NCBI GenBank assembly: GCA_018384745.1
Contig: JAHAYH010000025.1
Location: 1 to 64,000 of the forward strand
Direction: 5' to 3'
DNA from: Caryophanon sp.
GTDB lineage: Bacteria > Bacillota > Bacilli > Bacillales_A > Planococcaceae
DNA length: 64,000 nucleotides
Positions within the stretch are counted from its first letter, which is position 1. Each line of letters begins with the position of its first letter. The translations under genes were made by a program, and so were the position numbers. The notes below the pieces were generated by a model, which was not told where the DNA came from, did no database searches, and saw only the letters and a list, made by a program, of their open reading frames with translations. Of the stretch, positions 1-64,000 are shown one piece after another.

Positions 1-1256
1 GGAATCCTGGCGTTGTCGGTATCGTCGCCTCGCGCTTAGTGGAAGAGTATTACAAACCAACAATTGTGTTATGTATCGATGAGGAAAAAGGGACAGCAAA
101 AGGTTCAGCGCGCAGTATTGAAGGCTATCATTTATATAATGAGCTCGCGAAAAATCGCGACCTTGTGCCGCACTTTGGTGGACACCCGATGGCAGCTGGG
201 ATGACGTTGCCGCGTGAGAACGTCGATGAGCTGCGCCGTCGTCTACATGAACAAGCTACACAATGCTTAACCGAGGAGCAGCTACAAGCAAAGCTGTTTG
301 TCGATATTCCGCTAACGCTCGATGAAATTACGGTCGAAGCGATTGAAGATATTGCACAGCTTGGTCCGTTTGGGATGCACTTTGCGAAGCCGGTCTATGC
401 GCTAGAACAGGTACAAATTGCCTCGATGAAAAAAATAGGCGCTGGTCAAAATCATTTGAAACTAGAGATTACAGATGGCACGCAGTCAATTGAAGCGGTA
501 AGCTTTAATAACGGTCATTTAGCAGATGAGCTAACGTATGGTGTGAATGTTTCGTTCGTCGGTGATGTGTCAATCAACGAATGGCAAGGGCGTAAAAAGC
601 CGCAGTTTAAAGTGACCGACGTACAATCGGGTGAATGGCAGCTGTTTGATATTCGCGGCATTCGTCAACCATCCCGTTGGTTGCAACAAGTACCGGTGGA
701 CGATGTGCAGTTTGTTGCATTTTCAGACGCCACGGTATCGTATTACGGTTCGCTTATTCAAAAGCCGATTTATGTTGTAGATGAAGCGCGCGATCACATT
801 TTGCCAAATGGCTACATCGTTTTATTAGACTTGCCACAAAATGTTCAAAAATTGCAAGCGCTATTATTGGAAAAAAAGCCAGCGCGAATTTATGCGCATT
901 TCTTCGTACAAGATTCGGAGTACTTTAACGGAATGCCGACACGCGAACAGTTTGCATGGTTTTTCAAGCTGTTAAAGCAACATCCGAACTTAAACTGGAG
1001 GGAACATTTCCCAAAAATTTCAACGCAATTTGGAATTCCACAAGAAATATTAAAGTTTATGACAAAGGTGTTTTTTGAGCTGAAATTTGTTAGAATAAAT
1101 AAAGGTCTGATCTCTGTTGAGCCGACGCCACAAAAGTCTGCATTAACAGATGCACCAGCATATAAAGAGCGTCAAGCGCGTATGGACATGGAACAGTTAC
1201 TCGTATATGCGCCATATGCACAACTGAAAGATTGGCTAGCTGCAGCGATGCAGTAG
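1..1256 (+). CDS. recJ: Single-stranded-DNA-specific exonuclease RecJ, C-terminal part
   Basis: Open reading frame runs in from the left edge (frame begins at base 3), so this is the C-terminal part of RecJ, the 5'-3' ssDNA exonuclease of recombination and mismatch repair. About 417 codons are visible; Bacillales RecJ is near 780 residues, so the DHH catalytic half lies outside the window. The DHHA1 motif GGHPMAAG (about bases 177-200) is clear, followed by an OB-fold-like region (LKLEITDGTQSIEAVSF) and the Firmicute-specific C-terminal domain. Its position directly upstream of apt and relA matches the B. subtilis order. The internal GTG at 39 is not a start. Confidence 0.93.
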   Translation, partial: NPGVVGIVASRLVEEYYKPTIVLCIDEEKGTAKGSARSIEGYHLYNELAKNRDLVPHFGGHPMAAGMTLPRENVDELRRRLHEQATQCLTEEQLQAKLFVDIPLTLDEITVEAIEDIAQLGPFGMHFAKPVYALEQVQIASMKKIGAGQNHLKLEITDGTQSIEAVSFNNGHLADELTYGVNVSFVGDVSINEWQGRKKPQFKVTDVQSGEWQLFDIRGIRQPSRWLQQVPVDDVQFVAFSDATVSYYGSLIQKPIYVVDEARDHILPNGYIVLLDLPQNVQKLQALLLEKKPARIYAHFFVQDSEYFNGMPTREQFAWFFKLLKQHPNLNWREHFPKISTQFGIPQEILKFMTKVFFELKFVRINKGLISVEPTPQKSALTDAPAYKERQARMDMEQLLVYAPYAQLKDWLAAAMQ

Positions 1257-1317
1257 AAAATATGTAAAACAAAATGGATGCCTACGCATTCTCACCGTTC
1301 TTGAGGAGGAACAATAA

Positions 1318-1830
1318 ATGGATTTAAAGCAATACGTAACAACTGTCGAAAACTGGCCAAAAGAGGGCATTAGCTTCAAAGATATTACAACAATTATGGA
1401 TAACGGTCCTGCATACAAATACGCAACAGATCAAATCGTAGCGTACGCGAAAGAGCGCGGTGCAGAAATCATTGTTGGTCCAGAAGCACGCGGCTTCATC
1501 ATCGGCTGCCCAGTTGCTTACGCATTAGAAATCGGCTTTGCACCTGTTCGTAAACCAGGAAAATTACCACGCGAAGTGATCTCAGCAGACTACGGCTTAG
1601 AATACGGTACAGATACATTAACAATGCACAAAGATGCCATCAAGCCAGGTCAAAAAGTATTAATTTGTGATGACTTATTAGCAACAGGTGGTACAGTGGA
1701 AGCGACAGTGCGCCTAATTGAACAATTAGGTGGCGAAGTGGTTGGTGCTGCATTCATTATTGAATTAAAAGACTTAAACGGTCGTGAAAAAATTAAAAAC
1801 GTTGATATTAAAACGTTAATCCAATACTAA
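1318..1830 (+). CDS. apt: Adenine phosphoribosyltransferase
   Basis: 170 residues, the usual size for Apt, which converts adenine plus PRPP to AMP in purine salvage in the cytoplasm. The PRPP-binding motif [13 protein letters not shown] lies near residues 119-131, and GPEARGFI earlier is typical of the family. The ATG is preceded by a good GGAGG Shine-Dalgarno. It sits between recJ and relA as in other Bacillales and is followed by a strong intrinsic terminator, so recJ-apt probably form the end of one unit. Confidence 0.97.
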
Positions 1831-1847
1831 TTTAGTGCGGGTGACTA

Positions 1848-1882
1848 AATGCTACACGAATTTCGGTTCGTGTAGCATTTTT
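1848..1882 (+). terminator. Intrinsic terminator after apt
   Basis: A 13-bp perfect stem (AATGCTACACGAA at 1848-1860 pairing with 1867-1879) with a 6-nt loop, followed by TTTTTA. It ends the apt transcript and separates it from relA. Confidence 0.9.
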
Positions 1883-2076
1883 ATATTGTGCCGTTTCCGT
1901 AATTTTTAGAATGTTTTCAATAAACATGCCGCACTTCTACTAGCGAGTATGCTACAATGAACAATAAACTTGAAATTTAGAATGATTATAAAGTGACAAC
2001 TTTACAAAGCAAGTTCCTTTTTTTAAAATAGTGTATACAATGATTCGAAATATATGATGAGCAAGGTGGGCAAGGT

Positions 2077-4272
2077 ATGGCAAAAGAGCACATTATGACC
2101 CCTGAAGAAGTATTTGGAATGGTCGAAACGTATATGAATGAAAAAAACGTCGCATTCGTTAAAAAAGCATATGACGTGGCACGTGAAGCACACATCGAAC
2201 AATTCCGAAGCTCTGGGGAACCTTATATTATTCACCCTGTCCAAGTGGCAGGTATTTTGGCGGAGCTGCAGATGGACCCAGAAACGGTATCAGCAGGCTT
2301 TTTACATGACGTCGTAGAAGATACGGACGTGACGCGTGAAGATATCGTTGAGCAGTTTAACGAAGATGTTGCACTGCTTGTAGATGGTGTGACGAAGCTT
2401 GAAAAAATTAAGTATATGTCAAAGGAAGCACAGCAGGCTGAAAATCACCGAAAAATGGTTGTTGCGATGGCACAAGACATTCGTGTCATTTTAATTAAGC
2501 TTGCCGATCGCTTGCACAACATGCGTACATTAAAGCATTTGCCAACTGAGAAGCAACGTCGTATTTCTAAAGAAACGTTAGAAATTTTTGCACCGCTCGC
2601 TCACCGTTTAGGAATTTCGAGAGTGAAATGGGAGTTGGAAGATACCGCATTACGCTACTTAGATCCACAGCAATATTACCGCGTTGTGAGTTTAATGAAA
2701 AAAAAGCGTGCAGAACGCGAGGCCTATTTAGACAACATCGTGCAAGAGGTGAAGTCGCAGCTACATGAAGTGGAAATTGAAGCGGACATTTACGGACGAC
2801 CAAAGCATATTTATAGCGTCTACCGTAAAATGCAGCAGCAAGAAAAACAATTTAATGAAATTTATGATTTATTAGCGGTGCGTGTACTCGTGGATAGCAT
2901 TAAAGATTGCTACGCGGTACTTGGTATTATTCATACGCTTTGGAAGCCGATGCCAGGACGCTTTAAAGACTACATCGCGATGCCAAAGCAGAACTTATAT
3001 CAATCGCTTCATACAACGGTTATTGGTCCGTACGGCGATCCACTTGAAGTGCAAATTCGCACGAAGGAAATGCATAAGTTTGCAGAGTACGGGGTTGCGG
3101 CACACTGGGCATACAAGGAAGGACGAAGCGTCGAGTCGCATAAAGAAACAATCGACCAAAAGTTAACGTGGTTCCGTGAAATTTTAGAGTTCCAGCAAGA
3201 TTCAACAAACGCTGAAGAATTTATGGAGTCGTTAAAGTTCGACTTATTCTCCGACATGGTATACGTCTTCACACCAAAAGGCGATGTCATCGAACTACCA
3301 GCAGGCTCTGTGCCAATTGACTTTGCCTACCGCGTGCACTCAGAAATCGGCAACAAGACGATCGGGGCAAAAGTAAACGGTAAAATGGTGCCGCTTGATA
3401 CGGAGCTGCATACCGGCGATATTTTAGAAATTTTAACGTCGAAGCAATCGTTTGGACCAAGTCGTGATTGGTTGAAAATTGCGCAGTCGTCACAAGCGAA
3501 AAATAAAATTAAAGCGTTCTTTAAGCGCCACCTACGCGATGAAAACATCGAAAAAGGAAAAGATATGGTGCAACAAGAGCTGAAATCGCAAGAGTGGGAC
3601 GCGAAGGAAATCTTCACACCAGATAACATAAAACGTGTGTATGAAAAATTCAACTATACAAACGAAGACGATCTGTACGCAGCAGTTGGTGTTGGAGGCA
3701 TTACGGCACAGCAAGTAATCAATCGCTTAGCCGAGAAGCAGCGTAAAGAGCGCGAGCAAGAAGAGGCGTTTGAGAAGATTCAAAAAGAAATGAAAAACCC
3801 ACAGCAAAAAAAGCGCACCGAAACAGGCGTTATTGTGCCGGGGCTTGAAAACTTACTCATTCGTTTATCACGTTGCTGTACACCAGTACCTGGCGATGAA
3901 ATTGTCGGGTTCATCACGAAAGGTCGCGGTGTATCTGTTCACCGTGCGGATTGTCCAAACGTCCATCTTGATGGCAATGAAGAGCGTTTAATTGACGTAC
4001 AGTGGGAATCAGATTTAGCGCCAAACCGTAAAGAATACCCTGTTGATATTGAAATTTCGGCGTTTGATCGCAAAGGCATTTTAAATGAAGTCATTCAATG
4101 TATTAGCGAAACGAAAACGAATATTAACGGAATCCATGCGCGCTCGGATCGCGAAAAAATCGCATCGATTCAACTGACGATTGGCATTTCGAACATTACG
4201 CATTTACACAAAGTGGTCGAGCGTATTAAACAGCTGCCAGATATTTATTCTGTACAGCGTCTCATTAATTAA
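2077..4272 (+). CDS. relA: Bifunctional (p)ppGpp synthetase/hydrolase Rel
   Basis: 731 residues, matching the long Rel enzyme of Firmicutes (about 734 in B. subtilis). It makes (p)ppGpp from ATP and GTP/GDP on stalled ribosomes and hydrolyses it. Visible domains in order: N-terminal HD hydrolase with HDVVEDT (about 82-88); synthetase domain with GRFKDYIAMPK and NLYQSLHTT (about 300-325); TGS domain (about 385-455, VYVFTPKGDVIELPAGS); a helical/zinc-finger region with SRCCTPVPGDEI; and a C-terminal ACT domain (about 655-731). Both hydrolase and synthetase motifs are present. The start aligns with B. subtilis RelA. It is followed 41 bases later by dtd, probably co-transcribed. Confidence 0.97.
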   Translation: MAKEHIMTPEEVFGMVETYMNEKNVAFVKKAYDVAREAHIEQFRSSGEPYIIHPVQVAGILAELQMDPETVSAGFLHDVVEDTDVTREDIVEQFNEDVALLVDGVTKLEKIKYMSKEAQQAENHRKMVVAMAQDIRVILIKLADRLHNMRTLKHLPTEKQRRISKETLEIFAPLAHRLGISRVKWELEDTALRYLDPQQYYRVVSLMKKKRAEREAYLDNIVQEVKSQLHEVEIEADIYGRPKHIYSVYRKMQQQEKQFNEIYDLLAVRVLVDSIKDCYAVLGIIHTLWKPMPGRFKDYIAMPKQNLYQSLHTTVIGPYGDPLEVQIRTKEMHKFAEYGVAAHWAYKEGRSVESHKETIDQKLTWFREILEFQQDSTNAEEFMESLKFDLFSDMVYVFTPKGDVIELPAGSVPIDFAYRVHSEIGNKTIGAKVNGKMVPLDTELHTGDILEILTSKQSFGPSRDWLKIAQSSQAKNKIKAFFKRHLRDENIEKGKDMVQQELKSQEWDAKEIFTPDNIKRVYEKFNYTNEDDLYAAVGVGGITAQQVINRLAEKQRKEREQEEAFEKIQKEMKNPQQKKRTETGVIVPGLENLLIRLSRCCTPVPGDEIVGFITKGRGVSVHRADCPNVHLDGNEERLIDVQWESDLAPNRKEYPVDIEISAFDRKGILNEVIQCISETKTNINGIHARSDREKIASIQLTIGISNITHLHKVVERIKQLPDIYSVQRLIN

Positions 4273-4313
4273 GCGCATGCAAGCATGTGATGTATAAAAG
4301 GTAGGGTGCAACA

Positions 4314-4763
4314 ATGAAAGTAGTATTACAGCGCAGTCGACAAGCTTCTGTTACCGTCGATGGGCATATTACAGGGCAAATTGACAAAGGGTATGTGCTG
4401 CTCGTTGGCATTACAGCAGAAGATACGGATGAAGATATCGCGTATGCGGCCAAAAAAGTAGCAGAGCTTCGTTTATTCGAAGATGCGGACGGTAAAATGA
4501 ATGACAGCATTCATGATGTAGGGGGCGCCATTTTATCGGTGTCACAATTTACCCTTTATGCGGAGACGCGTAAAGGGCGCCGTCCAAGCTTTACGAAAGC
4601 TGCGCATCCGGATTTTGCGAAGCCGATGTGGGAAGCGTTTAATGACGTGCTGCGCACACAGTACAATTTGACGGTTGAAACAGGTATTTTTGGTGCGATG
4701 ATGGATGTGCAGTTAGTGAACGATGGACCTGTCACAATCGTCCTCGATACACATAACCGTTAA
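4314..4763 (+). CDS. dtd: D-aminoacyl-tRNA deacylase
   Basis: 149 residues, standard for Dtd, which hydrolyses D-aminoacyl-tRNAs (and Gly-tRNAAla) to protect translation. Family motifs SQFTLYA (about residues 78-84) and the Gly-cisPro loop NDGPVT near the C-terminus (about 136-141) are intact. It lies 41 bases after relA, the conserved Bacillales arrangement, and a strong terminator follows. Confidence 0.97.
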
Positions 4764-4775
4764 TGATATAAATGG

Positions 4776-4818
4776 AAAGATAGAAAGCGTATACGGTGGA
4801 ACGCTTTCTATCTTTTTT
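4776..4818 (+). terminator. Intrinsic terminator after dtd
   Basis: A 15-bp stem (4776-4790 with 4801-4815, built around GATAGAAAGCGT) and a T tract. It ends the relA-dtd unit. Confidence 0.9.
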
Positions 4819-4971
4819 GTATTTTATAGGTCTTTAGTTTTAAAATTAATTCGCTGGAAACGAGCAAAGTCTCTTTTGTTGTTTTTAATGAGTATAAATG
4901 ATGATTCTTTTTTATCAATTTTTACGTTATTTTAGAAATGGAACGATGTTTGCGTAAGGAGAGAATGACTC

Positions 4972-6453
4972 ATGAACTTAAAACGACAACATGTAAAACG
5001 GGCACATCAATTAAATATGTCGATGATTTATGCCATTGTCTTATTATTTATTGCACCGTTAGTGATTGACTTAGGCATTAGACAATCATCAACGTTCATC
5101 ATTGCAGCAGTACTTGTAGTGATCATTGCTACGATCAATTACAAAATGCCATACAGTGACCAAATAAAAGCGTTTATTTTCCCACTGATTCCGCTGCTTG
5201 TGATGAGTGCCTTCTTCTTTTTAGACGGCTTTGCCTTAAATAAGCATTACGTTTTATTATTTACAGTTGTGATGGTCGCGCTTTATTTCCAAGCGACGTT
5301 ATTACTGCTGTATAGTGCAACGCTAGTAGCAACTGTATGTACAGTATATATGCTAGCACCGGAAGCCTTTTTAGGGGGACCAAAGCGCCTAGCGATGTTT
5401 TTAACATTAATGGCGATCTACGTTGGTGTCATTGCGGGCCTTTATTTTGTGACAAATTGGGGCAGTAAGCTAATTCAAGAAGCGAATGAACAAAAGCAAG
5501 CGTCCGAACAGCTTGTCAAGCAATTAGAAAGCACGATGCAAGAACTAGCAGCAAGTGCAGACGTATTACATAATGAGACGAAAAACGTCAGTGGTCACGT
5601 TCATACGCTTCAACAAGGGAGCGAAGAAATTTATCGCAATACGGCACAAATTGCACAACAAGTGGAAGAAGAGTCGATGATGATGGCACATATTCATACG
5701 CTCATGCAGCAGTCGTCACAGAAGATGGAAGGTGCGCTGCATGTAACAGAAGCATTGTCAGGGCAATCAATCGGCATGGTGGAGACGTTGGAGCAAACGT
5801 CAACGCATGTAGGTGACGTGGCGCATTACATCGACACATTAAGCGATACAATGGTGACAACAACAACGACAGTCGATGCGTTAACGACGCGTTTACATGA
5901 TGTGCATCAACTGTTACAAGGCATTCAAGCGATCGCGGATCAAACGAATTTGTTAGCGCTTAATGCATCGATCGAATCTGCGCGCGCAGGTGAGTATGGA
6001 AAAGGTTTTGCCGTTGTCGCAGACGAAGTGCGCAAGCTAGCAGATGAAAGCTCGAGCATTACACAGCGCATTCATGAAGTGACAACCTCGTTAATGCACG
6101 AAGCCGAAGTAGCACAAACAAAGTCGCATGAAGGAAAAATTGCGGTTGAACATGGCGAGCGCCAATTAAAAGAAATTGTCGAACTTGTCCATCACGTTGT
6201 GGAAGCGGCACATGAAACAAACGCACAGCTGCAATCGAATAAGCAATATTTAGTGGAAACAACGTTTATTTTCAAGCAATCGGAGCAACAGCTCGAAACG
6301 CTTGTACAAATTTCAGCGGACAATGCGCAAACGACCGAGGAAATTGTGCAAACGCTTGAAGGGGAAACGCAGTGGATTCAGCAAATTGCTACAGCAACAA
6401 ACGAACTTAGTGATTTAAGTGAATCGCTCCATGTGCTAAGCAAAACGATATAA
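4972..6453 (+). CDS. Methyl-accepting chemotaxis protein, multi-TM without extracellular sensor domain
   Basis: 493 residues. The first about 165 residues are hydrophobic and look like six transmembrane helices separated by very short loops, so no periplasmic/extracellular ligand-binding domain is visible and no clear HAMP domain follows. The rest is a helical MCP signalling domain; the conserved hairpin tip is [20 protein letters not shown] (about residues 321-340) followed by [15 protein letters not shown]. It should couple to CheW/CheA; the stimulus is unknown, and a membrane-embedded input (redox, energy or lipid state) is only a guess. It lies between dtd and yrvJ, where B. subtilis has no chemoreceptor. 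ATG has the Shine-Dalgarno AAGGAGAG. Confidence 0.9.
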
Positions 6454-6489
6454 AAAAGAACCGATGACTATTGATCATCGGTTCTTTTT
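6453..6489. terminator. Bidirectional terminator between the chemoreceptor and the amidase gene
   Basis: Stem AAAGAACCGATGA / TCATCGGTTCTTT with A-tract before and T-tract after, so it can serve the plus-strand chemoreceptor and the convergent minus-strand amidase gene. Confidence 0.88.
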
Positions 6490-6495
6490 ACTGTA

Positions 6496-7980
6496 TTAAA
6501 AGTAATTTAATAGGCCAACATAAATGCCATATGCTGCTTGTTCTTGGAACTGATTAGAGCGTAAAATTTGCTCCTCAGTGCCGTTTGATAAATAGCCAAG
6601 CTCAACTAACACAGCATGGCGATTATTTTCACGTGTAATGTAGTAATCACCGTATTGCGTGCCGCGATTTGACAGCTGCAATTGCTGCTGCAAGCCGCGA
6701 TTAATCGCTTGTGCAAGTGGCTTTTGGAAGTCGTTTGAATAATACGTTGTAAAGCCGCGTACAGAACGATCGATATGCGCATCGTGGTGAATACTTATGA
6801 CCGCATCCGCTGCATATTGATGTGAGATTGACACGCGCGTTGGCAGTGACACGTATGTATCAGAATCACGCGTTAATACGACATTTGCACCATTTGCACG
6901 CAATTTAGAGGCAAGCTTTGTCGCCACTTCTAAATTGAGTTTTTTCTCAAGCGTATGTCGTGCACCGACTGTTCCACCATCATGCCCGCCATGTCCAGCA
7001 TCGACAACAATCGTTAAGCCACTAAAAGCAGCTCCGCTCGATGCAGCATTTGCCGATTTAACAACCGTTGATGAAATAAATGCCGGTTGGCCGTTATACG
7101 TCACTTTATACCATCCGTTTTCCTCCGCTGTTGTTGTGAGCGTTTGTCCTGCATCAATGCGTGCCACGACAGCGTAGTCTGTTGATGGACCTGTTCGTAA
7201 GTTTGTGCCGTTATAAATCGTTTGTACATCTTTTGCTGTTGGTTGTGCAGCACGGTTCTTGCCATTTGATAACGCACCGTAGAAGCTGTAAATCCATCCT
7301 TTTTTCCCAGATACGTATTCAATTTGAATCCATAAGTCTTCCTGCTTTAAAACGTTAAATACTTGTCCTCGCTTAACGGTAGACAATTTTTTAGAATTTA
7401 ACGACGGCTCCTCACGTACATTTAACGTATCAATTTGAATCGTAAATGTTAACCCTGCAGCTGAAGTAGCAGGTTTTTCGGTCGATGTTTTCACGGTCAC
7501 ATAATCTTGTGAAACCCAGCCTTTTTTGCCGTTATACTCAATTTGAATCCAACCGAATTTTTCTTGCAGCGCCACAGCTTGGCTACCAGCAGAAAGCTGA
7601 CCGAGCACGCTTGCAGAAATCGCTGCATCTGAACGAATATTTAAATTATCAACTTGTGCGACAATGACCTTTGTGCCGCTTGTTGTCGAAGCTGCTCCTT
7701 TTTTCGTATTCGCTACGACAAGCCAAGATGCTACCCAGCCTTTCGTTTGTCCGTTTGATACTTGTATCCAATCACCTTCACGATCAAGCGATGTTAACAC
7801 TTCACCGCGCTGTAACGACGCAGTTACACTGTATGATAAACCAGGCCCGCTCCGTAAATTTAATTCATCCACGCCAACGAGTAGGTCGTTCGCTGCTTGT
7901 GTCGAAGAACCGCCAAAAGGTGTGAGCATAGAAAGTAGCAAAACAAGCGAAAGAAGCAATGTAAAGTGTTTCTTTTGCAT
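6496..7980 (-). CDS. Secreted N-acetylmuramoyl-L-alanine amidase with SH3b repeats (YrvJ-like)
   Basis: 494 residues. An N-terminal Sec signal peptide (MQKKHFTLLLSLVLLLSM, cleavage likely after ..STQAA, about residue 30) is followed by four SH3b cell-wall-binding repeats (each with an N-L-R-S/T/E-G-P-like start) over about residues 32-310. The C-terminal zinc amidase_3 domain carries IVVDAGHGGHDGG, the downstream E of LEKKLNLEVA, SIHHDAH and VLVELGYLSN, so the zinc ligands and catalytic Glu are present. It cleaves the MurNAc-L-Ala bond of peptidoglycan. The position between dtd and hisS on the opposite strand matches B. subtilis yrvJ. The start has AAGGAGATATGGC upstream. Confidence 0.93.
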   Translation of the reverse strand: MQKKHFTLLLSLVLLLSMLTPFGGSSTQAANDLLVGVDELNLRSGPGLSYSVTASLQRGEVLTSLDREGDWIQVSNGQTKGWVASWLVVANTKKGAASTTSGTKVIVAQVDNLNIRSDAAISASVLGQLSAGSQAVALQEKFGWIQIEYNGKKGWVSQDYVTVKTSTEKPATSAAGLTFTIQIDTLNVREEPSLNSKKLSTVKRGQVFNVLKQEDLWIQIEYVSGKKGWIYSFYGALSNGKNRAAQPTAKDVQTIYNGTNLRTGPSTDYAVVARIDAGQTLTTTAEENGWYKVTYNGQPAFISSTVVKSANAASSGAAFSGLTIVVDAGHGGHDGGTVGARHTLEKKLNLEVATKLASKLRANGANVVLTRDSDTYVSLPTRVSISHQYAADAVISIHHDAHIDRSVRGFTTYYSNDFQKPLAQAINRGLQQQLQLSNRGTQYGDYYITRENNRHAVLVELGYLSNGTEEQILRSNQFQEQAAYGIYVGLLNYF

Positions 7981-8094
7981 GCCATATCTCCTTTATGTAT
8001 ATGTAATAATCCATGTACGTTTAAAAGTATACCTTTAAACGTTAGAACTTTTAAAGGGAAATATGTCACTTTTCAATCGTTTAACACAATTAAG

Positions 8095-8123
8095 TTGACA
8101 AGTTTCCGTTACATCATTAAGAT
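8095..8123 (+). promoter_or_regulatory. Probable sigma-A promoter of hisS-aspS
   Basis: TTGACA at 8095-8100, 17-base spacer, TAAGAT at 8118-8123. It would place the transcript start near 8130, just before the T-box leader. Confidence 0.6.
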
Positions 8124-8129
8124 AAAGTG

Positions 8130-8418
8130 TAATTACGTATAAAGAGCCAATGACGGAGCAAGTAGTTTTTACAATATGTGGATATAGAGAGAAAAGACGT
8201 GGCTGAAATCTTTTCCGAAGCATGTAAAAATGAATAACACTCACGAGGCGTTTTTTCGAAAAGAGCAACACTTAGTAGGGGAAACCGGCTAATCGACCGT
8301 TATTCGATGAATTGAGGTGGGCATAGGGTAACTTATGTCAACTAGGGTGGAACCGCGGAAGCAACGATACAGCTCTCGTCCCTAGCGTTTTAAAGCGCTA
8401 GCGACGGGAGCTTTTTTA
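8130..8418 (+). promoter_or_regulatory. T-box riboswitch leader of hisS-aspS
   Basis: The leader has the T-box consensus AGGGTGGAACCGCG at 8344-8357, followed by a long terminator hairpin (8371-8417, stem AGCTCTCGTCCCTAGCG / CGCTAGCGACGGGAGCT) with TTTTTT. Stem I begins near 8150 (GACGGAGCAAGTAG). The specifier region is GAATAACACTCACGAG at 8232-8247. Counting the usual six bases between specifier and GAG gives AAC (8236-8238, Asn); a His codon CAC overlaps two bases downstream (8238-8240). Uncharged tRNA should stabilise the antiterminator and allow hisS-aspS transcription. The exact tRNA is uncertain (see findings). Confidence 0.92.
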
Positions 8419-8478
8419 TGTTGACAACAACGAGGCAAGCGTCATTAGCGTCATCAATTTATAAAGGAGGTTAAAGCA

Positions 8479-9747
8479 ATGAGCTTTAAAGTACCTAAAG
8501 GAACACAAGATATTTTACCAGGGCAAACAGAAAAGTGGCAAAAGGTAGAGAAAGTGATTCGCGAATTATGTAACGTATATCGCTACAATGAAATCCGCAC
8601 GCCAATGTTTGAATCAACGGAACTTTTCCAGCGTGGTGTTGGTGATACAACAGACATCGTCCAAAAGGAAATGTATACGTTTGAAGACAAAGGTGGCCGT
8701 TCATTAACGCTGCGCCCAGAAGGTACAGCAGCAGCGGTACGTTCATATGTCGAACACAAAATGTTCGGAAACGCCGATCAACCGGTGAAGTTGTATTACA
8801 CAGGCCCAATGTTCCGCTATGAGCGCCAACAAGCAGGTCGTTACCGTCAATTCGTACAGTTTGGTGTCGAAGCAATCGGCTCAAAAGACCCAGCAATCGA
8901 TGCGGAAGTAATGGCGTTAGCGATGAATGTGTACACAGCACTTGGCTTAAACGATTTAAAATTAGTCATTAACTCTTTAGGGGACAAAGAAACGCGTGAT
9001 GCGCACCGAGCAGCATTAGTTGCACACTTTGAACCGGTAAAAGAAGAGTTATGCGCGGACTGTCAAAGTCGCCTAGCGAAAAACCCACTGCGTGTACTTG
9101 ACTGTAAAGTAGATGCAAAACACCCAGCAATGGCAACAGCACCTGCATTAACAAACTATTTAACAGACGATTCAGCGGCATATTTTGCGGATGTGAAAAA
9201 GTATTTAGACATTTTAGGCATTCCGTACGAAGTGGATCCAAACTTAGTACGTGGCTTAGACTATTACAACCACACAGCGTTTGAAATTATGATTACAGGT
9301 GATGGCTTCGGTTCAATTACGACGCTTTGTGGCGGTGGACGCTATAACGGCTTAGTAGAAGATATCGGTGGTCCAGAATCGCCAGGCATCGGCTTTGCGA
9401 TGTCGATTGAGCGCTTATTATTAGCACTTGAAGCAAAAGGCATCGAGCTAGAAACAGAAAACAACTTAGACGTATATGTCGTAGCGATGAACGCAGAAGC
9501 AAAAACAAAAGCGGTTGAACTAGTAGCACAGTTCCGAAGCGCTGGCATTACAGCGGAAATGGATTACTTAGACCGTAAAATGAAAGCACAAATGAAGGCA
9601 GCAGACCGTCAGCGTGCACAGTTCGTGATCGTGCTTGGGGAATCGGAGCTAGAAGAGCAAGCGGTGAACGTAAAAACGATGGCGACAGGCGAACAACAAA
9701 AAACAGCATTCGCTGATTTAGTGAACTATGTGTTAACACATAAATAA
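8479..9747 (+). CDS. hisS: Histidyl-tRNA synthetase
   Basis: 422 residues, a class II aminoacyl-tRNA synthetase charging tRNAHis. Visible: motif 1 region near the start (KGTQDILPG), motif 2 [18 protein letters not shown] (about 113-130), the histidine-specific [12 protein letters not shown] (about 257-268) and motif 3 [12 protein letters not shown] (about 301-312), then the anticodon-binding domain. ATG is preceded by AAAGGAGG. Preceded by its T-box leader and followed by aspS after 21 bases. Confidence 0.97.
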
Positions 9748-9768
9748 CCTTTAAGGAGCACAAGAAAC

Positions 9769-11541
9769 ATGGCTAAACGCACACATGTGGCTAGCGAAGT
9801 AACGTTAGACCAAGTTGAACAACAAGTAGTATTAAAAGGATGGGTACAAAAGCGTCGTGACTTAGGCGGTCTTATTTTCGTTGATTTACGTGATCGCTCA
9901 GGTATCGTCCAAGTCGTATTTGGCGACCAAAATAAAGAAGCATTAGCGCTTGCAGATAAAATTCGTTCTGAATATGTAATTGAAGTAACAGGTAAAGTAA
10001 TTAAACGCGAAGAAAACCAAGTCAACCCAAACATCGCTTCAGGTGAAATCGAAGTGTTAGCAGACTCATTAACAATCATTAACAAAGCAAAAACAACACC
10101 ATTTGCGATTGAAGATGATGTGGACGTAAACGAAGACTTACGTTTAAAATACCGCTATTTAGATTTACGTCGTCCAGTGATGTACGATACATTCAAAATG
10201 CGTTCAGACGTAACACGTACAATTCGTAACTTCTTACAAAATGAAGATTTCCTAGAAGTAGAAACACCAATTTTAACAAAATCAACACCAGAAGGCGCAC
10301 GTGACTACTTAGTACCATCTCGTGTACATGACGGTGAATTTTATGCCTTACCACAATCACCACAATTATTTAAGCAATTATTAATGGTCGGTGGTTTTGA
10401 AAAGTACTTCCAAATCGCACGCTGCTTCCGTGATGAAGATTTACGTGCAGACCGTCAACCAGAATTCACGCAAGTCGACATTGAAACATCATTCATGTCA
10501 ATGGATGAAATTTTAGAAATGAACGAGCGTTTAATTCAAGCGGTAATGAAAGACGTAAAAGGCATTGACGTACAAATTCCATTCAAGCGTATGCCATATA
10601 CAGAAGCGATGAATCGTTTCGGTTCAGATAAGCCAGATGTACGCTTCGGTTTAGAGCTAGTGGACTTATCAGACCTTGCAGAAAAAACAACATTAAAAGT
10701 ATTCACAGGTGCGATTGAAGATGGTGGCGTAGTGAAAGCAATCAACTTCAAAGGCGGCGCAGATACGTTTACGCGTAAAGAGCTTGACGAGTTAGCAAAC
10801 TTTGTAGCAATCTACAAAGCAAAAGGCTTAGCTTGGTTAAAAGTAACGGAAGAAGGCTTAGTAGGCCCAATCGCGAAGTTCTTCGGTGACGAAGTAACAG
10901 CAGCGTTAATCGAGCGTATGGATGCACAAGTTGGCGACTTATTATTATTCGGCGCGGACAAAGCAAACATCGTACATGACGCACTTGGCGCATTACGTTT
11001 AAAACTAGGAAAAGAGCACGGCTTAATTGACGAGTCGAAGTTCGAGTTCCTATGGATCGTGGATTGGCCATTATTCGAATACGACGCAGAAGAAGGTCGC
11101 TACTATGCAGCGCATCACCCATTCACACGTCCATTCGACGAAGATATCGCATTAATGGATACAGACCCAGCGGCAGTGCGTGCACAAGCATACGATATCG
11201 TATTAAACGGTTACGAGCTTGGTGGCGGATCACTTCGTATTTTCGAACCAGAATTACAAAACAAAATGTTCGAGCTTTTAGGTTTCTCTGAAGAAGAAGC
11301 AAAAGCACAATTTGGTTTCTTATTAGAAGCATTTGAGTACGGCGTTCCTCCACATGGTGGTTTAGCATTCGGTTTAGACCGTTTTGTGATGCTGCTTGCA
11401 GGTCGCACGAACTTACGTGATACAATCGCATTCCCGAAAACAGCAACAGCTTCATGCTTATTAACATCAGCACCATCTGAAGTATCAGCTGCACAATTAG
11501 ACGAGTTAAGCTTACGCATTAGCGCAACAGCTCGCAAATAA
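9769..11541 (+). CDS. aspS: Aspartyl-tRNA synthetase
   Basis: 590 residues, bacterial-type AspRS: N-terminal OB-fold anticodon-binding domain ([19 protein letters not shown]), class II catalytic core with [18 protein letters not shown] (about 224-241), the bacterial GAD insertion, and motif 3 [13 protein letters not shown] (about 538-550). The anticodon-binding loop has Leu in RRDLGG rather than the His reported for some non-discriminating AspRS enzymes, which leans toward a discriminating enzyme. Second gene of the hisS operon (21-base gap, GGAGC Shine-Dalgarno). Confidence 0.97.
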
Positions 11542-11547
11542 TGACTG

Positions 11548-11581
11548 ATCCCGTTCGAGCACGTCTCGAACGGGATTTTTG
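11548..11581 (+). terminator. Intrinsic terminator after aspS
   Basis: A 12-bp perfect stem ATCCCGTTCGAG / CTCGAACGGGAT, then TTTTTGA. It ends the hisS-aspS operon just before the 6S RNA locus. Confidence 0.92.
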
Positions 11582-11810
11582 ATGGTCATGATTATTTCAG
11601 TTGTTCAGTTGTTCGAGGCTTTTTTGTTCGTCAAACCGGCAAACGACGCATTTTTGTATACGCTTTCAAAAAAAAGGTGACAAATTCATAGTCTTTTGTA
11701 TCATTTTTTAGAAAATTTGCGCAGTTAGTTGAAATGTGAAAATATGATGTGGTAATATAACGGTAATACGAATCACACTTACTTATACACCAAACTCTTG
11801 TATTATATTT

Positions 11811-12005
11811 GACCGAACATTTGAACATTGGGAGTCTAAAATTTGTGCGATCGCGAACATGCCCCATTGGAGCGGGAAGTTCAATGTCGCCGTGCGGACA
11901 CCCACCTGCTAGCGAGCGGGTTCAAAACTTGCAAGGGGTAAGTAAGCTGTGGTTCGTCATTTACGTGAAACAAGCTAACTGCATGTATGAGGTTAGCTTG
12001 TTTTG
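11811..12005 (+). ncRNA. ssrS: 6S RNA (SsrS/BsrA-type), RNA polymerase regulator
   Basis: No protein fits here, but the segment looks like 6S RNA, which binds sigma-A RNA polymerase by mimicking an open promoter. The 5' end GACCGAAC (11811-11818) can pair with GGTTCGTC near 11951-11958 to form the closing stem. The inner part resembles E. coli 6S in order: a CATGC-CC...GGG-AAG stretch, GTCGCCGTGCGGACACCCACCT, then TTGCAAGGGGTAAG..GCTGTGG. A strong terminator hairpin closes it (11968-12005). It lies directly downstream of aspS, the site of 6S-1 (bsrA) in B. subtilis. A -10 TATTAT at 11801-11806 fits a start near 11811. Length near 150-195 bases depending on processing. Confidence 0.85.
11968..12005 (+). 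terminator. Intrinsic terminator of the 6S RNA gene
   Basis: Stem AAACAAGCTAAC (11968-11979) pairing with GTTAGCTTGTTTT, 12-base loop and T-rich end. Confidence 0.9.
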
Positions 12006-12133
12006 TGTTGCGCTTATTAAATCGCGCACGAATAAAATATGGCGAAAATGTTACGTCGGTAATCGAAATCAAGATTGTGCGATTGAAAAAAACATATACG
12101 AACATGGCTGTGTAAGCTATGATAAACGAGATA

Positions 12134-12145
12134 CATACATGTATG
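12134..12145. promoter_or_regulatory. 12-bp perfect palindrome upstream of nagB, possible operator
   Basis: CATACATGTATG is a perfect dyad ending 33 bases before the nagB start codon, in a 170-base stretch with no gene. It could be a repressor site, but it is short and could be chance; no regulator gene is adjacent. Confidence 0.3.
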
Positions 12146-12178
12146 ATGGAATGAAAGTAATAGGAGTGACTTACATAG

Positions 12179-12883
12179 ATGGAAATTCGTTATTTTGAAA
12201 ACCGCGAAGAGTTATACGCGGCAGCAAGCAAACATTTTGAACAAGCAGTAGCAAACGGTGCGCGTACATTCGGTTTAGCGACAGGTGGCACAATGGAGCC
12301 ATTATATGAAAACTTACGCAACAGCGACGTTGATTTCTCAGCAGCAACAAGCTTCAACTTAGATGAATATGCAGGGATCCCAAAACAATCGGAGCATAGC
12401 TATTACACATATATGCACGAGCAATTATTTAACGCGAAGCCATTTGCACAATCGTTTGTACCAGTAGGAGATGTAGACGATTTAGCGGCAGCAGCACGTG
12501 AATATGAAGCGTTGCTACAAGCAAATGAGCGTGACATTCAATTGTTAGGTGTAGGCGAAAATGGTCACATTGCATTCAATGAGCCAGGCACAGCATTTGA
12601 TAGTGAGACGCATGTGATTGCATTAACACCTTCAACACGTGAAGCGAACGCGCGCTTCTTCTCATCGCTTGATGAAGTGCCAACACACGCGGTTACAATG
12701 GGAATCGCGTCTATTTTACAGGCGAAAGAGATCGTGTTAATTGCATGTGGTGAAAACAAGCGCCCAGCGATGGAAGCGTTAGTAGATGGCACGGTAACCG
12801 TTGACGTACCGGTGTCAGTATTAAACAATCATCCAAACGTTGTCATTTACACAGACTTAAAATTACCAGTAGCGGTTAAATAA
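12179..12883 (+). CDS. nagB: Glucosamine-6-phosphate deaminase
   Basis: 234 residues, the compact Firmicute form of NagB, which converts glucosamine-6-phosphate to fructose-6-phosphate plus ammonia in amino-sugar catabolism. Visible: LATGGTMEPLY (about 32-42), NLDEYAGI (about 61-68, with the catalytic Asp), LLGVGENGHIAFNEPG (about 122-137, with the catalytic His). No nagA or GntR-type nagR neighbour is present, so it stands alone between 6S RNA and tcdA, which is not its place in B. subtilis. Shine-Dalgarno AGGAGTG precedes the ATG. Confidence 0.95.
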   Translation: MEIRYFENREELYAAASKHFEQAVANGARTFGLATGGTMEPLYENLRNSDVDFSAATSFNLDEYAGIPKQSEHSYYTYMHEQLFNAKPFAQSFVPVGDVDDLAAAAREYEALLQANERDIQLLGVGENGHIAFNEPGTAFDSETHVIALTPSTREANARFFSSLDEVPTHAVTMGIASILQAKEIVLIACGENKRPAMEALVDGTVTVDVPVSVLNNHPNVVIYTDLKLPVAVK

Positions 12884-12890
12884 TGACGTG

Positions 12891-12926
12891 AAAGCGAGTT
12901 GCTTTGTGCAGCTCGTTTTTGTTTTG
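12891..12926 (+). terminator. Intrinsic terminator after nagB
   Basis: Stem AGCGAGTTGC / GCAGCTCGTT with a short loop and TTTTTGTTTTG tail. Confidence 0.75.
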
Positions 12927-13017
12927 TTCGGAAGTTACTTGCTAATTCCGATAAATTTAGTTATATTTTAAGCGATGCAAATTTTTGCGCATTTATAATT
13001 AAAGGTGGAATGACAAT

Positions 13018-13779
13018 ATGTTACATCAATTTTCTCGTAACGAGCTCGCAATCGGTACAGAAGGGCTTGAGAAGTTAAAAAATACAACAGTTGCAATTTT
13101 AGGTGTCGGCGGTGTCGGTTCGTTCGCAGCAGAAGCATGTGCACGAAGCGGTGTGGGTCGCATTATTTTAGTAGATAAAGATAACGTCGATATTACAAAC
13201 GTTAACCGTCAGCTAGTGGCGTATTTATCGACGGTCGGTCAATCAAAGTCAGGTGTGATGAAAGAGCGCATTGCAGACATTAATCCTGAATGTGAAGTAA
13301 TTGATATGCATATGTTTTATACGGAAGAAACATATGAAGACTTTTTTGCACAAGGCATTGATTATGTCATCGATGCGAGTGATACAGTAATGTACAAAAT
13401 CCACATTATGAAGGAATGCTTAAAACGCGACATTCCAATCATTTCAAGCATGGGTGCTGCCAACAAAATGGACCCAACGCGCTTCCAAATTGCCGATATT
13501 TCAAAAACGCATACAGATCCACTTGCAAAAGTAATCCGTACAAAACTACGCAAAGAGGGCATTAAAAAAGGCATTACGGTTGTGTTCTCAGACGAATCGC
13601 CAATCGTTGTGCGTCCAGACGTTGCACAATACGTAGGAAAGCCAGAAGCGGATATTCGTAAAGCGCAATTACCGCCATCATCGAATGCGTTTGTCCCATC
13701 AGTTGCAGGTTTAATCGCAGCGAGCTGGGTCATTAACAGCATTTTAAAAGATGTAAAAATTACGCGCGTACAAGGATAA
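13018..13779 (+). CDS. tcdA: tRNA threonylcarbamoyladenosine dehydratase (TcdA/YrvM)
   Basis: 253 residues of the E1/MoeB-like ThiF superfamily. TcdA cyclises the N6-threonylcarbamoyl group at tRNA A37 to ct6A using ATP. The nucleotide-binding loop ILGVGGVGSFAAEACARSG (about 30-48), the LVDKDNVDITNVNRQ adenylation segment (about 58-72) and the Arg/Asn pair are present. It follows aspS/6S RNA as yrvM does in B. subtilis, with nagB interposed. GGTGG Shine-Dalgarno before the ATG. Confidence 0.95.
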   Translation: MLHQFSRNELAIGTEGLEKLKNTTVAILGVGGVGSFAAEACARSGVGRIILVDKDNVDITNVNRQLVAYLSTVGQSKSGVMKERIADINPECEVIDMHMFYTEETYEDFFAQGIDYVIDASDTVMYKIHIMKECLKRDIPIISSMGAANKMDPTRFQIADISKTHTDPLAKVIRTKLRKEGIKKGITVVFSDESPIVVRPDVAQYVGKPEADIRKAQLPPSSNAFVPSVAGLIAASWVINSILKDVKITRVQG

Positions 13780-13783
13780 ACTA

Positions 13784-13821
13784 CACGCTCCGTTCAACAA
13801 CTGTTGACGGAGTGTTTTTTT
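13784..13821 (+). terminator. Intrinsic terminator after tcdA, adjoining the next Shine-Dalgarno
   Basis: Stem GCTCCGTTCAACA / TGTTGACGGAGT (one bulge) followed by TTTTTTT ending at 13821. The Shine-Dalgarno AAAGGAGG of the next gene starts at 13824, so there is no room for a promoter in between. Confidence 0.8.
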
Positions 13822-13838
13822 ATAAAGGAGGACAAAAC

Positions 13839-14216
13839 ATGGACAATCATTTTGCATTGATGTACACAGGACGCAATTTAATGGATGAGCTCGGCACTGT
13901 ACAAGTGACGATTGAGCGAGCGGAAGGACGCATTCACGTGCTCGATTTACAGTACGTATGTGAGCCGCAATATGACTACAGAAAGAAAGCGTATACATTT
14001 TCAGACGAAACGACGCAATTTGCGCGCGTGTTGTTTGAAAAGCAAATTGTGTGCACAGAAATAGTAAATTTTAATGACTGGGTTCAAAATATTGATTGGC
14101 TTTTTTATTGCTCAAAACCTTTGATTTTACGCTGTTTTCAACAGAAATGGATGACGTACACACGAGAGGATCAGGAACCGGTTTTATACAAAAAGTATAT
14201 GCAAAGCATTACATAA
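13839..14216 (+). CDS. Unrecognised 125-residue protein
   Basis: I do not recognise this family. The start at 13839 is chosen because AAAGGAGG lies 8 bases upstream; an in-frame ATG further up falls in the tcdA terminator. The protein is soluble-looking, without signal peptide or membrane helix, rich in Tyr/Phe/Gln and with a mostly beta-like N-terminal half (MDELGTVQVTIERAEGRIH) and the sequence NFNDWVQNIDWLFYCSK in the C-terminal half. It is transcribed in the direction of tcdA but behind its terminator. Confidence 0.7.
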   Translation: MDNHFALMYTGRNLMDELGTVQVTIERAEGRIHVLDLQYVCEPQYDYRKKAYTFSDETTQFARVLFEKQIVCTEIVNFNDWVQNIDWLFYCSKPLILRCFQQKWMTYTREDQEPVLYKKYMQSIT

Positions 14217-14390
14217 AAATTGGAATAAAAAAGAAAATTTAAAATGCGGATTTGCAAGAAATGTTAATGAAATGACCATTTTCTATGTTTTATTCACAAA
14301 TTTGCCTTATTTTCGAAAACTGAGCGACTATTCAATTTGACGTTGCTATAATGTGTGTAAGGGGAATGTGAATGATAAGGGGATGAACAT

Positions 14391-14888
14391 ATGAATTTGA
14401 AATTAAAATTAAATGAATTAGATATTATTTCAATGCAAGAACAAGTGGATGAAATTGTTTTCAATTACATCGATACATCCGCGAATTACGAGCAAGCATA
14501 TAAACAAATTGCGCCGAAGCTAGATGAAGCGATGCAGTTTTTACAACGTTATTTAGAGAAAAATAGCTTACAAGTACCACCTAGCAATACATACTGGACA
14601 ATTTTTGCAGGTCTTGTATCGAAGCTAGCGTATTTTAAAGCATTTACGATGTGGAAATTGCAGCATGGATCAAGAGAGGAAATGAATCGTTTATTCGTTG
14701 CGAGTGCTTACGTATTGCCAAACAAAGAGACAGAGGCAAGTGAAGAAATTTTAGAAGATATTGCTGTACAATACCGCATTTTCCAACAACAACGCAATGA
14801 GCAGGCAATTGATTTACATGAAGATGCATTGTCACAAAAACTATCGACAACAGATTGCTTAGCGTATATTGTTAAGCATTTAGCATAA
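14391..14888 (+). CDS. Unrecognised 165-residue helical protein
   Basis: No family recognised. Start ATG 14391 follows AAGGGGATGAAC. The predicted protein is almost entirely alpha-helical and charged, with no signal peptide or transmembrane segment: N-terminal KLKLNELDIISMQEQVDEI, a helical middle with YWTIFAGLVSKLAYFKAF, and a Glu-rich stretch NKETEASEEILEDIAVQY. It stands alone between two terminators and upstream of a chemoreceptor gene on the same strand. Function unknown. Confidence 0.72.
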   Translation: MNLKLKLNELDIISMQEQVDEIVFNYIDTSANYEQAYKQIAPKLDEAMQFLQRYLEKNSLQVPPSNTYWTIFAGLVSKLAYFKAFTMWKLQHGSREEMNRLFVASAYVLPNKETEASEEILEDIAVQYRIFQQQRNEQAIDLHEDALSQKLSTTDCLAYIVKHLA

Positions 14889-14922
14889 AAAAAAGCGTCC
14901 TCGCTGTAGGGCGCTTTTTTGT
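14887..14922 (+). terminator. Intrinsic terminator after the 165-residue protein
   Basis: Stem AAAAGCGTCC / GGGCGCTTTT with an 8-base loop and TTTTTT. Confidence 0.85.
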
Positions 14923-15146
14923 TAGTTATCATAACTATTGCCGGTCATGTAAGGAAAACCCTTATTTTTATAACACTGTAGCGTCACGTGTTTAAAAAAA
15001 TATATACGAATCTAACAGTACGTGTGACAGAGCTGGCGGTGCAATGATCCGCGTCACGATCGTTTACATCGTCGTGTATTTGTTGAAATGTAGCACTTTT
15101 ATCACATACACTTAATACTATAAAGGTATGGAAGAAGGGGTTGCGC

Positions 15147-17294
15147 ATGAGGAAATTCGGATGGCTATCGTGGAAAGAGGGGTTCCCACTATGGATTTCG
15201 TCCATGCTGAATCATCGGAATGTTCGGGAGCATGAAGACGTATTTGAAAGCATTGCGCGAAATCGCGTCAGCGTACTAACAGAATGGGCGAATGATCGAT
15301 GGGCATCGCTCGTTAGCCGCGTAGAGGAGCTGCAATACATACAACAAGCGCAGTATAACGACTATTTACTTGCATCCAAAGAGCGCAGTACGTACTTTAC
15401 GGAGTTATTTTTAGTGAATGACGAAGCGGTCGTGTATGCGTCGAGCTACAACAAACATATCGGCACAACGTACAAAGAAGCGGAATACGGTCGCGCGCTT
15501 CGCGAAGTGATGAAAGCGAAAAAGCCGCTGCTGTATGGACCGATTGTAGATCCGTGGACGGAGGAAATTGGACGAAGGACGTCGATGTTTCACGATGCCG
15601 TAACGCTATTGTTTATGCAGCCAATTATGGATCATGGTGAAGTAACATCGATCTTAATCGCACGTGTGCCAAACGACGTCGTTGGTGATTTAATTCAGCG
15701 AGAAGCTGGCCATATTTATGCGGATTCAGGGGATAACTATTTATTTATGATCAAGCCGTACTTTCACCGAGATATTTTACCTGGCACCGCGTTATCACGC
15801 AGTCGCTTTGAAGACGCGTCGTTTTCGCTTGGAGAAAATTTAAAAGCAGGCATTCAAACGAAGCAATGGGGCACTGTGCAAATTCAGCAGCATACGGAGT
15901 TTGAAATTCGCTTTACAGATCCTGCGACAAAAGAGCTGCACCCCGGTGTTGCGCAAACGATTGCGAACGGAGAAAACTTACAAGTGACGTTTCCAGGGTA
16001 TTCGGATTACCGCCACATTCCCGTTGTCGGAAAAGGTGTAACGTTTCAAATGCCGCATAGTTTAGATGTTTGGGGGATGATGTGTGAGGCGGATTTAGAG
16101 GAAGTATACCGCACCCGTTCGATTGGCTTAACGCTCGGCGCAAGCTTTATTGCCTTTATGTGTGCCAACATCGTGTTGTTTCAGCTCATGATTGATCTAC
16201 ATGTACCACCGATGGGCATTTTGGCGATTAATTTATTGTATGTCCTAGCTGGTGGCTATTTCTTTATTGAACGCCGATTAAAGCCAATTGTGGCACAAGT
16301 GCGAACGATGACGCATGCGGTGCAACAAATTGCAGAAGGTGGCGGCGATTTAACGAGGCGCATTCCACAAAATATGCTCGCACGCAATGAAATTGGCATG
16401 ATGGGGCGTTGGGTGAATAACTTTGTCGATTCACAAAATCATTTGCTCGCAAAAGTAAAAGAAACGACAAAGCGTGTGACGCAAACGAATGTCGTGCTAC
16501 ATGAAAAAACGACACAAGTGGAACAACAATCTGTACACGTACAGCAAGAAGTACAAGAAATGTTTGTGGCGATGGATCAACAGCTATATGATGTACGCGA
16601 GGCGATAACGCGGATCGATGCGATTCGAGCAACGATGGATGCACTCGAACGGCAATCACAGCGCCATTTAGAAGAAGCGCAGCAGCAAGTGAGCGGCATT
16701 CGTCATAAAATGACAGCCATCGTAAATGAAGTGGTGCAAGCACAAGTCATCACGAAAGAATTTTCGGAATCTTCAAAGAATATAGAGGGTGTTGTCATCT
16801 CCATTCGCTCGATTGCGGATCAAACGAATTTACTTGCATTAAATGCGTCAATCGAAGCGGCACGCGCTGGCGAACACGGCAAAGGCTTTGCAGTCGTAGC
16901 AGAGGAAATTCGCAAGCTTGCGACCGATACGAAAGAGGCAACGATAGAAATTGATGAAACACTTCGTCACATTGAGTCAAGTGCGGTTGCTGTTGAAGAT
17001 GCCATTGTGCATAGTTCCGTTGAAGTAAAGCGCGGCGCAAGCTATATTGAAGACGTACAACATATGTTAGAGCAAATGGCAACAGAAGGGCAAAGCGAGC
17101 AAGCGACAGAGCAAATGCGCGACATTATTCAAAGCATCGCTGCAAGCAGTGAACAAAATATACGAGCTGCGACGAACGTCGAGGAAGCGATGAAGCACAT
17201 GCTAACCATTATGCAACAAGTGCAACATGAGACGGACCGAAGTGGCTTAGTCATTCGCAACTTAGCACAAACAGTGAATAAATTTGACGTATAA
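15147..17294 (+). CDS. Methyl-accepting chemotaxis protein with N-terminal Cache-like sensor and membrane hairpin
   Basis: 715 residues. Start ATG 15147 is preferred over TTG 15141 because AAGGGG ends six bases before it. Residues about 40-310 resemble a double-Cache-type sensor ([18 protein letters not shown]...[19 protein letters not shown]), but no transmembrane helix precedes it. Two hydrophobic helices follow at about 325-350 and 352-375, then a HAMP-like stretch, coiled coil and the MCP tip [20 protein letters not shown] with [14 protein letters not shown]. Topology therefore looks unusual (see findings). It should signal through CheA/CheW. A strong terminator separates it from convergent rarA. 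Confidence 0.9.
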
Positions 17295-17300
17295 CAAATC

Positions 17301-17341
17301 AATACGGCAGTGAAGGATGCCCTTCGCTGCCGTATTTTTTG
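17301..17341 (+). terminator. Intrinsic terminator after the second chemoreceptor
   Basis: A 16-bp stem AATACGGCAGTGAAGG / CCTTCGCTGCCGTATT with loop ATGC, then TTTTTTG. It lies between convergent genes; on the minus strand the T tract is weak. Confidence 0.9.
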
Positions 17342-17344
17342 TAG

Positions 17345-18628
17345 CTATTGTTGCTTAAATGTATGAAGACGTTCATAAATCGTGGCAAGGCGTTTTTCTT
17401 CGCCAGCAATAACCGGTGTATAAAATGTTGTGCCTTCGACATTGTCAGGTAAATATTGCTGTTTCACCCAACCGCCAAATGTGCCGACGGGTGTATTGTG
17501 AGGATATTGATAGCCGCCGTGACCGAGCGCGGCAGCACCTGCGTAATGCGTATCGCGTAAATGTAGCGGAATGTCGCCTGTTTTGCCGTTATGAATAGCA
17601 TCAATCGCCGCATCGAGCGCTTTATACGCCGAGTTTGATTTTTCGCTTAAGCACATGAGGACGACCGCATTTGCAAGTGGAATGCGTGCTTCTGGTAAGC
17701 CGAGACGTTCACTCGCTTGCACAGCTGCGAGCACTTGTGTACCGATTTGTGGATTTGCAAGTCCAATGTCTTCATACGCCATGACGAGCAGGCGGCGATT
17801 GACAGCCACGAGGTCACCACTTTCAAGCAAATGCGCTAAATAATAAAGCGCTGCATCGACGTCACTGCCGCGCACCGATTTTTGCAATGCTGATAATAAA
17901 TTGTAAAAATGCGACCCTTTTTGATCGCCGTACACACCGATGCGTTTTGCTAAGCTCGCAATTGTCGCATCGCGTACAAGCGTCACGCCATCTTCTTCAT
18001 CAGACGCATAATACACCGATTCTAGCAACGTCAGCGCTTTACGTGCATCGCCATTGGACGCAGTGGCAATTGCCGTTACTTGTGCATCTGTTATGGTGAT
18101 GGGATATTTTCCAAGTCCGTTGTCGCGGTCTTGCAGCGCGCGTGTAATGACAAGCTCCATCTCCTCGATCGTTAACCGTTTGAGCTGGGCAATTTCACCA
18201 CAGCGTGAGCGAATGGCAGGGTTGACGTCATGAAACGGGTTTTCAGTCGTCGCACCAATTAAGACGATGGCACCACTTTCTACATGTGGCAGCAGCGTAT
18301 CTTGCTGCAGTTTATTAAAGCGATGAATCTCATCTAAAAATAGCAGCACTTTGCCACTAATACGCGCCTCGACAACAATGTCTTCTACATCTTTTTTACC
18401 AGCTTGTGTGGCATTTAACGCAAAGAATGGCAGCTTTGATGAGCCAGCAATGGCGTATGCAATCGATGTTTTGCCAATGCCTGGTTCGCCGTAGAGCAAC
18501 ATCGATGGCACGTGCTGCTGTTGAATCATTTTATAAAGTGCCGTATGCGGTCCGATGACATGCTGCTGCCCGACGATGTCATCGATTGTTTGAGGGCGCA
18601 TGCGGTATGCTAACGGTTCAATGGCCAT
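17345..18628 (-). CDS. rarA: Replication-associated recombination protein A (RarA/MgsA), AAA+ ATPase
   Basis: 427 residues. RarA is a clamp-loader-like AAA+ ATPase acting at stalled replication forks. Walker A GEPGIGKTS (about 47-55), Walker B LFLDEIHRFNK (about 96-106), sensor 1 IGATTENP and the C-terminal MgsA tetramerisation domain (about 240-425) are visible. It is the YrvN homologue and is divergent from cymR as in B. subtilis. ATG with AGGAGTGAGAAA upstream. Confidence 0.95.
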   Translation of the reverse strand: MAIEPLAYRMRPQTIDDIVGQQHVIGPHTALYKMIQQQHVPSMLLYGEPGIGKTSIAYAIAGSSKLPFFALNATQAGKKDVEDIVVEARISGKVLLFLDEIHRFNKLQQDTLLPHVESGAIVLIGATTENPFHDVNPAIRSRCGEIAQLKRLTIEEMELVITRALQDRDNGLGKYPITITDAQVTAIATASNGDARKALTLLESVYYASDEEDGVTLVRDATIASLAKRIGVYGDQKGSHFYNLLSALQKSVRGSDVDAALYYLAHLLESGDLVAVNRRLLVMAYEDIGLANPQIGTQVLAAVQASERLGLPEARIPLANAVVLMCLSEKSNSAYKALDAAIDAIHNGKTGDIPLHLRDTHYAGAAALGHGGYQYPHNTPVGTFGGWVKQQYLPDNVEGTTFYTPVIAGEEKRLATIYERLHTFKQQ

Positions 18629-18779
18629 TTTCTCACTCCTTCATATATGGTAGTATAGCATTTGAGAAAAACCGTGCCAAAAGCATAGGCTCGACACAAG
18701 ACGCATCGGTAATTTATGCTATAATAAAATAGATAGGATTTATCGGTAATAACGACAAAAAATTTTGAGGTGTTTGAAG

Positions 18780-19199
18780 ATGAAAATTTCTACTAAAGGT
18801 CGATACGGTTTAACGATTATGATTGAGCTGGCAAAGCATTACGGACAAGGACCGCTACCACTTCGTCAAATTGCAGCGGAAAAAAACTTATCAGAAGCGT
18901 ATTTAGAGCAGCTTGTATCGCCACTGCGCAACTCAGGGCTTGTAAAAAGTGTACGCGGTGCATACGGTGGCTATATGTTAGCACATCCACCAGCAGAAAT
19001 TTCTGCTGCTGACGTCATTCGTGTTTTAGAAGGACCGATTCAACCAGTTGAAGGGATCGAGGAAGAGGAATCGCCGCAGCGTGAACTTTGGATTCGCATT
19101 CGTGACGCGGTGAAAAATGTACTCGATACAACGAGTTTAGAAGATTTAGCAACACATACAGATTCAGAGCCACTTGATGGCTACATGTTCTATATTTAA
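18780..19199 (+). CDS. cymR: Rrf2-family cysteine metabolism repressor CymR
   Basis: 139 residues, Rrf2 winged-helix regulator. Start ATG 18780 after TTGAGG; an in-frame TTG 15 bases upstream is less likely. The N-terminus MKISTKGRYGLTIMIELAK and the recognition helix around SEAYLEQLVSPLRNSGLV are typical. There are no cysteines, so it is not an iron-sulfur sensor of the IscR type; this fits CymR, which works with CysK to repress sulfur-uptake genes. Its position upstream of iscS and mnmA is the conserved one (yrzC). Confidence 0.92.
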   Translation: MKISTKGRYGLTIMIELAKHYGQGPLPLRQIAAEKNLSEAYLEQLVSPLRNSGLVKSVRGAYGGYMLAHPPAEISAADVIRVLEGPIQPVEGIEEEESPQRELWIRIRDAVKNVLDTTSLEDLATHTDSEPLDGYMFYI

Positions 19200-19213
19200 G
19201 GAGACGTTTACAA

Positions 19214-21549
<2,336 letters not shown>

Positions 21550-21553
21550 ACTG

Positions 21554-21586
21554 TCGGTAGAGGGGAGACTCTCTGCCGATTTTTCA
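21554..21586 (+). terminator. Intrinsic terminator after mnmA
   Basis: Stem TCGGTAGAG / CTCTGCCGA (one wobble) followed by TTTTTC. Confidence 0.8.
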
Positions 21587-21669
21587 AGTGGCGCACATGT
21601 GGACGTATGATTCATAATAGCGAACGGGCCAAAATAGGTGAATGAACAAATGTAAATGGAGGAATCACG

Positions 21670-22329
21670 ATGGATTTTAACGAACAAGGTATTCAAGCGA
21701 TTCAAGAGCGTCGCTACGAAGATGCTGCAAAATACTTTACACAAGCGATTGAAGCGGAGCCAGAAAATGCGGTTGGCTATGTGAACTTTGGGAACTTACT
21801 AGCAACGATGAACGAAGTGGAGCGTGCAGAGCGCTTTTTCCAAAAAGCGATCACATTAGATGAGCAAGCAGCGACAGCATTTTACGGCTTAGCGAACCTG
21901 TATTTCAATAGTGAGCGTTTTATCGAAGCAGCGAAGCTGTATCAAAAGGCAATTGATGCGGGCATTGAAGGTGCAGATGCATACTTTATGTTAGCGAAAA
22001 GCTTTGAGCGTGAGGAAAACTATAAGCTAGCGTTACCATACATGCAACGCGCAGCGGAAATTGCACCAAACGATGTGCAAATTCGTCTGTCATACGGCAT
22101 TTTATTATGCACGATGGAGCTGTTTAACGAAGCAAAAGCAGAGCTTGATTTCGTCATTGAAGAAGACTGGAACAACGCTGACGCACATTACAATTTAGGG
22201 ATTTTATATGCGGTATCAACGGATCAATTAGACGATGCATTGTATCACTTAAAGCAAGCGTTCACGCTGCAACCTGAATTTATGCAAGCACAAGAAATTT
22301 ACAACATGTTACTGCAAAAGAAAAACTAA
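21670..22329 (+). CDS. Tetratricopeptide repeat protein (YrrB-like)
   Basis: 219 residues composed almost wholly of TPR units (for example EDAAKYFTQAIEAEPENAVG, AERFFQKAITLDEQAATAF, EAAKLYQKAIDAGIEGADAY), about six repeats, no signal peptide. It is in the place of yrrB, between mnmA and recD2. The TPRs should be a protein-binding scaffold; the partner is unknown. ATG after GGAGGAATCACG. Confidence 0.9.
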   Translation: MDFNEQGIQAIQERRYEDAAKYFTQAIEAEPENAVGYVNFGNLLATMNEVERAERFFQKAITLDEQAATAFYGLANLYFNSERFIEAAKLYQKAIDAGIEGADAYFMLAKSFEREENYKLALPYMQRAAEIAPNDVQIRLSYGILLCTMELFNEAKAELDFVIEEDWNNADAHYNLGILYAVSTDQLDDALYHLKQAFTLQPEFMQAQEIYNMLLQKKN

Positions 22330-22330
22330 T

Positions 22331-22367
22331 GAAAAAAGAGCGGCAAATTTATGCCGCTCTTTTTTAT
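22331..22367. terminator. Bidirectional terminator between the TPR gene and the minus-strand unit
   Basis: A 14-bp stem AAAAAAGAGCGGCA / TGCCGCTCTTTTTT with 6-base loop. It ends the TPR gene, and the last codons of the minus-strand unknown gene overlap it. Confidence 0.9.
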
Positions 22368-22720
22368 TTCGCCACTTCGTCTGGACGAGGTGCTTTTGTT
22401 TCTGGTGTAATCACTTGTTCTTTTTCTACAACTTGAATGACCGCATTTAATTTATACAGCTTGTTAAATTCACGAACGAAATCGTCGAGTTTTAAGTTCG
22501 CTTCAATGTATGGTGCGGTTTCACAATCTTGAATGAGCCCACACGTTGCTTTTAACGATTTTGAAAACTCCAGTAGCATACGCTCATTATCTAAATGAAC
22601 GATAATCGCTTCTTCATCGGTTACATCTTCACGATCAATTTTGAAATATTTGCCGTCAATAATACGTTCTAAATTTGTTTCCTCAAATGGAAACTTGAAT
22701 TGCTCATAAATTAAATTCAT
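22364..22720 (-). CDS. Unrecognised 118-residue acidic protein, in a unit with hisA-like gene
   Basis: No family recognised. It starts 21 bases downstream of the HisA-like gene on the same strand (Shine-Dalgarno GGAGGCATAC), so the two are probably co-transcribed. The protein is soluble, acidic, with alternating beta/alpha pattern (FKFPFEETNLERIIDGKYF, EEAIIVHLDNERMLLEFSK), two Cys (ATCGLIQDCETA) and a low-complexity Pro/Glu/Lys tail. The pairing suggests a link to the HisA-like enzyme, but nothing in the sequence proves it. Confidence 0.72.
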   Translation of the reverse strand: MNLIYEQFKFPFEETNLERIIDGKYFKIDREDVTDEEAIIVHLDNERMLLEFSKSLKATCGLIQDCETAPYIEANLKLDDFVREFNKLYKLNAVIQVVEKEQVITPETKAPRPDEVAK

Positions 22721-22741
22721 TGTGTATGCCTCCAGAAAAAA

Positions 22742-23497
22742 TTATTGTGCGCAATATGTAACGACTTCGTCATACGACAAATCGCCACCAAAGATCGATA
22801 GTGCGCTGCCGATTGTAACATGTAACTTGCCATTTGATAGTGCGTTGAATGCTTGTAAATCTTCAAGTGAACGAACGCCGCCTGCATACGTTGTTGGAAT
22901 TGTCACCCATTGTGCTAAGTCACGTACTAAGTCTTCCTGCATGCCGCTTTTTTTCCCTTCCACATCGACCGCGTGAATTAAAAATTCATCACAATAGTGT
23001 GCAAGTTCGCGAATCGACTGCTCATTGACGATAAAATCGCTAAACTTTGTCCATTGATCGGTCACAACATACCATTGATCATCTTTTTTACGACAGCTTA
23101 AATCAAGCACGATATGTTCTTTGCCAACCGCGTTCACCAGTTGTTCAAGACGCTCCATATCGAGTAAGCCATCATGGAAAATGTATGATGTGACAATGAC
23201 ATGCGATGCCCCTGCATCGATGTATTGCTTTGCATTTTGTGCCGTAATGCCACCGCCGATTTGCAGGCCACCAGGATAGGCAGCAAGTGCCGATTGTGCT
23301 GCTTCCTCATTGCCAGGACCGAGCATAATTACGTGTCCACCTGTTAAGCCATCTCGTTGAAATAGCTGTGCATAATGACGCGCATCATGTTCAGATACGA
23401 AGTTTTCGACAACGGCTTGATCGGTATGACCAAGCGTACTGCCAACAATTTGTTTTACTTTTCCTGCGTGTAAATCAATACAAGGTCTAAATTCCAT
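22742..23497 (-). CDS. Eukaryote-type phosphoribosylformimino-5-aminoimidazole carboxamide ribotide isomerase (HisA/HIS6-like)
   Basis: 251 residues, TIM-barrel of the HisA/HisF family. The N-terminus EFRPCIDLHAGKVKQIVG and the segment IVLDLSCRKKDDQWYVVTD match the eukaryotic HIS6 signature rather than the usual bacterial HisA (which starts IIPAIDLKDGKCVRL-like). Catalytic Asp residues (CIDLH near 8; LDLSC near 132) and the phosphate loops GGGI and AGGVRS are kept, so it should be active, isomerising ProFAR to PRFAR in histidine synthesis. No other his genes lie in the window. It is divergent from recD2 and leads a two-gene minus-strand unit. Confidence 0.85.
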   Translation of the reverse strand: MEFRPCIDLHAGKVKQIVGSTLGHTDQAVVENFVSEHDARHYAQLFQRDGLTGGHVIMLGPGNEEAAQSALAAYPGGLQIGGGITAQNAKQYIDAGASHVIVTSYIFHDGLLDMERLEQLVNAVGKEHIVLDLSCRKKDDQWYVVTDQWTKFSDFIVNEQSIRELAHYCDEFLIHAVDVEGKKSGMQEDLVRDLAQWVTIPTTYAGGVRSLEDLQAFNALSNGKLHVTIGSALSIFGGDLSYDEVVTYCAQ

Positions 23498-23630
23498 TCC
23501 CTCAACCCTTTCTATGTTTATATTATCTTAATTTTTGAATATTTATTCAAGTTCAAAAACGAAAACAAACGAACAGTTGCTCGTTATGTATGATAAAATG
23601 AACAAAAAAACGAACGGGGGAGGGAATTTT

Positions 23631-26063
23631 ATGACGCAAACTCACGATTTATTTGAACAAAATAAATTATTCATCGTCGGTCGACCGATTGTGTCAATTT
23701 TCCATAACAGTCAAAATATGTACTCCATCGTCCGCGTGCGAATTCAAGAGACGAATTTATCGTTTGAAGAAAAGGAAATCATCGTTGTTGGCTATTTCCC
23801 AAAGCTGCATGAGGAAGATGTATACCGCTTTACAGGCCAGCTGCGCCAACATCCAAAGTATGGGCAACAATTTGCGGTGGACACGTTTACGAAGGAAGTG
23901 CCGGCGACTGAACAAGGTGTTATTCATTATTTATCGAGTGATTTATTTACAGGAATCGGGCGAAAAACGGCGGAGCTCATTGTTGAAAAACTCGGCGCAA
24001 ATGCCATTACACGCATTTTAGAAGATCCGCATGCACTGGATGAAGTACCGCGTTTATCAAAGGAGAAAAAGGCGACGCTTCGTGAGACAATCGAACAAAA
24101 TTTAGGGCTTGAGCGCATTATGATTCAATTAAATGAATGGGGATTCGGACCACAGCTAGGGATGAAAATTTATCAAACGTACCGCGAACAAACGATTGAG
24201 CTGTTAAGTGAAAACCCGTATATGCTCATTGAGGACGTCGACGGTGTCGGTTTCCAAAAGGCAGATGAACTCGGCGCAAAGCTTGGCATTACAGGCAAGC
24301 ATAAAGACCGTATTGCCGCTGCTATTTTGCATATGCTCACGCAAGGGGCACTGTCGGAGGGACATGTGTATTTAGAGGCGGAGCGCATGTTGCCGAGCGT
24401 GAAGCAAATGCTTGAGCAAAGCCAACAAGAAGACATCCCATTTGAGCTTATTTCGCAAGTGCTCATTGAGATGCGTGAGGAAGGGAAAATTTGCGGCGAG
24501 GAAACGCGTGCATACTTGCCGTCTCTTTATTTTTCAGAAGTTGGCATCGCGTCGAAAATGCTCGAGCTAATCGAGCGCAATACGTCGCATTCAAAATTTC
24601 CAATTGATGAAATTCGCCGCGCCATTGGTGATATTGAGGACGTAAATGGTGTGACGTATGCGCCGACGCAAATTGAAGCGATCGAAACGGCTTTAAATGA
24701 AGCGGTCATGATTTTAACAGGTGGTCCTGGTACTGGGAAAACAACGGTTATTAAAGGACTCGTTCATGTATATGCAGAGCTGCACGGTTTATCGCTTAAT
24801 CCAAATGACTATGCACAAAAAGGTGAAGCGTTTCCGATTACGCTCGTTGCACCGACTGGACGCGCGGCGAAGCGTCTAGCAGAATCAACGGAGCTGCCTG
24901 CGATGACCATTCATCGACTGCTCGGTTTTACAGGGCAAGAAAAGGAAGAAGAAACGGAGCGTGAAATTGGTGGGCGACTGCTCATTATTGATGAGATGTC
25001 GATGGTCGACACGTGGCTTGCGCATCAGCTATTAAAAGCGCTAGGTGATGATGTGCAAGTCGTGTTTGTTGGTGACCAAGATCAGTTACCACCAGTAGGG
25101 CCAGGACAGGTGTTAAAAGATTTATTAGCATCTCAAAAGGTGCCAACTGTCGAATTAAAAGATGTATATCGTCAAGCAGAAGGTTCCACAATTATTGAAA
25201 TGGCACACCAAATTAAGCAAAACATCGTGCCGCAAAACTTAACGGCAAAAACGTCTGATCGCAGCTTTATTCAAGCAAGTGCGAACCAAGTGGCGAGCGC
25301 AGTTACACAAGTCGTGCAAAGCGCCCTGAAGAAAGGATTTTCCATTCGCGATGTGCAAGTGCTCGCACCGATGTACCGCGGTCCAGCAGGGATCGATGCG
25401 CTGAATAAAGAAATTCAAGCACTCGTCAATCCAAATGAAGACGGGCAGCGTCGCGAACTCGCATTTGGTGATACGATTTTCCGCGTCGGGGATAAAGTGT
25501 TACAACTTGTCAATCAACCAGAAAGCAATGTATTTAACGGCGATATGGGCGAAATTATTTCGATTATTAAAGCGAAGGAAACGGTTGAAAAACAAGATAC
25601 ACTCATTGTGAGCTATGATGGTATTGAAGTCACATATCAGCGCGGGGACTTAAACCAAATTACGCTTGCGTATTGCTGCTCGATTCATAAATCCCAAGGG
25701 TCTGAGTTTGCGATGGTCATTATGCCCATCGTGCGCAGCTATACAAAAATGTTGCGTCGTAATTTGCTGTATACAGGCATTACGCGTGCCAAAAACTTTT
25801 TAATTTTATGCGGGGAGCCAGATGTGCTCGCACAAGGCTTACAGCGCACCGATGATTTACAGCGTTTAACGACATTAAGTGTGCGGTTAAATCCAACACA
25901 CGAACAAACTGACGTGCAACATGACAGCAGAGAACAACGACCAGCACTACAACCGTCATTGCCGGCAGTGTTAACAACAGACACAATGCCACATATTCAT
26001 CCGATGGTTGGGATGAACGATGTGTCCCCGTATGACTTTTTAACGCAAGACGAAAATGAATAA
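23631..26063 (+). CDS. recD2: RecD2-type 5'-3' DNA helicase (YrrC-like)
   Basis: 810 residues from ATG 23631 (GGGGGAGGGAA Shine-Dalgarno; upstream in-frame ATGs lack one). RecD2 is a superfamily 1B helicase of bacteria without RecBCD context, involved in replication fork and mismatch repair. Visible: N-terminal OB-like and helix-hairpin-helix regions (LIEDVDGVGFQKADELG), Walker A LTGGPGTGKTTVIKG, Walker B LLIIDEMSMVD, GDQDQLPPVGPG (motif III), and the C-terminal SIHKSQGSEF and NLLYTGITRAK motifs. B. subtilis YrrC is similar in size and position. Confidence 0.95.
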   Translation: MTQTHDLFEQNKLFIVGRPIVSIFHNSQNMYSIVRVRIQETNLSFEEKEIIVVGYFPKLHEEDVYRFTGQLRQHPKYGQQFAVDTFTKEVPATEQGVIHYLSSDLFTGIGRKTAELIVEKLGANAITRILEDPHALDEVPRLSKEKKATLRETIEQNLGLERIMIQLNEWGFGPQLGMKIYQTYREQTIELLSENPYMLIEDVDGVGFQKADELGAKLGITGKHKDRIAAAILHMLTQGALSEGHVYLEAERMLPSVKQMLEQSQQEDIPFELISQVLIEMREEGKICGEETRAYLPSLYFSEVGIASKMLELIERNTSHSKFPIDEIRRAIGDIEDVNGVTYAPTQIEAIETALNEAVMILTGGPGTGKTTVIKGLVHVYAELHGLSLNPNDYAQKGEAFPITLVAPTGRAAKRLAESTELPAMTIHRLLGFTGQEKEEETEREIGGRLLIIDEMSMVDTWLAHQLLKALGDDVQVVFVGDQDQLPPVGPGQVLKDLLASQKVPTVELKDVYRQAEGSTIIEMAHQIKQNIVPQNLTAKTSDRSFIQASANQVASAVTQVVQSALKKGFSIRDVQVLAPMYRGPAGIDALNKEIQALVNPNEDGQRRELAFGDTIFRVGDKVLQLVNQPESNVFNGDMGEIISIIKAKETVEKQDTLIVSYDGIEVTYQRGDLNQITLAYCCSIHKSQGSEFAMVIMPIVRSYTKMLRRNLLYTGITRAKNFLILCGEPDVLAQGLQRTDDLQRLTTLSVRLNPTHEQTDVQHDSREQRPALQPSLPAVLTTDTMPHIHPMVGMNDVSPYDFLTQDENE

Positions 26064-26065
26064 AT

Positions 26066-26101
26066 GAAAGTGGGCTGTTTTTTGGACAGCTCGCTTTTTT
26101 T
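26066..26101 (+). terminator. Intrinsic terminator after recD2
   Basis: Stem AGTGGGCTGT / ACAGCTCGCT (wobbles) followed by TTTTTTT. Confidence 0.8.
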
Positions 26102-26267
26102 AGTGGGTGGAATTTTATAATTGTGAAAAATTTTTGACAGCGTCTTGACACGAATGTTTTTTTGGGTCCTAGAAATGATTGTTCGTTTATGATAGTTAGG
26201 AAGCCGACTTTTTTCATAAATTGTGGCAGGAAGAATGGGAAGTGCAAAAGTGTTGATTTTTGAAATA

Positions 26268-26381
26268 TGTAACCGGTTTAATAACGGAAAAATCGGAATA
26301 TATTATTAATTTACAACGTAGTTGTTCGATGCTACTATTCATTTTAGAGTTCTGATGTATGACTTCTAACGTCGTACATCA
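26268..26381. promoter_or_regulatory. Regulatory stretch upstream of the nucleoside transporter: cre-like site and 11-bp dyad
   Basis: The 364 bases before the transporter hold no gene. Two elements stand out. TGTAACCGGTTTA at 26268-26280 has the CG-centred form of a CcpA cre site (consensus TGWAANCGNTNWCA), with mismatches at the 3' end. An 11-bp inverted repeat, TGATGTATGAC (26353-26363) with GTCGTACATCA (26371-26381), contains one G-U pair and a 7-base loop and has no T tract, so it looks like an operator or an mRNA hairpin rather than a terminator. No promoter can be assigned with confidence. Confidence 0.4.
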
Positions 26382-26427
26382 ATCGAATATATGTATACAA
26401 TTTAAAATTAAATGAAGAAGGTGTAGC

Positions 26428-27639
26428 ATGAATATTTTATGGGGTATCGGCGGTATTTTAGTCATTATCGCAATCGGTTTCTTATTATCAACGTCGCGCT
26501 CGAACATTAAATGGCGCACAATTTTAGCGGGCTTAGCGTTACAGTTAACGTTCGCATTCATCGTGTTAAAGTGGGAACAAGGTCGTAAAGCGTTAATGGC
26601 CGTTTCAGACGCTGTCCAAAACATGATCGGCTATGCAAACGAAGGTGTTGTGTTCGTATTCGGTGGTTTAGCGGATGCAAACATTGTTGGCTTCGTATTT
26701 GCCGTAAACGTTTTAACAATCATCATTTTCTTCTCTGCCTTAATTTCAGTACTATATTATTTAGGCATTATGCAAATTATTATTAAGTTTATCGGTGGTT
26801 TCTTATCGAAAATTTTAGGCACAAGCCAAGCGGAGTCAGTAAACGCTGCAGCAAACATTTTCGTTGGTCAAACAGAAGCACCATTAGTTATTCGTCCATT
26901 TTTATCAAAAATGACACGTTCAGAGCTATTTGCCGTTATGACAGGTGGTTTAGCCTCTGTATCAGGTTCAGTACTAGTTGGTTACTCATTATTAGGTGTA
27001 CCACTTGAATACTTAATCGCAGCAAGCTTCATGGCAGCGCCAGCCGGTTTAGTTATGGCGAAGCTTTTATTACCAGAAACAGAAGAAGTAGACGCAACGA
27101 ACTTCAAAATGGAGAAAGATACAGCTTCTACAAACGTTATTGATGCAGCCGCTCGCGGTGCAGCAGACGGTTTACAATTAGCGTTAAACGTAGGTGGTAT
27201 GTTACTCGCATTCATCGCATTAATCGCGTTATTAAACGGCATGTTAGGTGGCGTGTTCGGTTGGTTTGGCGTTGAAGGCGTAACAATCGAAGGTATTTTA
27301 GGATATGTATTTGCACCGATCGCATTTGTTATTGGTGTACCGTGGGAAGAAGCTGTAAAAGCAGGTTCATTCATCGGTCAAAAATTAGTGTTAAATGAGT
27401 TTGTAGCCTACACAAACTTCGGTCCAGAAATTCCAAACTTAACGGATAAAACAGCGATGATCATTTCGTTTGCATTATGTGGTTTCGCAAACTTAAGTTC
27501 ACTTGCAATTTTAATCGGTGGTTTAGGGGCAATGGCACCAGATCGTCGTCCAGTAATCGCGGGTCTTGCAATGAAAGCAGTAATCGCAGGGACACTTGCT
27601 TCATTATTAAGCGCAGCGATCGCGGGTATGTTTATTTAA
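26428..27639 (+). CDS. Concentrative nucleoside transporter (CNT/NupC family)
   Basis: 403 residues with about eight to ten hydrophobic helices, a typical bacterial CNT nucleoside/proton or sodium symporter in the inner membrane. Family motifs GQTEAPLVIRPFLSKMTRSE (about 151-170) and LCGFANLSSLAILIGGLG (about 350-367) are conserved, and MLLAFIALIALLNG marks the central helices. Which nucleosides it carries cannot be told. No nucleoside-catabolic genes are adjacent. AAGGTGTAGC Shine-Dalgarno before the ATG. Confidence 0.92.
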   Translation: MNILWGIGGILVIIAIGFLLSTSRSNIKWRTILAGLALQLTFAFIVLKWEQGRKALMAVSDAVQNMIGYANEGVVFVFGGLADANIVGFVFAVNVLTIIIFFSALISVLYYLGIMQIIIKFIGGFLSKILGTSQAESVNAAANIFVGQTEAPLVIRPFLSKMTRSELFAVMTGGLASVSGSVLVGYSLLGVPLEYLIAASFMAAPAGLVMAKLLLPETEEVDATNFKMEKDTASTNVIDAAARGAADGLQLALNVGGMLLAFIALIALLNGMLGGVFGWFGVEGVTIEGILGYVFAPIAFVIGVPWEEAVKAGSFIGQKLVLNEFVAYTNFGPEIPNLTDKTAMIISFALCGFANLSSLAILIGGLGAMAPDRRPVIAGLAMKAVIAGTLASLLSAAIAGMFI

Positions 27640-27650
27640 TCATTATTCAC

Positions 27651-27683
27651 AGCTGTTCAAGCATTTGCTTGGGCAGCTTTTTT
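27651..27683 (+). terminator. Intrinsic terminator after the nucleoside transporter
   Basis: Stem AGCTGTTCAAGC / GCTTGGGCAGCT (two wobbles) followed by TTTTTTG. Confidence 0.85.
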
Positions 27684-27809
27684 GTATGTTGTAGTAGCAG
27701 AAATGTTATTATGGCATATGTGGGTTGTTTTTGTAAAGTGGGTGGACGAAATTTAACCCGATATTTCGTGTGCAATAGAAAATATCCTATTGAAATATAC
27801 GCTTCTACA

Positions 27810-27838
27810 TTGACAGAATGCTATTTGCTTCATATAAT
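27810..27838 (+). promoter_or_regulatory. Consensus sigma-A promoter of alaS
   Basis: TTGACA at 27810-27815, exactly 17 bases, then TATAAT at 27833-27838: a perfect sigma-A consensus, predicting a start near 27845 at the 5' end of the T-box leader. Confidence 0.85.
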
Positions 27839-27844
27839 CAACTA

Positions 27845-28086
27845 TATATTGATAATGAATACTTTGACGGAGACAGTACGTTTACAAGCGCTGTGACTAG
27901 AAAGAGGCTCCTTAGGCTGTAAGAGCTTCCACACGTGTAAACCGAACGCTACTCCCGAGTGCAGCTAATCCCTGCCGTTCACTGCGTTAAAGTGCTAGAG
28001 ATGCATAAATCGTGTGTTTATGTGAACTAGGGTGGTACCGCGAGATAACAGTCCTCGTCCCTTTTTGAGGGATGGGGGCTTTTTTT
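27845..28086 (+). promoter_or_regulatory. T-box riboswitch leader of alaS (Ala GCT specifier)
   Basis: T-box consensus AGGGTGGTACCGCG at 28029-28042 and a terminator hairpin with T tract at 28049-28086. The specifier lies in GAACGCTACTCCCGAG (27944-27959): GCT, an alanine codon, sits six bases before GAG, the normal register. The leader should sense uncharged tRNAAla and derepress alaS. Confidence 0.95.
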
Positions 28087-28130
28087 ATTGGTCACGTATT
28101 CATACATTTATTTTAGGAGGAATTTCCATT

Positions 28131-30788
28131 ATGAAAGCGACAGATATTCGACGCCTGTATTTAGAGTTCTTTAAAGAAAAAGGACATCATCATGAACCAT
28201 CAGCACCACTTGTACCAATTAACGACCCATCATTACTATGGATCAACTCAGGTGTTGCAACGTTAAAACCATACTTTGATGGTCGCATTATTCCAGATAA
28301 CCCACGCATTACAAACGCCCAAAAATCAATTCGTACAAACGATATTGAAAACGTCGGGAAAACAGCGCGCCACCATACATTCTTTGAAATGTTAGGAAAC
28401 TTCTCAATCGGGGATTATTTCAAAAAAGAATCAATCCACTATGCATGGGAATTTTTAACGGATAAAAAATGGATGGGCTTTGATCCAGAAAAATTATCGA
28501 TTACATTACACCCAGAAGACCAAGAAGCATATGATGTATGGGCAAATGAAATTGGCATTCCAGAAGAGCGTTTAATTCGCATCGAAGGAAACTTCTGGGA
28601 CATCGGCGAAGGTCCATCTGGTCCGAACTCAGAAATCTTCTATGACCGCGGTGAAGTATACGGCTTCGGTACACCGGAAGAAGAAATGTATCCAGGTGGG
28701 GAAAATGAGCGTTACTTAGAAATTTGGAACCTTGTATTCTCTCAGTTTAACCATAATCCAGATCACACATACACGCCGCTACCAAAGCAAAACATCGATA
28801 CAGGGATGGGCTTAGAGCGGATCGTATCTGTTGTACAAAACGTACCAACAAACTTCGATACAGACTTATTCATGCCAATTATTGAAAAGGTAGAAGAGTT
28901 TGCAAACCGTAAATACAAGCGTCCACATGAAGTAGACTTAAAAGAAATTTTCGGTTCTGCAGAAGATATCAACACGCCGTTTAAAGTAATCGCAGACCAT
29001 ATTCGTACGGTAGCATTCGCAATCGGTGACGGTGCATTACCATCAAATGAAGGGCGTGGCTATGTATTACGTCGTTTATTACGTCGTGCGGTACGCTATG
29101 CGAAACAAATCGGCATCGACAAGCCGTTCATGTACAAATTAGTACCAACTGTTGGTGCGATTATGGAAGATTTCTACCCAGAAGTAACGGAAAAAGCAGC
29201 CTTCATTGAACGCGTTATTAAAAACGAGGAAGATCGTTTCCACGAAACACTTGATGGCGGGTTAGCGATTCTTTCAGAAGTCATCGAAACGCAAAAAACA
29301 AACAAGGAAACAGTGATTCCTGGTGCAATTGCGTTCAAATTATATGATACGTATGGTTTCCCAGTGGAATTAACAGAAGAGTACGCAGAAGAAGCAGGCA
29401 TGACAGTTGATCATGAAGGCTTTGAGGCGTCAATGAATGAACAGCGTGAGCGTGCACGTAATGCGCGTGCAGATGTTGATTCAATGCAAGTGCAAAATGA
29501 AGTGTTAGCGAACTTAACACAAAGCTCGACATTCATTTATGATGCGTATGAACAACAAACGACGGTGGCAGCAATCGTTGTAAACGGTCAAGAAGCAACA
29601 AAAGCTTCTGAAGGTGAAGAAGCGCTTGTTATTTTAGCAGAAACGCCATTCTACGCAGAGATGGGTGGACAAATTGCAGATACAGGTGTCATTGAAGCGG
29701 ATACGTTTAAAGCGATCGTCAAAGACGTACAAAAAGCGCCAAACGGTCAACCGTTACACACAGTGGTCATCGAATCAGGTGAAATGAATGTGGGCGACGC
29801 AGCAACAGCAAAAGTGGACGAAGCAAAACGTAAATTAATCTTAAAAAACCATACAGCAACACACTTAATGCACCGTGCATTAAAAGACGTATTAGGCGAC
29901 CATGTAGCACAAGCGGGTTCTTACGTAGGTCCAGATCGTTTACGCTTTGACTTCTCTCACTTCGGTGCAGCGACGAAAGAAGAGCTTGCACAAGTAGAAC
30001 GTGCCGTAAACGAAAAAATTTGGGATGACATTGAAGTTGTCATTCAAGAAATGGATATCGATTCTGCAAAAGCGATGGGTGCGATGGCATTATTCGGTGA
30101 AAAATACGGCGATGTTGTACGTGTCGTAGCGGTATCTGACTATTCAATCGAGCTTTGCGGTGGCTTACACGTCGCGCGTTCATCTGAAATTGGCTTCTTC
30201 AAAATCGTATCAGAAGGCGGAATCGGCGCTGGTACACGTCGTATTGAAGCGGTAACAGGGAAAGCGGCATACGAGGCTGTAAAAGAAGAAGAAGCGGTCT
30301 TACTAGAAGCAGCAGCGCTATTAAAAGCGAATGCAAAAGATGTAGCAACACGCGTGGCATCACTTCAAGCAGACTACAAAGAGTTACAACGTGAAAACGA
30401 AGCATTATCACAAAAAATCGCTAACGCACAAGCGGGTGCAGTGTTAGATGCAGCGAAGCAATTCGGTGATGTTACGGTGCTATCAACGAAAGTGGATGCC
30501 AAAGATAACAACCAATTACGTCAAATGATGGACGACTTAAAAGGTAAAATGAACAACGCAGTGATCGTACTTGGCGCAACAGACGGCGACAAAGTAATGC
30601 TTTGTGCAGGTGTTACAAAAGACATCGCTGGTGGCGATTACCACGCTGGAAACATCGTGAAGCACGTAGCAGAGCTTTGCGGCGGTAAAGGCGGCGGTCG
30701 TCCAGATATGGCGATGGCAGGCGCAAAAGATGCAGACAAGCTAGAAGCAGCATTAGCATCTGTATATGAATTACCAATTTTCGCATAA
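28131..30788 (+). CDS. alaS: Alanyl-tRNA synthetase
   Basis: 885 residues from ATG 28131 (TTAGGAGGAATTT Shine-Dalgarno); the reading frame extends upstream into the T-box terminator, but that part is not coding. Class II core at the N-terminus ([37 protein letters not shown]), editing domain with the zinc-binding [12 protein letters not shown] and [15 protein letters not shown], then coiled-coil and C-Ala domain ([14 protein letters not shown]). It charges tRNAAla and clears Ser/Gly mischarging. Confidence 0.97.
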
Positions 30789-30884
30789 AAAATAATGACG
30801 CACGTGGCGCTGCCTATGCTAAAAGTATGGGATGCGACGAGGAAGAATTTAGGCAAATTCATTTATCCTACACGTAAAATCATG

Positions 30885-30924
30885 TATACTGGAAAAAAAG
30901 GAGATGCACGTTTGTCGCATCTCC
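30885..30924 (+). promoter_or_regulatory. -10 element and 5'-leader hairpin ahead of yrzL
   Basis: TATACT at 30885-30890 would start a transcript near 30897. An 8-bp perfect hairpin, GGAGATGC (30900-30907) with GCATCTCC (30917-30924), lies almost at that 5' end, followed by a poor T tract (TTATTT). It may be a weak alaS terminator or a stabilising 5' stem-loop for the yrzL transcript. No convincing -35 was found. Confidence 0.4.
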
Positions 30925-30950
30925 TTATTTCTGAAAGCGAGGTGCTGGGT

Positions 30951-31220
30951 ATGGATTCATTCGATAATACGATGAAGTTCAGTTTTTCTGACGAGTCAAT
31001 GGAGCAAGAAGTAAAGCAAGTGATGGTAAAGGTGCACGCCTCTTTAGAGGAGAAAGGCTACAACCCAATTAATCAAATTGTGGGGTATTTATTATCTGGC
31101 GATCCGGCATACATTCCTCGTCATCAGGATGCTCGTAATTTAATTCGTAAACTAGAACGTGATGAAATCTTAGAGGAACTCGTAAAATTTTATATAAAGC
31201 ATAACGAGGGCACAAAATGA
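30951..31220 (+). CDS. IreB-family regulatory phosphoprotein (YrzL)
   Basis: 89 residues from ATG 30951 (GAGGTG Shine-Dalgarno), matching the size and sequence type of the DUF965/IreB family: [20 protein letters not shown] at the N-terminus, [19 protein letters not shown] in the middle. In Enterococcus, IreB is a target of the Ser/Thr kinase IreK. It precedes the YqgF gene with a 4-base ATGA overlap, the conserved alaS-yrzL-yrrK order. Confidence 0.93.
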
Positions 31221-31633
31221 GAATTATGGGATTAGATGTTGGGTCACGCACAGTTGGCGTTGCGATTAGCGATGCACTAGGCTGGACAGCACAAGGGATT
31301 GAAACGGTGAAAATTAATGAGGATGAGCAAGCGTTTGGTTTAGACCGTCTTGCAGAGCTCATTAAGGAGTATGCCGTAACAGAAATCGTCGTTGGGTATC
31401 CTAAAAACATGAACAACTCGATCGGTCCGCGCGGCGAAGCGTCGGAGAAATATAAGGCGATGCTAGAAGAGCGCTTTGGCTTACCGGTGAAATTGTGGGA
31501 TGAACGCTTGACAACGATGGCGGCAGAACGTATGCTCATTGATGCAGATGTTAGTCGTAAAAAGCGCAAGCAAGTCATTGATAAAATGGCAGCAGTTATG
31601 ATTTTACAAGGCTACTTAGATAGCAAAAATTAA
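31217..31633 (+). CDS. yqgF: Putative pre-16S rRNA nuclease / Holliday junction resolvase-like YqgF (YrrK)
   Basis: 138 residues, RNase H-like fold: [16 protein letters not shown] at the N-terminus with the first catalytic Asp, [11 protein letters not shown] in the middle and [11 protein letters not shown] with catalytic acid. YqgF family members process the 5' end of 16S rRNA; the resolvase role is older annotation. Starts within the end of yrzL and is 22 bases ahead of the first DUF1292 gene. Confidence 0.95.
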
Positions 31634-31655
31634 TTTTGAAAAGAGGAATTCAACT

Positions 31656-31964
31656 ATGGCAGAACAACAAGAACGCCACATCACATTAGTAGACGCTGAA
31701 GGTAACGAGAGCTTATTTGAAGTGTTAGAAACATTTAAAAACGACGAAACAGGTAAATCGTACGTATTCATTTCTGAAGTAGGTGCAGAAGAAGACGACA
31801 ACGGTTACGTGGAAATTCACGCATATTCGTACGTTGAAGATGAAACGGGCGAAGGCGGCGACATCTTCCCAATCGAAACAGAAGAAGAGTGGGAATTTGT
31901 AGAGTCTAAAATGGAAGAATTAGAAGACCAAATTAACGCATTAGAAGACGAAGACGAAGAATAA
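31656..31964 (+). CDS. DUF1292 protein (YrzB-like), single domain
   Basis: 102 residues, strongly acidic. One DUF1292 unit: HITLVDAEGNESLFEVLETF at the start, KSYVFISEV, GGDIFPIETEEEWEFVES near the end, then an Asp/Glu-rich tail. Corresponds to B. subtilis yrzB downstream of yrrK. Function unknown. Good GAGGAATTC-type Shine-Dalgarno. Confidence 0.93.
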   Translation: MAEQQERHITLVDAEGNESLFEVLETFKNDETGKSYVFISEVGAEEDDNGYVEIHAYSYVEDETGEGGDIFPIETEEEWEFVESKMEELEDQINALEDEDEE

Positions 31965-31977
31965 AACAATGAAAAAA

Positions 31978-32007
31978 GGAGAAGGCACCTTGTCTTCTCC
32001 TCTTTTT
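31978..32007 (+). terminator. Terminator-like hairpin between the two DUF1292 genes
   Basis: Stem GGAGAAG (31978-31984) / CTTCTCC (31994-32000) followed by TCTTTTT. Only 29 bases remain to the next start codon, with its Shine-Dalgarno in between. Confidence 0.75.
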
Positions 32008-32036
32008 CTGTCATAGCTAAAAGGAGCGATTCTCAC

Positions 32037-32555
32037 ATGGAAGAACAAACATTTACAATCCAAAACGAAGCAGGCGAAGCGGTAACGTGTCACGTCGTGT
32101 TTACATTTGATGCAGAAGAGCGTTCATATGTATTATTCACAATTGATGGCGATGAAACAGGTCAATTATCAGCGCTGCGTTACGTTTTAAATGAAAACGG
32201 CGAAGTGTCTGACTTTGAAGATATCGAAACGGAAGAAGAGTGGGCGATGGTTGAAGAAGTGATGAACACATTAATGGATGAGTTCTCACAAGACCAACAA
32301 AACTTCATTACCGTAACAAACGCAGAAGGTGACGATGTGGAATATCAAATTTTACATCGCTTCAAACACCCTGAGACGAATAAAGACTTCTTATTTTACG
32401 GTGATTTAGACGAAGCGGGTATGGTGACAGAAGTGTTTGCATCTGCATACATTGCAGGCGCAAACGGCGAAGTAACGGATTTATTACCAATTGAGTCTGA
32501 TGAGGAATGGGCGTTTGTCGAAGCAACGCTACAAATGCTACAACGTCAAAACTAA
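32037..32555 (+). CDS. Tandem DUF1292 protein (two domains)
   Basis: 172 residues that divide into two DUF1292 units: residues about 3-82 ([20 protein letters not shown] ... [17 protein letters not shown]) and about 88-170 ([20 protein letters not shown] ... [17 protein letters not shown]). Both units end in the same I-E-[ST]-[ED]-E-E-W signature seen in the preceding single-domain gene. The arrangement implies duplication and fusion of the neighbour. Acidic and soluble; function unknown. AAAAGGAGCG Shine-Dalgarno. Confidence 0.9.
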
Positions 32556-32572
32556 TACGAGGAGCGAGCACG

Positions 32573-32908
32573 ATGTATCCAAATTGTCCAAAATGTAATT
32601 CATCTTATACGTACGAAGATGGGGTGAACTACGTATGCCCTGAATGTGCGCATGAATGGTCGATGACAGCGGAGGAAGAAGAAGTCGTTGTCATTAAAGA
32701 TGCAAACGGAAACGTATTACAAGATGGTGACACGGTAACGGTCATTAAAGATTTAAAAGTAAAAGGCAGCTCAAGTGCTGTGAAGCAAGGAACGAAAGTG
32801 AAAAACATTCGCTTAGTGCCAGATGCAACAGACGGTCATAACATTGACTGTAAAATCGATGGCTTCGGCGCAATGGGCTTAAAATCGGAGTTTGTGAAAA
32901 AGATTTAA
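32573..32908 (+). CDS. Zinc-ribbon protein YjdM (PhnA-like)
   Basis: 111 residues from ATG 32573 (GAGGAGCGAGC Shine-Dalgarno). N-terminal zinc ribbon CPKC...CPEC (residues about 4-25) followed by the PhnA domain ([39 protein letters not shown]). Despite the old name it is not a phosphonoacetate hydrolase; the function of YjdM is not established. 17 bases after the tandem DUF1292 gene, probably co-transcribed with it. This gene is not at this position in B. subtilis. Confidence 0.92.
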
Positions 32909-32913
32909 GACAG

Positions 32914-32943
32914 AAGCTAAGGATTGTGCGTCCTTAGCTTTTT
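32914..32943 (+). terminator. Intrinsic terminator after yjdM
   Basis: Perfect 10-bp stem AAGCTAAGGA / TCCTTAGCTT with a 7-base loop and TTT. Confidence 0.85.
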
Positions 32944-33073
32944 GTGTGCAACAAATGATTTCCATACATCGTTCTATTTACAACAAGGCGCACAATGCGA
33001 CATAATAGTTTTGTTTGTCACATATACGACAATCTTGTATCATTATGGAGAGAAACATGTAGGGGGGCGTCTC

Positions 33074-34210
33074 GTGGTGGATCCAGAGAAAAAGCAGCAA
33101 ATGCTTCAAAAAATCGAAGAGCGTGCTGCAGAACGAAAAACAATGCGTAAAATCTTCCTCATCATTACAGCGGTGCTATTTGCGGCTGTCATTGGTGTTG
33201 GTTTATATGCGTACTTCTTTATCTCAAGTGCATTAAAGCCGGTAGATGAAGCAGCAGAGGACGTTGTGAAAGTGGAAATACCACTTGGTTCAGGTGTAAC
33301 GTCGATTGCAACCATTTTAGAAGAAAATGGACTTGTGAAAAATGCGAAAGTGTTTAAATACTATGCGAAATTTAAAAATGAGTCGCAGTTCCAAGCGGGA
33401 GAATATGAGTTAACGAAAGCAATGACGTTAGATGAGTTAATCGAAAGCTTAAAAACAGGGACACTTTATCGTGAGCCATTATTTACAATTACGTACAATG
33501 AAGGTTGGACACTGGACCAAATCGCAAAGCGTGTTGCAGAGAAAACATCGCACTCAGAAGAGGACTTCTTAAACAAAGTCAATAGCGAAGAGTACATTCA
33601 TGAGCTTGCGGCGAAATACCCAACGCTTATTAAGCCGGATGAAATGTTAGCAGAAAACGTCAAGTTCCCATTAGAAGGGTACTTATATCCAGCGACATAT
33701 CCGTACTTTGAAGAAAACCCGCCATTGACAGTGATCATTGAGCAAATGTTAGAAGAAACAAATAAATACGTTGTGCAATATCAAGAAGCGATTACAGCAA
33801 ACGACTATTTAAAAACACCGCATAAGTTTTTAACGTTCGCCTCACTGCTTGAAAAAGAAGCGACAGGCACAACGGACCGTGCAACGATTGCGTCGGTGTT
33901 TTATAACCGTTTAGATGAGCCGATGCCACTGCAAACGGACCCAACTGTATTATATGCCCTTGGTGAGCATAAAGATCGCGTGTTATACAAAGATTTAGAA
34001 GTACAAGATCCGTACAATACGTATCAAAATGCAGGCTTACCGCCAGGACCAATCGCAACAGCAGGTGCAACATCATTTGAAGCGGCACTCAGCCCTTCAA
34101 AAACAAACTACTTATACTTCTTAGCGGATAAAGATGGCAAAAACCACTTCGCAGAAACGTATGAAGAGCACCAAGCGAACGTTGCAAAGTACATTAACAC
34201 ACAATACTAA
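33074..34210 (+). CDS. mltG: Endolytic murein transglycosylase MltG (YrrL)
   Basis: 378 residues from GTG 33074, chosen because AGGGGGGC lies seven bases upstream and the N-terminus then reads as a short cytosolic tail, one membrane anchor (IFLIITAVLFAAVIGVGLYA, about residues 30-49) and an extracellular domain. A second GTG at 33077 is equally possible. The YceG-like catalytic part includes ASLLEKEATG with the catalytic Glu and NTYQNAGLPPGPIATAG. MltG cleaves nascent glycan strands and sets their length. Terminator follows. Confidence 0.92.
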   Translation: MVDPEKKQQMLQKIEERAAERKTMRKIFLIITAVLFAAVIGVGLYAYFFISSALKPVDEAAEDVVKVEIPLGSGVTSIATILEENGLVKNAKVFKYYAKFKNESQFQAGEYELTKAMTLDELIESLKTGTLYREPLFTITYNEGWTLDQIAKRVAEKTSHSEEDFLNKVNSEEYIHELAAKYPTLIKPDEMLAENVKFPLEGYLYPATYPYFEENPPLTVIIEQMLEETNKYVVQYQEAITANDYLKTPHKFLTFASLLEKEATGTTDRATIASVFYNRLDEPMPLQTDPTVLYALGEHKDRVLYKDLEVQDPYNTYQNAGLPPGPIATAGATSFEAALSPSKTNYLYFLADKDGKNHFAETYEEHQANVAKYINTQY

Positions 34211-34247
34211 ATCGCGTTATTTTGTCACAATTTCAAAATAACAGTTC

Positions 34248-34282
34248 ATTGGAGGAAAGAACATTCGCTTTCCTCCAATTTT
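34248..34282 (+). terminator. Intrinsic terminator after mltG
   Basis: 12-bp perfect stem ATTGGAGGAAAG / CTTTCCTCCAAT, 8-base loop, TTTC. Confidence 0.85.
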
Positions 34283-34543
34283 CATGTTATTATAGATTGT
34301 GATTTTTTGATGTTTAACAAATGTTGAATGAGCAAAGATACGTAGAAGGTGGGCGCGAGTGCTGCTCTCCTTTTTTCTGTGTACACGTCCATTTTGAATG
34401 CGTCCATACGTGCATTCGTCCGCGTAATATGTTCGCCCTGTAAGCGATTGACTTACGCGTGATGATGCAACGGTCGAGGCGTTCTAAAGCACGAACACAG
34501 CCGTTTGTATAATGAATCTTCAACAAAGTAAGGAGTAAGTGAA
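34283..34543. other. Gene-free stretch before trmR
   Basis: About 260 bases between the mltG terminator and trmR. A TATAAT-like -10 (TTTGTATAATG near 34503-34513) probably serves trmR, but no -35 stands out. Nothing else recognisable; no conserved RNA motif seen. Confidence 0.4.
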
Positions 34544-35176
34544 ATGGAATTATCGGATCACTATATTGCGACCTTTATTCACGAACGAAGCGAGCTTTTA
34601 TTAGAGATGGAACGTTACGCAGAGGAACACCATGTACCGATTATGCAGTTAGCTGGTATTGAAGCATTGGCACAGCTACTGCGCATTCAACAGCCAAAAA
34701 GCATTTTAGAAATTGGTACAGCGATTGGCTATTCTGCAATCCGCATGGCAGAAGCATTGCCGCATACGCATATTACGACAATTGAACGCGATGGCGCACG
34801 TGTCGAAAAAGCGCGTGATTTTATTGGGCGCTCCGATGTTGCTGAACAAATTCGTGTGATCGAAGGCGATGCGTTAGACGTCGACAATGCGGATCTTTTG
34901 CCAACATACGATGCGGTGTTTATCGACGCAGCAAAAGGTCAATATCAAAAGTTCTTTGAAAAATATTCGCCGCTTGTACCGAGTGGGGGCATTTTATATA
35001 TCGATAACATGTACATGCATGGCTTATCGGACTTAGATATTAAAGATGTACCACGTCGCAAACGTACAATGATTCGGAACTTAAAAACATTCTCAGATTG
35101 GATTTTAAGCCACGAAGAGTATACGTCAGCGTTCTTTCCAATTGGAGATGGGATTTTAATTTGTTTGAAGAGGTGA
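34544..35176 (+). CDS. trmR: tRNA 5-hydroxyuridine methyltransferase TrmR (YrrM)
   Basis: 210 residues, class I SAM-dependent O-methyltransferase: SAM motif ILEIGTAIGYSAIRMA (about 57-72), VFIDAAKGQYQKFFE (about 125-139, metal-binding Asp) and GGILYIDNMYMHG. TrmR converts ho5U34 to mo5U34 in tRNA. Directly followed (5 bases) by the two U32-peptidase-like genes that make ho5U, so the unit carries the full hydroxylation and methylation route. AAGGAGTAAG Shine-Dalgarno. Confidence 0.95.
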   Translation: MELSDHYIATFIHERSELLLEMERYAEEHHVPIMQLAGIEALAQLLRIQQPKSILEIGTAIGYSAIRMAEALPHTHITTIERDGARVEKARDFIGRSDVAEQIRVIEGDALDVDNADLLPTYDAVFIDAAKGQYQKFFEKYSPLVPSGGILYIDNMYMHGLSDLDIKDVPRRKRTMIRNLKTFSDWILSHEEYTSAFFPIGDGILICLKR

Positions 35177-35181
35177 GCAAC

Positions 35182-36114
35182 GTGACAAAACCAGAATTAT
35201 TAGTAACACCACAATCGGTGGAGCATGTAAAAGCATTACTTGAAGCAGGGGCAGATGCCTTTGTACTTGGAGAACAACAATTTGGTCTACGTTTAGCAGG
35301 AGACTTTACCGTAGACGACGTGCGTGAAGCAACAGCGCTTATTCACGCAGCGGGCAAAAAAGTATATGTCGCTGTCAACGCCATTTTCCATAATGATCGT
35401 TTAGATGCACTGGATGTGTATTTACAGCAGATGCAGCAAATTGGTGTCGACGCATTATTATTTGGCGACCCAGCTGTCGTTGTCGCAGTGCGTGAGTTAG
35501 GCATTACGATTCCGTTGCATTGGAGCCCTGAAACGATTGCGACAAACTGGTTCCAAGCGAACTATTGGGGCGAGCGTGGCGCAACGCGTGCGGTGTTAGC
35601 GCGCGAGCTTTCACTGGAGGAAGTGCTCGAGTGTAAAGAGCATGCCAACGTCGAAATTGAAGTGCAAGTGCACGGCATGACGTGCATGTTCCAATCGAAG
35701 CGTTCATTGCTTGGTAACTACTTCTTATTCCGCGATGAAGTGATGGAAGTGGAAAACCGTAAAGAAAATCGCAACATGTTTTTACATGACAAAGAGCGTA
35801 AAAATAAATACCCAATTTATGAAGATGTGAACGGCACGCACATTTTCTCGCCAAATGATATGTGCATTATTGATGAATTAGGCGAGCTATTTGAAGCGGG
35901 GATCGATTCATTAAAATTTGATGCGGTATTACAAGACTTTGATTACACGGTGAACGTGACGAACCTTTACCGTCAAGCAATCGATGCGTACTTTGACGAA
36001 GGTGAAGACGCATACGAGGACATAAAAGACGATTTACTTGCACAAATTGAAGCGATGCAGCCAGCATTACGCCCGTTAGACACAGGCTTTATTTTCAAAG
36101 AAACGGTGTACTAA
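35182..36114 (+). CDS. trhP1: tRNA hydroxylation protein TrhP1 (YrrN, U32 peptidase-like)
   Basis: 310 residues from GTG 35182, with AGGTGA six bases upstream overlapping the trmR stop. U32 peptidase family fold: ELLVTPQSVEHVKALLEAGA, VAVNAIFHNDRLD, and VQVHGMTCMFQSKRSLLGNY. With TrhP2 it supports prephenate-dependent hydroxylation of U34. This paralog has a single Cys in the signature region where TrhP2 has several. Size matches B. subtilis YrrN (about 309). Confidence 0.92.
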   Translation: MTKPELLVTPQSVEHVKALLEAGADAFVLGEQQFGLRLAGDFTVDDVREATALIHAAGKKVYVAVNAIFHNDRLDALDVYLQQMQQIGVDALLFGDPAVVVAVRELGITIPLHWSPETIATNWFQANYWGERGATRAVLARELSLEEVLECKEHANVEIEVQVHGMTCMFQSKRSLLGNYFLFRDEVMEVENRKENRNMFLHDKERKNKYPIYEDVNGTHIFSPNDMCIIDELGELFEAGIDSLKFDAVLQDFDYTVNVTNLYRQAIDAYFDEGEDAYEDIKDDLLAQIEAMQPALRPLDTGFIFKETVY

Positions 36115-36135
36115 GGCGAGGGGGGAATTACGACG

Positions 36136-37428
36136 ATGTTACAATTAATTCAAAACGAAAAAATTCGCAGCGTAGTCGATGGCAAAACGGTTATTACAAA
36201 AAAGCCAGAGTTATTAGCACCTGCGGGTAGTTTAGAAAAATTAAAAGTCGCTGTGCATTACGGCGCAGATGCCGTATTTATCGGCGGACAAGAATTTGGC
36301 CTTCGCTCAAACGCAGGCAACTTTACGATTGACGAAATGCGTGAAGGGGTTGAGTTTGCGAAACAGTACGGCGCCGTGATTTACGTGACGACGAATATTT
36401 TTGCACATAACGAAAATATGGACGGCTTAACGGAATACTTACAAGCGATTGAAGGTGCTGGCGTACGCGGTATTATCGTTGCGGATCCATTAATTATTGA
36501 GACGTGCCGTAAAGCAGCGCCAAAGCTGGAAATCCATTTATCAACGCAGCAGTCGTTATCGAACTGGAAAGCGGTGAAATATTGGAAGCAAGAAGGACTG
36601 CACCGCGTCGTACTTGCACGTGAAGTAGGCGGCGAGGAAATGCGCAAAATGAAAGAGGAAGTAGACATTGAAATCGAGGCATTTGTCCATGGTGCAATGT
36701 GTATCGCTTACTCTGGTCGCTGTGTATTATCCAACCATATGACGGCACGCGACTCAAACCGTGGCGGATGCTGTCAATCATGTCGTTGGGATTATGATTT
36801 GTATGAAAATAACGACGGCGAAGAAGTGGCATTATTTACGGAGCAAGATGCGCCGTTTGCGATGAGTCCAAAAGACTTAAAGCTAATTGAATCCATTCCA
36901 CATATGATCGAGCTTGGCATTGACTCGTTAAAAGTAGAAGGGCGCATGAAATCGATTCACTATGTAGCAACTGTTATTTCGGTATACCGTAAAGTAATTG
37001 ATGCGTACTGTGCAGACCCAGAAAACTTTACGATTAAACGTGAATGGTTAGAGGAGCTAGACCGCTGTGCAAACCGTGAGACAGCTTCATCGTTCTTCTT
37101 AGATGAGCCAGGACACGAGCAGCAAATGTTCGGTGCAGAAGCAGCGCGCACGAAAAATGCGGCATGGGACTTCGCTGGTGTTGTGATGGACTATGATGCG
37201 GCAACACAAATGGTGACATTGCAGCAACGTAACTTCTTCCGTCCAGGAGATACGATTGAGTTCTTTGGACCAGAAATTACAAGCTTCCAAATGACAGTTG
37301 GCGAAATTTTTGATGACAACGGCGAAAGCTTAGATGCAGCACGTCATCCGTTATCAATCGTTCGCTTCAAAGTAGACCAACCACTATATCCAAATAATAT
37401 GATGCGTAAGGAGCTCAAAAAATCATGA
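36136..37428 (+). CDS. trhP2: tRNA hydroxylation protein TrhP2 (YrrO, U32 peptidase-like)
   Basis: 430 residues; U32 family signature [20 protein letters not shown] followed by [13 protein letters not shown], giving the Cys cluster expected for a 4Fe-4S site. N-terminal [20 protein letters not shown] is typical. Partner of TrhP1 in forming 5-hydroxyuridine at tRNA wobble position. The last four bases overlap the udk start (ATGA). Confidence 0.94.
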
Positions 37429-38060
37429 CAAAGCGTCCTGTTGTAATCGGGATCGCAGGTGGCTCTTGCTCTGGTAAGACAAGTGTCACACGCGCAATCT
37501 ACGAAGTATTTAAAGAACACTCAGTTGTTATTATTGAACAAGATTATTATTATAAGGACCAAGCGCACTTAACGTTTGAAGAGCGCCTTGAGACGAACTA
37601 TGACCACCCGTTTGCGTTCGATAATGATTTATTAATTGAGCATGTGAACCAATTATTAAACCGCCAACCGATTCAAAAGCCTGTATATGACTATGTGAAC
37701 CATACACGTGCAGCAGAAGTGATCGATGTGGAACCGGTTGATGTCATTATTGTCGAAGGGATTTTAGTACTAGAAGATGCGCGCTTACGCGATTTAATGG
37801 ATATTAAAATTTACGTCGACACAGATGCAGACTTACGCATTATTCGTCGCATTCAGCGCGATATTAAAGAGCGTGGTCGTACAGCGGATTCAGTAATTGA
37901 CCAGTACTTATCAGCGGTGCGCCCAATGCATAACTTATTTATCGAGCCGACGAAGCGACATGCACATGTCATCATTCCAGAAGGTGGCGGCAATGAAGTC
38001 GCGATTGACTTACTGATTACGAAAATTAAAACAATTCTTGAATCAAATGATGTTATGTAA
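37425..38060 (+). CDS. udk: Uridine kinase
   Basis: 211 residues: P-loop [14 protein letters not shown] (about 9-22), DYYYKD and DHPFAFD substrate loops, [11 protein letters not shown]. Phosphorylates uridine and cytidine in pyrimidine salvage. Translationally coupled to trhP2 by the 4-base overlap, as in Bacillus. Confidence 0.96.
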
Positions 38061-38158
38061 TATGATAGGGAAAGCATGAACGATGGTTCAGTGAATGAAC
38101 TATTGAAATATTTTCCTTTATACATTACAATTGACGTTATATAAATGCTTATACAAAA

Positions 38159-38197
38159 TCGGCCATTTAGGGAATGCCCCTTTATGGTCGAGTTTTT
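38159..38197 (+). terminator. Intrinsic terminator after udk
   Basis: Imperfect stem TCGGCCATTTAGGG / CCCCTTTATGGTCGA (small internal loop) followed by GTTTTTC. It ends the trmR-udk unit. Confidence 0.7.
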
Positions 38198-38249
38198 CTA
38201 TTTTGTAATCGCTTTAATATAAGCGCAAAATTTTAAGGAGTGAATGAAG

Positions 38250-38930
38250 TTGTCTAACGAAAAAACATACCCTATGACAATTTTAGGGAAATTAGAAAAA
38301 GAACGTGAAATGGAACAGTTAATTAAAATTAACCGTCCAGAAATCGTCGCACGCATTAAAGAAGCACGTGAGCTAGGCGATTTATCAGAAAACGCTGAGT
38401 ACCATGCAGCGAAGGAAGAGCAATCAATTTTAGAAGGTCGAATCGCGACAATTAACAACATGTTACGCTTCGTTGAAATTATTGACGACACAATTTCTGT
38501 TGAAGAAAAAGAGAAATTAGAAGCGCAATTACAAGAAGCAAACGCAAAAGTAGAGCAATACGTAGCGGGCGTGGAAGAAGCAAAAGCAAACAATGCAAAA
38601 GAAGAAGCGTTATTATTAGAAGAAAAAGTGAAGCTTGAAAAATGGTACGCTGAAAAAGTGCAAGACTTATTAAACACAGTGGAAGTATCAGAAACGAAAA
38701 AATCAAGCGATGATGTAACAATCGGTAAAACTGTAACGTTTATCGAAGTGGGCGAAGACGATGAAGAAGAATACACAATCGTTGGTTCAGCAGAAGCAGA
38801 TCCACTTGAAGGTAAAATTTCAAACGATTCACCAATCGCAAAAGGTTTACTAGGTAAAAAGGTTGGCGACATCGTGAAGATCGCTACTCCTGGTGGCGAC
38901 ATGGAAGTAAAAATTATTAACATTCAATAA
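38250..38930 (+). CDS. greA: Transcription elongation factor GreA with a ~70-residue helical insert
   Basis: 226 residues from TTG 38250, nine bases after AAGGAG and aligning exactly with the usual GreA N-terminus (S-N-E-K-T-Y-P-M-T); ATG 38244 is the alternative, only three bases from the Shine-Dalgarno. GreA rescues backtracked RNA polymerase by stimulating transcript cleavage. Residues 1-80 are the N-terminal coiled coil with the acidic tip [10 protein letters not shown] (about 42-51). About 155-226 are the FKBP-like domain ([30 protein letters not shown]). Between them lie about 70 extra residues (about 81-153), Glu/Lys/Ala/Gln-rich and predicted helical, absent from ordinary 157-160-residue GreA. 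Both junctions are in frame and both domains intact. Confidence 0.93.
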
Positions 38931-38965
38931 TACACAACACGTTCCGATAAGAAACGTAACAAACG

Positions 38966-38995
38966 AAAGAAGCTTGCAGCTGCAAGCTTCTTTTT
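38966..38995 (+). terminator. Perfect 28-bp palindrome after greA, terminator-like
   Basis: Bases 38966-38993 form a perfect palindrome centred on GCAGCTGC, ending in T5. The Shine-Dalgarno of mtnN (AAGGAGG) begins at 38997, so the hairpin overlaps the translation start region of mtnN. Confidence 0.8.
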
Positions 38996-39011
38996 CAAGG
39001 AGGATCACCGG

Positions 39012-39704
39012 ATGAAAATTGCAGTTATTGGCGCAATGGAAGAGGAAGTACAATTATTACGCGAAGCATTACAAAATGTGCAAACAGAAAAAATCGCAGG
39101 GACAGAATATACAACAGGTACGCATGAAGGCAAGGAAGTTGTATTAATGAAAAGCGGCATCGGTAAAGTAAATGCAGCGATGTCGACAGCGGTGCTATTA
39201 GATCGTTATGCACCAACAGTTGTTATTAATACAGGTTCAGCAGGCGGTTATGACCCATCATTAAAAGTAGGCGCTATTGTCATTTCAGACGAAGTGCGTC
39301 ACCATGATGTGGATGCTTGCGTATTCGGTTATGAAATCGGACAAGTACCACAAATGCCACCAGCGTTTAAAGCCGATTCTAAATTAATCGAAGTGGCAAA
39401 AGAAGCGGTCGAAGCAGTAGGCGAGCACCCATACGGCATCGGATTAATTTGCTCAGGGGATGTATTTATGAGCGACCCAACGCGCGTAGAGTTAGTGCGT
39501 GGTCAATTCCCAACGATGAAGGCAGTTGAAATGGAAGCAGCGGCGGTTGCGCAAGTATGTTACCAGTTTGGCACACCATTCGTTGTGATCCGCGCATTAT
39601 CCGATATTGCAGGTCAACAATCCAACATTAGCTTTGATGAGTTTTTACCAGTAGCAGCGAAGCACTCTACACAAGTCGTGTTAAAAGCGGTAGAAATGCT
39701 GTAA
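39012..39704 (+). CDS. mtnN: 5'-methylthioadenosine/S-adenosylhomocysteine nucleosidase
   Basis: 230 residues: [15 protein letters not shown] at the N-terminus, [24 protein letters not shown] (substrate-binding Met-Glu) and IRALSDIAG with the catalytic Asp. Hydrolyses MTA and SAH to adenine plus thioribose products, feeding methionine salvage and relieving methyltransferase inhibition. In B. subtilis mtnN also lies downstream of greA, after other genes. Its only non-coding upstream sequence is the greA terminator. Confidence 0.96.
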
Positions 39705-39764
39705 GCAAATGAATGATGCGCACTGCATATGTCAGTGGACATTATGTCATCGAATAAAAAACAG

Positions 39765-39804
39765 AAAAAAGTGTAGCCTGTATGTATGCAGACTACACTT
39801 TTTT
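39765..39804. terminator. Bidirectional terminator between mtnN and pssA
   Basis: Stem AAAAAAGTGTAG / CTACACTTTTTT with a 16-base loop, A/T tracts on both sides. The pssA stop codon lies in the right arm. Confidence 0.88.
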
Positions 39805-40332
39805 CATTGTAAACGTACTAATCATTAATAGTGCTAAAATCGGTGTTAAAAACATATAAAAGACCGGATTTGCAAAGTTAATAAAGAAAAATGTAAATGT
39901 CAGTACAGACCCAGCTGCCGTAATCGGTAGTCCTGTGAAGTAACCGTTTGCTTCAGATACGTTAAAACGCGCTAAACGTAATGCACCACAAACGATGTAT
40001 AACACTGTCATGAACATGCCGACGGTGCTGAAATCATGCAGCACCACTTCATACATTAAAAGTGCAGGGGCAATACCGAATGAAATAACATCACTCATCG
40101 AGTCGAGTTGTTTACCAAGCTCTGACTCTTGCTGTAGCTTACGAGCAACTTTGCCGTCGTAGCGGTCAAGTAGTGCTGCAATGAAAATAAACAGCACTGC
40201 ATAACTGTAATAGCCTTCTAATGTAGCCATAACAGACGCACCACCAAATGACATGTTGGCAATCGTTAAAATATTCGCCGCTTGCGTCTTAAGTTTTTTA
40301 ACCGTCGTATCCACCATATGTAGAATAAACAT
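39793..40332 (-). CDS. pssA: CDP-diacylglycerol-serine O-phosphatidyltransferase
   Basis: 179 residues, integral membrane CDP-alcohol phosphatidyltransferase. The full motif D-G-x2-A-R-x8-G-x3-D-x3-D is present (DGKVARKLQQESELGKQLDS..D). It makes phosphatidylserine, which Psd then decarboxylates. About five or six hydrophobic helices; no signal peptide. ATG 40332 has AAGGAG nine bases upstream. Divergent from psd rather than in one operon with it as in B. subtilis. Confidence 0.93.
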   Translation of the reverse strand: MFILHMVDTTVKKLKTQAANILTIANMSFGGASVMATLEGYYSYAVLFIFIAALLDRYDGKVARKLQQESELGKQLDSMSDVISFGIAPALLMYEVVLHDFSTVGMFMTVLYIVCGALRLARFNVSEANGYFTGLPITAAGSVLTFTFFFINFANPVFYMFLTPILALLMISTFTMKKV

Positions 40333-40395
40333 GGGGAAACACTCCTTTTAAATATGGCATAAAATAAGTTCAACTTGCGCTGTCATCTGAACTTG

Positions 40396-40422
40396 AAAAA
40401 ACACAATTCCTAGCATTGTGTT
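40396..40422 (-). terminator. Terminator-like hairpin in the pssA 5' leader
   Basis: On the minus strand: perfect 8-bp stem AACACAAT / ATTGTGTT, 7-base loop, then TTTTTT. No minus-strand gene lies upstream of it, so it can only act on a transcript heading into pssA. A second dyad, AAGTTCA / TGAACTT (40366-40394), follows before the start codon. Confidence 0.6.
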
Positions 40423-40520
40423 CTAAAGTCAGACGTGTTTAAATGAAAAGAGCACATATATTTTTTAATTATACTTCGAACTGCACGAAAATGTAAGGTC
40501 GAATTTAAGTGAGGCATATT

Positions 40521-41300
40521 ATGATTGAAAAAATTTTTCAAAACTGTATTGAATTGACGAATAAACAGTGGTCATCCGCGCTGTTAAAACGAGTGGTGCA
40601 GTCGCCGGTAAGCAAGCACCTTATTTCATCTTACAGTAAAGTATACGACATTAACACCGATGAGGTTTCAAAGCCGATCGCTGAATATCATTCGTTGCAT
40701 GAATTTTTTACACGCACATTAGCAGAAGGGCATCGTCCAGTTGCCCAAGGTCGTGTATTAACGAGTCCGGTCGATGCGAAAATTGAATCATTCGGTGCGA
40801 TTGAGCGCGACATGATTTTTACGGTAAAAGGCAAGTCGTATAAAATTGAGCATTTACTCGGTAGCGTCGAGCGTGCAAAAGCATATGATCGCGGACAATA
40901 CATCGTCTTTTATTTAAGTCCAGCAGATTATCACCGCATGCACAGTCCGGTTGATGCGCGCGTTGTGCGTCAATATGTGCTTGGGCATCATTCTTATCCG
41001 GTAAACAATCTCGGCTTAACGTACGGGAAAAAGCCATTATCGCATAATTACCGCATGGTTAGCCAACTTGAAACGGCAGAGGGGATGCGCATGGACTTTA
41101 TTAAAGTTGGTGCCATGTTTGTCAATTCCATTGCGCTCACAAATACGAGCGATACGTGGTACCGCGGTGAAGAGGTCGGCTATTTTACGTTCGGTTCGAC
41201 CGTTGTCATGCTGTTTGAACAAGAAACGGTGCAATTTAACGAAAATGTTACGCAAGGTGCGATGATTCAAATGGGTACATCGTTTGCAAATGTGTTATAA
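40521..41300 (+). CDS. psd: Phosphatidylserine decarboxylase proenzyme
   Basis: 259 residues from ATG 40521 (AAGTGAGG upstream). The pyruvoyl autocleavage site is FGST near the C-terminus (GYFTFGSTVVMLFEQ); the family form is LGST/FGST and Ser becomes the pyruvoyl group. HEFFTR, VDAKIESFG and DYHRMHSPVDA motifs are intact. Makes phosphatidylethanolamine at the membrane from PssA product. Confidence 0.95.
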   Translation: MIEKIFQNCIELTNKQWSSALLKRVVQSPVSKHLISSYSKVYDINTDEVSKPIAEYHSLHEFFTRTLAEGHRPVAQGRVLTSPVDAKIESFGAIERDMIFTVKGKSYKIEHLLGSVERAKAYDRGQYIVFYLSPADYHRMHSPVDARVVRQYVLGHHSYPVNNLGLTYGKKPLSHNYRMVSQLETAEGMRMDFIKVGAMFVNSIALTNTSDTWYRGEEVGYFTFGSTVVMLFEQETVQFNENVTQGAMIQMGTSFANVL

Positions 41301-41329
41301 TAGTTTAGTTAATTTCAACAGACGTTTAC

Positions 41330-41363
41330 ATGAATTCACGTGTTGTGCGTGAATTCATTTTAT
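41330..41363 (+). terminator. Intrinsic terminator after psd
   Basis: Perfect 11-bp stem ATGAATTCACG / CGTGAATTCAT, 7-base loop, TTTATT. Confidence 0.75.
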
Positions 41364-41409
41364 TGTGTCGTATATTTGACGAACAACTATCGAAAAAGGT
41401 GGGTACACA

Positions 41410-41931
41410 GTGTACAATTTTTTATTGCCGAAAGAATATGTCAATAATATTTTTGCGATTACACCTGAGAAGCTTGCGGCTTTAGGGATTCGTGGTATTA
41501 TTACAGACTTAGACAATACGTTAGTGGAATGGGACCGTCCTGATGCGACAGAGGAGCTACAAGCGTGGCTATTGTCGATGAAAGAAGCGGGCATTCGCAT
41601 CATTATCGCGTCAAACAATAACGAAGCGCGTGTGAAACATTTTGCCGACCCGATTGGCATTCCATACATTTTTAAAGCACGTAAACCGCTAGGCAGTGCG
41701 TATTATCGTGCGCTCGTTCGCTTGAAGCTACGCCCGGAAGAAGTGGCGATGGTAGGCGATCAGCTTTTAACGGATGTAATGGGTGGCAACCGCTTAAAAT
41801 TGTATACAATTTTAGTGCGTCCAGTTGCACAATCAGACGGTTTTGTAACACGTTTTAACCGCTTTGTTGAACGTCGCGTCTTTAATGATTTACAACGAAA
41901 AGGAATATCAACTTGGGAGGACGAAGCATGA
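41410..41931 (+). CDS. yqeG: HAD-superfamily phosphatase YqeG
   Basis: 173 residues, HAD hydrolase subfamily IIIA: motif I ITDLDNTLVEWD (about 36-47), motif II IIASNNN, Lys in FKARKPLGSAYY, motif III GDQLLTDVMGGN. Related to phosphatidylglycerophosphate phosphatases. First gene of the yqeG-rsfS-yqeM cluster; the stop codon overlaps the yqeH ATG (ATGA). Starts with GTG after AAAAAGGTGGG. Confidence 0.93.
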   Translation: MYNFLLPKEYVNNIFAITPEKLAALGIRGIITDLDNTLVEWDRPDATEELQAWLLSMKEAGIRIIIASNNNEARVKHFADPIGIPYIFKARKPLGSAYYRALVRLKLRPEEVAMVGDQLLTDVMGGNRLKLYTILVRPVAQSDGFVTRFNRFVERRVFNDLQRKGISTWEDEA

Positions 41932-43031
41932 GTGAAGCATTACAATGTGTCGGGTGTGGCGTAGCAATTCAAACAGAAGATAAAAACGCTGTAGGTTACG
42001 CACCGGCATCATCTTTAGAAAAGGAAGTCATCGTTTGTCAACGCTGCTTCCGCTTAAAAAATTACAACGAAATTCAACCGGTGAGCTTAACGGATGACGA
42101 CTTTTTACGCATTTTAAATGGGTTAGGTCAACAGGATGGCTTAATCGTTAAAATCGTTGATATTTTTGACTTTAACGGCAGCTGGTTACCAGGGTTACAC
42201 CGCTTTGTCGGCAAAAATCCGGTATTACTTGTGGCAAACAAAGTCGATTTATTACCAAAGTCAGTCAAGCACAATAAAGTGATCAACTGGCTGCGTCGCG
42301 AAGCAAAAGCATTAGGCTTACATGCGGTAGACGTGAAGCTCGTATCGGCGCATAAAGGCATCGGTATGGAAGAGGTAATCGAAGCGATTGAAGAATATCG
42401 TAAAGGTCAAGACGTATACGTTGTTGGCTGTACGAACGTTGGGAAATCAACGTTCATTAACCGCATCATTAAGCAAGCAACTGGTGAAGGGGAAGTGATT
42501 ACAACATCACATTTCCCAGGCACAACGCTTGATATGATTGGCATTCCATTAGATGATGGCTCGGCGTTATTCGATACACCAGGGATCATTAACCATCACC
42601 AAATGGCGCATTACTTAGACGCATCTGAGTTAAAATACATTATGCCGAAAAAAGAAATTAAACCAAAAGTGTACCAACAAAATGCAGGTCAAACGTTATT
42701 TGTTGGGGCGCTTGCTCGCTTTGACTTCATTCAAGGTGACCGCTCAGCATTTACGGTGCACATGGCAAATGATTTACCAATTCACCGCACGAAGCTTGAA
42801 AAAGCAGATGACTTATACGAAAATCACCGCGGTGAGTTGCTTGCACCGCCGACAGCAGAGCATATAGACAAGTTACCACCGTTAGTGCGTCATGAGTTCT
42901 CAATTAAAGAAGGCAAAACAGACGTTGTGTTCTCAGGACTAGGCTGGATTACAATTCAACACCCGAACGTTGTCGTAGCAGCGCACGCACCTAAAGGGGT
43001 CGAAGTATTCATTCGCCCATCATTAATTTAG
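41928..43031 (+). CDS. yqeH: Ribosome biogenesis GTPase YqeH
   Basis: 367 residues from ATG 41928 (GGGAGGACGAAGC upstream). N-terminal zinc finger CVGCG...CQRC (about residues 5-38), then a circularly permuted GTPase: G4 NKVDLL precedes G1 GCTNVGKSTF and G3 DTPGI. Needed for 30S subunit assembly in B. subtilis. Overlaps yqeG by four bases. Confidence 0.96.
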   Translation: MSEALQCVGCGVAIQTEDKNAVGYAPASSLEKEVIVCQRCFRLKNYNEIQPVSLTDDDFLRILNGLGQQDGLIVKIVDIFDFNGSWLPGLHRFVGKNPVLLVANKVDLLPKSVKHNKVINWLRREAKALGLHAVDVKLVSAHKGIGMEEVIEAIEEYRKGQDVYVVGCTNVGKSTFINRIIKQATGEGEVITTSHFPGTTLDMIGIPLDDGSALFDTPGIINHHQMAHYLDASELKYIMPKKEIKPKVYQQNAGQTLFVGALARFDFIQGDRSAFTVHMANDLPIHRTKLEKADDLYENHRGELLAPPTAEHIDKLPPLVRHEFSIKEGKTDVVFSGLGWITIQHPNVVVAAHAPKGVEVFIRPSLI

Positions 43032-43065
43032 CAATTGAATTTTTGTAGAGAGCTGAGGTTATTTT

Positions 43066-43896
43066 GTGATGAAAAAATGGTTTGCAGTAATCGGAGATCC
43101 AATTAAACATTCAAAGTCGCCAGAAATGCATCATTTTTGGTATGAAGATATGCAAGAAGATGCCGCGTATGTGCCGATTCATGTGACACCCGATACGCTT
43201 GCGCAAGCGGTCGAGTCGATGAAGCTGCTTGGTGCAAGCGGCTGGAACGTGACGATTCCGCATAAGGAGACAATCTTGCCATTGTTAGATGCCCTTGATG
43301 AGCAAGCGGCGAAAATGGGGGCTGTCAACACGGTCGTTCGTCAACCAGATGGCACGTTAAAAGGCTATAATACAGATGGTTTAGGCTTTGTTCGTTCACT
43401 CGAGGAGGCAATCGGTGACACGCAAAAATCCGCACGCTTACTCATCATTGGTGCTGGTGGTGCGGCGCGAGGTATCGCGTTTGCATTGCAAGCATCTGGC
43501 TATACAACCATTACAATTGCTAATCGTACCGTTGAAAAAGCAGCGGCAATTGTCGAGGAAATGCAAGCGGGTGAAGCGATCAGCTTACAGCAAGCTGGCG
43601 AGCAACTAGCACAGTTTGACATTTTAGTGCAAACGACGTCAGCAGGCTTAAGCGATGACTTCAGCATGCCGTTTCCGCTGACGCATTTACGCGAAGGGGC
43701 AATTGTGGCTGACATCGTGTATAACCCACTTATTACGCCGTTTTTACAAGCGGCACAGCAACAAGGCGCACGCATCGTCACAGGTGTTGGCATGTTCGTG
43801 CATCAAGGTGCCATTGCGTATGAGCATTGGCTACACAAAACACCAAATACAAATGCAATGATTGCTCGTTTAACGACGCAATTAGGAGGAAATTAA
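43066..43896 (+). CDS. aroE: Shikimate dehydrogenase
   Basis: 276 residues (275 if the ATG at 43069 is used instead of GTG 43066; GAGG is 7 or 10 bases away). Shikimate site VIGDPIKHSKSPEMH, catalytic Lys in NVTIPHKE, NADP-binding GAGGAARGIAFAL and NRTVEKA. Reduces 3-dehydroshikimate in aromatic amino acid synthesis. Conserved position between yqeH and yhbY. Confidence 0.96.
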   Translation: MMKKWFAVIGDPIKHSKSPEMHHFWYEDMQEDAAYVPIHVTPDTLAQAVESMKLLGASGWNVTIPHKETILPLLDALDEQAAKMGAVNTVVRQPDGTLKGYNTDGLGFVRSLEEAIGDTQKSARLLIIGAGGAARGIAFALQASGYTTITIANRTVEKAAAIVEEMQAGEAISLQQAGEQLAQFDILVQTTSAGLSDDFSMPFPLTHLREGAIVADIVYNPLITPFLQAAQQQGARIVTGVGMFVHQGAIAYEHWLHKTPNTNAMIARLTTQLGGN

Positions 43897-43902
43897 TTTA
43901 TT

Positions 43903-44205
43903 ATGTTAACAGGTAAACAAAAGCGTTTTTTACGCGCAGAAGCACATCATTTAACACCGATTTTCCAAGTTGGTAAAGGCGGCGTAAATGACGAAATGAC
44001 AAAAAGTATTCGTGATGTATTAGAAGCACGTGAATTAATTAAAGTGCGCATTTTAGATAACTGTGAGGAAGATAAAAACGACGTGGCACAAGCGCTAGCA
44101 AAAGGTGCACGTGCAGAACTTGTTCAGTTAATCGGCTTAACGGTTGTGTTATATAAAGAATCACGCGACAATAAAAAAATCATCTTACCAAAAGCAGCAA
44201 AATAA
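43903..44205 (+). CDS. yhbY: YhbY-type CRM-domain RNA-binding protein (YqeI)
   Basis: 100 residues, a single CRM/YhbY domain: LTGKQKRFLRAEAHHL at the start, VGKGGVN (GxxG loop) and RELIKVRIL. Associates with pre-50S subunits. Six bases after aroE; Shine-Dalgarno GGAGG lies within the end of aroE. Confidence 0.95.
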   Translation: MLTGKQKRFLRAEAHHLTPIFQVGKGGVNDEMTKSIRDVLEARELIKVRILDNCEEDKNDVAQALAKGARAELVQLIGLTVVLYKESRDNKKIILPKAAK

Positions 44206-44220
44206 GTAAGGGGTGTTGGC

Positions 44221-44793
44221 ATGAAAAAAGTAGGCATTTTAGGTGGCACGTTTAACCCGCCACATCTCGGACATTTACTCATGGCGAATGAGGCGATGCA
44301 TGCGTTGTCGCTTGACGAAGTGCGCTTTATGCCAAATGCCATTCCACCACATAAGCATGTCGCGTATATGCCGCATGATGCGCAGCGCGTCGACATGCTT
44401 CGTCACTTAATCGATGATGAACCACGCTTTTCAATTGAGCAATACGAGCTTGAAATTGGTGGTACGTCCTATACGATTGATACGATGCGTGCGCTTGTCG
44501 CGCGTGAACAAACCACGCAGTTTTATTTTATTATTGGCGGTGACTCGATCGATACGCTCCATACGTGGAAATGTATTGACGAGTTAACGCAGCTTGTGAC
44601 GTTTGTAGGCATATTGCGCCCTGGTAGTACCGGTGAGTCGGTGTACCCGGTCGTGCGCTTGCAAACACCACAAATTGATGTATCTTCGACGTTATTGCGC
44701 GCGCGCTTAGCGCAGCAACAAACGGTGAAATATTTACTCCCTGCGCCACTCGAAGCGTATATTCGAAAGGAACGATTGTATGGAACGCACTGA
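44221..44793 (+). CDS. nadD: Nicotinate-nucleotide adenylyltransferase
   Basis: 190 residues: GGTFNPPHLGHLLMANEA (nucleotidyltransferase HxGH), PNAIPPHK, and SSTLLRARLAQ (ISSTxxR motif) near the C-terminus. Makes deamido-NAD from NaMN and ATP. Overlaps yqeK by 14 bases. Confidence 0.96.
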   Translation: MKKVGILGGTFNPPHLGHLLMANEAMHALSLDEVRFMPNAIPPHKHVAYMPHDAQRVDMLRHLIDDEPRFSIEQYELEIGGTSYTIDTMRALVAREQTTQFYFIIGGDSIDTLHTWKCIDELTQLVTFVGILRPGSTGESVYPVVRLQTPQIDVSSTLLRARLAQQQTVKYLLPAPLEAYIRKERLYGTH

Positions 44794-45346
44794 TTATTTA
44801 GCATACGTGAAAGCGCGCATGCCAGAGAAACGATATATTCATACACTTGGTGTCGAACAAACAGCAAAAGCGATGGCAGCACATTATGGTGAAGATGTCG
44901 CGGCCGCTGAAACAGCTGCAATTTTACACGATTTAGCGAAATACGCAGACGTTGCGTGGATGGAGCAAATTGTGCGTGACCACGGTTTAGATGCGCGCTT
45001 GCTTGGCTGGGGCAGTGAACTGCTGCACGGGCCAGTAGGTGCTTGGGTGGCACAGCATGAGCTTGGCATTACAAATGAGGCCATTTTACATGCGATGTGC
45101 TATCATACGACAGGTCGCGCCAATATGAGCAACTTAGAAAAAATATTATACGTAGCCGATATGCTTGAGCCGAACCGCCGATTCCCCGGAGTCGATGATT
45201 TACGTCAAATGATGTATGATGGGCTTAACGAGGTATTTGAAGCATGTGTGAAGCATTCACTCATTCATTTAATTTCGAGCGGCATCGCCGTGTTCCCTCA
45301 ATCCATTGAATGCTATAACGACATACAGTCGTCAGAAAGGAATTAA
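44780..45346 (+). CDS. yqeK: HD-domain hydrolase YqeK
   Basis: 188 residues, HD phosphohydrolase: HTLGVEQTAKAMAAHYG, AILHDLAKYAD (HD), HGPVGAWVAQHE and AMCYHTTG. Members of the YqeK family hydrolyse Ap4A symmetrically; adjacency to nadD is conserved. Starts inside nadD (14-base overlap), indicating translational coupling. Confidence 0.94.
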   Translation: MERTDYLAYVKARMPEKRYIHTLGVEQTAKAMAAHYGEDVAAAETAAILHDLAKYADVAWMEQIVRDHGLDARLLGWGSELLHGPVGAWVAQHELGITNEAILHAMCYHTTGRANMSNLEKILYVADMLEPNRRFPGVDDLRQMMYDGLNEVFEACVKHSLIHLISSGIAVFPQSIECYNDIQSSERN

Positions 45347-45349
45347 TCA

Positions 45350-45697
45350 ATGTCAAACTTATTAAATGTAGTATATAAAGCAGCAGACGATAAACGTGCG
45401 GAGGATATCGTTGTATTAAACATGCAAGGCATTTCATTACTTGCCGATTATTTCGTCATTTGTGAAGGTGGTTCTGAACGCCAAGTACAAGCGATCGCAC
45501 GCGAAATGCAAGAAAAAGCACGTGAAGAAGGCTTAGAAGTGAAAAAAGTAGAAGGCTTCGATACAGGTCGTTGGGTTTTAGTCGATATGGGCGATGTTGT
45601 TGCACACGTGTTCCATAAAGATGAGCGTACGTACTATAACTTAGAGCGCCTATGGGGAGATGCTCCGCAATTAAACGTAGACGCTCAAACGATTTAA
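45350..45697 (+). CDS. rsfS: Ribosomal silencing factor RsfS
   Basis: 115 residues: ADDKRAEDIVVLNMQGIS, DYFVICEGGSERQVQAIA, VDMGDVVAHVFHKDER. Binds L14 (uL14) on the 50S subunit and blocks subunit joining under starvation. Three bases after yqeK and one base before yqeM. Confidence 0.96.
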   Translation: MSNLLNVVYKAADDKRAEDIVVLNMQGISLLADYFVICEGGSERQVQAIAREMQEKAREEGLEVKKVEGFDTGRWVLVDMGDVVAHVFHKDERTYYNLERLWGDAPQLNVDAQTI

Positions 45698-45698
45698 T

Positions 45699-46436
45699 AT
45701 GCGTAGCTACGAGCGTTTTGCGCACGTGTATGATGAACTAATGACCGATATTCCGTATGACGAGTACGTGGAGTGGGTCATGCAGTTTGCACCGAGTGAA
45801 ACGCACAATACATTGCTCGATATCGGCTGTGGGACAGGTGTGTTAGCTGCGATGTTTGCACAAGCAGGCTATAGCGTTTCTGGCATTGATTTATCAGAGG
45901 ACATGCTAGCCGTTGCACAAGAGCGCTTTCAGGCGATGGGTCTTGATGTACCGCTATATGCGATGTCAATGGACGAGCTAGAAGGCTTTCGTGATGTCGA
46001 TGTCGCAGTCATTCCGATTGATTCGTTAAACTACGTACGTGAGCCAGAAGCGGTAAAAGCGACGTTTGCACGTATTTATGATGCGCTTTGTGACGGCGGG
46101 CAACTGCTGTTTGATGTGCACAGCACGTTTAAAACGGATGACATCTTTTTAGATGGACCGTTCACGTATGATGATGGGGACATTACGTACGTTTGGCATA
46201 CAGAGCCAGCGGAAGAGCCACATGCTGTACAGTCAAACATTACGTTTTTTGTACGCACAGCAGACGATACGTTTGAGCGCTTTGATGAAGAGCATTATCA
46301 ACGTACGTATGACGTCGCACAATATGTAGAGTGGCTACAGCAGCTTGGTTACCGCGACATTGTAGTGACAGCGGACTGGTCAAATGAAGCACCGGATGAA
46401 CAAAGCGAACGCATTTTCATTCGTGCTGTAAAGTAA
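45699..46436 (+). CDS. Class I SAM-dependent methyltransferase YqeM
   Basis: 245 residues: SAM motif LLDIGCGTGVLAAMFAQAG (about 39-57), IDLSEDMLAVAQE (motif post I), IDSLNYV (motif II region). Substrate unknown. Member of the conserved rsfS cluster; starts one base after rsfS and is followed by a very strong terminator. Confidence 0.92.
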   Translation: MRSYERFAHVYDELMTDIPYDEYVEWVMQFAPSETHNTLLDIGCGTGVLAAMFAQAGYSVSGIDLSEDMLAVAQERFQAMGLDVPLYAMSMDELEGFRDVDVAVIPIDSLNYVREPEAVKATFARIYDALCDGGQLLFDVHSTFKTDDIFLDGPFTYDDGDITYVWHTEPAEEPHAVQSNITFFVRTADDTFERFDEEHYQRTYDVAQYVEWLQQLGYRDIVVTADWSNEAPDEQSERIFIRAVK

Positions 46437-46449
46437 TACTTTTCAATTG

Positions 46450-46501
46450 AAGAGGAATCGTTTATAGTGGAGGTGTCTCCATATAACGATTCCTCTTTTT
46501 T
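46450..46501 (+). terminator. Strong intrinsic terminator after yqeM, directly upstream of comEA
   Basis: Perfect 13-bp outer stem AAGAGGAATCGTT / AACGATTCCTCTT enclosing a second stem TGGAG / CTCCA, then T7. The comEA Shine-Dalgarno starts at 46513, leaving no space for a promoter between the hairpin and comEA. Confidence 0.92.
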
Positions 46502-46524
46502 ATGTTCGTTGAAGGAGGATTATG

Positions 46525-47130
46525 ATGCAACATTACATTAAATACGCGGCCATTCCAGCTGCCGCACTTTGTTTATTCCTCGTTTTTTTCCTAACAGGTC
46601 GCAATGAGCCGACCGAACAGCTTTCCTTAACAACGGTTGAACAACCTGTTGATCCACAAACAGAAGTAGTACAACAACCAGCACCAGCATCCGTCACGGT
46701 CGATGTGAAAGGTGCGGTGCGCCATCCAGGTGTATATACATTTACCGACGAGCAGCGTATTATTGACGCCATTGAAGCAGCAGGCGGCTACGTTGAAGGT
46801 GCCGATAGCACACTTATTAATCATGCGCAAAAGTTAAGTGATGCACTCGTCATTTATGTGCCACGTGAAGGGGAACAATTACCGGCAATGGCACCTGCGA
46901 CATCTACAACAAGTACAACACCATCAGAAAACAGCACACGTGTGAACATTAACACCGCAACGGAACAAGATTTGCAAACGCTACCGGGCATCGGTCCGTC
47001 AAAAGCGCAAGCCATCATTCGTCACCGCGACGAGCACGGCCCATTTGCGTCAACTGAACAATTAACAGATGTAACCGGCATCGGTGATAAAACATTTGCG
47101 CAATTGTCAGACCTCATAACTGTCAATTAA
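46525..47130 (+). CDS. comEA: Competence protein ComEA, DNA receptor
   Basis: 201 residues. ATG 46525 is preferred (AGGAGG six bases upstream) over ATG 46522 (three bases). One N-terminal membrane anchor (AAIPAAALCLFLVFFL), a SLBB domain (VTVDVKGAVRHPGVYTF, about 58-74), a Ser/Thr/Pro-rich linker and a C-terminal helix-hairpin-helix pair (VNINTATEQDLQTLPGIG ... IIRHRDEHGPF). Binds incoming double-stranded DNA at the cell surface. comER, usually divergent here, is absent. Confidence 0.95.
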   Translation: MQHYIKYAAIPAAALCLFLVFFLTGRNEPTEQLSLTTVEQPVDPQTEVVQQPAPASVTVDVKGAVRHPGVYTFTDEQRIIDAIEAAGGYVEGADSTLINHAQKLSDALVIYVPREGEQLPAMAPATSTTSTTPSENSTRVNINTATEQDLQTLPGIGPSKAQAIIRHRDEHGPFASTEQLTDVTGIGDKTFAQLSDLITVN

Positions 47131-47192
47131 CACTAGTTAAACAATTCAGAATCGTCTACACTAGTAACGAACGAAAAAGTGGAGGTTGTTAT

Positions 47193-47759
47193 ATGGAACG
47201 TATTACGTGGGATCAATTTTTTATGGCACAAAGCCATCTACTTGCACTGCGCAGCACATGTACACGCTTAGCAGTTGGCGCCATCATTGTGCGCGACAAT
47301 CGCGTAATTGCAGGGGGCTATAACGGCTCCATCTCAGGCGATGAGCACTGCATTGATGAAGGGTGTTACGTTGTTGACAATCATTGCGTGCGTACAATTC
47401 ATGCGGAAATGAATGCGCTGTTACAATGTGCAAAATACGGCACGCCGACAACGAACGCGGCGGTGTACGTGACACATTTCCCGTGCTTACCGTGTACAAA
47501 ATCGCTCATCCAAGCCGGCATTCGTCAAATTTACTATGCGAAAGATTACAAAAACAATCCGTATGCTGAGCAGCTATTAGCGCGCGCAGGTGTTGACGTC
47601 AAGCATGTGCCATTTGATGAGCGCAAAGTGGACTTTTTACAAGATGAAAAGGTCGCACTTTATATGGATTTACTACAGGCGTTACGTGCAGAAGGGGCAA
47701 GTGCTGAAACGTTGAGCTCATATGAACAAAGGGTGAAGGAGTTATTTGCACAACAATAA
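47193..47759 (+). CDS. comEB: dCMP deaminase family protein ComEB
   Basis: 188 residues: zinc cytidine/deoxycytidylate deaminase motif TIHAEMNALLQCAKYG (His ligand and catalytic Glu) and PCLPCTKSLIQAG (two Cys ligands). Converts dCMP to dUMP for thymidylate synthesis; its role in competence is doubtful and lies mainly in operon membership. Overlaps comEC by 14 bases. Confidence 0.94.
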   Translation: MERITWDQFFMAQSHLLALRSTCTRLAVGAIIVRDNRVIAGGYNGSISGDEHCIDEGCYVVDNHCVRTIHAEMNALLQCAKYGTPTTNAAVYVTHFPCLPCTKSLIQAGIRQIYYAKDYKNNPYAEQLLARAGVDVKHVPFDERKVDFLQDEKVALYMDLLQALRAEGASAETLSSYEQRVKELFAQQ

Positions 47760-50025
47760 TCCGTATACAACATTCGTTACCGCAATAAGTGCTGGTATTG
47801 GTGTCGTTGCAAGTTATGAGCACGTAGCGGTGTTAAGCAGCTACGTGCTTATTTTGTATTGGTTGTATCATAAGCGAGCTACGCATAAGCTCTACGTCAT
47901 CACGTGCATGAGCATGCTCGGCTTGTTCGTCTATAGCGAATATGTGCAAACGACGCTGCAGCAGCCTGTTGAGGACGAACAAATCGTCACATGGACCGAC
48001 CGCTATACAATTCGTGGGGACATGGTACGCGGCTTTGTACGTACGGACAATGGGCAAAAATTATATGTCACATATGAACTAAAACAAAAGTCTGAACAAC
48101 AGGCGTTGCAACAAACGAGCTTAGCAGGGCGTACGTTTATAGCAAAGGGCAAGCTTGAAGCACCGCGCGAACCGAATCACCGATACGGCTTCTCGATGGC
48201 CGACTACATTCGATCGCACCGTGCACAAGGCATTTTTGTCATTACGTCATGGCAAGAGCTGGCATCTACGCATACGATGACGACGTTTTTAGCATCGTGG
48301 CGCTTTCAATTAAATGCGCGCATCGATGCGGTCTTTCCAGAAAGCTTAGCACCAGAAGCAAAAGCGCTGTTGTTTGGTGACCAACAACAAACCGAAGAAG
48401 AGGCACAGCGCGCATATTTGGCACTTGGCATTACGCATTTATTCGCCATTTCTGGTTTGCATATTGCACTGCTAGCATGGCTGTTATATGAAGGGCTATT
48501 GTTAATGCGCGTGCGAAAGGAAGTGGCGCGCATCGTGCTGCTCCTTTTATTGCCGCTGTATGCCGTTCTCGCTGGTGGCGCGCCGTCTGTATGGCGGGCG
48601 GTGAGCTTTGTCGAACTGGCGTTGCTTGCACAGCTGTTGAAAAAGCCGCTGTCGCTACTGACGATCATCGCAGCAAGCTTTACCGGTTATATGTTGATCA
48701 ATCCAGGGGTGATCTTCCAAGTAGGCTTTCAGTTATCGTACGCTGCATCATTGGCGCTCATTGTATCGGCGCATTATTTGCAGCGCTTTTCTAACTTTTG
48801 GTTGCAGTCATTTCTCGTTACGTTTGTGTGTCAGTTGTTGACGTATCCGCTGTTACTGCATCATTTTTACGTGCTGTCATTGTCGTCATTTTTAGCAAAT
48901 ATTGTGTTTGTGCCGCTGTTTTCATTTGTTATTTTACCGGTCAATCTCGTGCTGTTTATGTTGCCACAATGGTGTAGTGAGCCGTTATTTGCGCTATATG
49001 AACCGTTTCGGACGACGCTGCAACAGTTTATTTACTGGCTCGGAAATTTACCGTATCAGCAATGGGTAAGCGGTCGACCACATGTAATCAGCATATTGTT
49101 TGCTTACGTATGTATTGTGGCAACGTTTATTGCGCTAGAACGGCGCGCGCGTTGGACGACGGTGACGACGTTGTTGCTTGCACCCGTGCTAGTCATTGAG
49201 CTGCTGAGCGTCGCGTCCGTGCGTGATGTCACGCTGCACTTTATCAATGTTGGACAAGGGGATGCCATTTTAATTGAAATGCCGTATCGACGTCACGTCA
49301 TGCTCGTCGATACAGGTGGGCTTTTACGCTTTCAACAAGAGGACTGGCAACAAGGGCGTGAATTTGAAGTCGGCCGTGACATCGTCGTACCGTATATAAA
49401 AGGCTTAGGTATTTCAACGATTGATACGCTCGTGTTAACGCATGCCGATGCCGACCATGTCGAAGGAGCGGAAGAAGTGCTACAGGAACTGCGCGTACGA
49501 AGTATTCATGTCGCGCCGAATAGCGTGTATGATGCGTCGATGCAAGACGTCGTCGCCGAAGCGAGCAAGCAGCGTATTCCCGTGCATGAACAACTCGCCG
49601 GAAACACGATGTCATTTCCACATGCGCAGCTCTTGTATTTGTCCCCGCAGCATACCGACTATGAAGGCAATAACTCGTCGCTCGTGTTGTTACTTGAGGC
49701 GAATGGGCATCGCGTATTGTTAACTGGTGATGTTGAAGAAGCAGGCGAACTCGACATGCTCGCACGCTACGGAGAACGACTGACAAATATCACGATTTTA
49801 AAAGCGGGACATCACGGCAGTAAAACGTCGAGCCATCCGTCGTTCGTAGCGGCGACAGCACCGCGTCTCGTCGTTTTTACAGCAGGGATGAACAATCGCT
49901 ATCGCCATCCGCATGACGACGTTGTGGCGCGATTTGAAGCGTCTCAGTCGCATATGTGGCAAACCGGCATAGATGGTACGCTGAAAGTAACGCTACAACA
50001 GCATGTGCAACTGCAGCGTCAATAA
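47746..50025 (+). CDS. comEC: DNA internalisation channel protein ComEC/Rec2
   Basis: 759 residues from TTG 47746 (AAGGA five bases upstream, inside comEB). N-terminal membrane segments and OB-like domain, the competence domain (ALGITHLFAISGLHIALLAW, about 225-244) with many helices, and a C-terminal metallo-beta-lactamase domain (FINVGQGDAILIEMP, LTHADADHVEGAEE, LKAGHHGSKTSSHPSF). Forms the inner-membrane channel and perhaps a nuclease for transformation. Its intact state suggests natural competence is retained. Confidence 0.95.
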   Translation: MHNNNPYTTFVTAISAGIGVVASYEHVAVLSSYVLILYWLYHKRATHKLYVITCMSMLGLFVYSEYVQTTLQQPVEDEQIVTWTDRYTIRGDMVRGFVRTDNGQKLYVTYELKQKSEQQALQQTSLAGRTFIAKGKLEAPREPNHRYGFSMADYIRSHRAQGIFVITSWQELASTHTMTTFLASWRFQLNARIDAVFPESLAPEAKALLFGDQQQTEEEAQRAYLALGITHLFAISGLHIALLAWLLYEGLLLMRVRKEVARIVLLLLLPLYAVLAGGAPSVWRAVSFVELALLAQLLKKPLSLLTIIAASFTGYMLINPGVIFQVGFQLSYAASLALIVSAHYLQRFSNFWLQSFLVTFVCQLLTYPLLLHHFYVLSLSSFLANIVFVPLFSFVILPVNLVLFMLPQWCSEPLFALYEPFRTTLQQFIYWLGNLPYQQWVSGRPHVISILFAYVCIVATFIALERRARWTTVTTLLLAPVLVIELLSVASVRDVTLHFINVGQGDAILIEMPYRRHVMLVDTGGLLRFQQEDWQQGREFEVGRDIVVPYIKGLGISTIDTLVLTHADADHVEGAEEVLQELRVRSIHVAPNSVYDASMQDVVAEASKQRIPVHEQLAGNTMSFPHAQLLYLSPQHTDYEGNNSSLVLLLEANGHRVLLTGDVEEAGELDMLARYGERLTNITILKAGHHGSKTSSHPSFVAATAPRLVVFTAGMNNRYRHPHDDVVARFEASQSHMWQTGIDGTLKVTLQQHVQLQRQ

Positions 50026-50028
50026 ACG

Positions 50029-50063
50029 AAAAAGGCTAGCGTCATGTGTGCGCTAGCCTTTTT
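50029..50063. terminator. Bidirectional terminator between comEC and yqzM
   Basis: Stem AAAAAGGCTAGCG / CGCTAGCCTTTTT, usable from both strands. Confidence 0.9.
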
Positions 50064-50064
50064 G

Positions 50065-50235
50065 TTATGCATTTACGTATTGAATAATGGTGGCGATAAT
50101 AAACATCGTGGCAAAGAAGCCAAACGATACGACAAAGCCCATACCGGCATCAATGGCGTCGTTACGATCGCAATTAATATTGTCTCGTTCAAATGGATTG
50201 TGCGTTTCAGGAAGTGAATCATGTTGCTGTGCCAT
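50065..50235 (-). CDS. YqzM-like small membrane protein
   Basis: 56 residues from ATG 50235 (GGAGGAATTTTG upstream). Polar N-terminus (NPFERDNINCDRNDAIDAG) and one C-terminal hydrophobic helix (FVVSFGFFATMFIIATIIQY). A small one-TM protein on the minus strand between comEC and holA corresponds exactly to yqzM of B. subtilis. Function unknown. Confidence 0.85.
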   Translation of the reverse strand: MAQQHDSLPETHNPFERDNINCDRNDAIDAGMGFVVSFGFFATMFIIATIIQYVNA

Positions 50236-50392
50236 CAAAATTCCTCCTTTATTCGTCATGCACTTGCTCGTAATGGCAAGGTATTACATATTAGTATAAA
50301 ATACTCGTCAGTAAAAAGCTACGATGAATTTTAGGTAGGCAAAAAACGATGCAAGCGGTATAATACGATAGACAGAAAGTGAAGGTGGACAA

Positions 50393-51400
50393 ATGTTTTC
50401 AAAAGTTTGGCGCGACATTCAAAAGGGCAACATCGCTCCTGTCTATTTACTTGTCGGAGAAGAAGCGTATTACGTCGATGAGACCATTGCAAAACTCCGA
50501 GCAGCATTAGGTGGAGAAGAGGGTGAGTACGCACAGTTTGATTGTGCGGAGCAGCCGGTGGATTTTGTGATCGACGAAGCGGATACAATTCCATTTTTCT
50601 CAGATCGTAAGCTTGTCGTTGCACGCAATGCGAGTTTTTTACGTGCAACAGAAAAAGGAAAAGAAAAGGTTGAACACGACTTAGCACGCCTAGAGGCATG
50701 GCTTGAACATCCAACAGAGCAGTGTGTAACCGTTTTTGTAGCTCCATATGAAAAATTAGATGAACGAAAAAAAGTAACGAAGCTGATGAAAAAGCATGCG
50801 TTATTGCTGCAAGCTGAACAGCTAAAAGAGCACGATTTAGCCGTATGGATTCAGCAAGAAATTACGCAGCAACAAGGTCGCATTACAGAGAATGCGATCG
50901 GTAAACTCATTGAAATGGTCGGCGCGAATATGTTACAGCTTCGACTTGAAATAGAAAAGCTATTACTGTTTGTTGGGGAAGAGGAAATCATCGATGAAGC
51001 GGTCGTTGAAAATCTAGTCGCTAAGACGTTAGAGCATGATGCGTTTAAGCTATTAAACGCCTATTTAGCGCGCGACATTGCAACAGCCGTGACGATTTAT
51101 CACGACTTACTTCGCCAAAAGGAAGAGCCGATTATGCTTGTTGGATTGTTAGCATCGAATATTCGCACGATGAATAACGTCTATTACTTGCAGAAGAAAG
51201 GCTATCATCCACAGCAAATTGCAAAGCAGCTGAAAATTCACCCGTACCGCGTAAAGTTGATGGTTGAAAACCGTAACCGTCCGAGCGAAGAGCGCTTATT
51301 AAAGGCATTGCATCGCTTAGCGGACGTCGATTTGAAATTAAAGACGACCGGTGGCAACCGCGCGCGTCATTTAGAGCTGTTTTTAATTCAGCCGCTATAA
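50393..51400 (+). CDS. holA: DNA polymerase III delta subunit
   Basis: 335 residues: N-terminal PVYLLVGEEAYYVDETIAKL, helical middle with LLLFVGEEEIIDEAVVENLV, C-terminal HPYRVKLMVENRNRP. Clamp loader delta subunit that opens the beta clamp. Conserved position (yqeN) before rpsT. Terminator follows at once. Confidence 0.95.
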   Translation: MFSKVWRDIQKGNIAPVYLLVGEEAYYVDETIAKLRAALGGEEGEYAQFDCAEQPVDFVIDEADTIPFFSDRKLVVARNASFLRATEKGKEKVEHDLARLEAWLEHPTEQCVTVFVAPYEKLDERKKVTKLMKKHALLLQAEQLKEHDLAVWIQQEITQQQGRITENAIGKLIEMVGANMLQLRLEIEKLLLFVGEEEIIDEAVVENLVAKTLEHDAFKLLNAYLARDIATAVTIYHDLLRQKEEPIMLVGLLASNIRTMNNVYYLQKKGYHPQQIAKQLKIHPYRVKLMVENRNRPSEERLLKALHRLADVDLKLKTTGGNRARHLELFLIQPL

Positions 51401-51438
51401 AAAAGACCATTTGAGTACGCGCTCAAATGGTCTTTTTT
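51399..51438 (+). terminator. Intrinsic terminator after holA
   Basis: 16-bp stem AAAAAAGACCATTTGAG / CTCAAATGGTCTTTTTT, short loop. Confidence 0.92.
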
Positions 51439-51461
51439 CAATAGATGAAGCTGTGACAACG

Positions 51462-51491
51462 AAAAAAGAGACAACCCAGATGGATTGTCCC
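51462..51491 (-). terminator. Intrinsic terminator after rpsT
   Basis: On the minus strand: stem GACAATCC / GGGTTGTC, then CTCTTTTTTC. Ends the S20 transcript. Confidence 0.85.
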
Positions 51492-51504
51492 TTACACATA
51501 ATGC

Positions 51505-51759
51505 TTATTTAGCAGCAAGACGTGATTTTTTACGAGCTGCAGCGTTTTTGTGGATAAGACCTTTAGAAGCAGCTTTATCAAGTGCTTTAGAAGCAACAGC
51601 AACTAATTCTGGAGCATTTTCAGCGCCAGCAGCTAATGCTTGCTCAGCTTTTTTCACTGTAGAACGCATTGCAGATTTTGCTTGTACGTTTGCAGCGTTT
51701 GCTTTTTCAGCAACTTTTACACGTTTAATAGCAGATTTAATGTTTGGCATAACTTTCAC
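51505..51759 (-). CDS. rpsT: 30S ribosomal protein S20
   Basis: 84 residues, highly basic and helical: [20 protein letters not shown] at the N-terminus, [19 protein letters not shown] at the C-terminus. Primary 16S rRNA-binding protein. ATG with TTAGGAGGTGAAAG upstream. In spore formers gpr lies divergently next to it; here the flank is empty up to lepA. Confidence 0.97.
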
Positions 51760-51824
51760 CTCCTAAAATAGGTACGAGATGATTTCTTCTCATTTTTATT
51801 TCATGTGTCAATACAACAAAAATC

Positions 51825-51853
51825 ATTCTACCAAACGTAGAACGGAATTGCAA
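51825..51853 (-). promoter_or_regulatory. Probable sigma-A promoter of rpsT
   Basis: On the minus strand TTGCAA (51853-51848), 17 bases, TAGAAT (51830-51825), about 65 bases ahead of the S20 start codon. Confidence 0.6.
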
Positions 51854-52063
51854 TACATAAATGCAAAGAATATTTACTTGACACGTAAAAACACTATAAA
51901 TCAGCGCTGTTCGCTTATTTACAGCAATGATTGTTAATTCTAAACGAAAAGTGAAGGTATTGCTACTATAATTTTACGAAAAAATGTATTAAGAATTTTC
52001 ATAACTTTCGGTGCGGCGAAAAATTTTTTCGTATAGTAGTCGCTTGTTGCACGAGAAACCGTT

Positions 52064-52166
52064 ATAATAATAAGGTTAACAACGAGAAGAGTTTTCCGAT
52101 TTGTAGCAGATTGCGTCATTTATGCGCATCCCTCGTTGTCGTACGTGCAAAGTCCATAGTATAATT
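52064..52166 (+). promoter_or_regulatory. lepA promoter region with two -10 elements and a long-range dyad
   Basis: TTGTCG (52137-52142), 18 bases, TATAAT (52161-52166) is the best lepA promoter, starting near 52173. An upstream TATAAT at 52064-52069 could give a longer transcript; its leader would contain ACAACGAG (52080-52087) and CTCGTTGT (52133-52140), which can pair over a 45-base interval. The rest of the 51854-52063 stretch shows no gene or remnant of gpr or spoIIP. Confidence 0.5.
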
Positions 52167-52197
52167 CAGTATAGTTTAAAGCAGGAGTGAAAAATAA

Positions 52198-54024
52198 ATG
52201 AATCAACAAGATCGCTTAAAGCGCCAAGAGAATATCCGTAACTTCTCAATTATTGCGCATATTGACCACGGGAAGTCTACGCTAGCCGACCGTATTTTAG
52301 AAAAAACACAAACGGTTACGCAGCGTGAAATGAAATCACAATTACTAGATTCAATGGATTTAGAGCGTGAGCGCGGCATTACGATCAAGTTAAATGCTGT
52401 GCAATTAAAGTATAAAGCAAAAGACGGCGAAACATACACGTTCCACTTAATTGACACACCAGGACACGTCGATTTCACGTATGAAGTATCTCGTTCATTA
52501 GCGGCATGTGAAGGCGCGATTTTAGTAGTCGATGCAGCACAAGGGATCGAAGCACAAACGCTTGCGAACGTATATTTAGCGCTTGATAATGATTTAGAAA
52601 TTTTACCGGTTATTAATAAAATCGACTTACCAGCAGCAGATCCAGAGCGCGTGCGTGGGGAAGTGGAAGATGTGATCGGTTTAGATGCATCAGAAGCGGT
52701 GCTCGCTTCAGCTAAAGCAGGTATTGGGATTGAAGAAATTTTAGAGCAAATCGTTGAAAAAGTACCAGCACCAGACGGCGACCCAGAAGCGCCGTTACAA
52801 GCGTTAATTTTCGACTCAGTATATGATGCATATAAAGGTGTCATCATCTCAATGCGTGTTATTAACGGTACGGTCAAAGCAGGCGACAAAATTCGCATGA
52901 TGGCAACAGGTGCGGAGTTTGAAGTAATTGAAGTCGGTATTCATACGCCAAAAGCAATTCCACAAGCGGAGTTAACAGTAGGGGATGTAGGCTACTTAAC
53001 AGCATCGATTAAAAACGTACAAGATACGCGTGTAGGTGATACAGTCACGCTTGCCGATAATCCTGCAGCAGAGCCACTACCAGGTTACCGTAAGTTAAAT
53101 CCGATGGTATATTGCGGTCTTTACCCAATCGACACAGCGAAATATAACGACTTACGTGAAGCGTTAGAAAAGTTAGAGTTAAATGACTCGGCACTACAAT
53201 ATGAGCCAGAAACATCACAAGCGTTAGGCTTCGGTTTCCGCTGTGGTTTCTTAGGTTTATTACACATGGAAATTATTCAAGAGCGTATTGAGCGTGAATT
53301 CAACATCGATTTAATTACGACAGCGCCATCGGTAATTTACCAAGTGACGAAAACAGACGGTTCAGTATTAAACGTCGATAACCCATCGATGATGCCGGAT
53401 CCGCAAAAAATCGATAAAATTGAAGAGCCATACGTAAAAGCAACAATTATGGTGCCAAACGATTACGTAGGTGCTGTTATGGAGCTTTGCCAAAAGAAAC
53501 GCGGTAACTTCTCAGGCATGGATTACATCGACGATACGCGCGTAAAAATCGTCTATGAAATGCCGCTTGCAGAGATCGTCTATGACTTCTTCGATTTCTT
53601 AAAATCAAACACGAAAGGCTACGCGTCATTTGACTACGAGCTAATCGGTTACCAACCATCGAAATTAAACAAGATGGACATTTTATTAAACGGTGAACAA
53701 GTCGATGCGTTAAGCTTCATCGTACACCGTGACTTCGCTTACGAGCGCGGCAAAGTAATCGTTGAGAAATTAAAAGAGTTAATTCCACGTCAACAATTCG
53801 AGGTGCCAGTACAAGCGGCAATCGGACAAAAAATCGTGGCGCGTTCAACGATTAAATCAATGGGTAAAAACGTACTTGCAAAATGTTACGGTGGTGACAT
53901 TTCACGTAAACGTAAATTACTGGATAAGCAAAAAGCAGGTAAAAAACGTATGAAGCAAGTTGGTTCAGTAGAAGTACCGCAAGAAGCATTCATGGCTGTA
54001 CTAAAAATGGACGATACAAAATAA
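52198..54024 (+). CDS. lepA: Elongation factor 4 (LepA)
   Basis: 608 residues, translational GTPase: [14 protein letters not shown] (G1), [20 protein letters not shown] (G3), [13 protein letters not shown] (G4), LepA-specific domain and basic C-terminal domain ([20 protein letters not shown]). Back-translocates or remodels stalled ribosomes. AGGAGTG Shine-Dalgarno. Confidence 0.97.
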
Positions 54025-54032
54025 ATAACAAC

Positions 54033-54072
54033 AAAAAGAAGTGTAACGGTTGCCGCTACACTTCTTTTTTTG
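54033..54072. terminator. Bidirectional terminator between lepA and the GGDEF pseudogene
   Basis: Stem AAAAAGAAGTGTA / TACACTTCTTTTT, 11-base loop, T/A tracts on both sides. Confidence 0.9.
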
Positions 54073-55487
54073 TCTTTGCAACCGTTAAGCGTCCGCGTCC
54101 ATTTTGCTTCGAGACATAGAGCGCTTCGTCCGCTGCTTGCAAGGCATCTTTAAATGTATGCACATGATGAATTTGCGTGTGCGCAATGCCCATGCTGATC
54201 GAAATCGGAATTTGAATGTCTTCAAAATCAACGACGAGCGATGACAGCAACATAAACAAGCTTTCTGCACGCTCTAATCCCTCTAACGGCGTTAAGTCAT
54301 TAAAGACGAGCACAAATTCGTCCCCACCATCGTCGTTTCTTCGACGACATTTTTTTGACATTTCGTCGCTAAATATTGGATGACGTGATCGCCAGCTAAA
54401 TGGCCGTACGTATCGTTAATGCGTTTAAATTTATCAATATCAAATAGCGCAATCGTGACATTTTTTTATTCATGTGTGCCGCTTTGATCCATTGGCTTGC
54501 GGTGTCTTCTAAGTAGCGACGGTTGTAAATGCCAGTGAGCGAATCGCGCTCCGCTTGCTCTTTAATCTCCGCCATTTGTTGATTGGCTGATGCGAGCGCA
54601 AATTCTTCATTTGCATTGTATTCAATGAGCGCCTTTAAAGCATCGACATATTCTTCATACGTCGTCAGCGTCTTTTGTGTATTTTGCAGTTTTTTGGCGA
54701 GTTGCTCAAGCAGTGTGGCAAGCAGCTGATAGTCTTTAATTTGATGCTCACGGAAGAGGCGAACGGCTTGCTTTTGCATGCGAAATGCTTGCTCGTATTC
54801 TTCCAATTGCGTGTAATAAAGCGCGTATAAATTATACGTGTTCGCAAGCTCCTTTGCGGCGGAATGATAAAAGTCGCGGCCGTTAATGGAGTCGAACATA
54901 TTTTTCGCTTCGGTTAAGTTACCTTGTGCAAGCAACGCGCGAATTTTTAAGTTTTTCGCACAGCATAGGTCGACCGGCAGCGTGATGTTCACACGCGCTA
55001 AACATTCCAGTGCTAAATCTACTGCTGCGAGTGTTTCATCATATAATTGTTCGTCAAATGTTAAGCCTGCATATAAATTTAAGCTATGTGCAGCCGTCGC
55101 GTAGTCACATTCTTTAAAGCCGAGTAAATACGACTCGCGGAAGTAACTTTTTGCTTTTTCGAATTGTTGGCGGTTTGCATATAATAAACCGAGCATCGAA
55201 TAAAGTTTTGCATAATCAGGCGTGACTTGATGGCGTGCGCATAGCGGTTCATACTCATTGACTAATTGAAACGCACTTTTTAAATCCCCGATATGAAAAT
55301 AATCTTTTGCAAGCAAAATATGGCAATGCAGCATATCCACATAGCAACCAATGGCAAGAAAATCATCTTTTGCAACACGCAGCATCGGAATACTTTCTTC
55401 ATATTTGCCTTCATTTGATAAAAAATACGCCTTCGTAATTGTTTTCTTGATGTGATCGTATTGCGTTGTACTCGATGCCGTATCCAT
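54056..55487 (-). pseudogene. TPR-GGDEF diguanylate cyclase gene broken by two frameshifts
   Basis: The intact N-terminal piece (55487 to about 54468) encodes TPR-like helical repeats and the start of a GGDEF domain (RDSLTGIYNRRYLEDTA). At the 7-base A run (plus-strand T7, 54461-54467) the frame is lost; a shifted frame then reads [20 protein letters not shown] and [12 protein letters not shown], classic GGDEF sequence. Near 54327-54336 a second shift moves to the frame encoding [11 protein letters not shown] and the domain end (ISISMGIAHTQ, ADEALYVSKQNGRGRL). The residues normally just before GGDEF (R-[YF]) are missing, so the second lesion is a 3n+1-base loss, not only a miscalled base. c-di-GMP synthesis from this gene is unlikely. 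Confidence 0.88.
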
Positions 55488-55710
55488 GGCACACCTCCTT
55501 TGAAAACATATTTACTATGTATATGCCAAAAACGACTATACGTAATCTTACTATCGACAAGTCTTTTCACCCTTTTTACAAAATGATTACATGAAAAAAA
55601 GAGGTATTATGTATTTTTTTTAGTGCAAAAGACTAGTAAGGGGCATTTCGTGCTGAATTGCGTACACAATGTTAAAATGAATGGAATGCGTAAAGAAAGT
55701 AGGGAAATAC

Positions 55711-56853
55711 ATGGGGATTCGAGGAGTTTACATCCACATACCATTTTGTCATCAAATTTGTCATTACTGCGATTTTAATAAAGTGTTTTTTAAAAATCAG
55801 CCAGTCGATGCGTACATTGAGAGCGTCGGTGAGGAGATGCGTTTATATGCACAGGAGCAGCCAGGGCGTTTTGATCATGTCGAAACGATCTTTTTAGGTG
55901 GTGGCACACCGACAGCATTAACGGCCGCACAAATTACGCGCTTGCTCGATTTAGTGCGCACATATATTCCGCAGCAAACCGTTGTGGAATTTACATCAGA
56001 AGCCAATCCAGATGAACTAAGTCGCGATAAGTTAGAAGCGCTGCTCGCAGGTGGGGTCAACCGCTTGAGCATGGGTGTGCAATCGTTTGATGAAGGGCTG
56101 CTCCAAAAAATTGGGCGTACACATAGCAATGAGCACGTGTATGAAACGGTCGCATTAGCAAAAGAAATCGGCTTTACTAATATTAGCATCGACTTAATGT
56201 ACGGCTTACCAGGGCAAACGCTTGACCAGTGGCAGCATACGCTTGAAAAAGCTTTTGCGCTTAACTTGCCACATTTTTCGGCGTACTCATTGCTTGTTGA
56301 GCCAAAAACGGTATTTTACATTCAATATAATAAAGGAAAGTTAACGCTTCCGACCGAGGATTTAGAAGCGACGATGTACGGCATGCTCATGGACGAAATG
56401 GAGCGCCACGGTTTGCATCAATATGAAATTAGTAACTTCGCAAAAGACGGCTATGCCTCCATTCACAATAAAATTTATTGGGACAACGATGAATATGCCG
56501 GTTTCGGTGCAGGTGCGCACGGTTACGTAGATGGTGTGCGTTATTCGAATCACGGTCCGTTGAAAAAATATATGGATGCATTAGCGTCAGGCGAAAAGCC
56601 ACTTATTCATACGCACGATGTGACGCGCGACGAACGACTCGAGGAGCAAATGTTTTTAGGGTTGCGTAAAACAGCTGGTGTCACGCATGCGGACTTTATT
56701 AACAAGTTCAACACTTCGATGTACGACGTCTTTGGCAACGTGATCGATGAGGAAGTGCAAAAGGGACATCTTGAACGCGATGAAGTAGGTGTTCGCTTAA
56801 CGCGACGTGGTCGTTTTATCGGCAACGAAGTATTCCAACAATTTTTATTATAA
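55711..56853 (+). CDS. hemW: Radical SAM heme chaperone HemW
   Basis: 380 residues from ATG 55711 (TAGGGA five bases upstream; the in-frame ATG at 55681 lacks a Shine-Dalgarno). 4Fe-4S motif CHQICHYCDF (C-x3-C-x2-C) near residue 13, GGGTPTAL, SMGVQSFDEGLL, SIDLMYGLPGQT, and the C-terminal HemN_C domain. HemW is a heme chaperone, historically misnamed oxygen-independent coproporphyrinogen oxidase. Located between lepA and hrcA as in Bacillus. Confidence 0.95.
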   Translation: MGIRGVYIHIPFCHQICHYCDFNKVFFKNQPVDAYIESVGEEMRLYAQEQPGRFDHVETIFLGGGTPTALTAAQITRLLDLVRTYIPQQTVVEFTSEANPDELSRDKLEALLAGGVNRLSMGVQSFDEGLLQKIGRTHSNEHVYETVALAKEIGFTNISIDLMYGLPGQTLDQWQHTLEKAFALNLPHFSAYSLLVEPKTVFYIQYNKGKLTLPTEDLEATMYGMLMDEMERHGLHQYEISNFAKDGYASIHNKIYWDNDEYAGFGAGAHGYVDGVRYSNHGPLKKYMDALASGEKPLIHTHDVTRDERLEEQMFLGLRKTAGVTHADFINKFNTSMYDVFGNVIDEEVQKGHLERDEVGVRLTRRGRFIGNEVFQQFLL

Positions 56854-56869
56854 AAATGCGTCGATTTCG

Positions 56870-56898
56870 TTGACAGTTTTCATTCCCTTTGGTAAATT
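56870..56898 (+). promoter_or_regulatory. Sigma-A promoter of the hrcA-dnaK operon
   Basis: TTGACA (56870-56875), 17-base spacer, TAAATT (56893-56898), just upstream of the CIRCE operator. Confidence 0.8.
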
Positions 56899-56908
56899 AA
56901 AAACAGTA

Positions 56909-56935
56909 TTAGCACTCCACTTTAATGAGTGCTAA
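56909..56935. promoter_or_regulatory. CIRCE operator (HrcA binding site)
   Basis: Perfect consensus inverted repeat TTAGCACTC (56909-56917), nine-base spacer, GAGTGCTAA (56927-56935). HrcA binds it to repress the chaperone operon and releases when GroEL is titrated by unfolded proteins. It overlaps the predicted transcript start. Confidence 0.98.
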
Positions 56936-56949
56936 CAGAGGTGATGAAT

Positions 56950-57978
56950 ATGCTATCAAATCGACAGTTACAGATTTTGCAAGTAATTGTAGATGATTTT
57001 ATTACGTCAGCTCAGCCAGTTGGCTCTCGACAAATTTCAAAGCGCGCAGATATTACATTTAGTCCTGCGACGATTCGAAATGAAATGGCAGACTTAGAGG
57101 AGCTTGGGTTTTTAGAAAAAACGCATACATCTTCAGGTCGTGTCCCTTCACAAAAAGGGTATCGTTTTTATGTCGACCATCTGCTGAAGCCACAAGTAAT
57201 TACAGCAGAAGACATTCGCCAAATCCAATCAATCTTTTCAGACCAGATGATGGAAATGGAACAGGTCATTCGTAAAACTGCCACGATTTTATCGGAGTTG
57301 ACGTCATATACATCCATATTGCTTGGACCATCGAGTAGCTCGCATCGCGTCAAAAAATTCTCGCTCGTGCCGCTGACTGCGACAAATGCCGTCGCTATTA
57401 TTGTGACCGACAACGGACATGTTGAAAATCGACTTGTGACGTTGCCCGAGCAATTAGCTGCCCATGATTTAGAGAAAATGGTGAACATTTTAAATGAACG
57501 TCTTGTCGGTGTTCCACTAGCAGATGTGCATAAAAAGATCGAAACCGAAGTGATGCAATTAATTAGCAAGCATGTAGGAAACGTCGAACACTTCATTCGT
57601 AGCTTTTTCAATGTAACGGATGAAGCGTCAAACGGTAAGCTAGTATATGGTGGTAAGTTGAACATTTTAAATCAACCGGAGTTTCATGATTTAGAAAAAA
57701 TTCGTTCCTTAATGGACATGATGGATGAAACAAGTAACGAAGTGCCGTCCATTATTCGTCCTGCAAACAGCAATATTGAAATTCGCATTGGGACAGAAAA
57801 TAATCACTTTGCGATGGAAGATTGCAGCATCATCACCGCGTCGTTTATGACCGGTGAGCATGAAGAAGGAGCGATTGCTATTATCGGTCCTACACGCATG
57901 GATTACCAGCGTGTTGTGGCACTACTTGATTTTATGAGGCAAGAGCTTTCGCGAAATTATTTAGGGCCAAATGTATAA
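56950..57978 (+). CDS. hrcA: Heat-inducible transcription repressor HrcA
   Basis: 342 residues from ATG 56950 (AGAGGTG six bases upstream; the frame also opens through CIRCE from GTG 56929, which is not used). Winged helix SNRQLQILQVIVDDF ... SPATIRNEMADLEELGFLEK, then the GAF-like domain. Autoregulates through the CIRCE element just upstream. First gene of hrcA-grpE-dnaK. Confidence 0.97.
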   Translation: MLSNRQLQILQVIVDDFITSAQPVGSRQISKRADITFSPATIRNEMADLEELGFLEKTHTSSGRVPSQKGYRFYVDHLLKPQVITAEDIRQIQSIFSDQMMEMEQVIRKTATILSELTSYTSILLGPSSSSHRVKKFSLVPLTATNAVAIIVTDNGHVENRLVTLPEQLAAHDLEKMVNILNERLVGVPLADVHKKIETEVMQLISKHVGNVEHFIRSFFNVTDEASNGKLVYGGKLNILNQPEFHDLEKIRSLMDMMDETSNEVPSIIRPANSNIEIRIGTENNHFAMEDCSIITASFMTGEHEEGAIAIIGPTRMDYQRVVALLDFMRQELSRNYLGPNV

Positions 57979-57992
57979 GAGGAGGATGAACT

Positions 57993-58565
57993 GTGTCAGA
58001 AGAAATGAAAAAAGATGCGCAACATGAAGAAGTGGAAGTAACAGCTGAAGATGTCGCGCCAGCAGCTGAAGAAGTAACAGAAGAAGCAGTAGAGCTTACG
58101 GAAGAACAAAAACTTCAAGCTGAAATTAACGAATTAAAAGCGAAACTAGAAGAAGAGGAAAATCGCTACTTACGTTTACGTGCAGACTTCGACAATCAAC
58201 GTCGTCGCGCAACGCAAGATCGTCAAGCAGCTGAGAAGTACCGCGCGCAAGCGTTATTAAATGATCTTCTTCCAGTATTAGATAACTTTGAACGCGCTAT
58301 GCAAGTAGATGTGTCTTCAGAAGATGCACAAGCTTTATATAAAGGTGTAGAGATGGTATATAAAACATTCGTAGCCGCTGCAGAGAAGGAAGGCTTAAGC
58401 GTCATTCCGGCAGTAGGTGCGGAGTTTGATCCAAACGTTCACCAAGCAGTAATGCAAGAAAGTGATCCAGAGCAAGCATCTGGCATCGTCTTAAAAGAAC
58501 TACAAAAAGGGTATCAATTAAAGGATCGTGTACTGCGTCCGTCAATGGTATCTGTAAACGAGTAA
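57993..58565 (+). CDS. grpE: Nucleotide exchange factor GrpE
   Basis: 190 residues from GTG 57993 (GAGGAGGATGAACT upstream). Acidic disordered N-terminus, long coiled coil (EEENRYLRLRADFDNQRRR), C-terminal beta domain (AVMQESDPEQASGIVLKELQ). Exchanges ADP for ATP on DnaK. Confidence 0.96.
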   Translation: MSEEMKKDAQHEEVEVTAEDVAPAAEEVTEEAVELTEEQKLQAEINELKAKLEEEENRYLRLRADFDNQRRRATQDRQAAEKYRAQALLNDLLPVLDNFERAMQVDVSSEDAQALYKGVEMVYKTFVAAAEKEGLSVIPAVGAEFDPNVHQAVMQESDPEQASGIVLKELQKGYQLKDRVLRPSMVSVNE

Positions 58566-58583
58566 TTACTTAAACAATCTTAG

Positions 58584-60443
<1,860 letters not shown>

Positions 60444-60463
60444 GTCGATATAGCGCACAACAC

Positions 60464-60502
60464 GAAAAGCCAAAGACCGGTACAAACGGCTTTGGCTTTT
60501 TC
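60464..60502 (+). terminator. Intrinsic terminator between dnaK and dnaJ
   Basis: Stem AAAAGCCAAAGACCG / CGGCTTTGGCTTTTT (one mismatch), 7-base loop. About 80 bases remain to dnaJ, enough for a separate promoter. Confidence 0.85.
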
Positions 60503-60584
60503 GTTAGGTGCATGCAAAAATACGTGTTGTCACAGCACGTACATGGTACAATAACCTGTATGTTAAAAAGGCGGAGAGTGAACA

Positions 60585-61691
60585 ATGAGTAAACGTGATT
60601 ACTATGGAGTGCTAGGCGTATCGAAATCAGCGTCAGCCGATGAAATTAAGAAGGCATATCGTAAATTATCGAAGCAATACCACCCAGACATTAATAAAGA
60701 AGCGGGTGCAGATGAAAAGTTTAAAGAAATCGCAGAAGCGTATGAAGTGTTATCAGACCCGCAAAAGAAATCGCGCTATGATCAGTTCGGTCATCAAGAC
60801 CCAGGTGCTGGTGGATTCGGTGGCGGCGGCTTTGGCGGCTTCGATGATATTTTCAGCTCGTTCTTCGGCGGTGGCGGACGACGTGACCCGAACGCACCAC
60901 GTAAAGGGGACGACTTGCAATATCGCATGAACATTAGCTTTATGGACGCGGTATTTGGCAAAGAAACAGAAATTGAAATTCCAAAAGAAGAAGATTGCGG
61001 CACATGTCACGGCACAGGCGCAAAACCAGGCTCAGACGTGACAACATGTTCAACATGTGGCGGTGCAGGTGAAGTAAACCAAGCGGTCGACACACCATTT
61101 GGTCGCATGATGAACCGTACAACATGTCGCACATGTCGCGGTGAAGGGAAAATCATTAAAGATAAATGTACGACATGTCACGGCGCAGGTAAGGTGAAAG
61201 TGCGCAAAAAAATTAAAGTGACAATTCCAGCAGGTGTCGACGATGGACAACAATTACGCGTATCAGGTCAAGGGGAACCAGGCTTCAACGGCGGTCCATC
61301 AGGTGATTTATACATCGTGTTCCGCGTATCAGGGCACGAACACTTTGAGCGCGACGGCGACGACATTTACTACGAGCTAAAAATTACATTTGCACAAGCT
61401 GCACTTGGCGATGAGTTAGAAGTACCAACTGTGCACGGGAAAGTAAAGCTACGCGTCCCAGCAGGTACACAATCGCATACACAAATGCGCTTAAAAGGAA
61501 AAGGTGTAAAAAATGTACATGGCTATGGTCAAGGGGATCAACATGTTATTATTAAAGTGCAAACACCTCAAGATTTAAGCGAACGCCAAAAGGAATTATT
61601 ACGCGAATTTGCGGAAATTAGCGGCGATATTCCAGAAGAACATGGCAGCTCTCTGTTTGATCGTTTAAAAAAACGTTTCACAGGTGAGTAA
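60585..61691 (+). CDS. dnaJ: Chaperone DnaJ (type I, with zinc finger)
   Basis: 368 residues: J domain with HPD ([20 protein letters not shown]), Gly/Phe-rich region (about 77-105), four CxxCxGxG repeats ([32 protein letters not shown], about 140-205), C-terminal substrate domains. Stimulates DnaK ATPase and delivers substrates. Followed by a second J-protein. Confidence 0.97.
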
Positions 61692-61753
61692 ATAGCACAA
61701 GCATCATATGAATAAATAATGGCAATCCGAACGATAAAGTGAGGCGTAGACGC

Positions 61754-62665
61754 ATGGCAAAACGAAGTTATTATGACGTATTAGGCGTGTCGAAAACCGC
61801 ATCTGCAGATGACATTAAGCAAGCATTTCGTAAGCTGTCAAAAAAGTATCATCCCGATATTAACAAGGCAGCGGATGCAAACGACAAGTTTAAAGAAATT
61901 AATGAAGCGTATGACACACTCGGAGATCCGAAAAAACGTGAGCAGTATGATTTATTACAAGAGTCACCATTTGGCCGCACATATACGGGTGGTGGGGACT
62001 CCTTTGGTGGCGGTTTCGGCGGCTTTGGTCGTAGCACAACGTTTGATGAAGCAGACACAGATTTCGGTGGCTTTGGCAATATGGACGATATGATGGGCGA
62101 TATTTTTAATCAATTTTTCGGCGGTAGTGCAGGTGCACGCACGCAACAAACACGTCGACCGAAAAAAGGACGCGATTATGCGTATTCGTTAACGCTCGAT
62201 TTTATAGACGCGGCGCTTGGCAAGAAAATGACCGTAACAATTAATGGTAAAAGCTTACAAGTAACGATTCCAGCAGGCATTGACGATGGGCAAAAAATCC
62301 GTCTTGCAAAACAAGGCTATGAAGGTGAAAACGGCGGTGAGCGCGGGGATGTTATCATTACATGTCATATTCGTCCACACGCAACGTTCCGCCGTGAAGG
62401 GCTCGATGTTTATAGCGATGCGCACGTGACGTTTTCACAAGCAGCACTCGGCACGAAACTAACGGTCAAGACGTTAACGGGTAACGTCGCGTTAAACGTG
62501 CCTGCAGGTGTGCAAAGTGGCGCGAAGCTGCGCCTAAAGCAAAAAGGCATTGTTCAAAAAGGCAACAGCGGTGATCATTATGTCGTGATTCACGTCAAAA
62601 CACCAACAGCATTAAGTGCAAAAGAGCAGGCGTTATTCGAGCAGCTCGCACAGTTAGAAGCGTAA
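61754..62665 (+). CDS. Zinc-finger-less DnaJ paralog (type II, CbpA-like)
   Basis: 303 residues from ATG 61754 (GAGG nine bases upstream). J domain with HPD ([20 protein letters not shown]), a longer Gly/Phe and Asp-rich segment (about 75-130, [29 protein letters not shown]), no CxxCxGxG repeats, then the CTD I/II domains ([40 protein letters not shown]). Located 62 bases after dnaJ and 31 before prmA in the same direction. B. subtilis has no second J-protein gene here. Probably a DnaK co-chaperone with different client range. Confidence 0.93.
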
Positions 62666-62696
62666 AGTAGAACGAAGAATAGGAGTTGAACGAATC

Positions 62697-63632
62697 GTGA
62701 AATGGACAGAAGTATCAATCCACACGACAAATGAAGCAGTTGAGGCTGTATCAAATATTTTACATGAAGCAGGGGCAAGCGGTGTCGTTATTGAAGATTC
62801 AGTGGACTTTGATAAAGAGCGCGCAGACCAATTTGGCGAAATTTATGCGTTAAAGCAAGAAGATTTCCCGACACAAGGGGTAATCGTTAAAGCATATTTA
62901 CCGGAATCAAGCTTCATTGCTGAAACAGTAGAAGGCATTCGCCTATCAATTGAAGCGTTAAAAGATTTCAACATCGATGTTGGTAACAATACAGTAACGA
63001 TGAGTGAAGTAAACGAGGAAGACTGGGCAACAGCGTGGAAGCAATATTACCACCCTGTAAAAATTTCAAATCGTTTTACAGTTGTACCGACATGGGAAGA
63101 CTACACACCTGTTGCAACAGATGAATTAATCATCGAGCTTGACCCAGGCATGGCATTTGGGACAGGCACGCATCCAACAACGGTGATGTGTTTACAAGCG
63201 CTTGAAAAAGTGGTCCACGAAGGCGATGATGTCGTCGACGTTGGGACAGGTTCAGGTGTATTATCAATCGGTGCAGCGCTTTTAGGTGCCAAAGCGGTAC
63301 ATGCGCTTGATTTAGACGAAGTAGCGGTTCGTTCAGCTCGTGAAAACATTGCATTAAATAAAGTAAATCATGTCGTCGACGTGCATCATGGCAACTTATT
63401 AGATACGGTGAAAGCACCAGCAGATGTCGTTGTCGCAAATATTTTAGCGGAAATTATTATGACGTTTACAGATGATGCGTACTCCATTGTGAAAGAAGGC
63501 GGCGTATTCGTGACGTCTGGTATTATTGGTGCGAAGCGTGATGATGTGAAAGCAGCGTTACAGGCATCTGGCTTTACAATTGAAGAAGTGCTTGAAATGG
63601 AAGACTGGGTTGCGATTATCGCACGTAAGTAG
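62697..63632 (+). CDS. prmA: Ribosomal protein L11 methyltransferase
   Basis: 311 residues from GTG 62697 (AGGAGTTGAACGAATC upstream). N-terminal substrate-binding domain [20 protein letters not shown], catalytic SAM motif [19 protein letters not shown] (about 179-197), NILAEII (NPPF-like motif in PrmA). Trimethylates L11 (uL11). Conserved downstream of dnaJ in Firmicutes. Confidence 0.96.
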
Positions 63633-63643
63633 CAACAACACAT

Positions 63644-63679
63644 AAAAAAAGGTGTCCATGATGTTTGGGCACCTTTTTT
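63644..63679 (+). terminator. Intrinsic terminator between prmA and rsmE
   Basis: Stem AAAAAAGGTGTCC / GGGCACCTTTTTT (one wobble). The rsmE Shine-Dalgarno AAGGAGG starts at 63685, so the hairpin abuts the rsmE start with no promoter space. Confidence 0.88.
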
Positions 63680-63699
63680 CGTATAAGGAGGAATAAAAG

Positions 63700-64000
63700 A
63701 TGCAACGTTATTTTAGCGAACGCGCATTTGAAGGGCAAGACGTGACGTTAACAGGCGATAGCGCAAAACATATTGCGAAAGTGATGCGCATGCAAACAGG
63801 CGATGAAGTGATCGTCGTGAGCGAAGGGGTTGCCCATATTTGTACGATTACAGACATTGCACAAGACGTTACGGTAACGCAAACGGGTCGCACTGTGCCA
63901 TCACCTGAAATGCCGGTGCACGTGACGATTGCGTGCGGTTTACCAAAAGGGGATAAGCTAGAGCTCATCACACAAAAAGGAACAGAGCTTGGCATGTATC
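63700..64000 (+). CDS. rsmE: 16S rRNA m3U1498 methyltransferase RsmE, N-terminal part
   Basis: ATG 63700 after AAGGAGG; the gene runs off the right edge after 100 codons (full length near 250). N-terminal PUA-like domain: QRYFSERAF, TGDSAKHIAKVMRMQTGDEV, VTIACGLPKGDKLELITQKG and the start of the SPOUT domain (GTELG). Methylates U1498 of 16S rRNA. Conserved place after prmA. Confidence 0.94.
   Translation, partial: MQRYFSERAFEGQDVTLTGDSAKHIAKVMRMQTGDEVIVVSEGVAHICTITDIAQDVTVTQTGRTVPSPEMPVHVTIACGLPKGDKLELITQKGTELGMY

Follow-up and report, generated by a model that had tools for sequence, protein, structure and literature searches.

Gre-type factors of the RNA polymerase secondary channel are short, conservative proteins that dock on the rim helices of the polymerase. 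In the bound state, the C-terminal domain lies at the rim and the N-terminal coiled coil projects into the secondary channel. One member, GreA (PF03449 + PF01272; NF001263; structures 1grj and 9a7t chain B), has a two-domain length that is fixed in the Bacillota genomes inspected. GreB and Gfh1 (2p4v, 2f23, 3aoi) share the same two-domain fold, as does the protein considered here, which is encoded in the genus Caryophanon. This protein resembles GreA in its domains, acidic tip, arrangement and udk-greA-mtnN gene order, but it carries approximately 70 extra residues between the domains, and its N-terminal domain is 56% rather than 87% identical to those of the family (Planococcaceae).

The window analyzed is a 64,000-nucleotide stretch of a 64.5-kb contig from a Caryophanon genome of 2.15 Mb (90% complete), and the features of its greA locus are collected in Table 1. 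The greA frame is uninterrupted by any internal stop. An in-frame ATG at 38244 would yield 228 aa and lies just 3 nt beyond the AAGGAG ribosome-binding site, whereas a TTG at 38250 would yield 226 aa and lies 9 nt 3′ of it. TTG, where the first-pass annotation also placed the start, is the likelier of the two because of its better spacing, and the same (L)SNEK start is seen in the GreA proteins of relatives. Residue numbering throughout refers to the 228-aa frame. The neighboring genes, as read from their open reading frames, are udk (uridine kinase, 37425) and mtnN (39012), an order that is canonical for greA. Since the GreA C-terminal domain (PF01272) has a single match in the 90% complete genome, greA is taken to be single-copy. 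An antisense frame of 241 codons (38198–38923, minus strand) also spans all of greA and appears to be a shadow frame of the gene.

Table 1. Features of the Caryophanon greA locus (window coordinates; residues in the 228-aa frame).
Feature	Position	Strand	Basis or remark
Ribosome-binding site of greA, AAGGAG	38235..38240	+	Read in sequence
greA, 228 aa from ATG, stop included	38244..38930	+	Open reading frame, domain matches
N-terminal coiled-coil domain, residues 9–82	38268..38489	+	PF03449 at residues 10–79; model
Acidic tip, residues 44–53, intact	38373..38402	+	Sequence; GDL, EN and EY columns invariant in 25 GreA proteins
Genus-specific insert between both domains, residues 83–153	38490..38702	+	3/3 Caryophanon, 0/257 other matched family genomes
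Insert helix 1, residues 86–115, variable	38499..38588	+	Model; identity comparison
Conserved core of insert, residues 116–139	38589..38660	+	Mostly invariant columns in Caryophanon alignment
Insert helix 2, residues 119–145, better conserved	38598..38678	+	Model; identity comparison
C-terminal domain, residues 154–228	38703..38927	+	PF01272
Terminator-like hairpin, greA-mtnN gap	38966..38993	.	Pattern match only

By every criterion that can be applied computationally, the protein qualifies as GreA. Its matches to both Pfam domains lie far above their cut-offs, GreA_GreB_N with 83.3 bits against 24.5 and GreA_GreB (residues 154–227) with 94.3 bits against 26.9. Curated cut-offs are likewise passed for the GreA equivalog NF001263 (181.6 bits; cut-off 145) and for TIGR01462 (162.6; cut-off 139), and those of the GreA sub-models NF001260, NF001261 and NF001264 are not reached. 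Identification as GreB was ruled out, as the GreB equivalog models score far under their cut-offs (96 versus 188 and 77 versus 171). The acidic tip reads GDLSENAEY, with its Asp and Glu, at residues 45–53. Twenty-five GreA proteins from several phyla share 23 invariant columns, every one of which is retained here, and these include most of the tip. The protein probably functions as a transcript-cleavage factor.

The insert has a high content of Glu, Lys, Ala and Gln, contains no Pro, and was seen in only one of the genera examined. A GreA match was found in 260 of 261 family genomes, and the match is full-length only in the three Caryophanon genomes, in each of which GreA is 228 aa long and the insert is without indels. 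Identity to the source GreA is 91% in the isolate C. latum DSM 14151 and 83% in the third genome. For the other family genomes listed, the best-matching piece is the C-terminal portion as far as the insert, and alignment is found only outside the insert. The first-pass annotation had described two intact domains with some 70 residues between them, and had allowed that these residues might be an assembly artefact or a common trait of the family. Its description is upheld by the Pfam matches and the genus comparison, an artefact is ruled out because GreA is equally long in the isolate C. latum DSM 14151 and in the third genome, and absence from the 257 other matched genomes shows that the insert is not common in the family.

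The GreA frames of other family members are mostly 158–180 aa long. Among the matches listed, the maximum is 203 aa, which is due to in-frame upstream sequence. The same explanation disposed of all 12 of the long GreA frames retrieved at family, class and phylum level as potential insert cases. No second insert-bearing GreA was seen among the best ~160 matches of class-wide (399) and phylum-wide (398) samples. Within the window, roughly 50 real genes were compared with those of two relatives in the syntenic region, and the next-largest internal insertion was 10 residues, any longer values in this comparison being antisense shadow frames. Such insertion is therefore not typical of the genome as a whole, even though its RNA polymerase does carry insertions (see below). 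A literature search found no publication describing the GreA insertion, and GreA is missing from the Caryophanon indel table of the one taxonomic survey found (PMC6971209, Table 4).

AlphaFold modeling of Caryophanon GreA, using an input with 25 aligned GreA proteins, gave a mean pLDDT of 90.4 for the whole model. The N-terminal domain is predicted to consist of a strand (9–12), two helices (13–43 and 51–75) and a second strand (77–81). For the insert, a beta-capped antiparallel helical hairpin is predicted at high confidence, comprising a strand at 83–85, helices at 86–115 and 119–145 (pLDDT ~95), and a strand at 147–149. When the insert and C-terminal domain are modeled alone, the same hairpin is obtained with less certainty (pTM 0.47). 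The standard parts of the model superpose on GreA chain 9a7t_B over all 157 residues at 1.2 Å (Z 16.8); for E. coli GreA the value is 1.5 Å. Because these domains superpose normally, the hairpin is predicted to be an addition rather than a spacer that forces the two domains away from each other. The helical hairpin foreseen in the first-pass annotation is thereby borne out in the model, and the accompanying proposal, that the insert hinges the factor or alters its reach, is not supported by the normal geometry predicted.

Taken alone, the hairpin has a common shape that also fits unrelated proteins (e.g., 67 residues of sulerythrin at 1.1 Å). Matches to rubrerythrin and ferritin folds were rejected as generic hairpins. 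The N-terminal arm of HelD (6wvk chain H), likewise a protein of the secondary channel, is a weak match to the insert plus C-terminal domain (Foldseek E 3e-4, TM 0.36, 18 Å). HelD itself is a 770-residue helicase-like protein, and the fold match is too loose to imply kinship. For Gfh1, weak collinear matches to the insert plus C-terminal domain (residues 90–227) were observed.

In bound GreA, the junction of the two domains should lie at the outer mouth of the secondary channel, so that the hairpin would stay outside of it, probably as an additional arm at the channel mouth. The reading we favor, to which we assign slightly less than an even chance as a whole, is that the hairpin was gained in the ancestor of Caryophanon and that the product is a working, single-copy transcript-cleavage factor with a genus-specific outer arm by which a contact is added or tuned, cleavage proceeding normally. 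The normal tip would still enter the channel and stimulate cleavage. The hairpin would most likely touch either the polymerase surface or GreA's own domains; an added contact, as suggested in the first-pass annotation, is possible and may tune binding or residence. In this reading, the domains, tip, neighbors, genus-wide retention and selection are read from sequence, the insert's fold and the unaltered geometry of the standard domains are predictions, and the position and role of the arm are inferred.

Selection on the insert was estimated from the three Caryophanon species (Nei-Gojobori), whose synonymous divergence is ~0.4–1.4 by segment. The dN/dS values of the insert in the three pairs are 0.15, 0.37 and 0.24, compared to 0.01–0.02 for the N-terminal domain and 0.05–0.10 for the C-terminal domain. 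By this measure, and for these three species, which offer few contrasts, the insert is under purifying selection that is weaker than in the remainder of GreA. Constraint is also uneven within it. Residues 82–112, on the helix 1 side, share 45–48% identity with the third species, and dN/dS of helix 1 rises to 0.74 in one pairwise comparison. Residues 113–150, on the helix 2 side, share 78–86% identity, and helix 2 holds a 10-residue stretch that is invariant in all three genomes.

These values bear on whether the hairpin has any specific partner. A nearly neutral spacer, tolerated outside of the channel, could account for a dN/dS far above the ~0.01–0.02 of the N-terminal domain and for the simple Glu/Lys/Ala-rich sequence. 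However, neutrality sits poorly with the long invariant stretch of helix 2, and with an exact length that has been kept in three species despite their synonymous divergence. We regard a spacer of this kind as unlikely, at about one chance in four.

The N-terminal domain is abnormally diverged from those of the family. Caryophanon is 56% identical to other family members in this domain, versus 87% among those members; the corresponding values for the C-terminal domain are 73% and 82%. A column was counted as changed if it is ≥80% conserved in the family and has a family-rare residue in all three Caryophanon. Such changes affect 18 of 60 family-conserved columns in the N-terminal domain and 2 of 54 in its C-terminal counterpart (Fisher p 0.0002). 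Judged from these alignments, far more change has accrued in the active coiled coil than in the C-terminal domain from the time the genus diverged, and, on the dN/dS values given above, the N-terminal domain has been nearly frozen within the genus after that divergence. Many of the changed residues, for example those replacing NSEYDSAKEEQ, are residues usual in other phyla. A foreign origin of the domain was considered and rejected as unsupported. Its 74-column tree does not reject the family grouping (p-AU 0.66), and the tree constrained to that grouping had the better score. The search for a close donor turned up none, the best matches being ~57–62% identical.

A rewritten coil raises the question of whether the protein still does what GreA does. 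Loss or change of the cleavage role, as in Gfh1 or DksA-like factors, with the hairpin serving a new role, would fit the unusual divergence of the active coil, but the protein retains every acidic-tip residue and invariant column, coil dN/dS is 0.01–0.02 within the genus, and the 90% complete genome holds no second PF01272 protein; we consider a changed role very unlikely. Alternatively, the hairpin might be an autoinhibitory sheath that lies along the active coil and swings off before channel entry, such that cleavage is regulated. Rewriting of the coil in the very lineage that has the hairpin (18/60 versus 2/54) could reflect a new intramolecular partner, and the GreA relative Gfh1 is known to switch conformations (PMC4598747). 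On the other hand, the changes are spread along the coil (25–38% per segment) and not confined to one part, and coil plus hairpin superpose poorly on four-helix bundles (~10 Å). A sheath is thus improbable, if less so than a lost or changed cleavage role. A working GreA with an outer arm remains the reading adopted here.

As for where the arm came from, no donor of the insert was found in its own genus, and 61 relatives gave only weak coiled-coil matches. Searches of phages, viral contigs and PDB sequences revealed no donor either, and those of Pfam and PHROGs returned only weak coiled-coil matches. An origin within greA itself is a conceivable, though doubtful, explanation that is compatible with an outer arm. 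The insert would then have arisen as a tandem duplicate of the GreA N-terminal domain that has since degenerated, and the protein would read: active coiled coil 1, coiled coil 2 without an acidic tip, C-terminal domain. The predicted elements have the same order and similar sizes, namely strand-helix(31)-helix(25)-strand in the N-terminal domain and strand-helix(30)-helix(27)-strand in the insert. Local matches are collinear and in register (one 12-residue pair, plus FVEI versus TVEV), and positions 5–151 of the 151 in TIGR01462 can be aligned to residues 87–228, that is, to the insert plus C-terminal domain. The turn of the insert reads AKANNAKE, and the DLSENAEY of the acidic tip is absent there.

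Against a duplication stand the comparisons with helical controls. In a profile test, the insert ranked 12–37 among 141 sequences, of which 138 were helical controls. With hhalign, the single-sequence rank was 48–59 of 141, and the three inserts together gave E values of 0.077–0.12. The pairwise protein score was equaled by 10 of 138 controls and by 11% of shuffles, and the DNA alignment had a p of 0.44. Pfam recognizes only one N-terminal domain, and the hairpin superposes well on unrelated hairpins such as that of sulerythrin. A global alignment of the insert to the family profile was matched by 8 of 400 shuffles, which are a weaker control than real helices. Internal duplication was thus not significant by HMM, profile-profile, pairwise protein or DNA alignment, and, with control and shuffle ranks and p values of roughly 0.07–0.4, it is a suggestion only. 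A more elaborate version, in which the active copy was re-optimized after tandem duplication of the N-terminal domain and the tipless copy became an RNA polymerase arm outside of the channel, alongside the RpoB and RpoC insertions, is improbable.

The RNA polymerase of the genus has insertions of its own. In RpoC of all three Caryophanon, an insertion of 18 residues rich in Glu and Lys (QLFAELEAKNENERTASE-like) lies a short way before the second zinc motif (IRSAFTC). None of the three relatives compared has this insertion, nor does it appear among the genus-specific indels tabulated in PMC6971209. RpoB has an 8-residue insertion around VYQDEEGN, which is an already known Caryophanon signature (PMC6971209, Table 4) and, like the GreA insert, is a genus-specific feature of the transcription machinery. 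Overall divergence of RpoC is normal (85.6% identity to the family; 85.8% within the family). No compensating change was seen in the rim helices, bridge helix or flanking trigger-loop region, where conservation is normal, which leaves the docking site unchanged and favors the outer-arm reading.

Caryophanon GreA can be regarded as a ready-made insertion experiment on whether anything outside of the channel controls Gre binding or release, and the coiled-coil changes and the insertions in RpoB and RpoC are specific places to look. Separately, a 29-residue stretch of RpoC upstream of the rim helices, missing in two family genera, is common to Caryophanon and one other.
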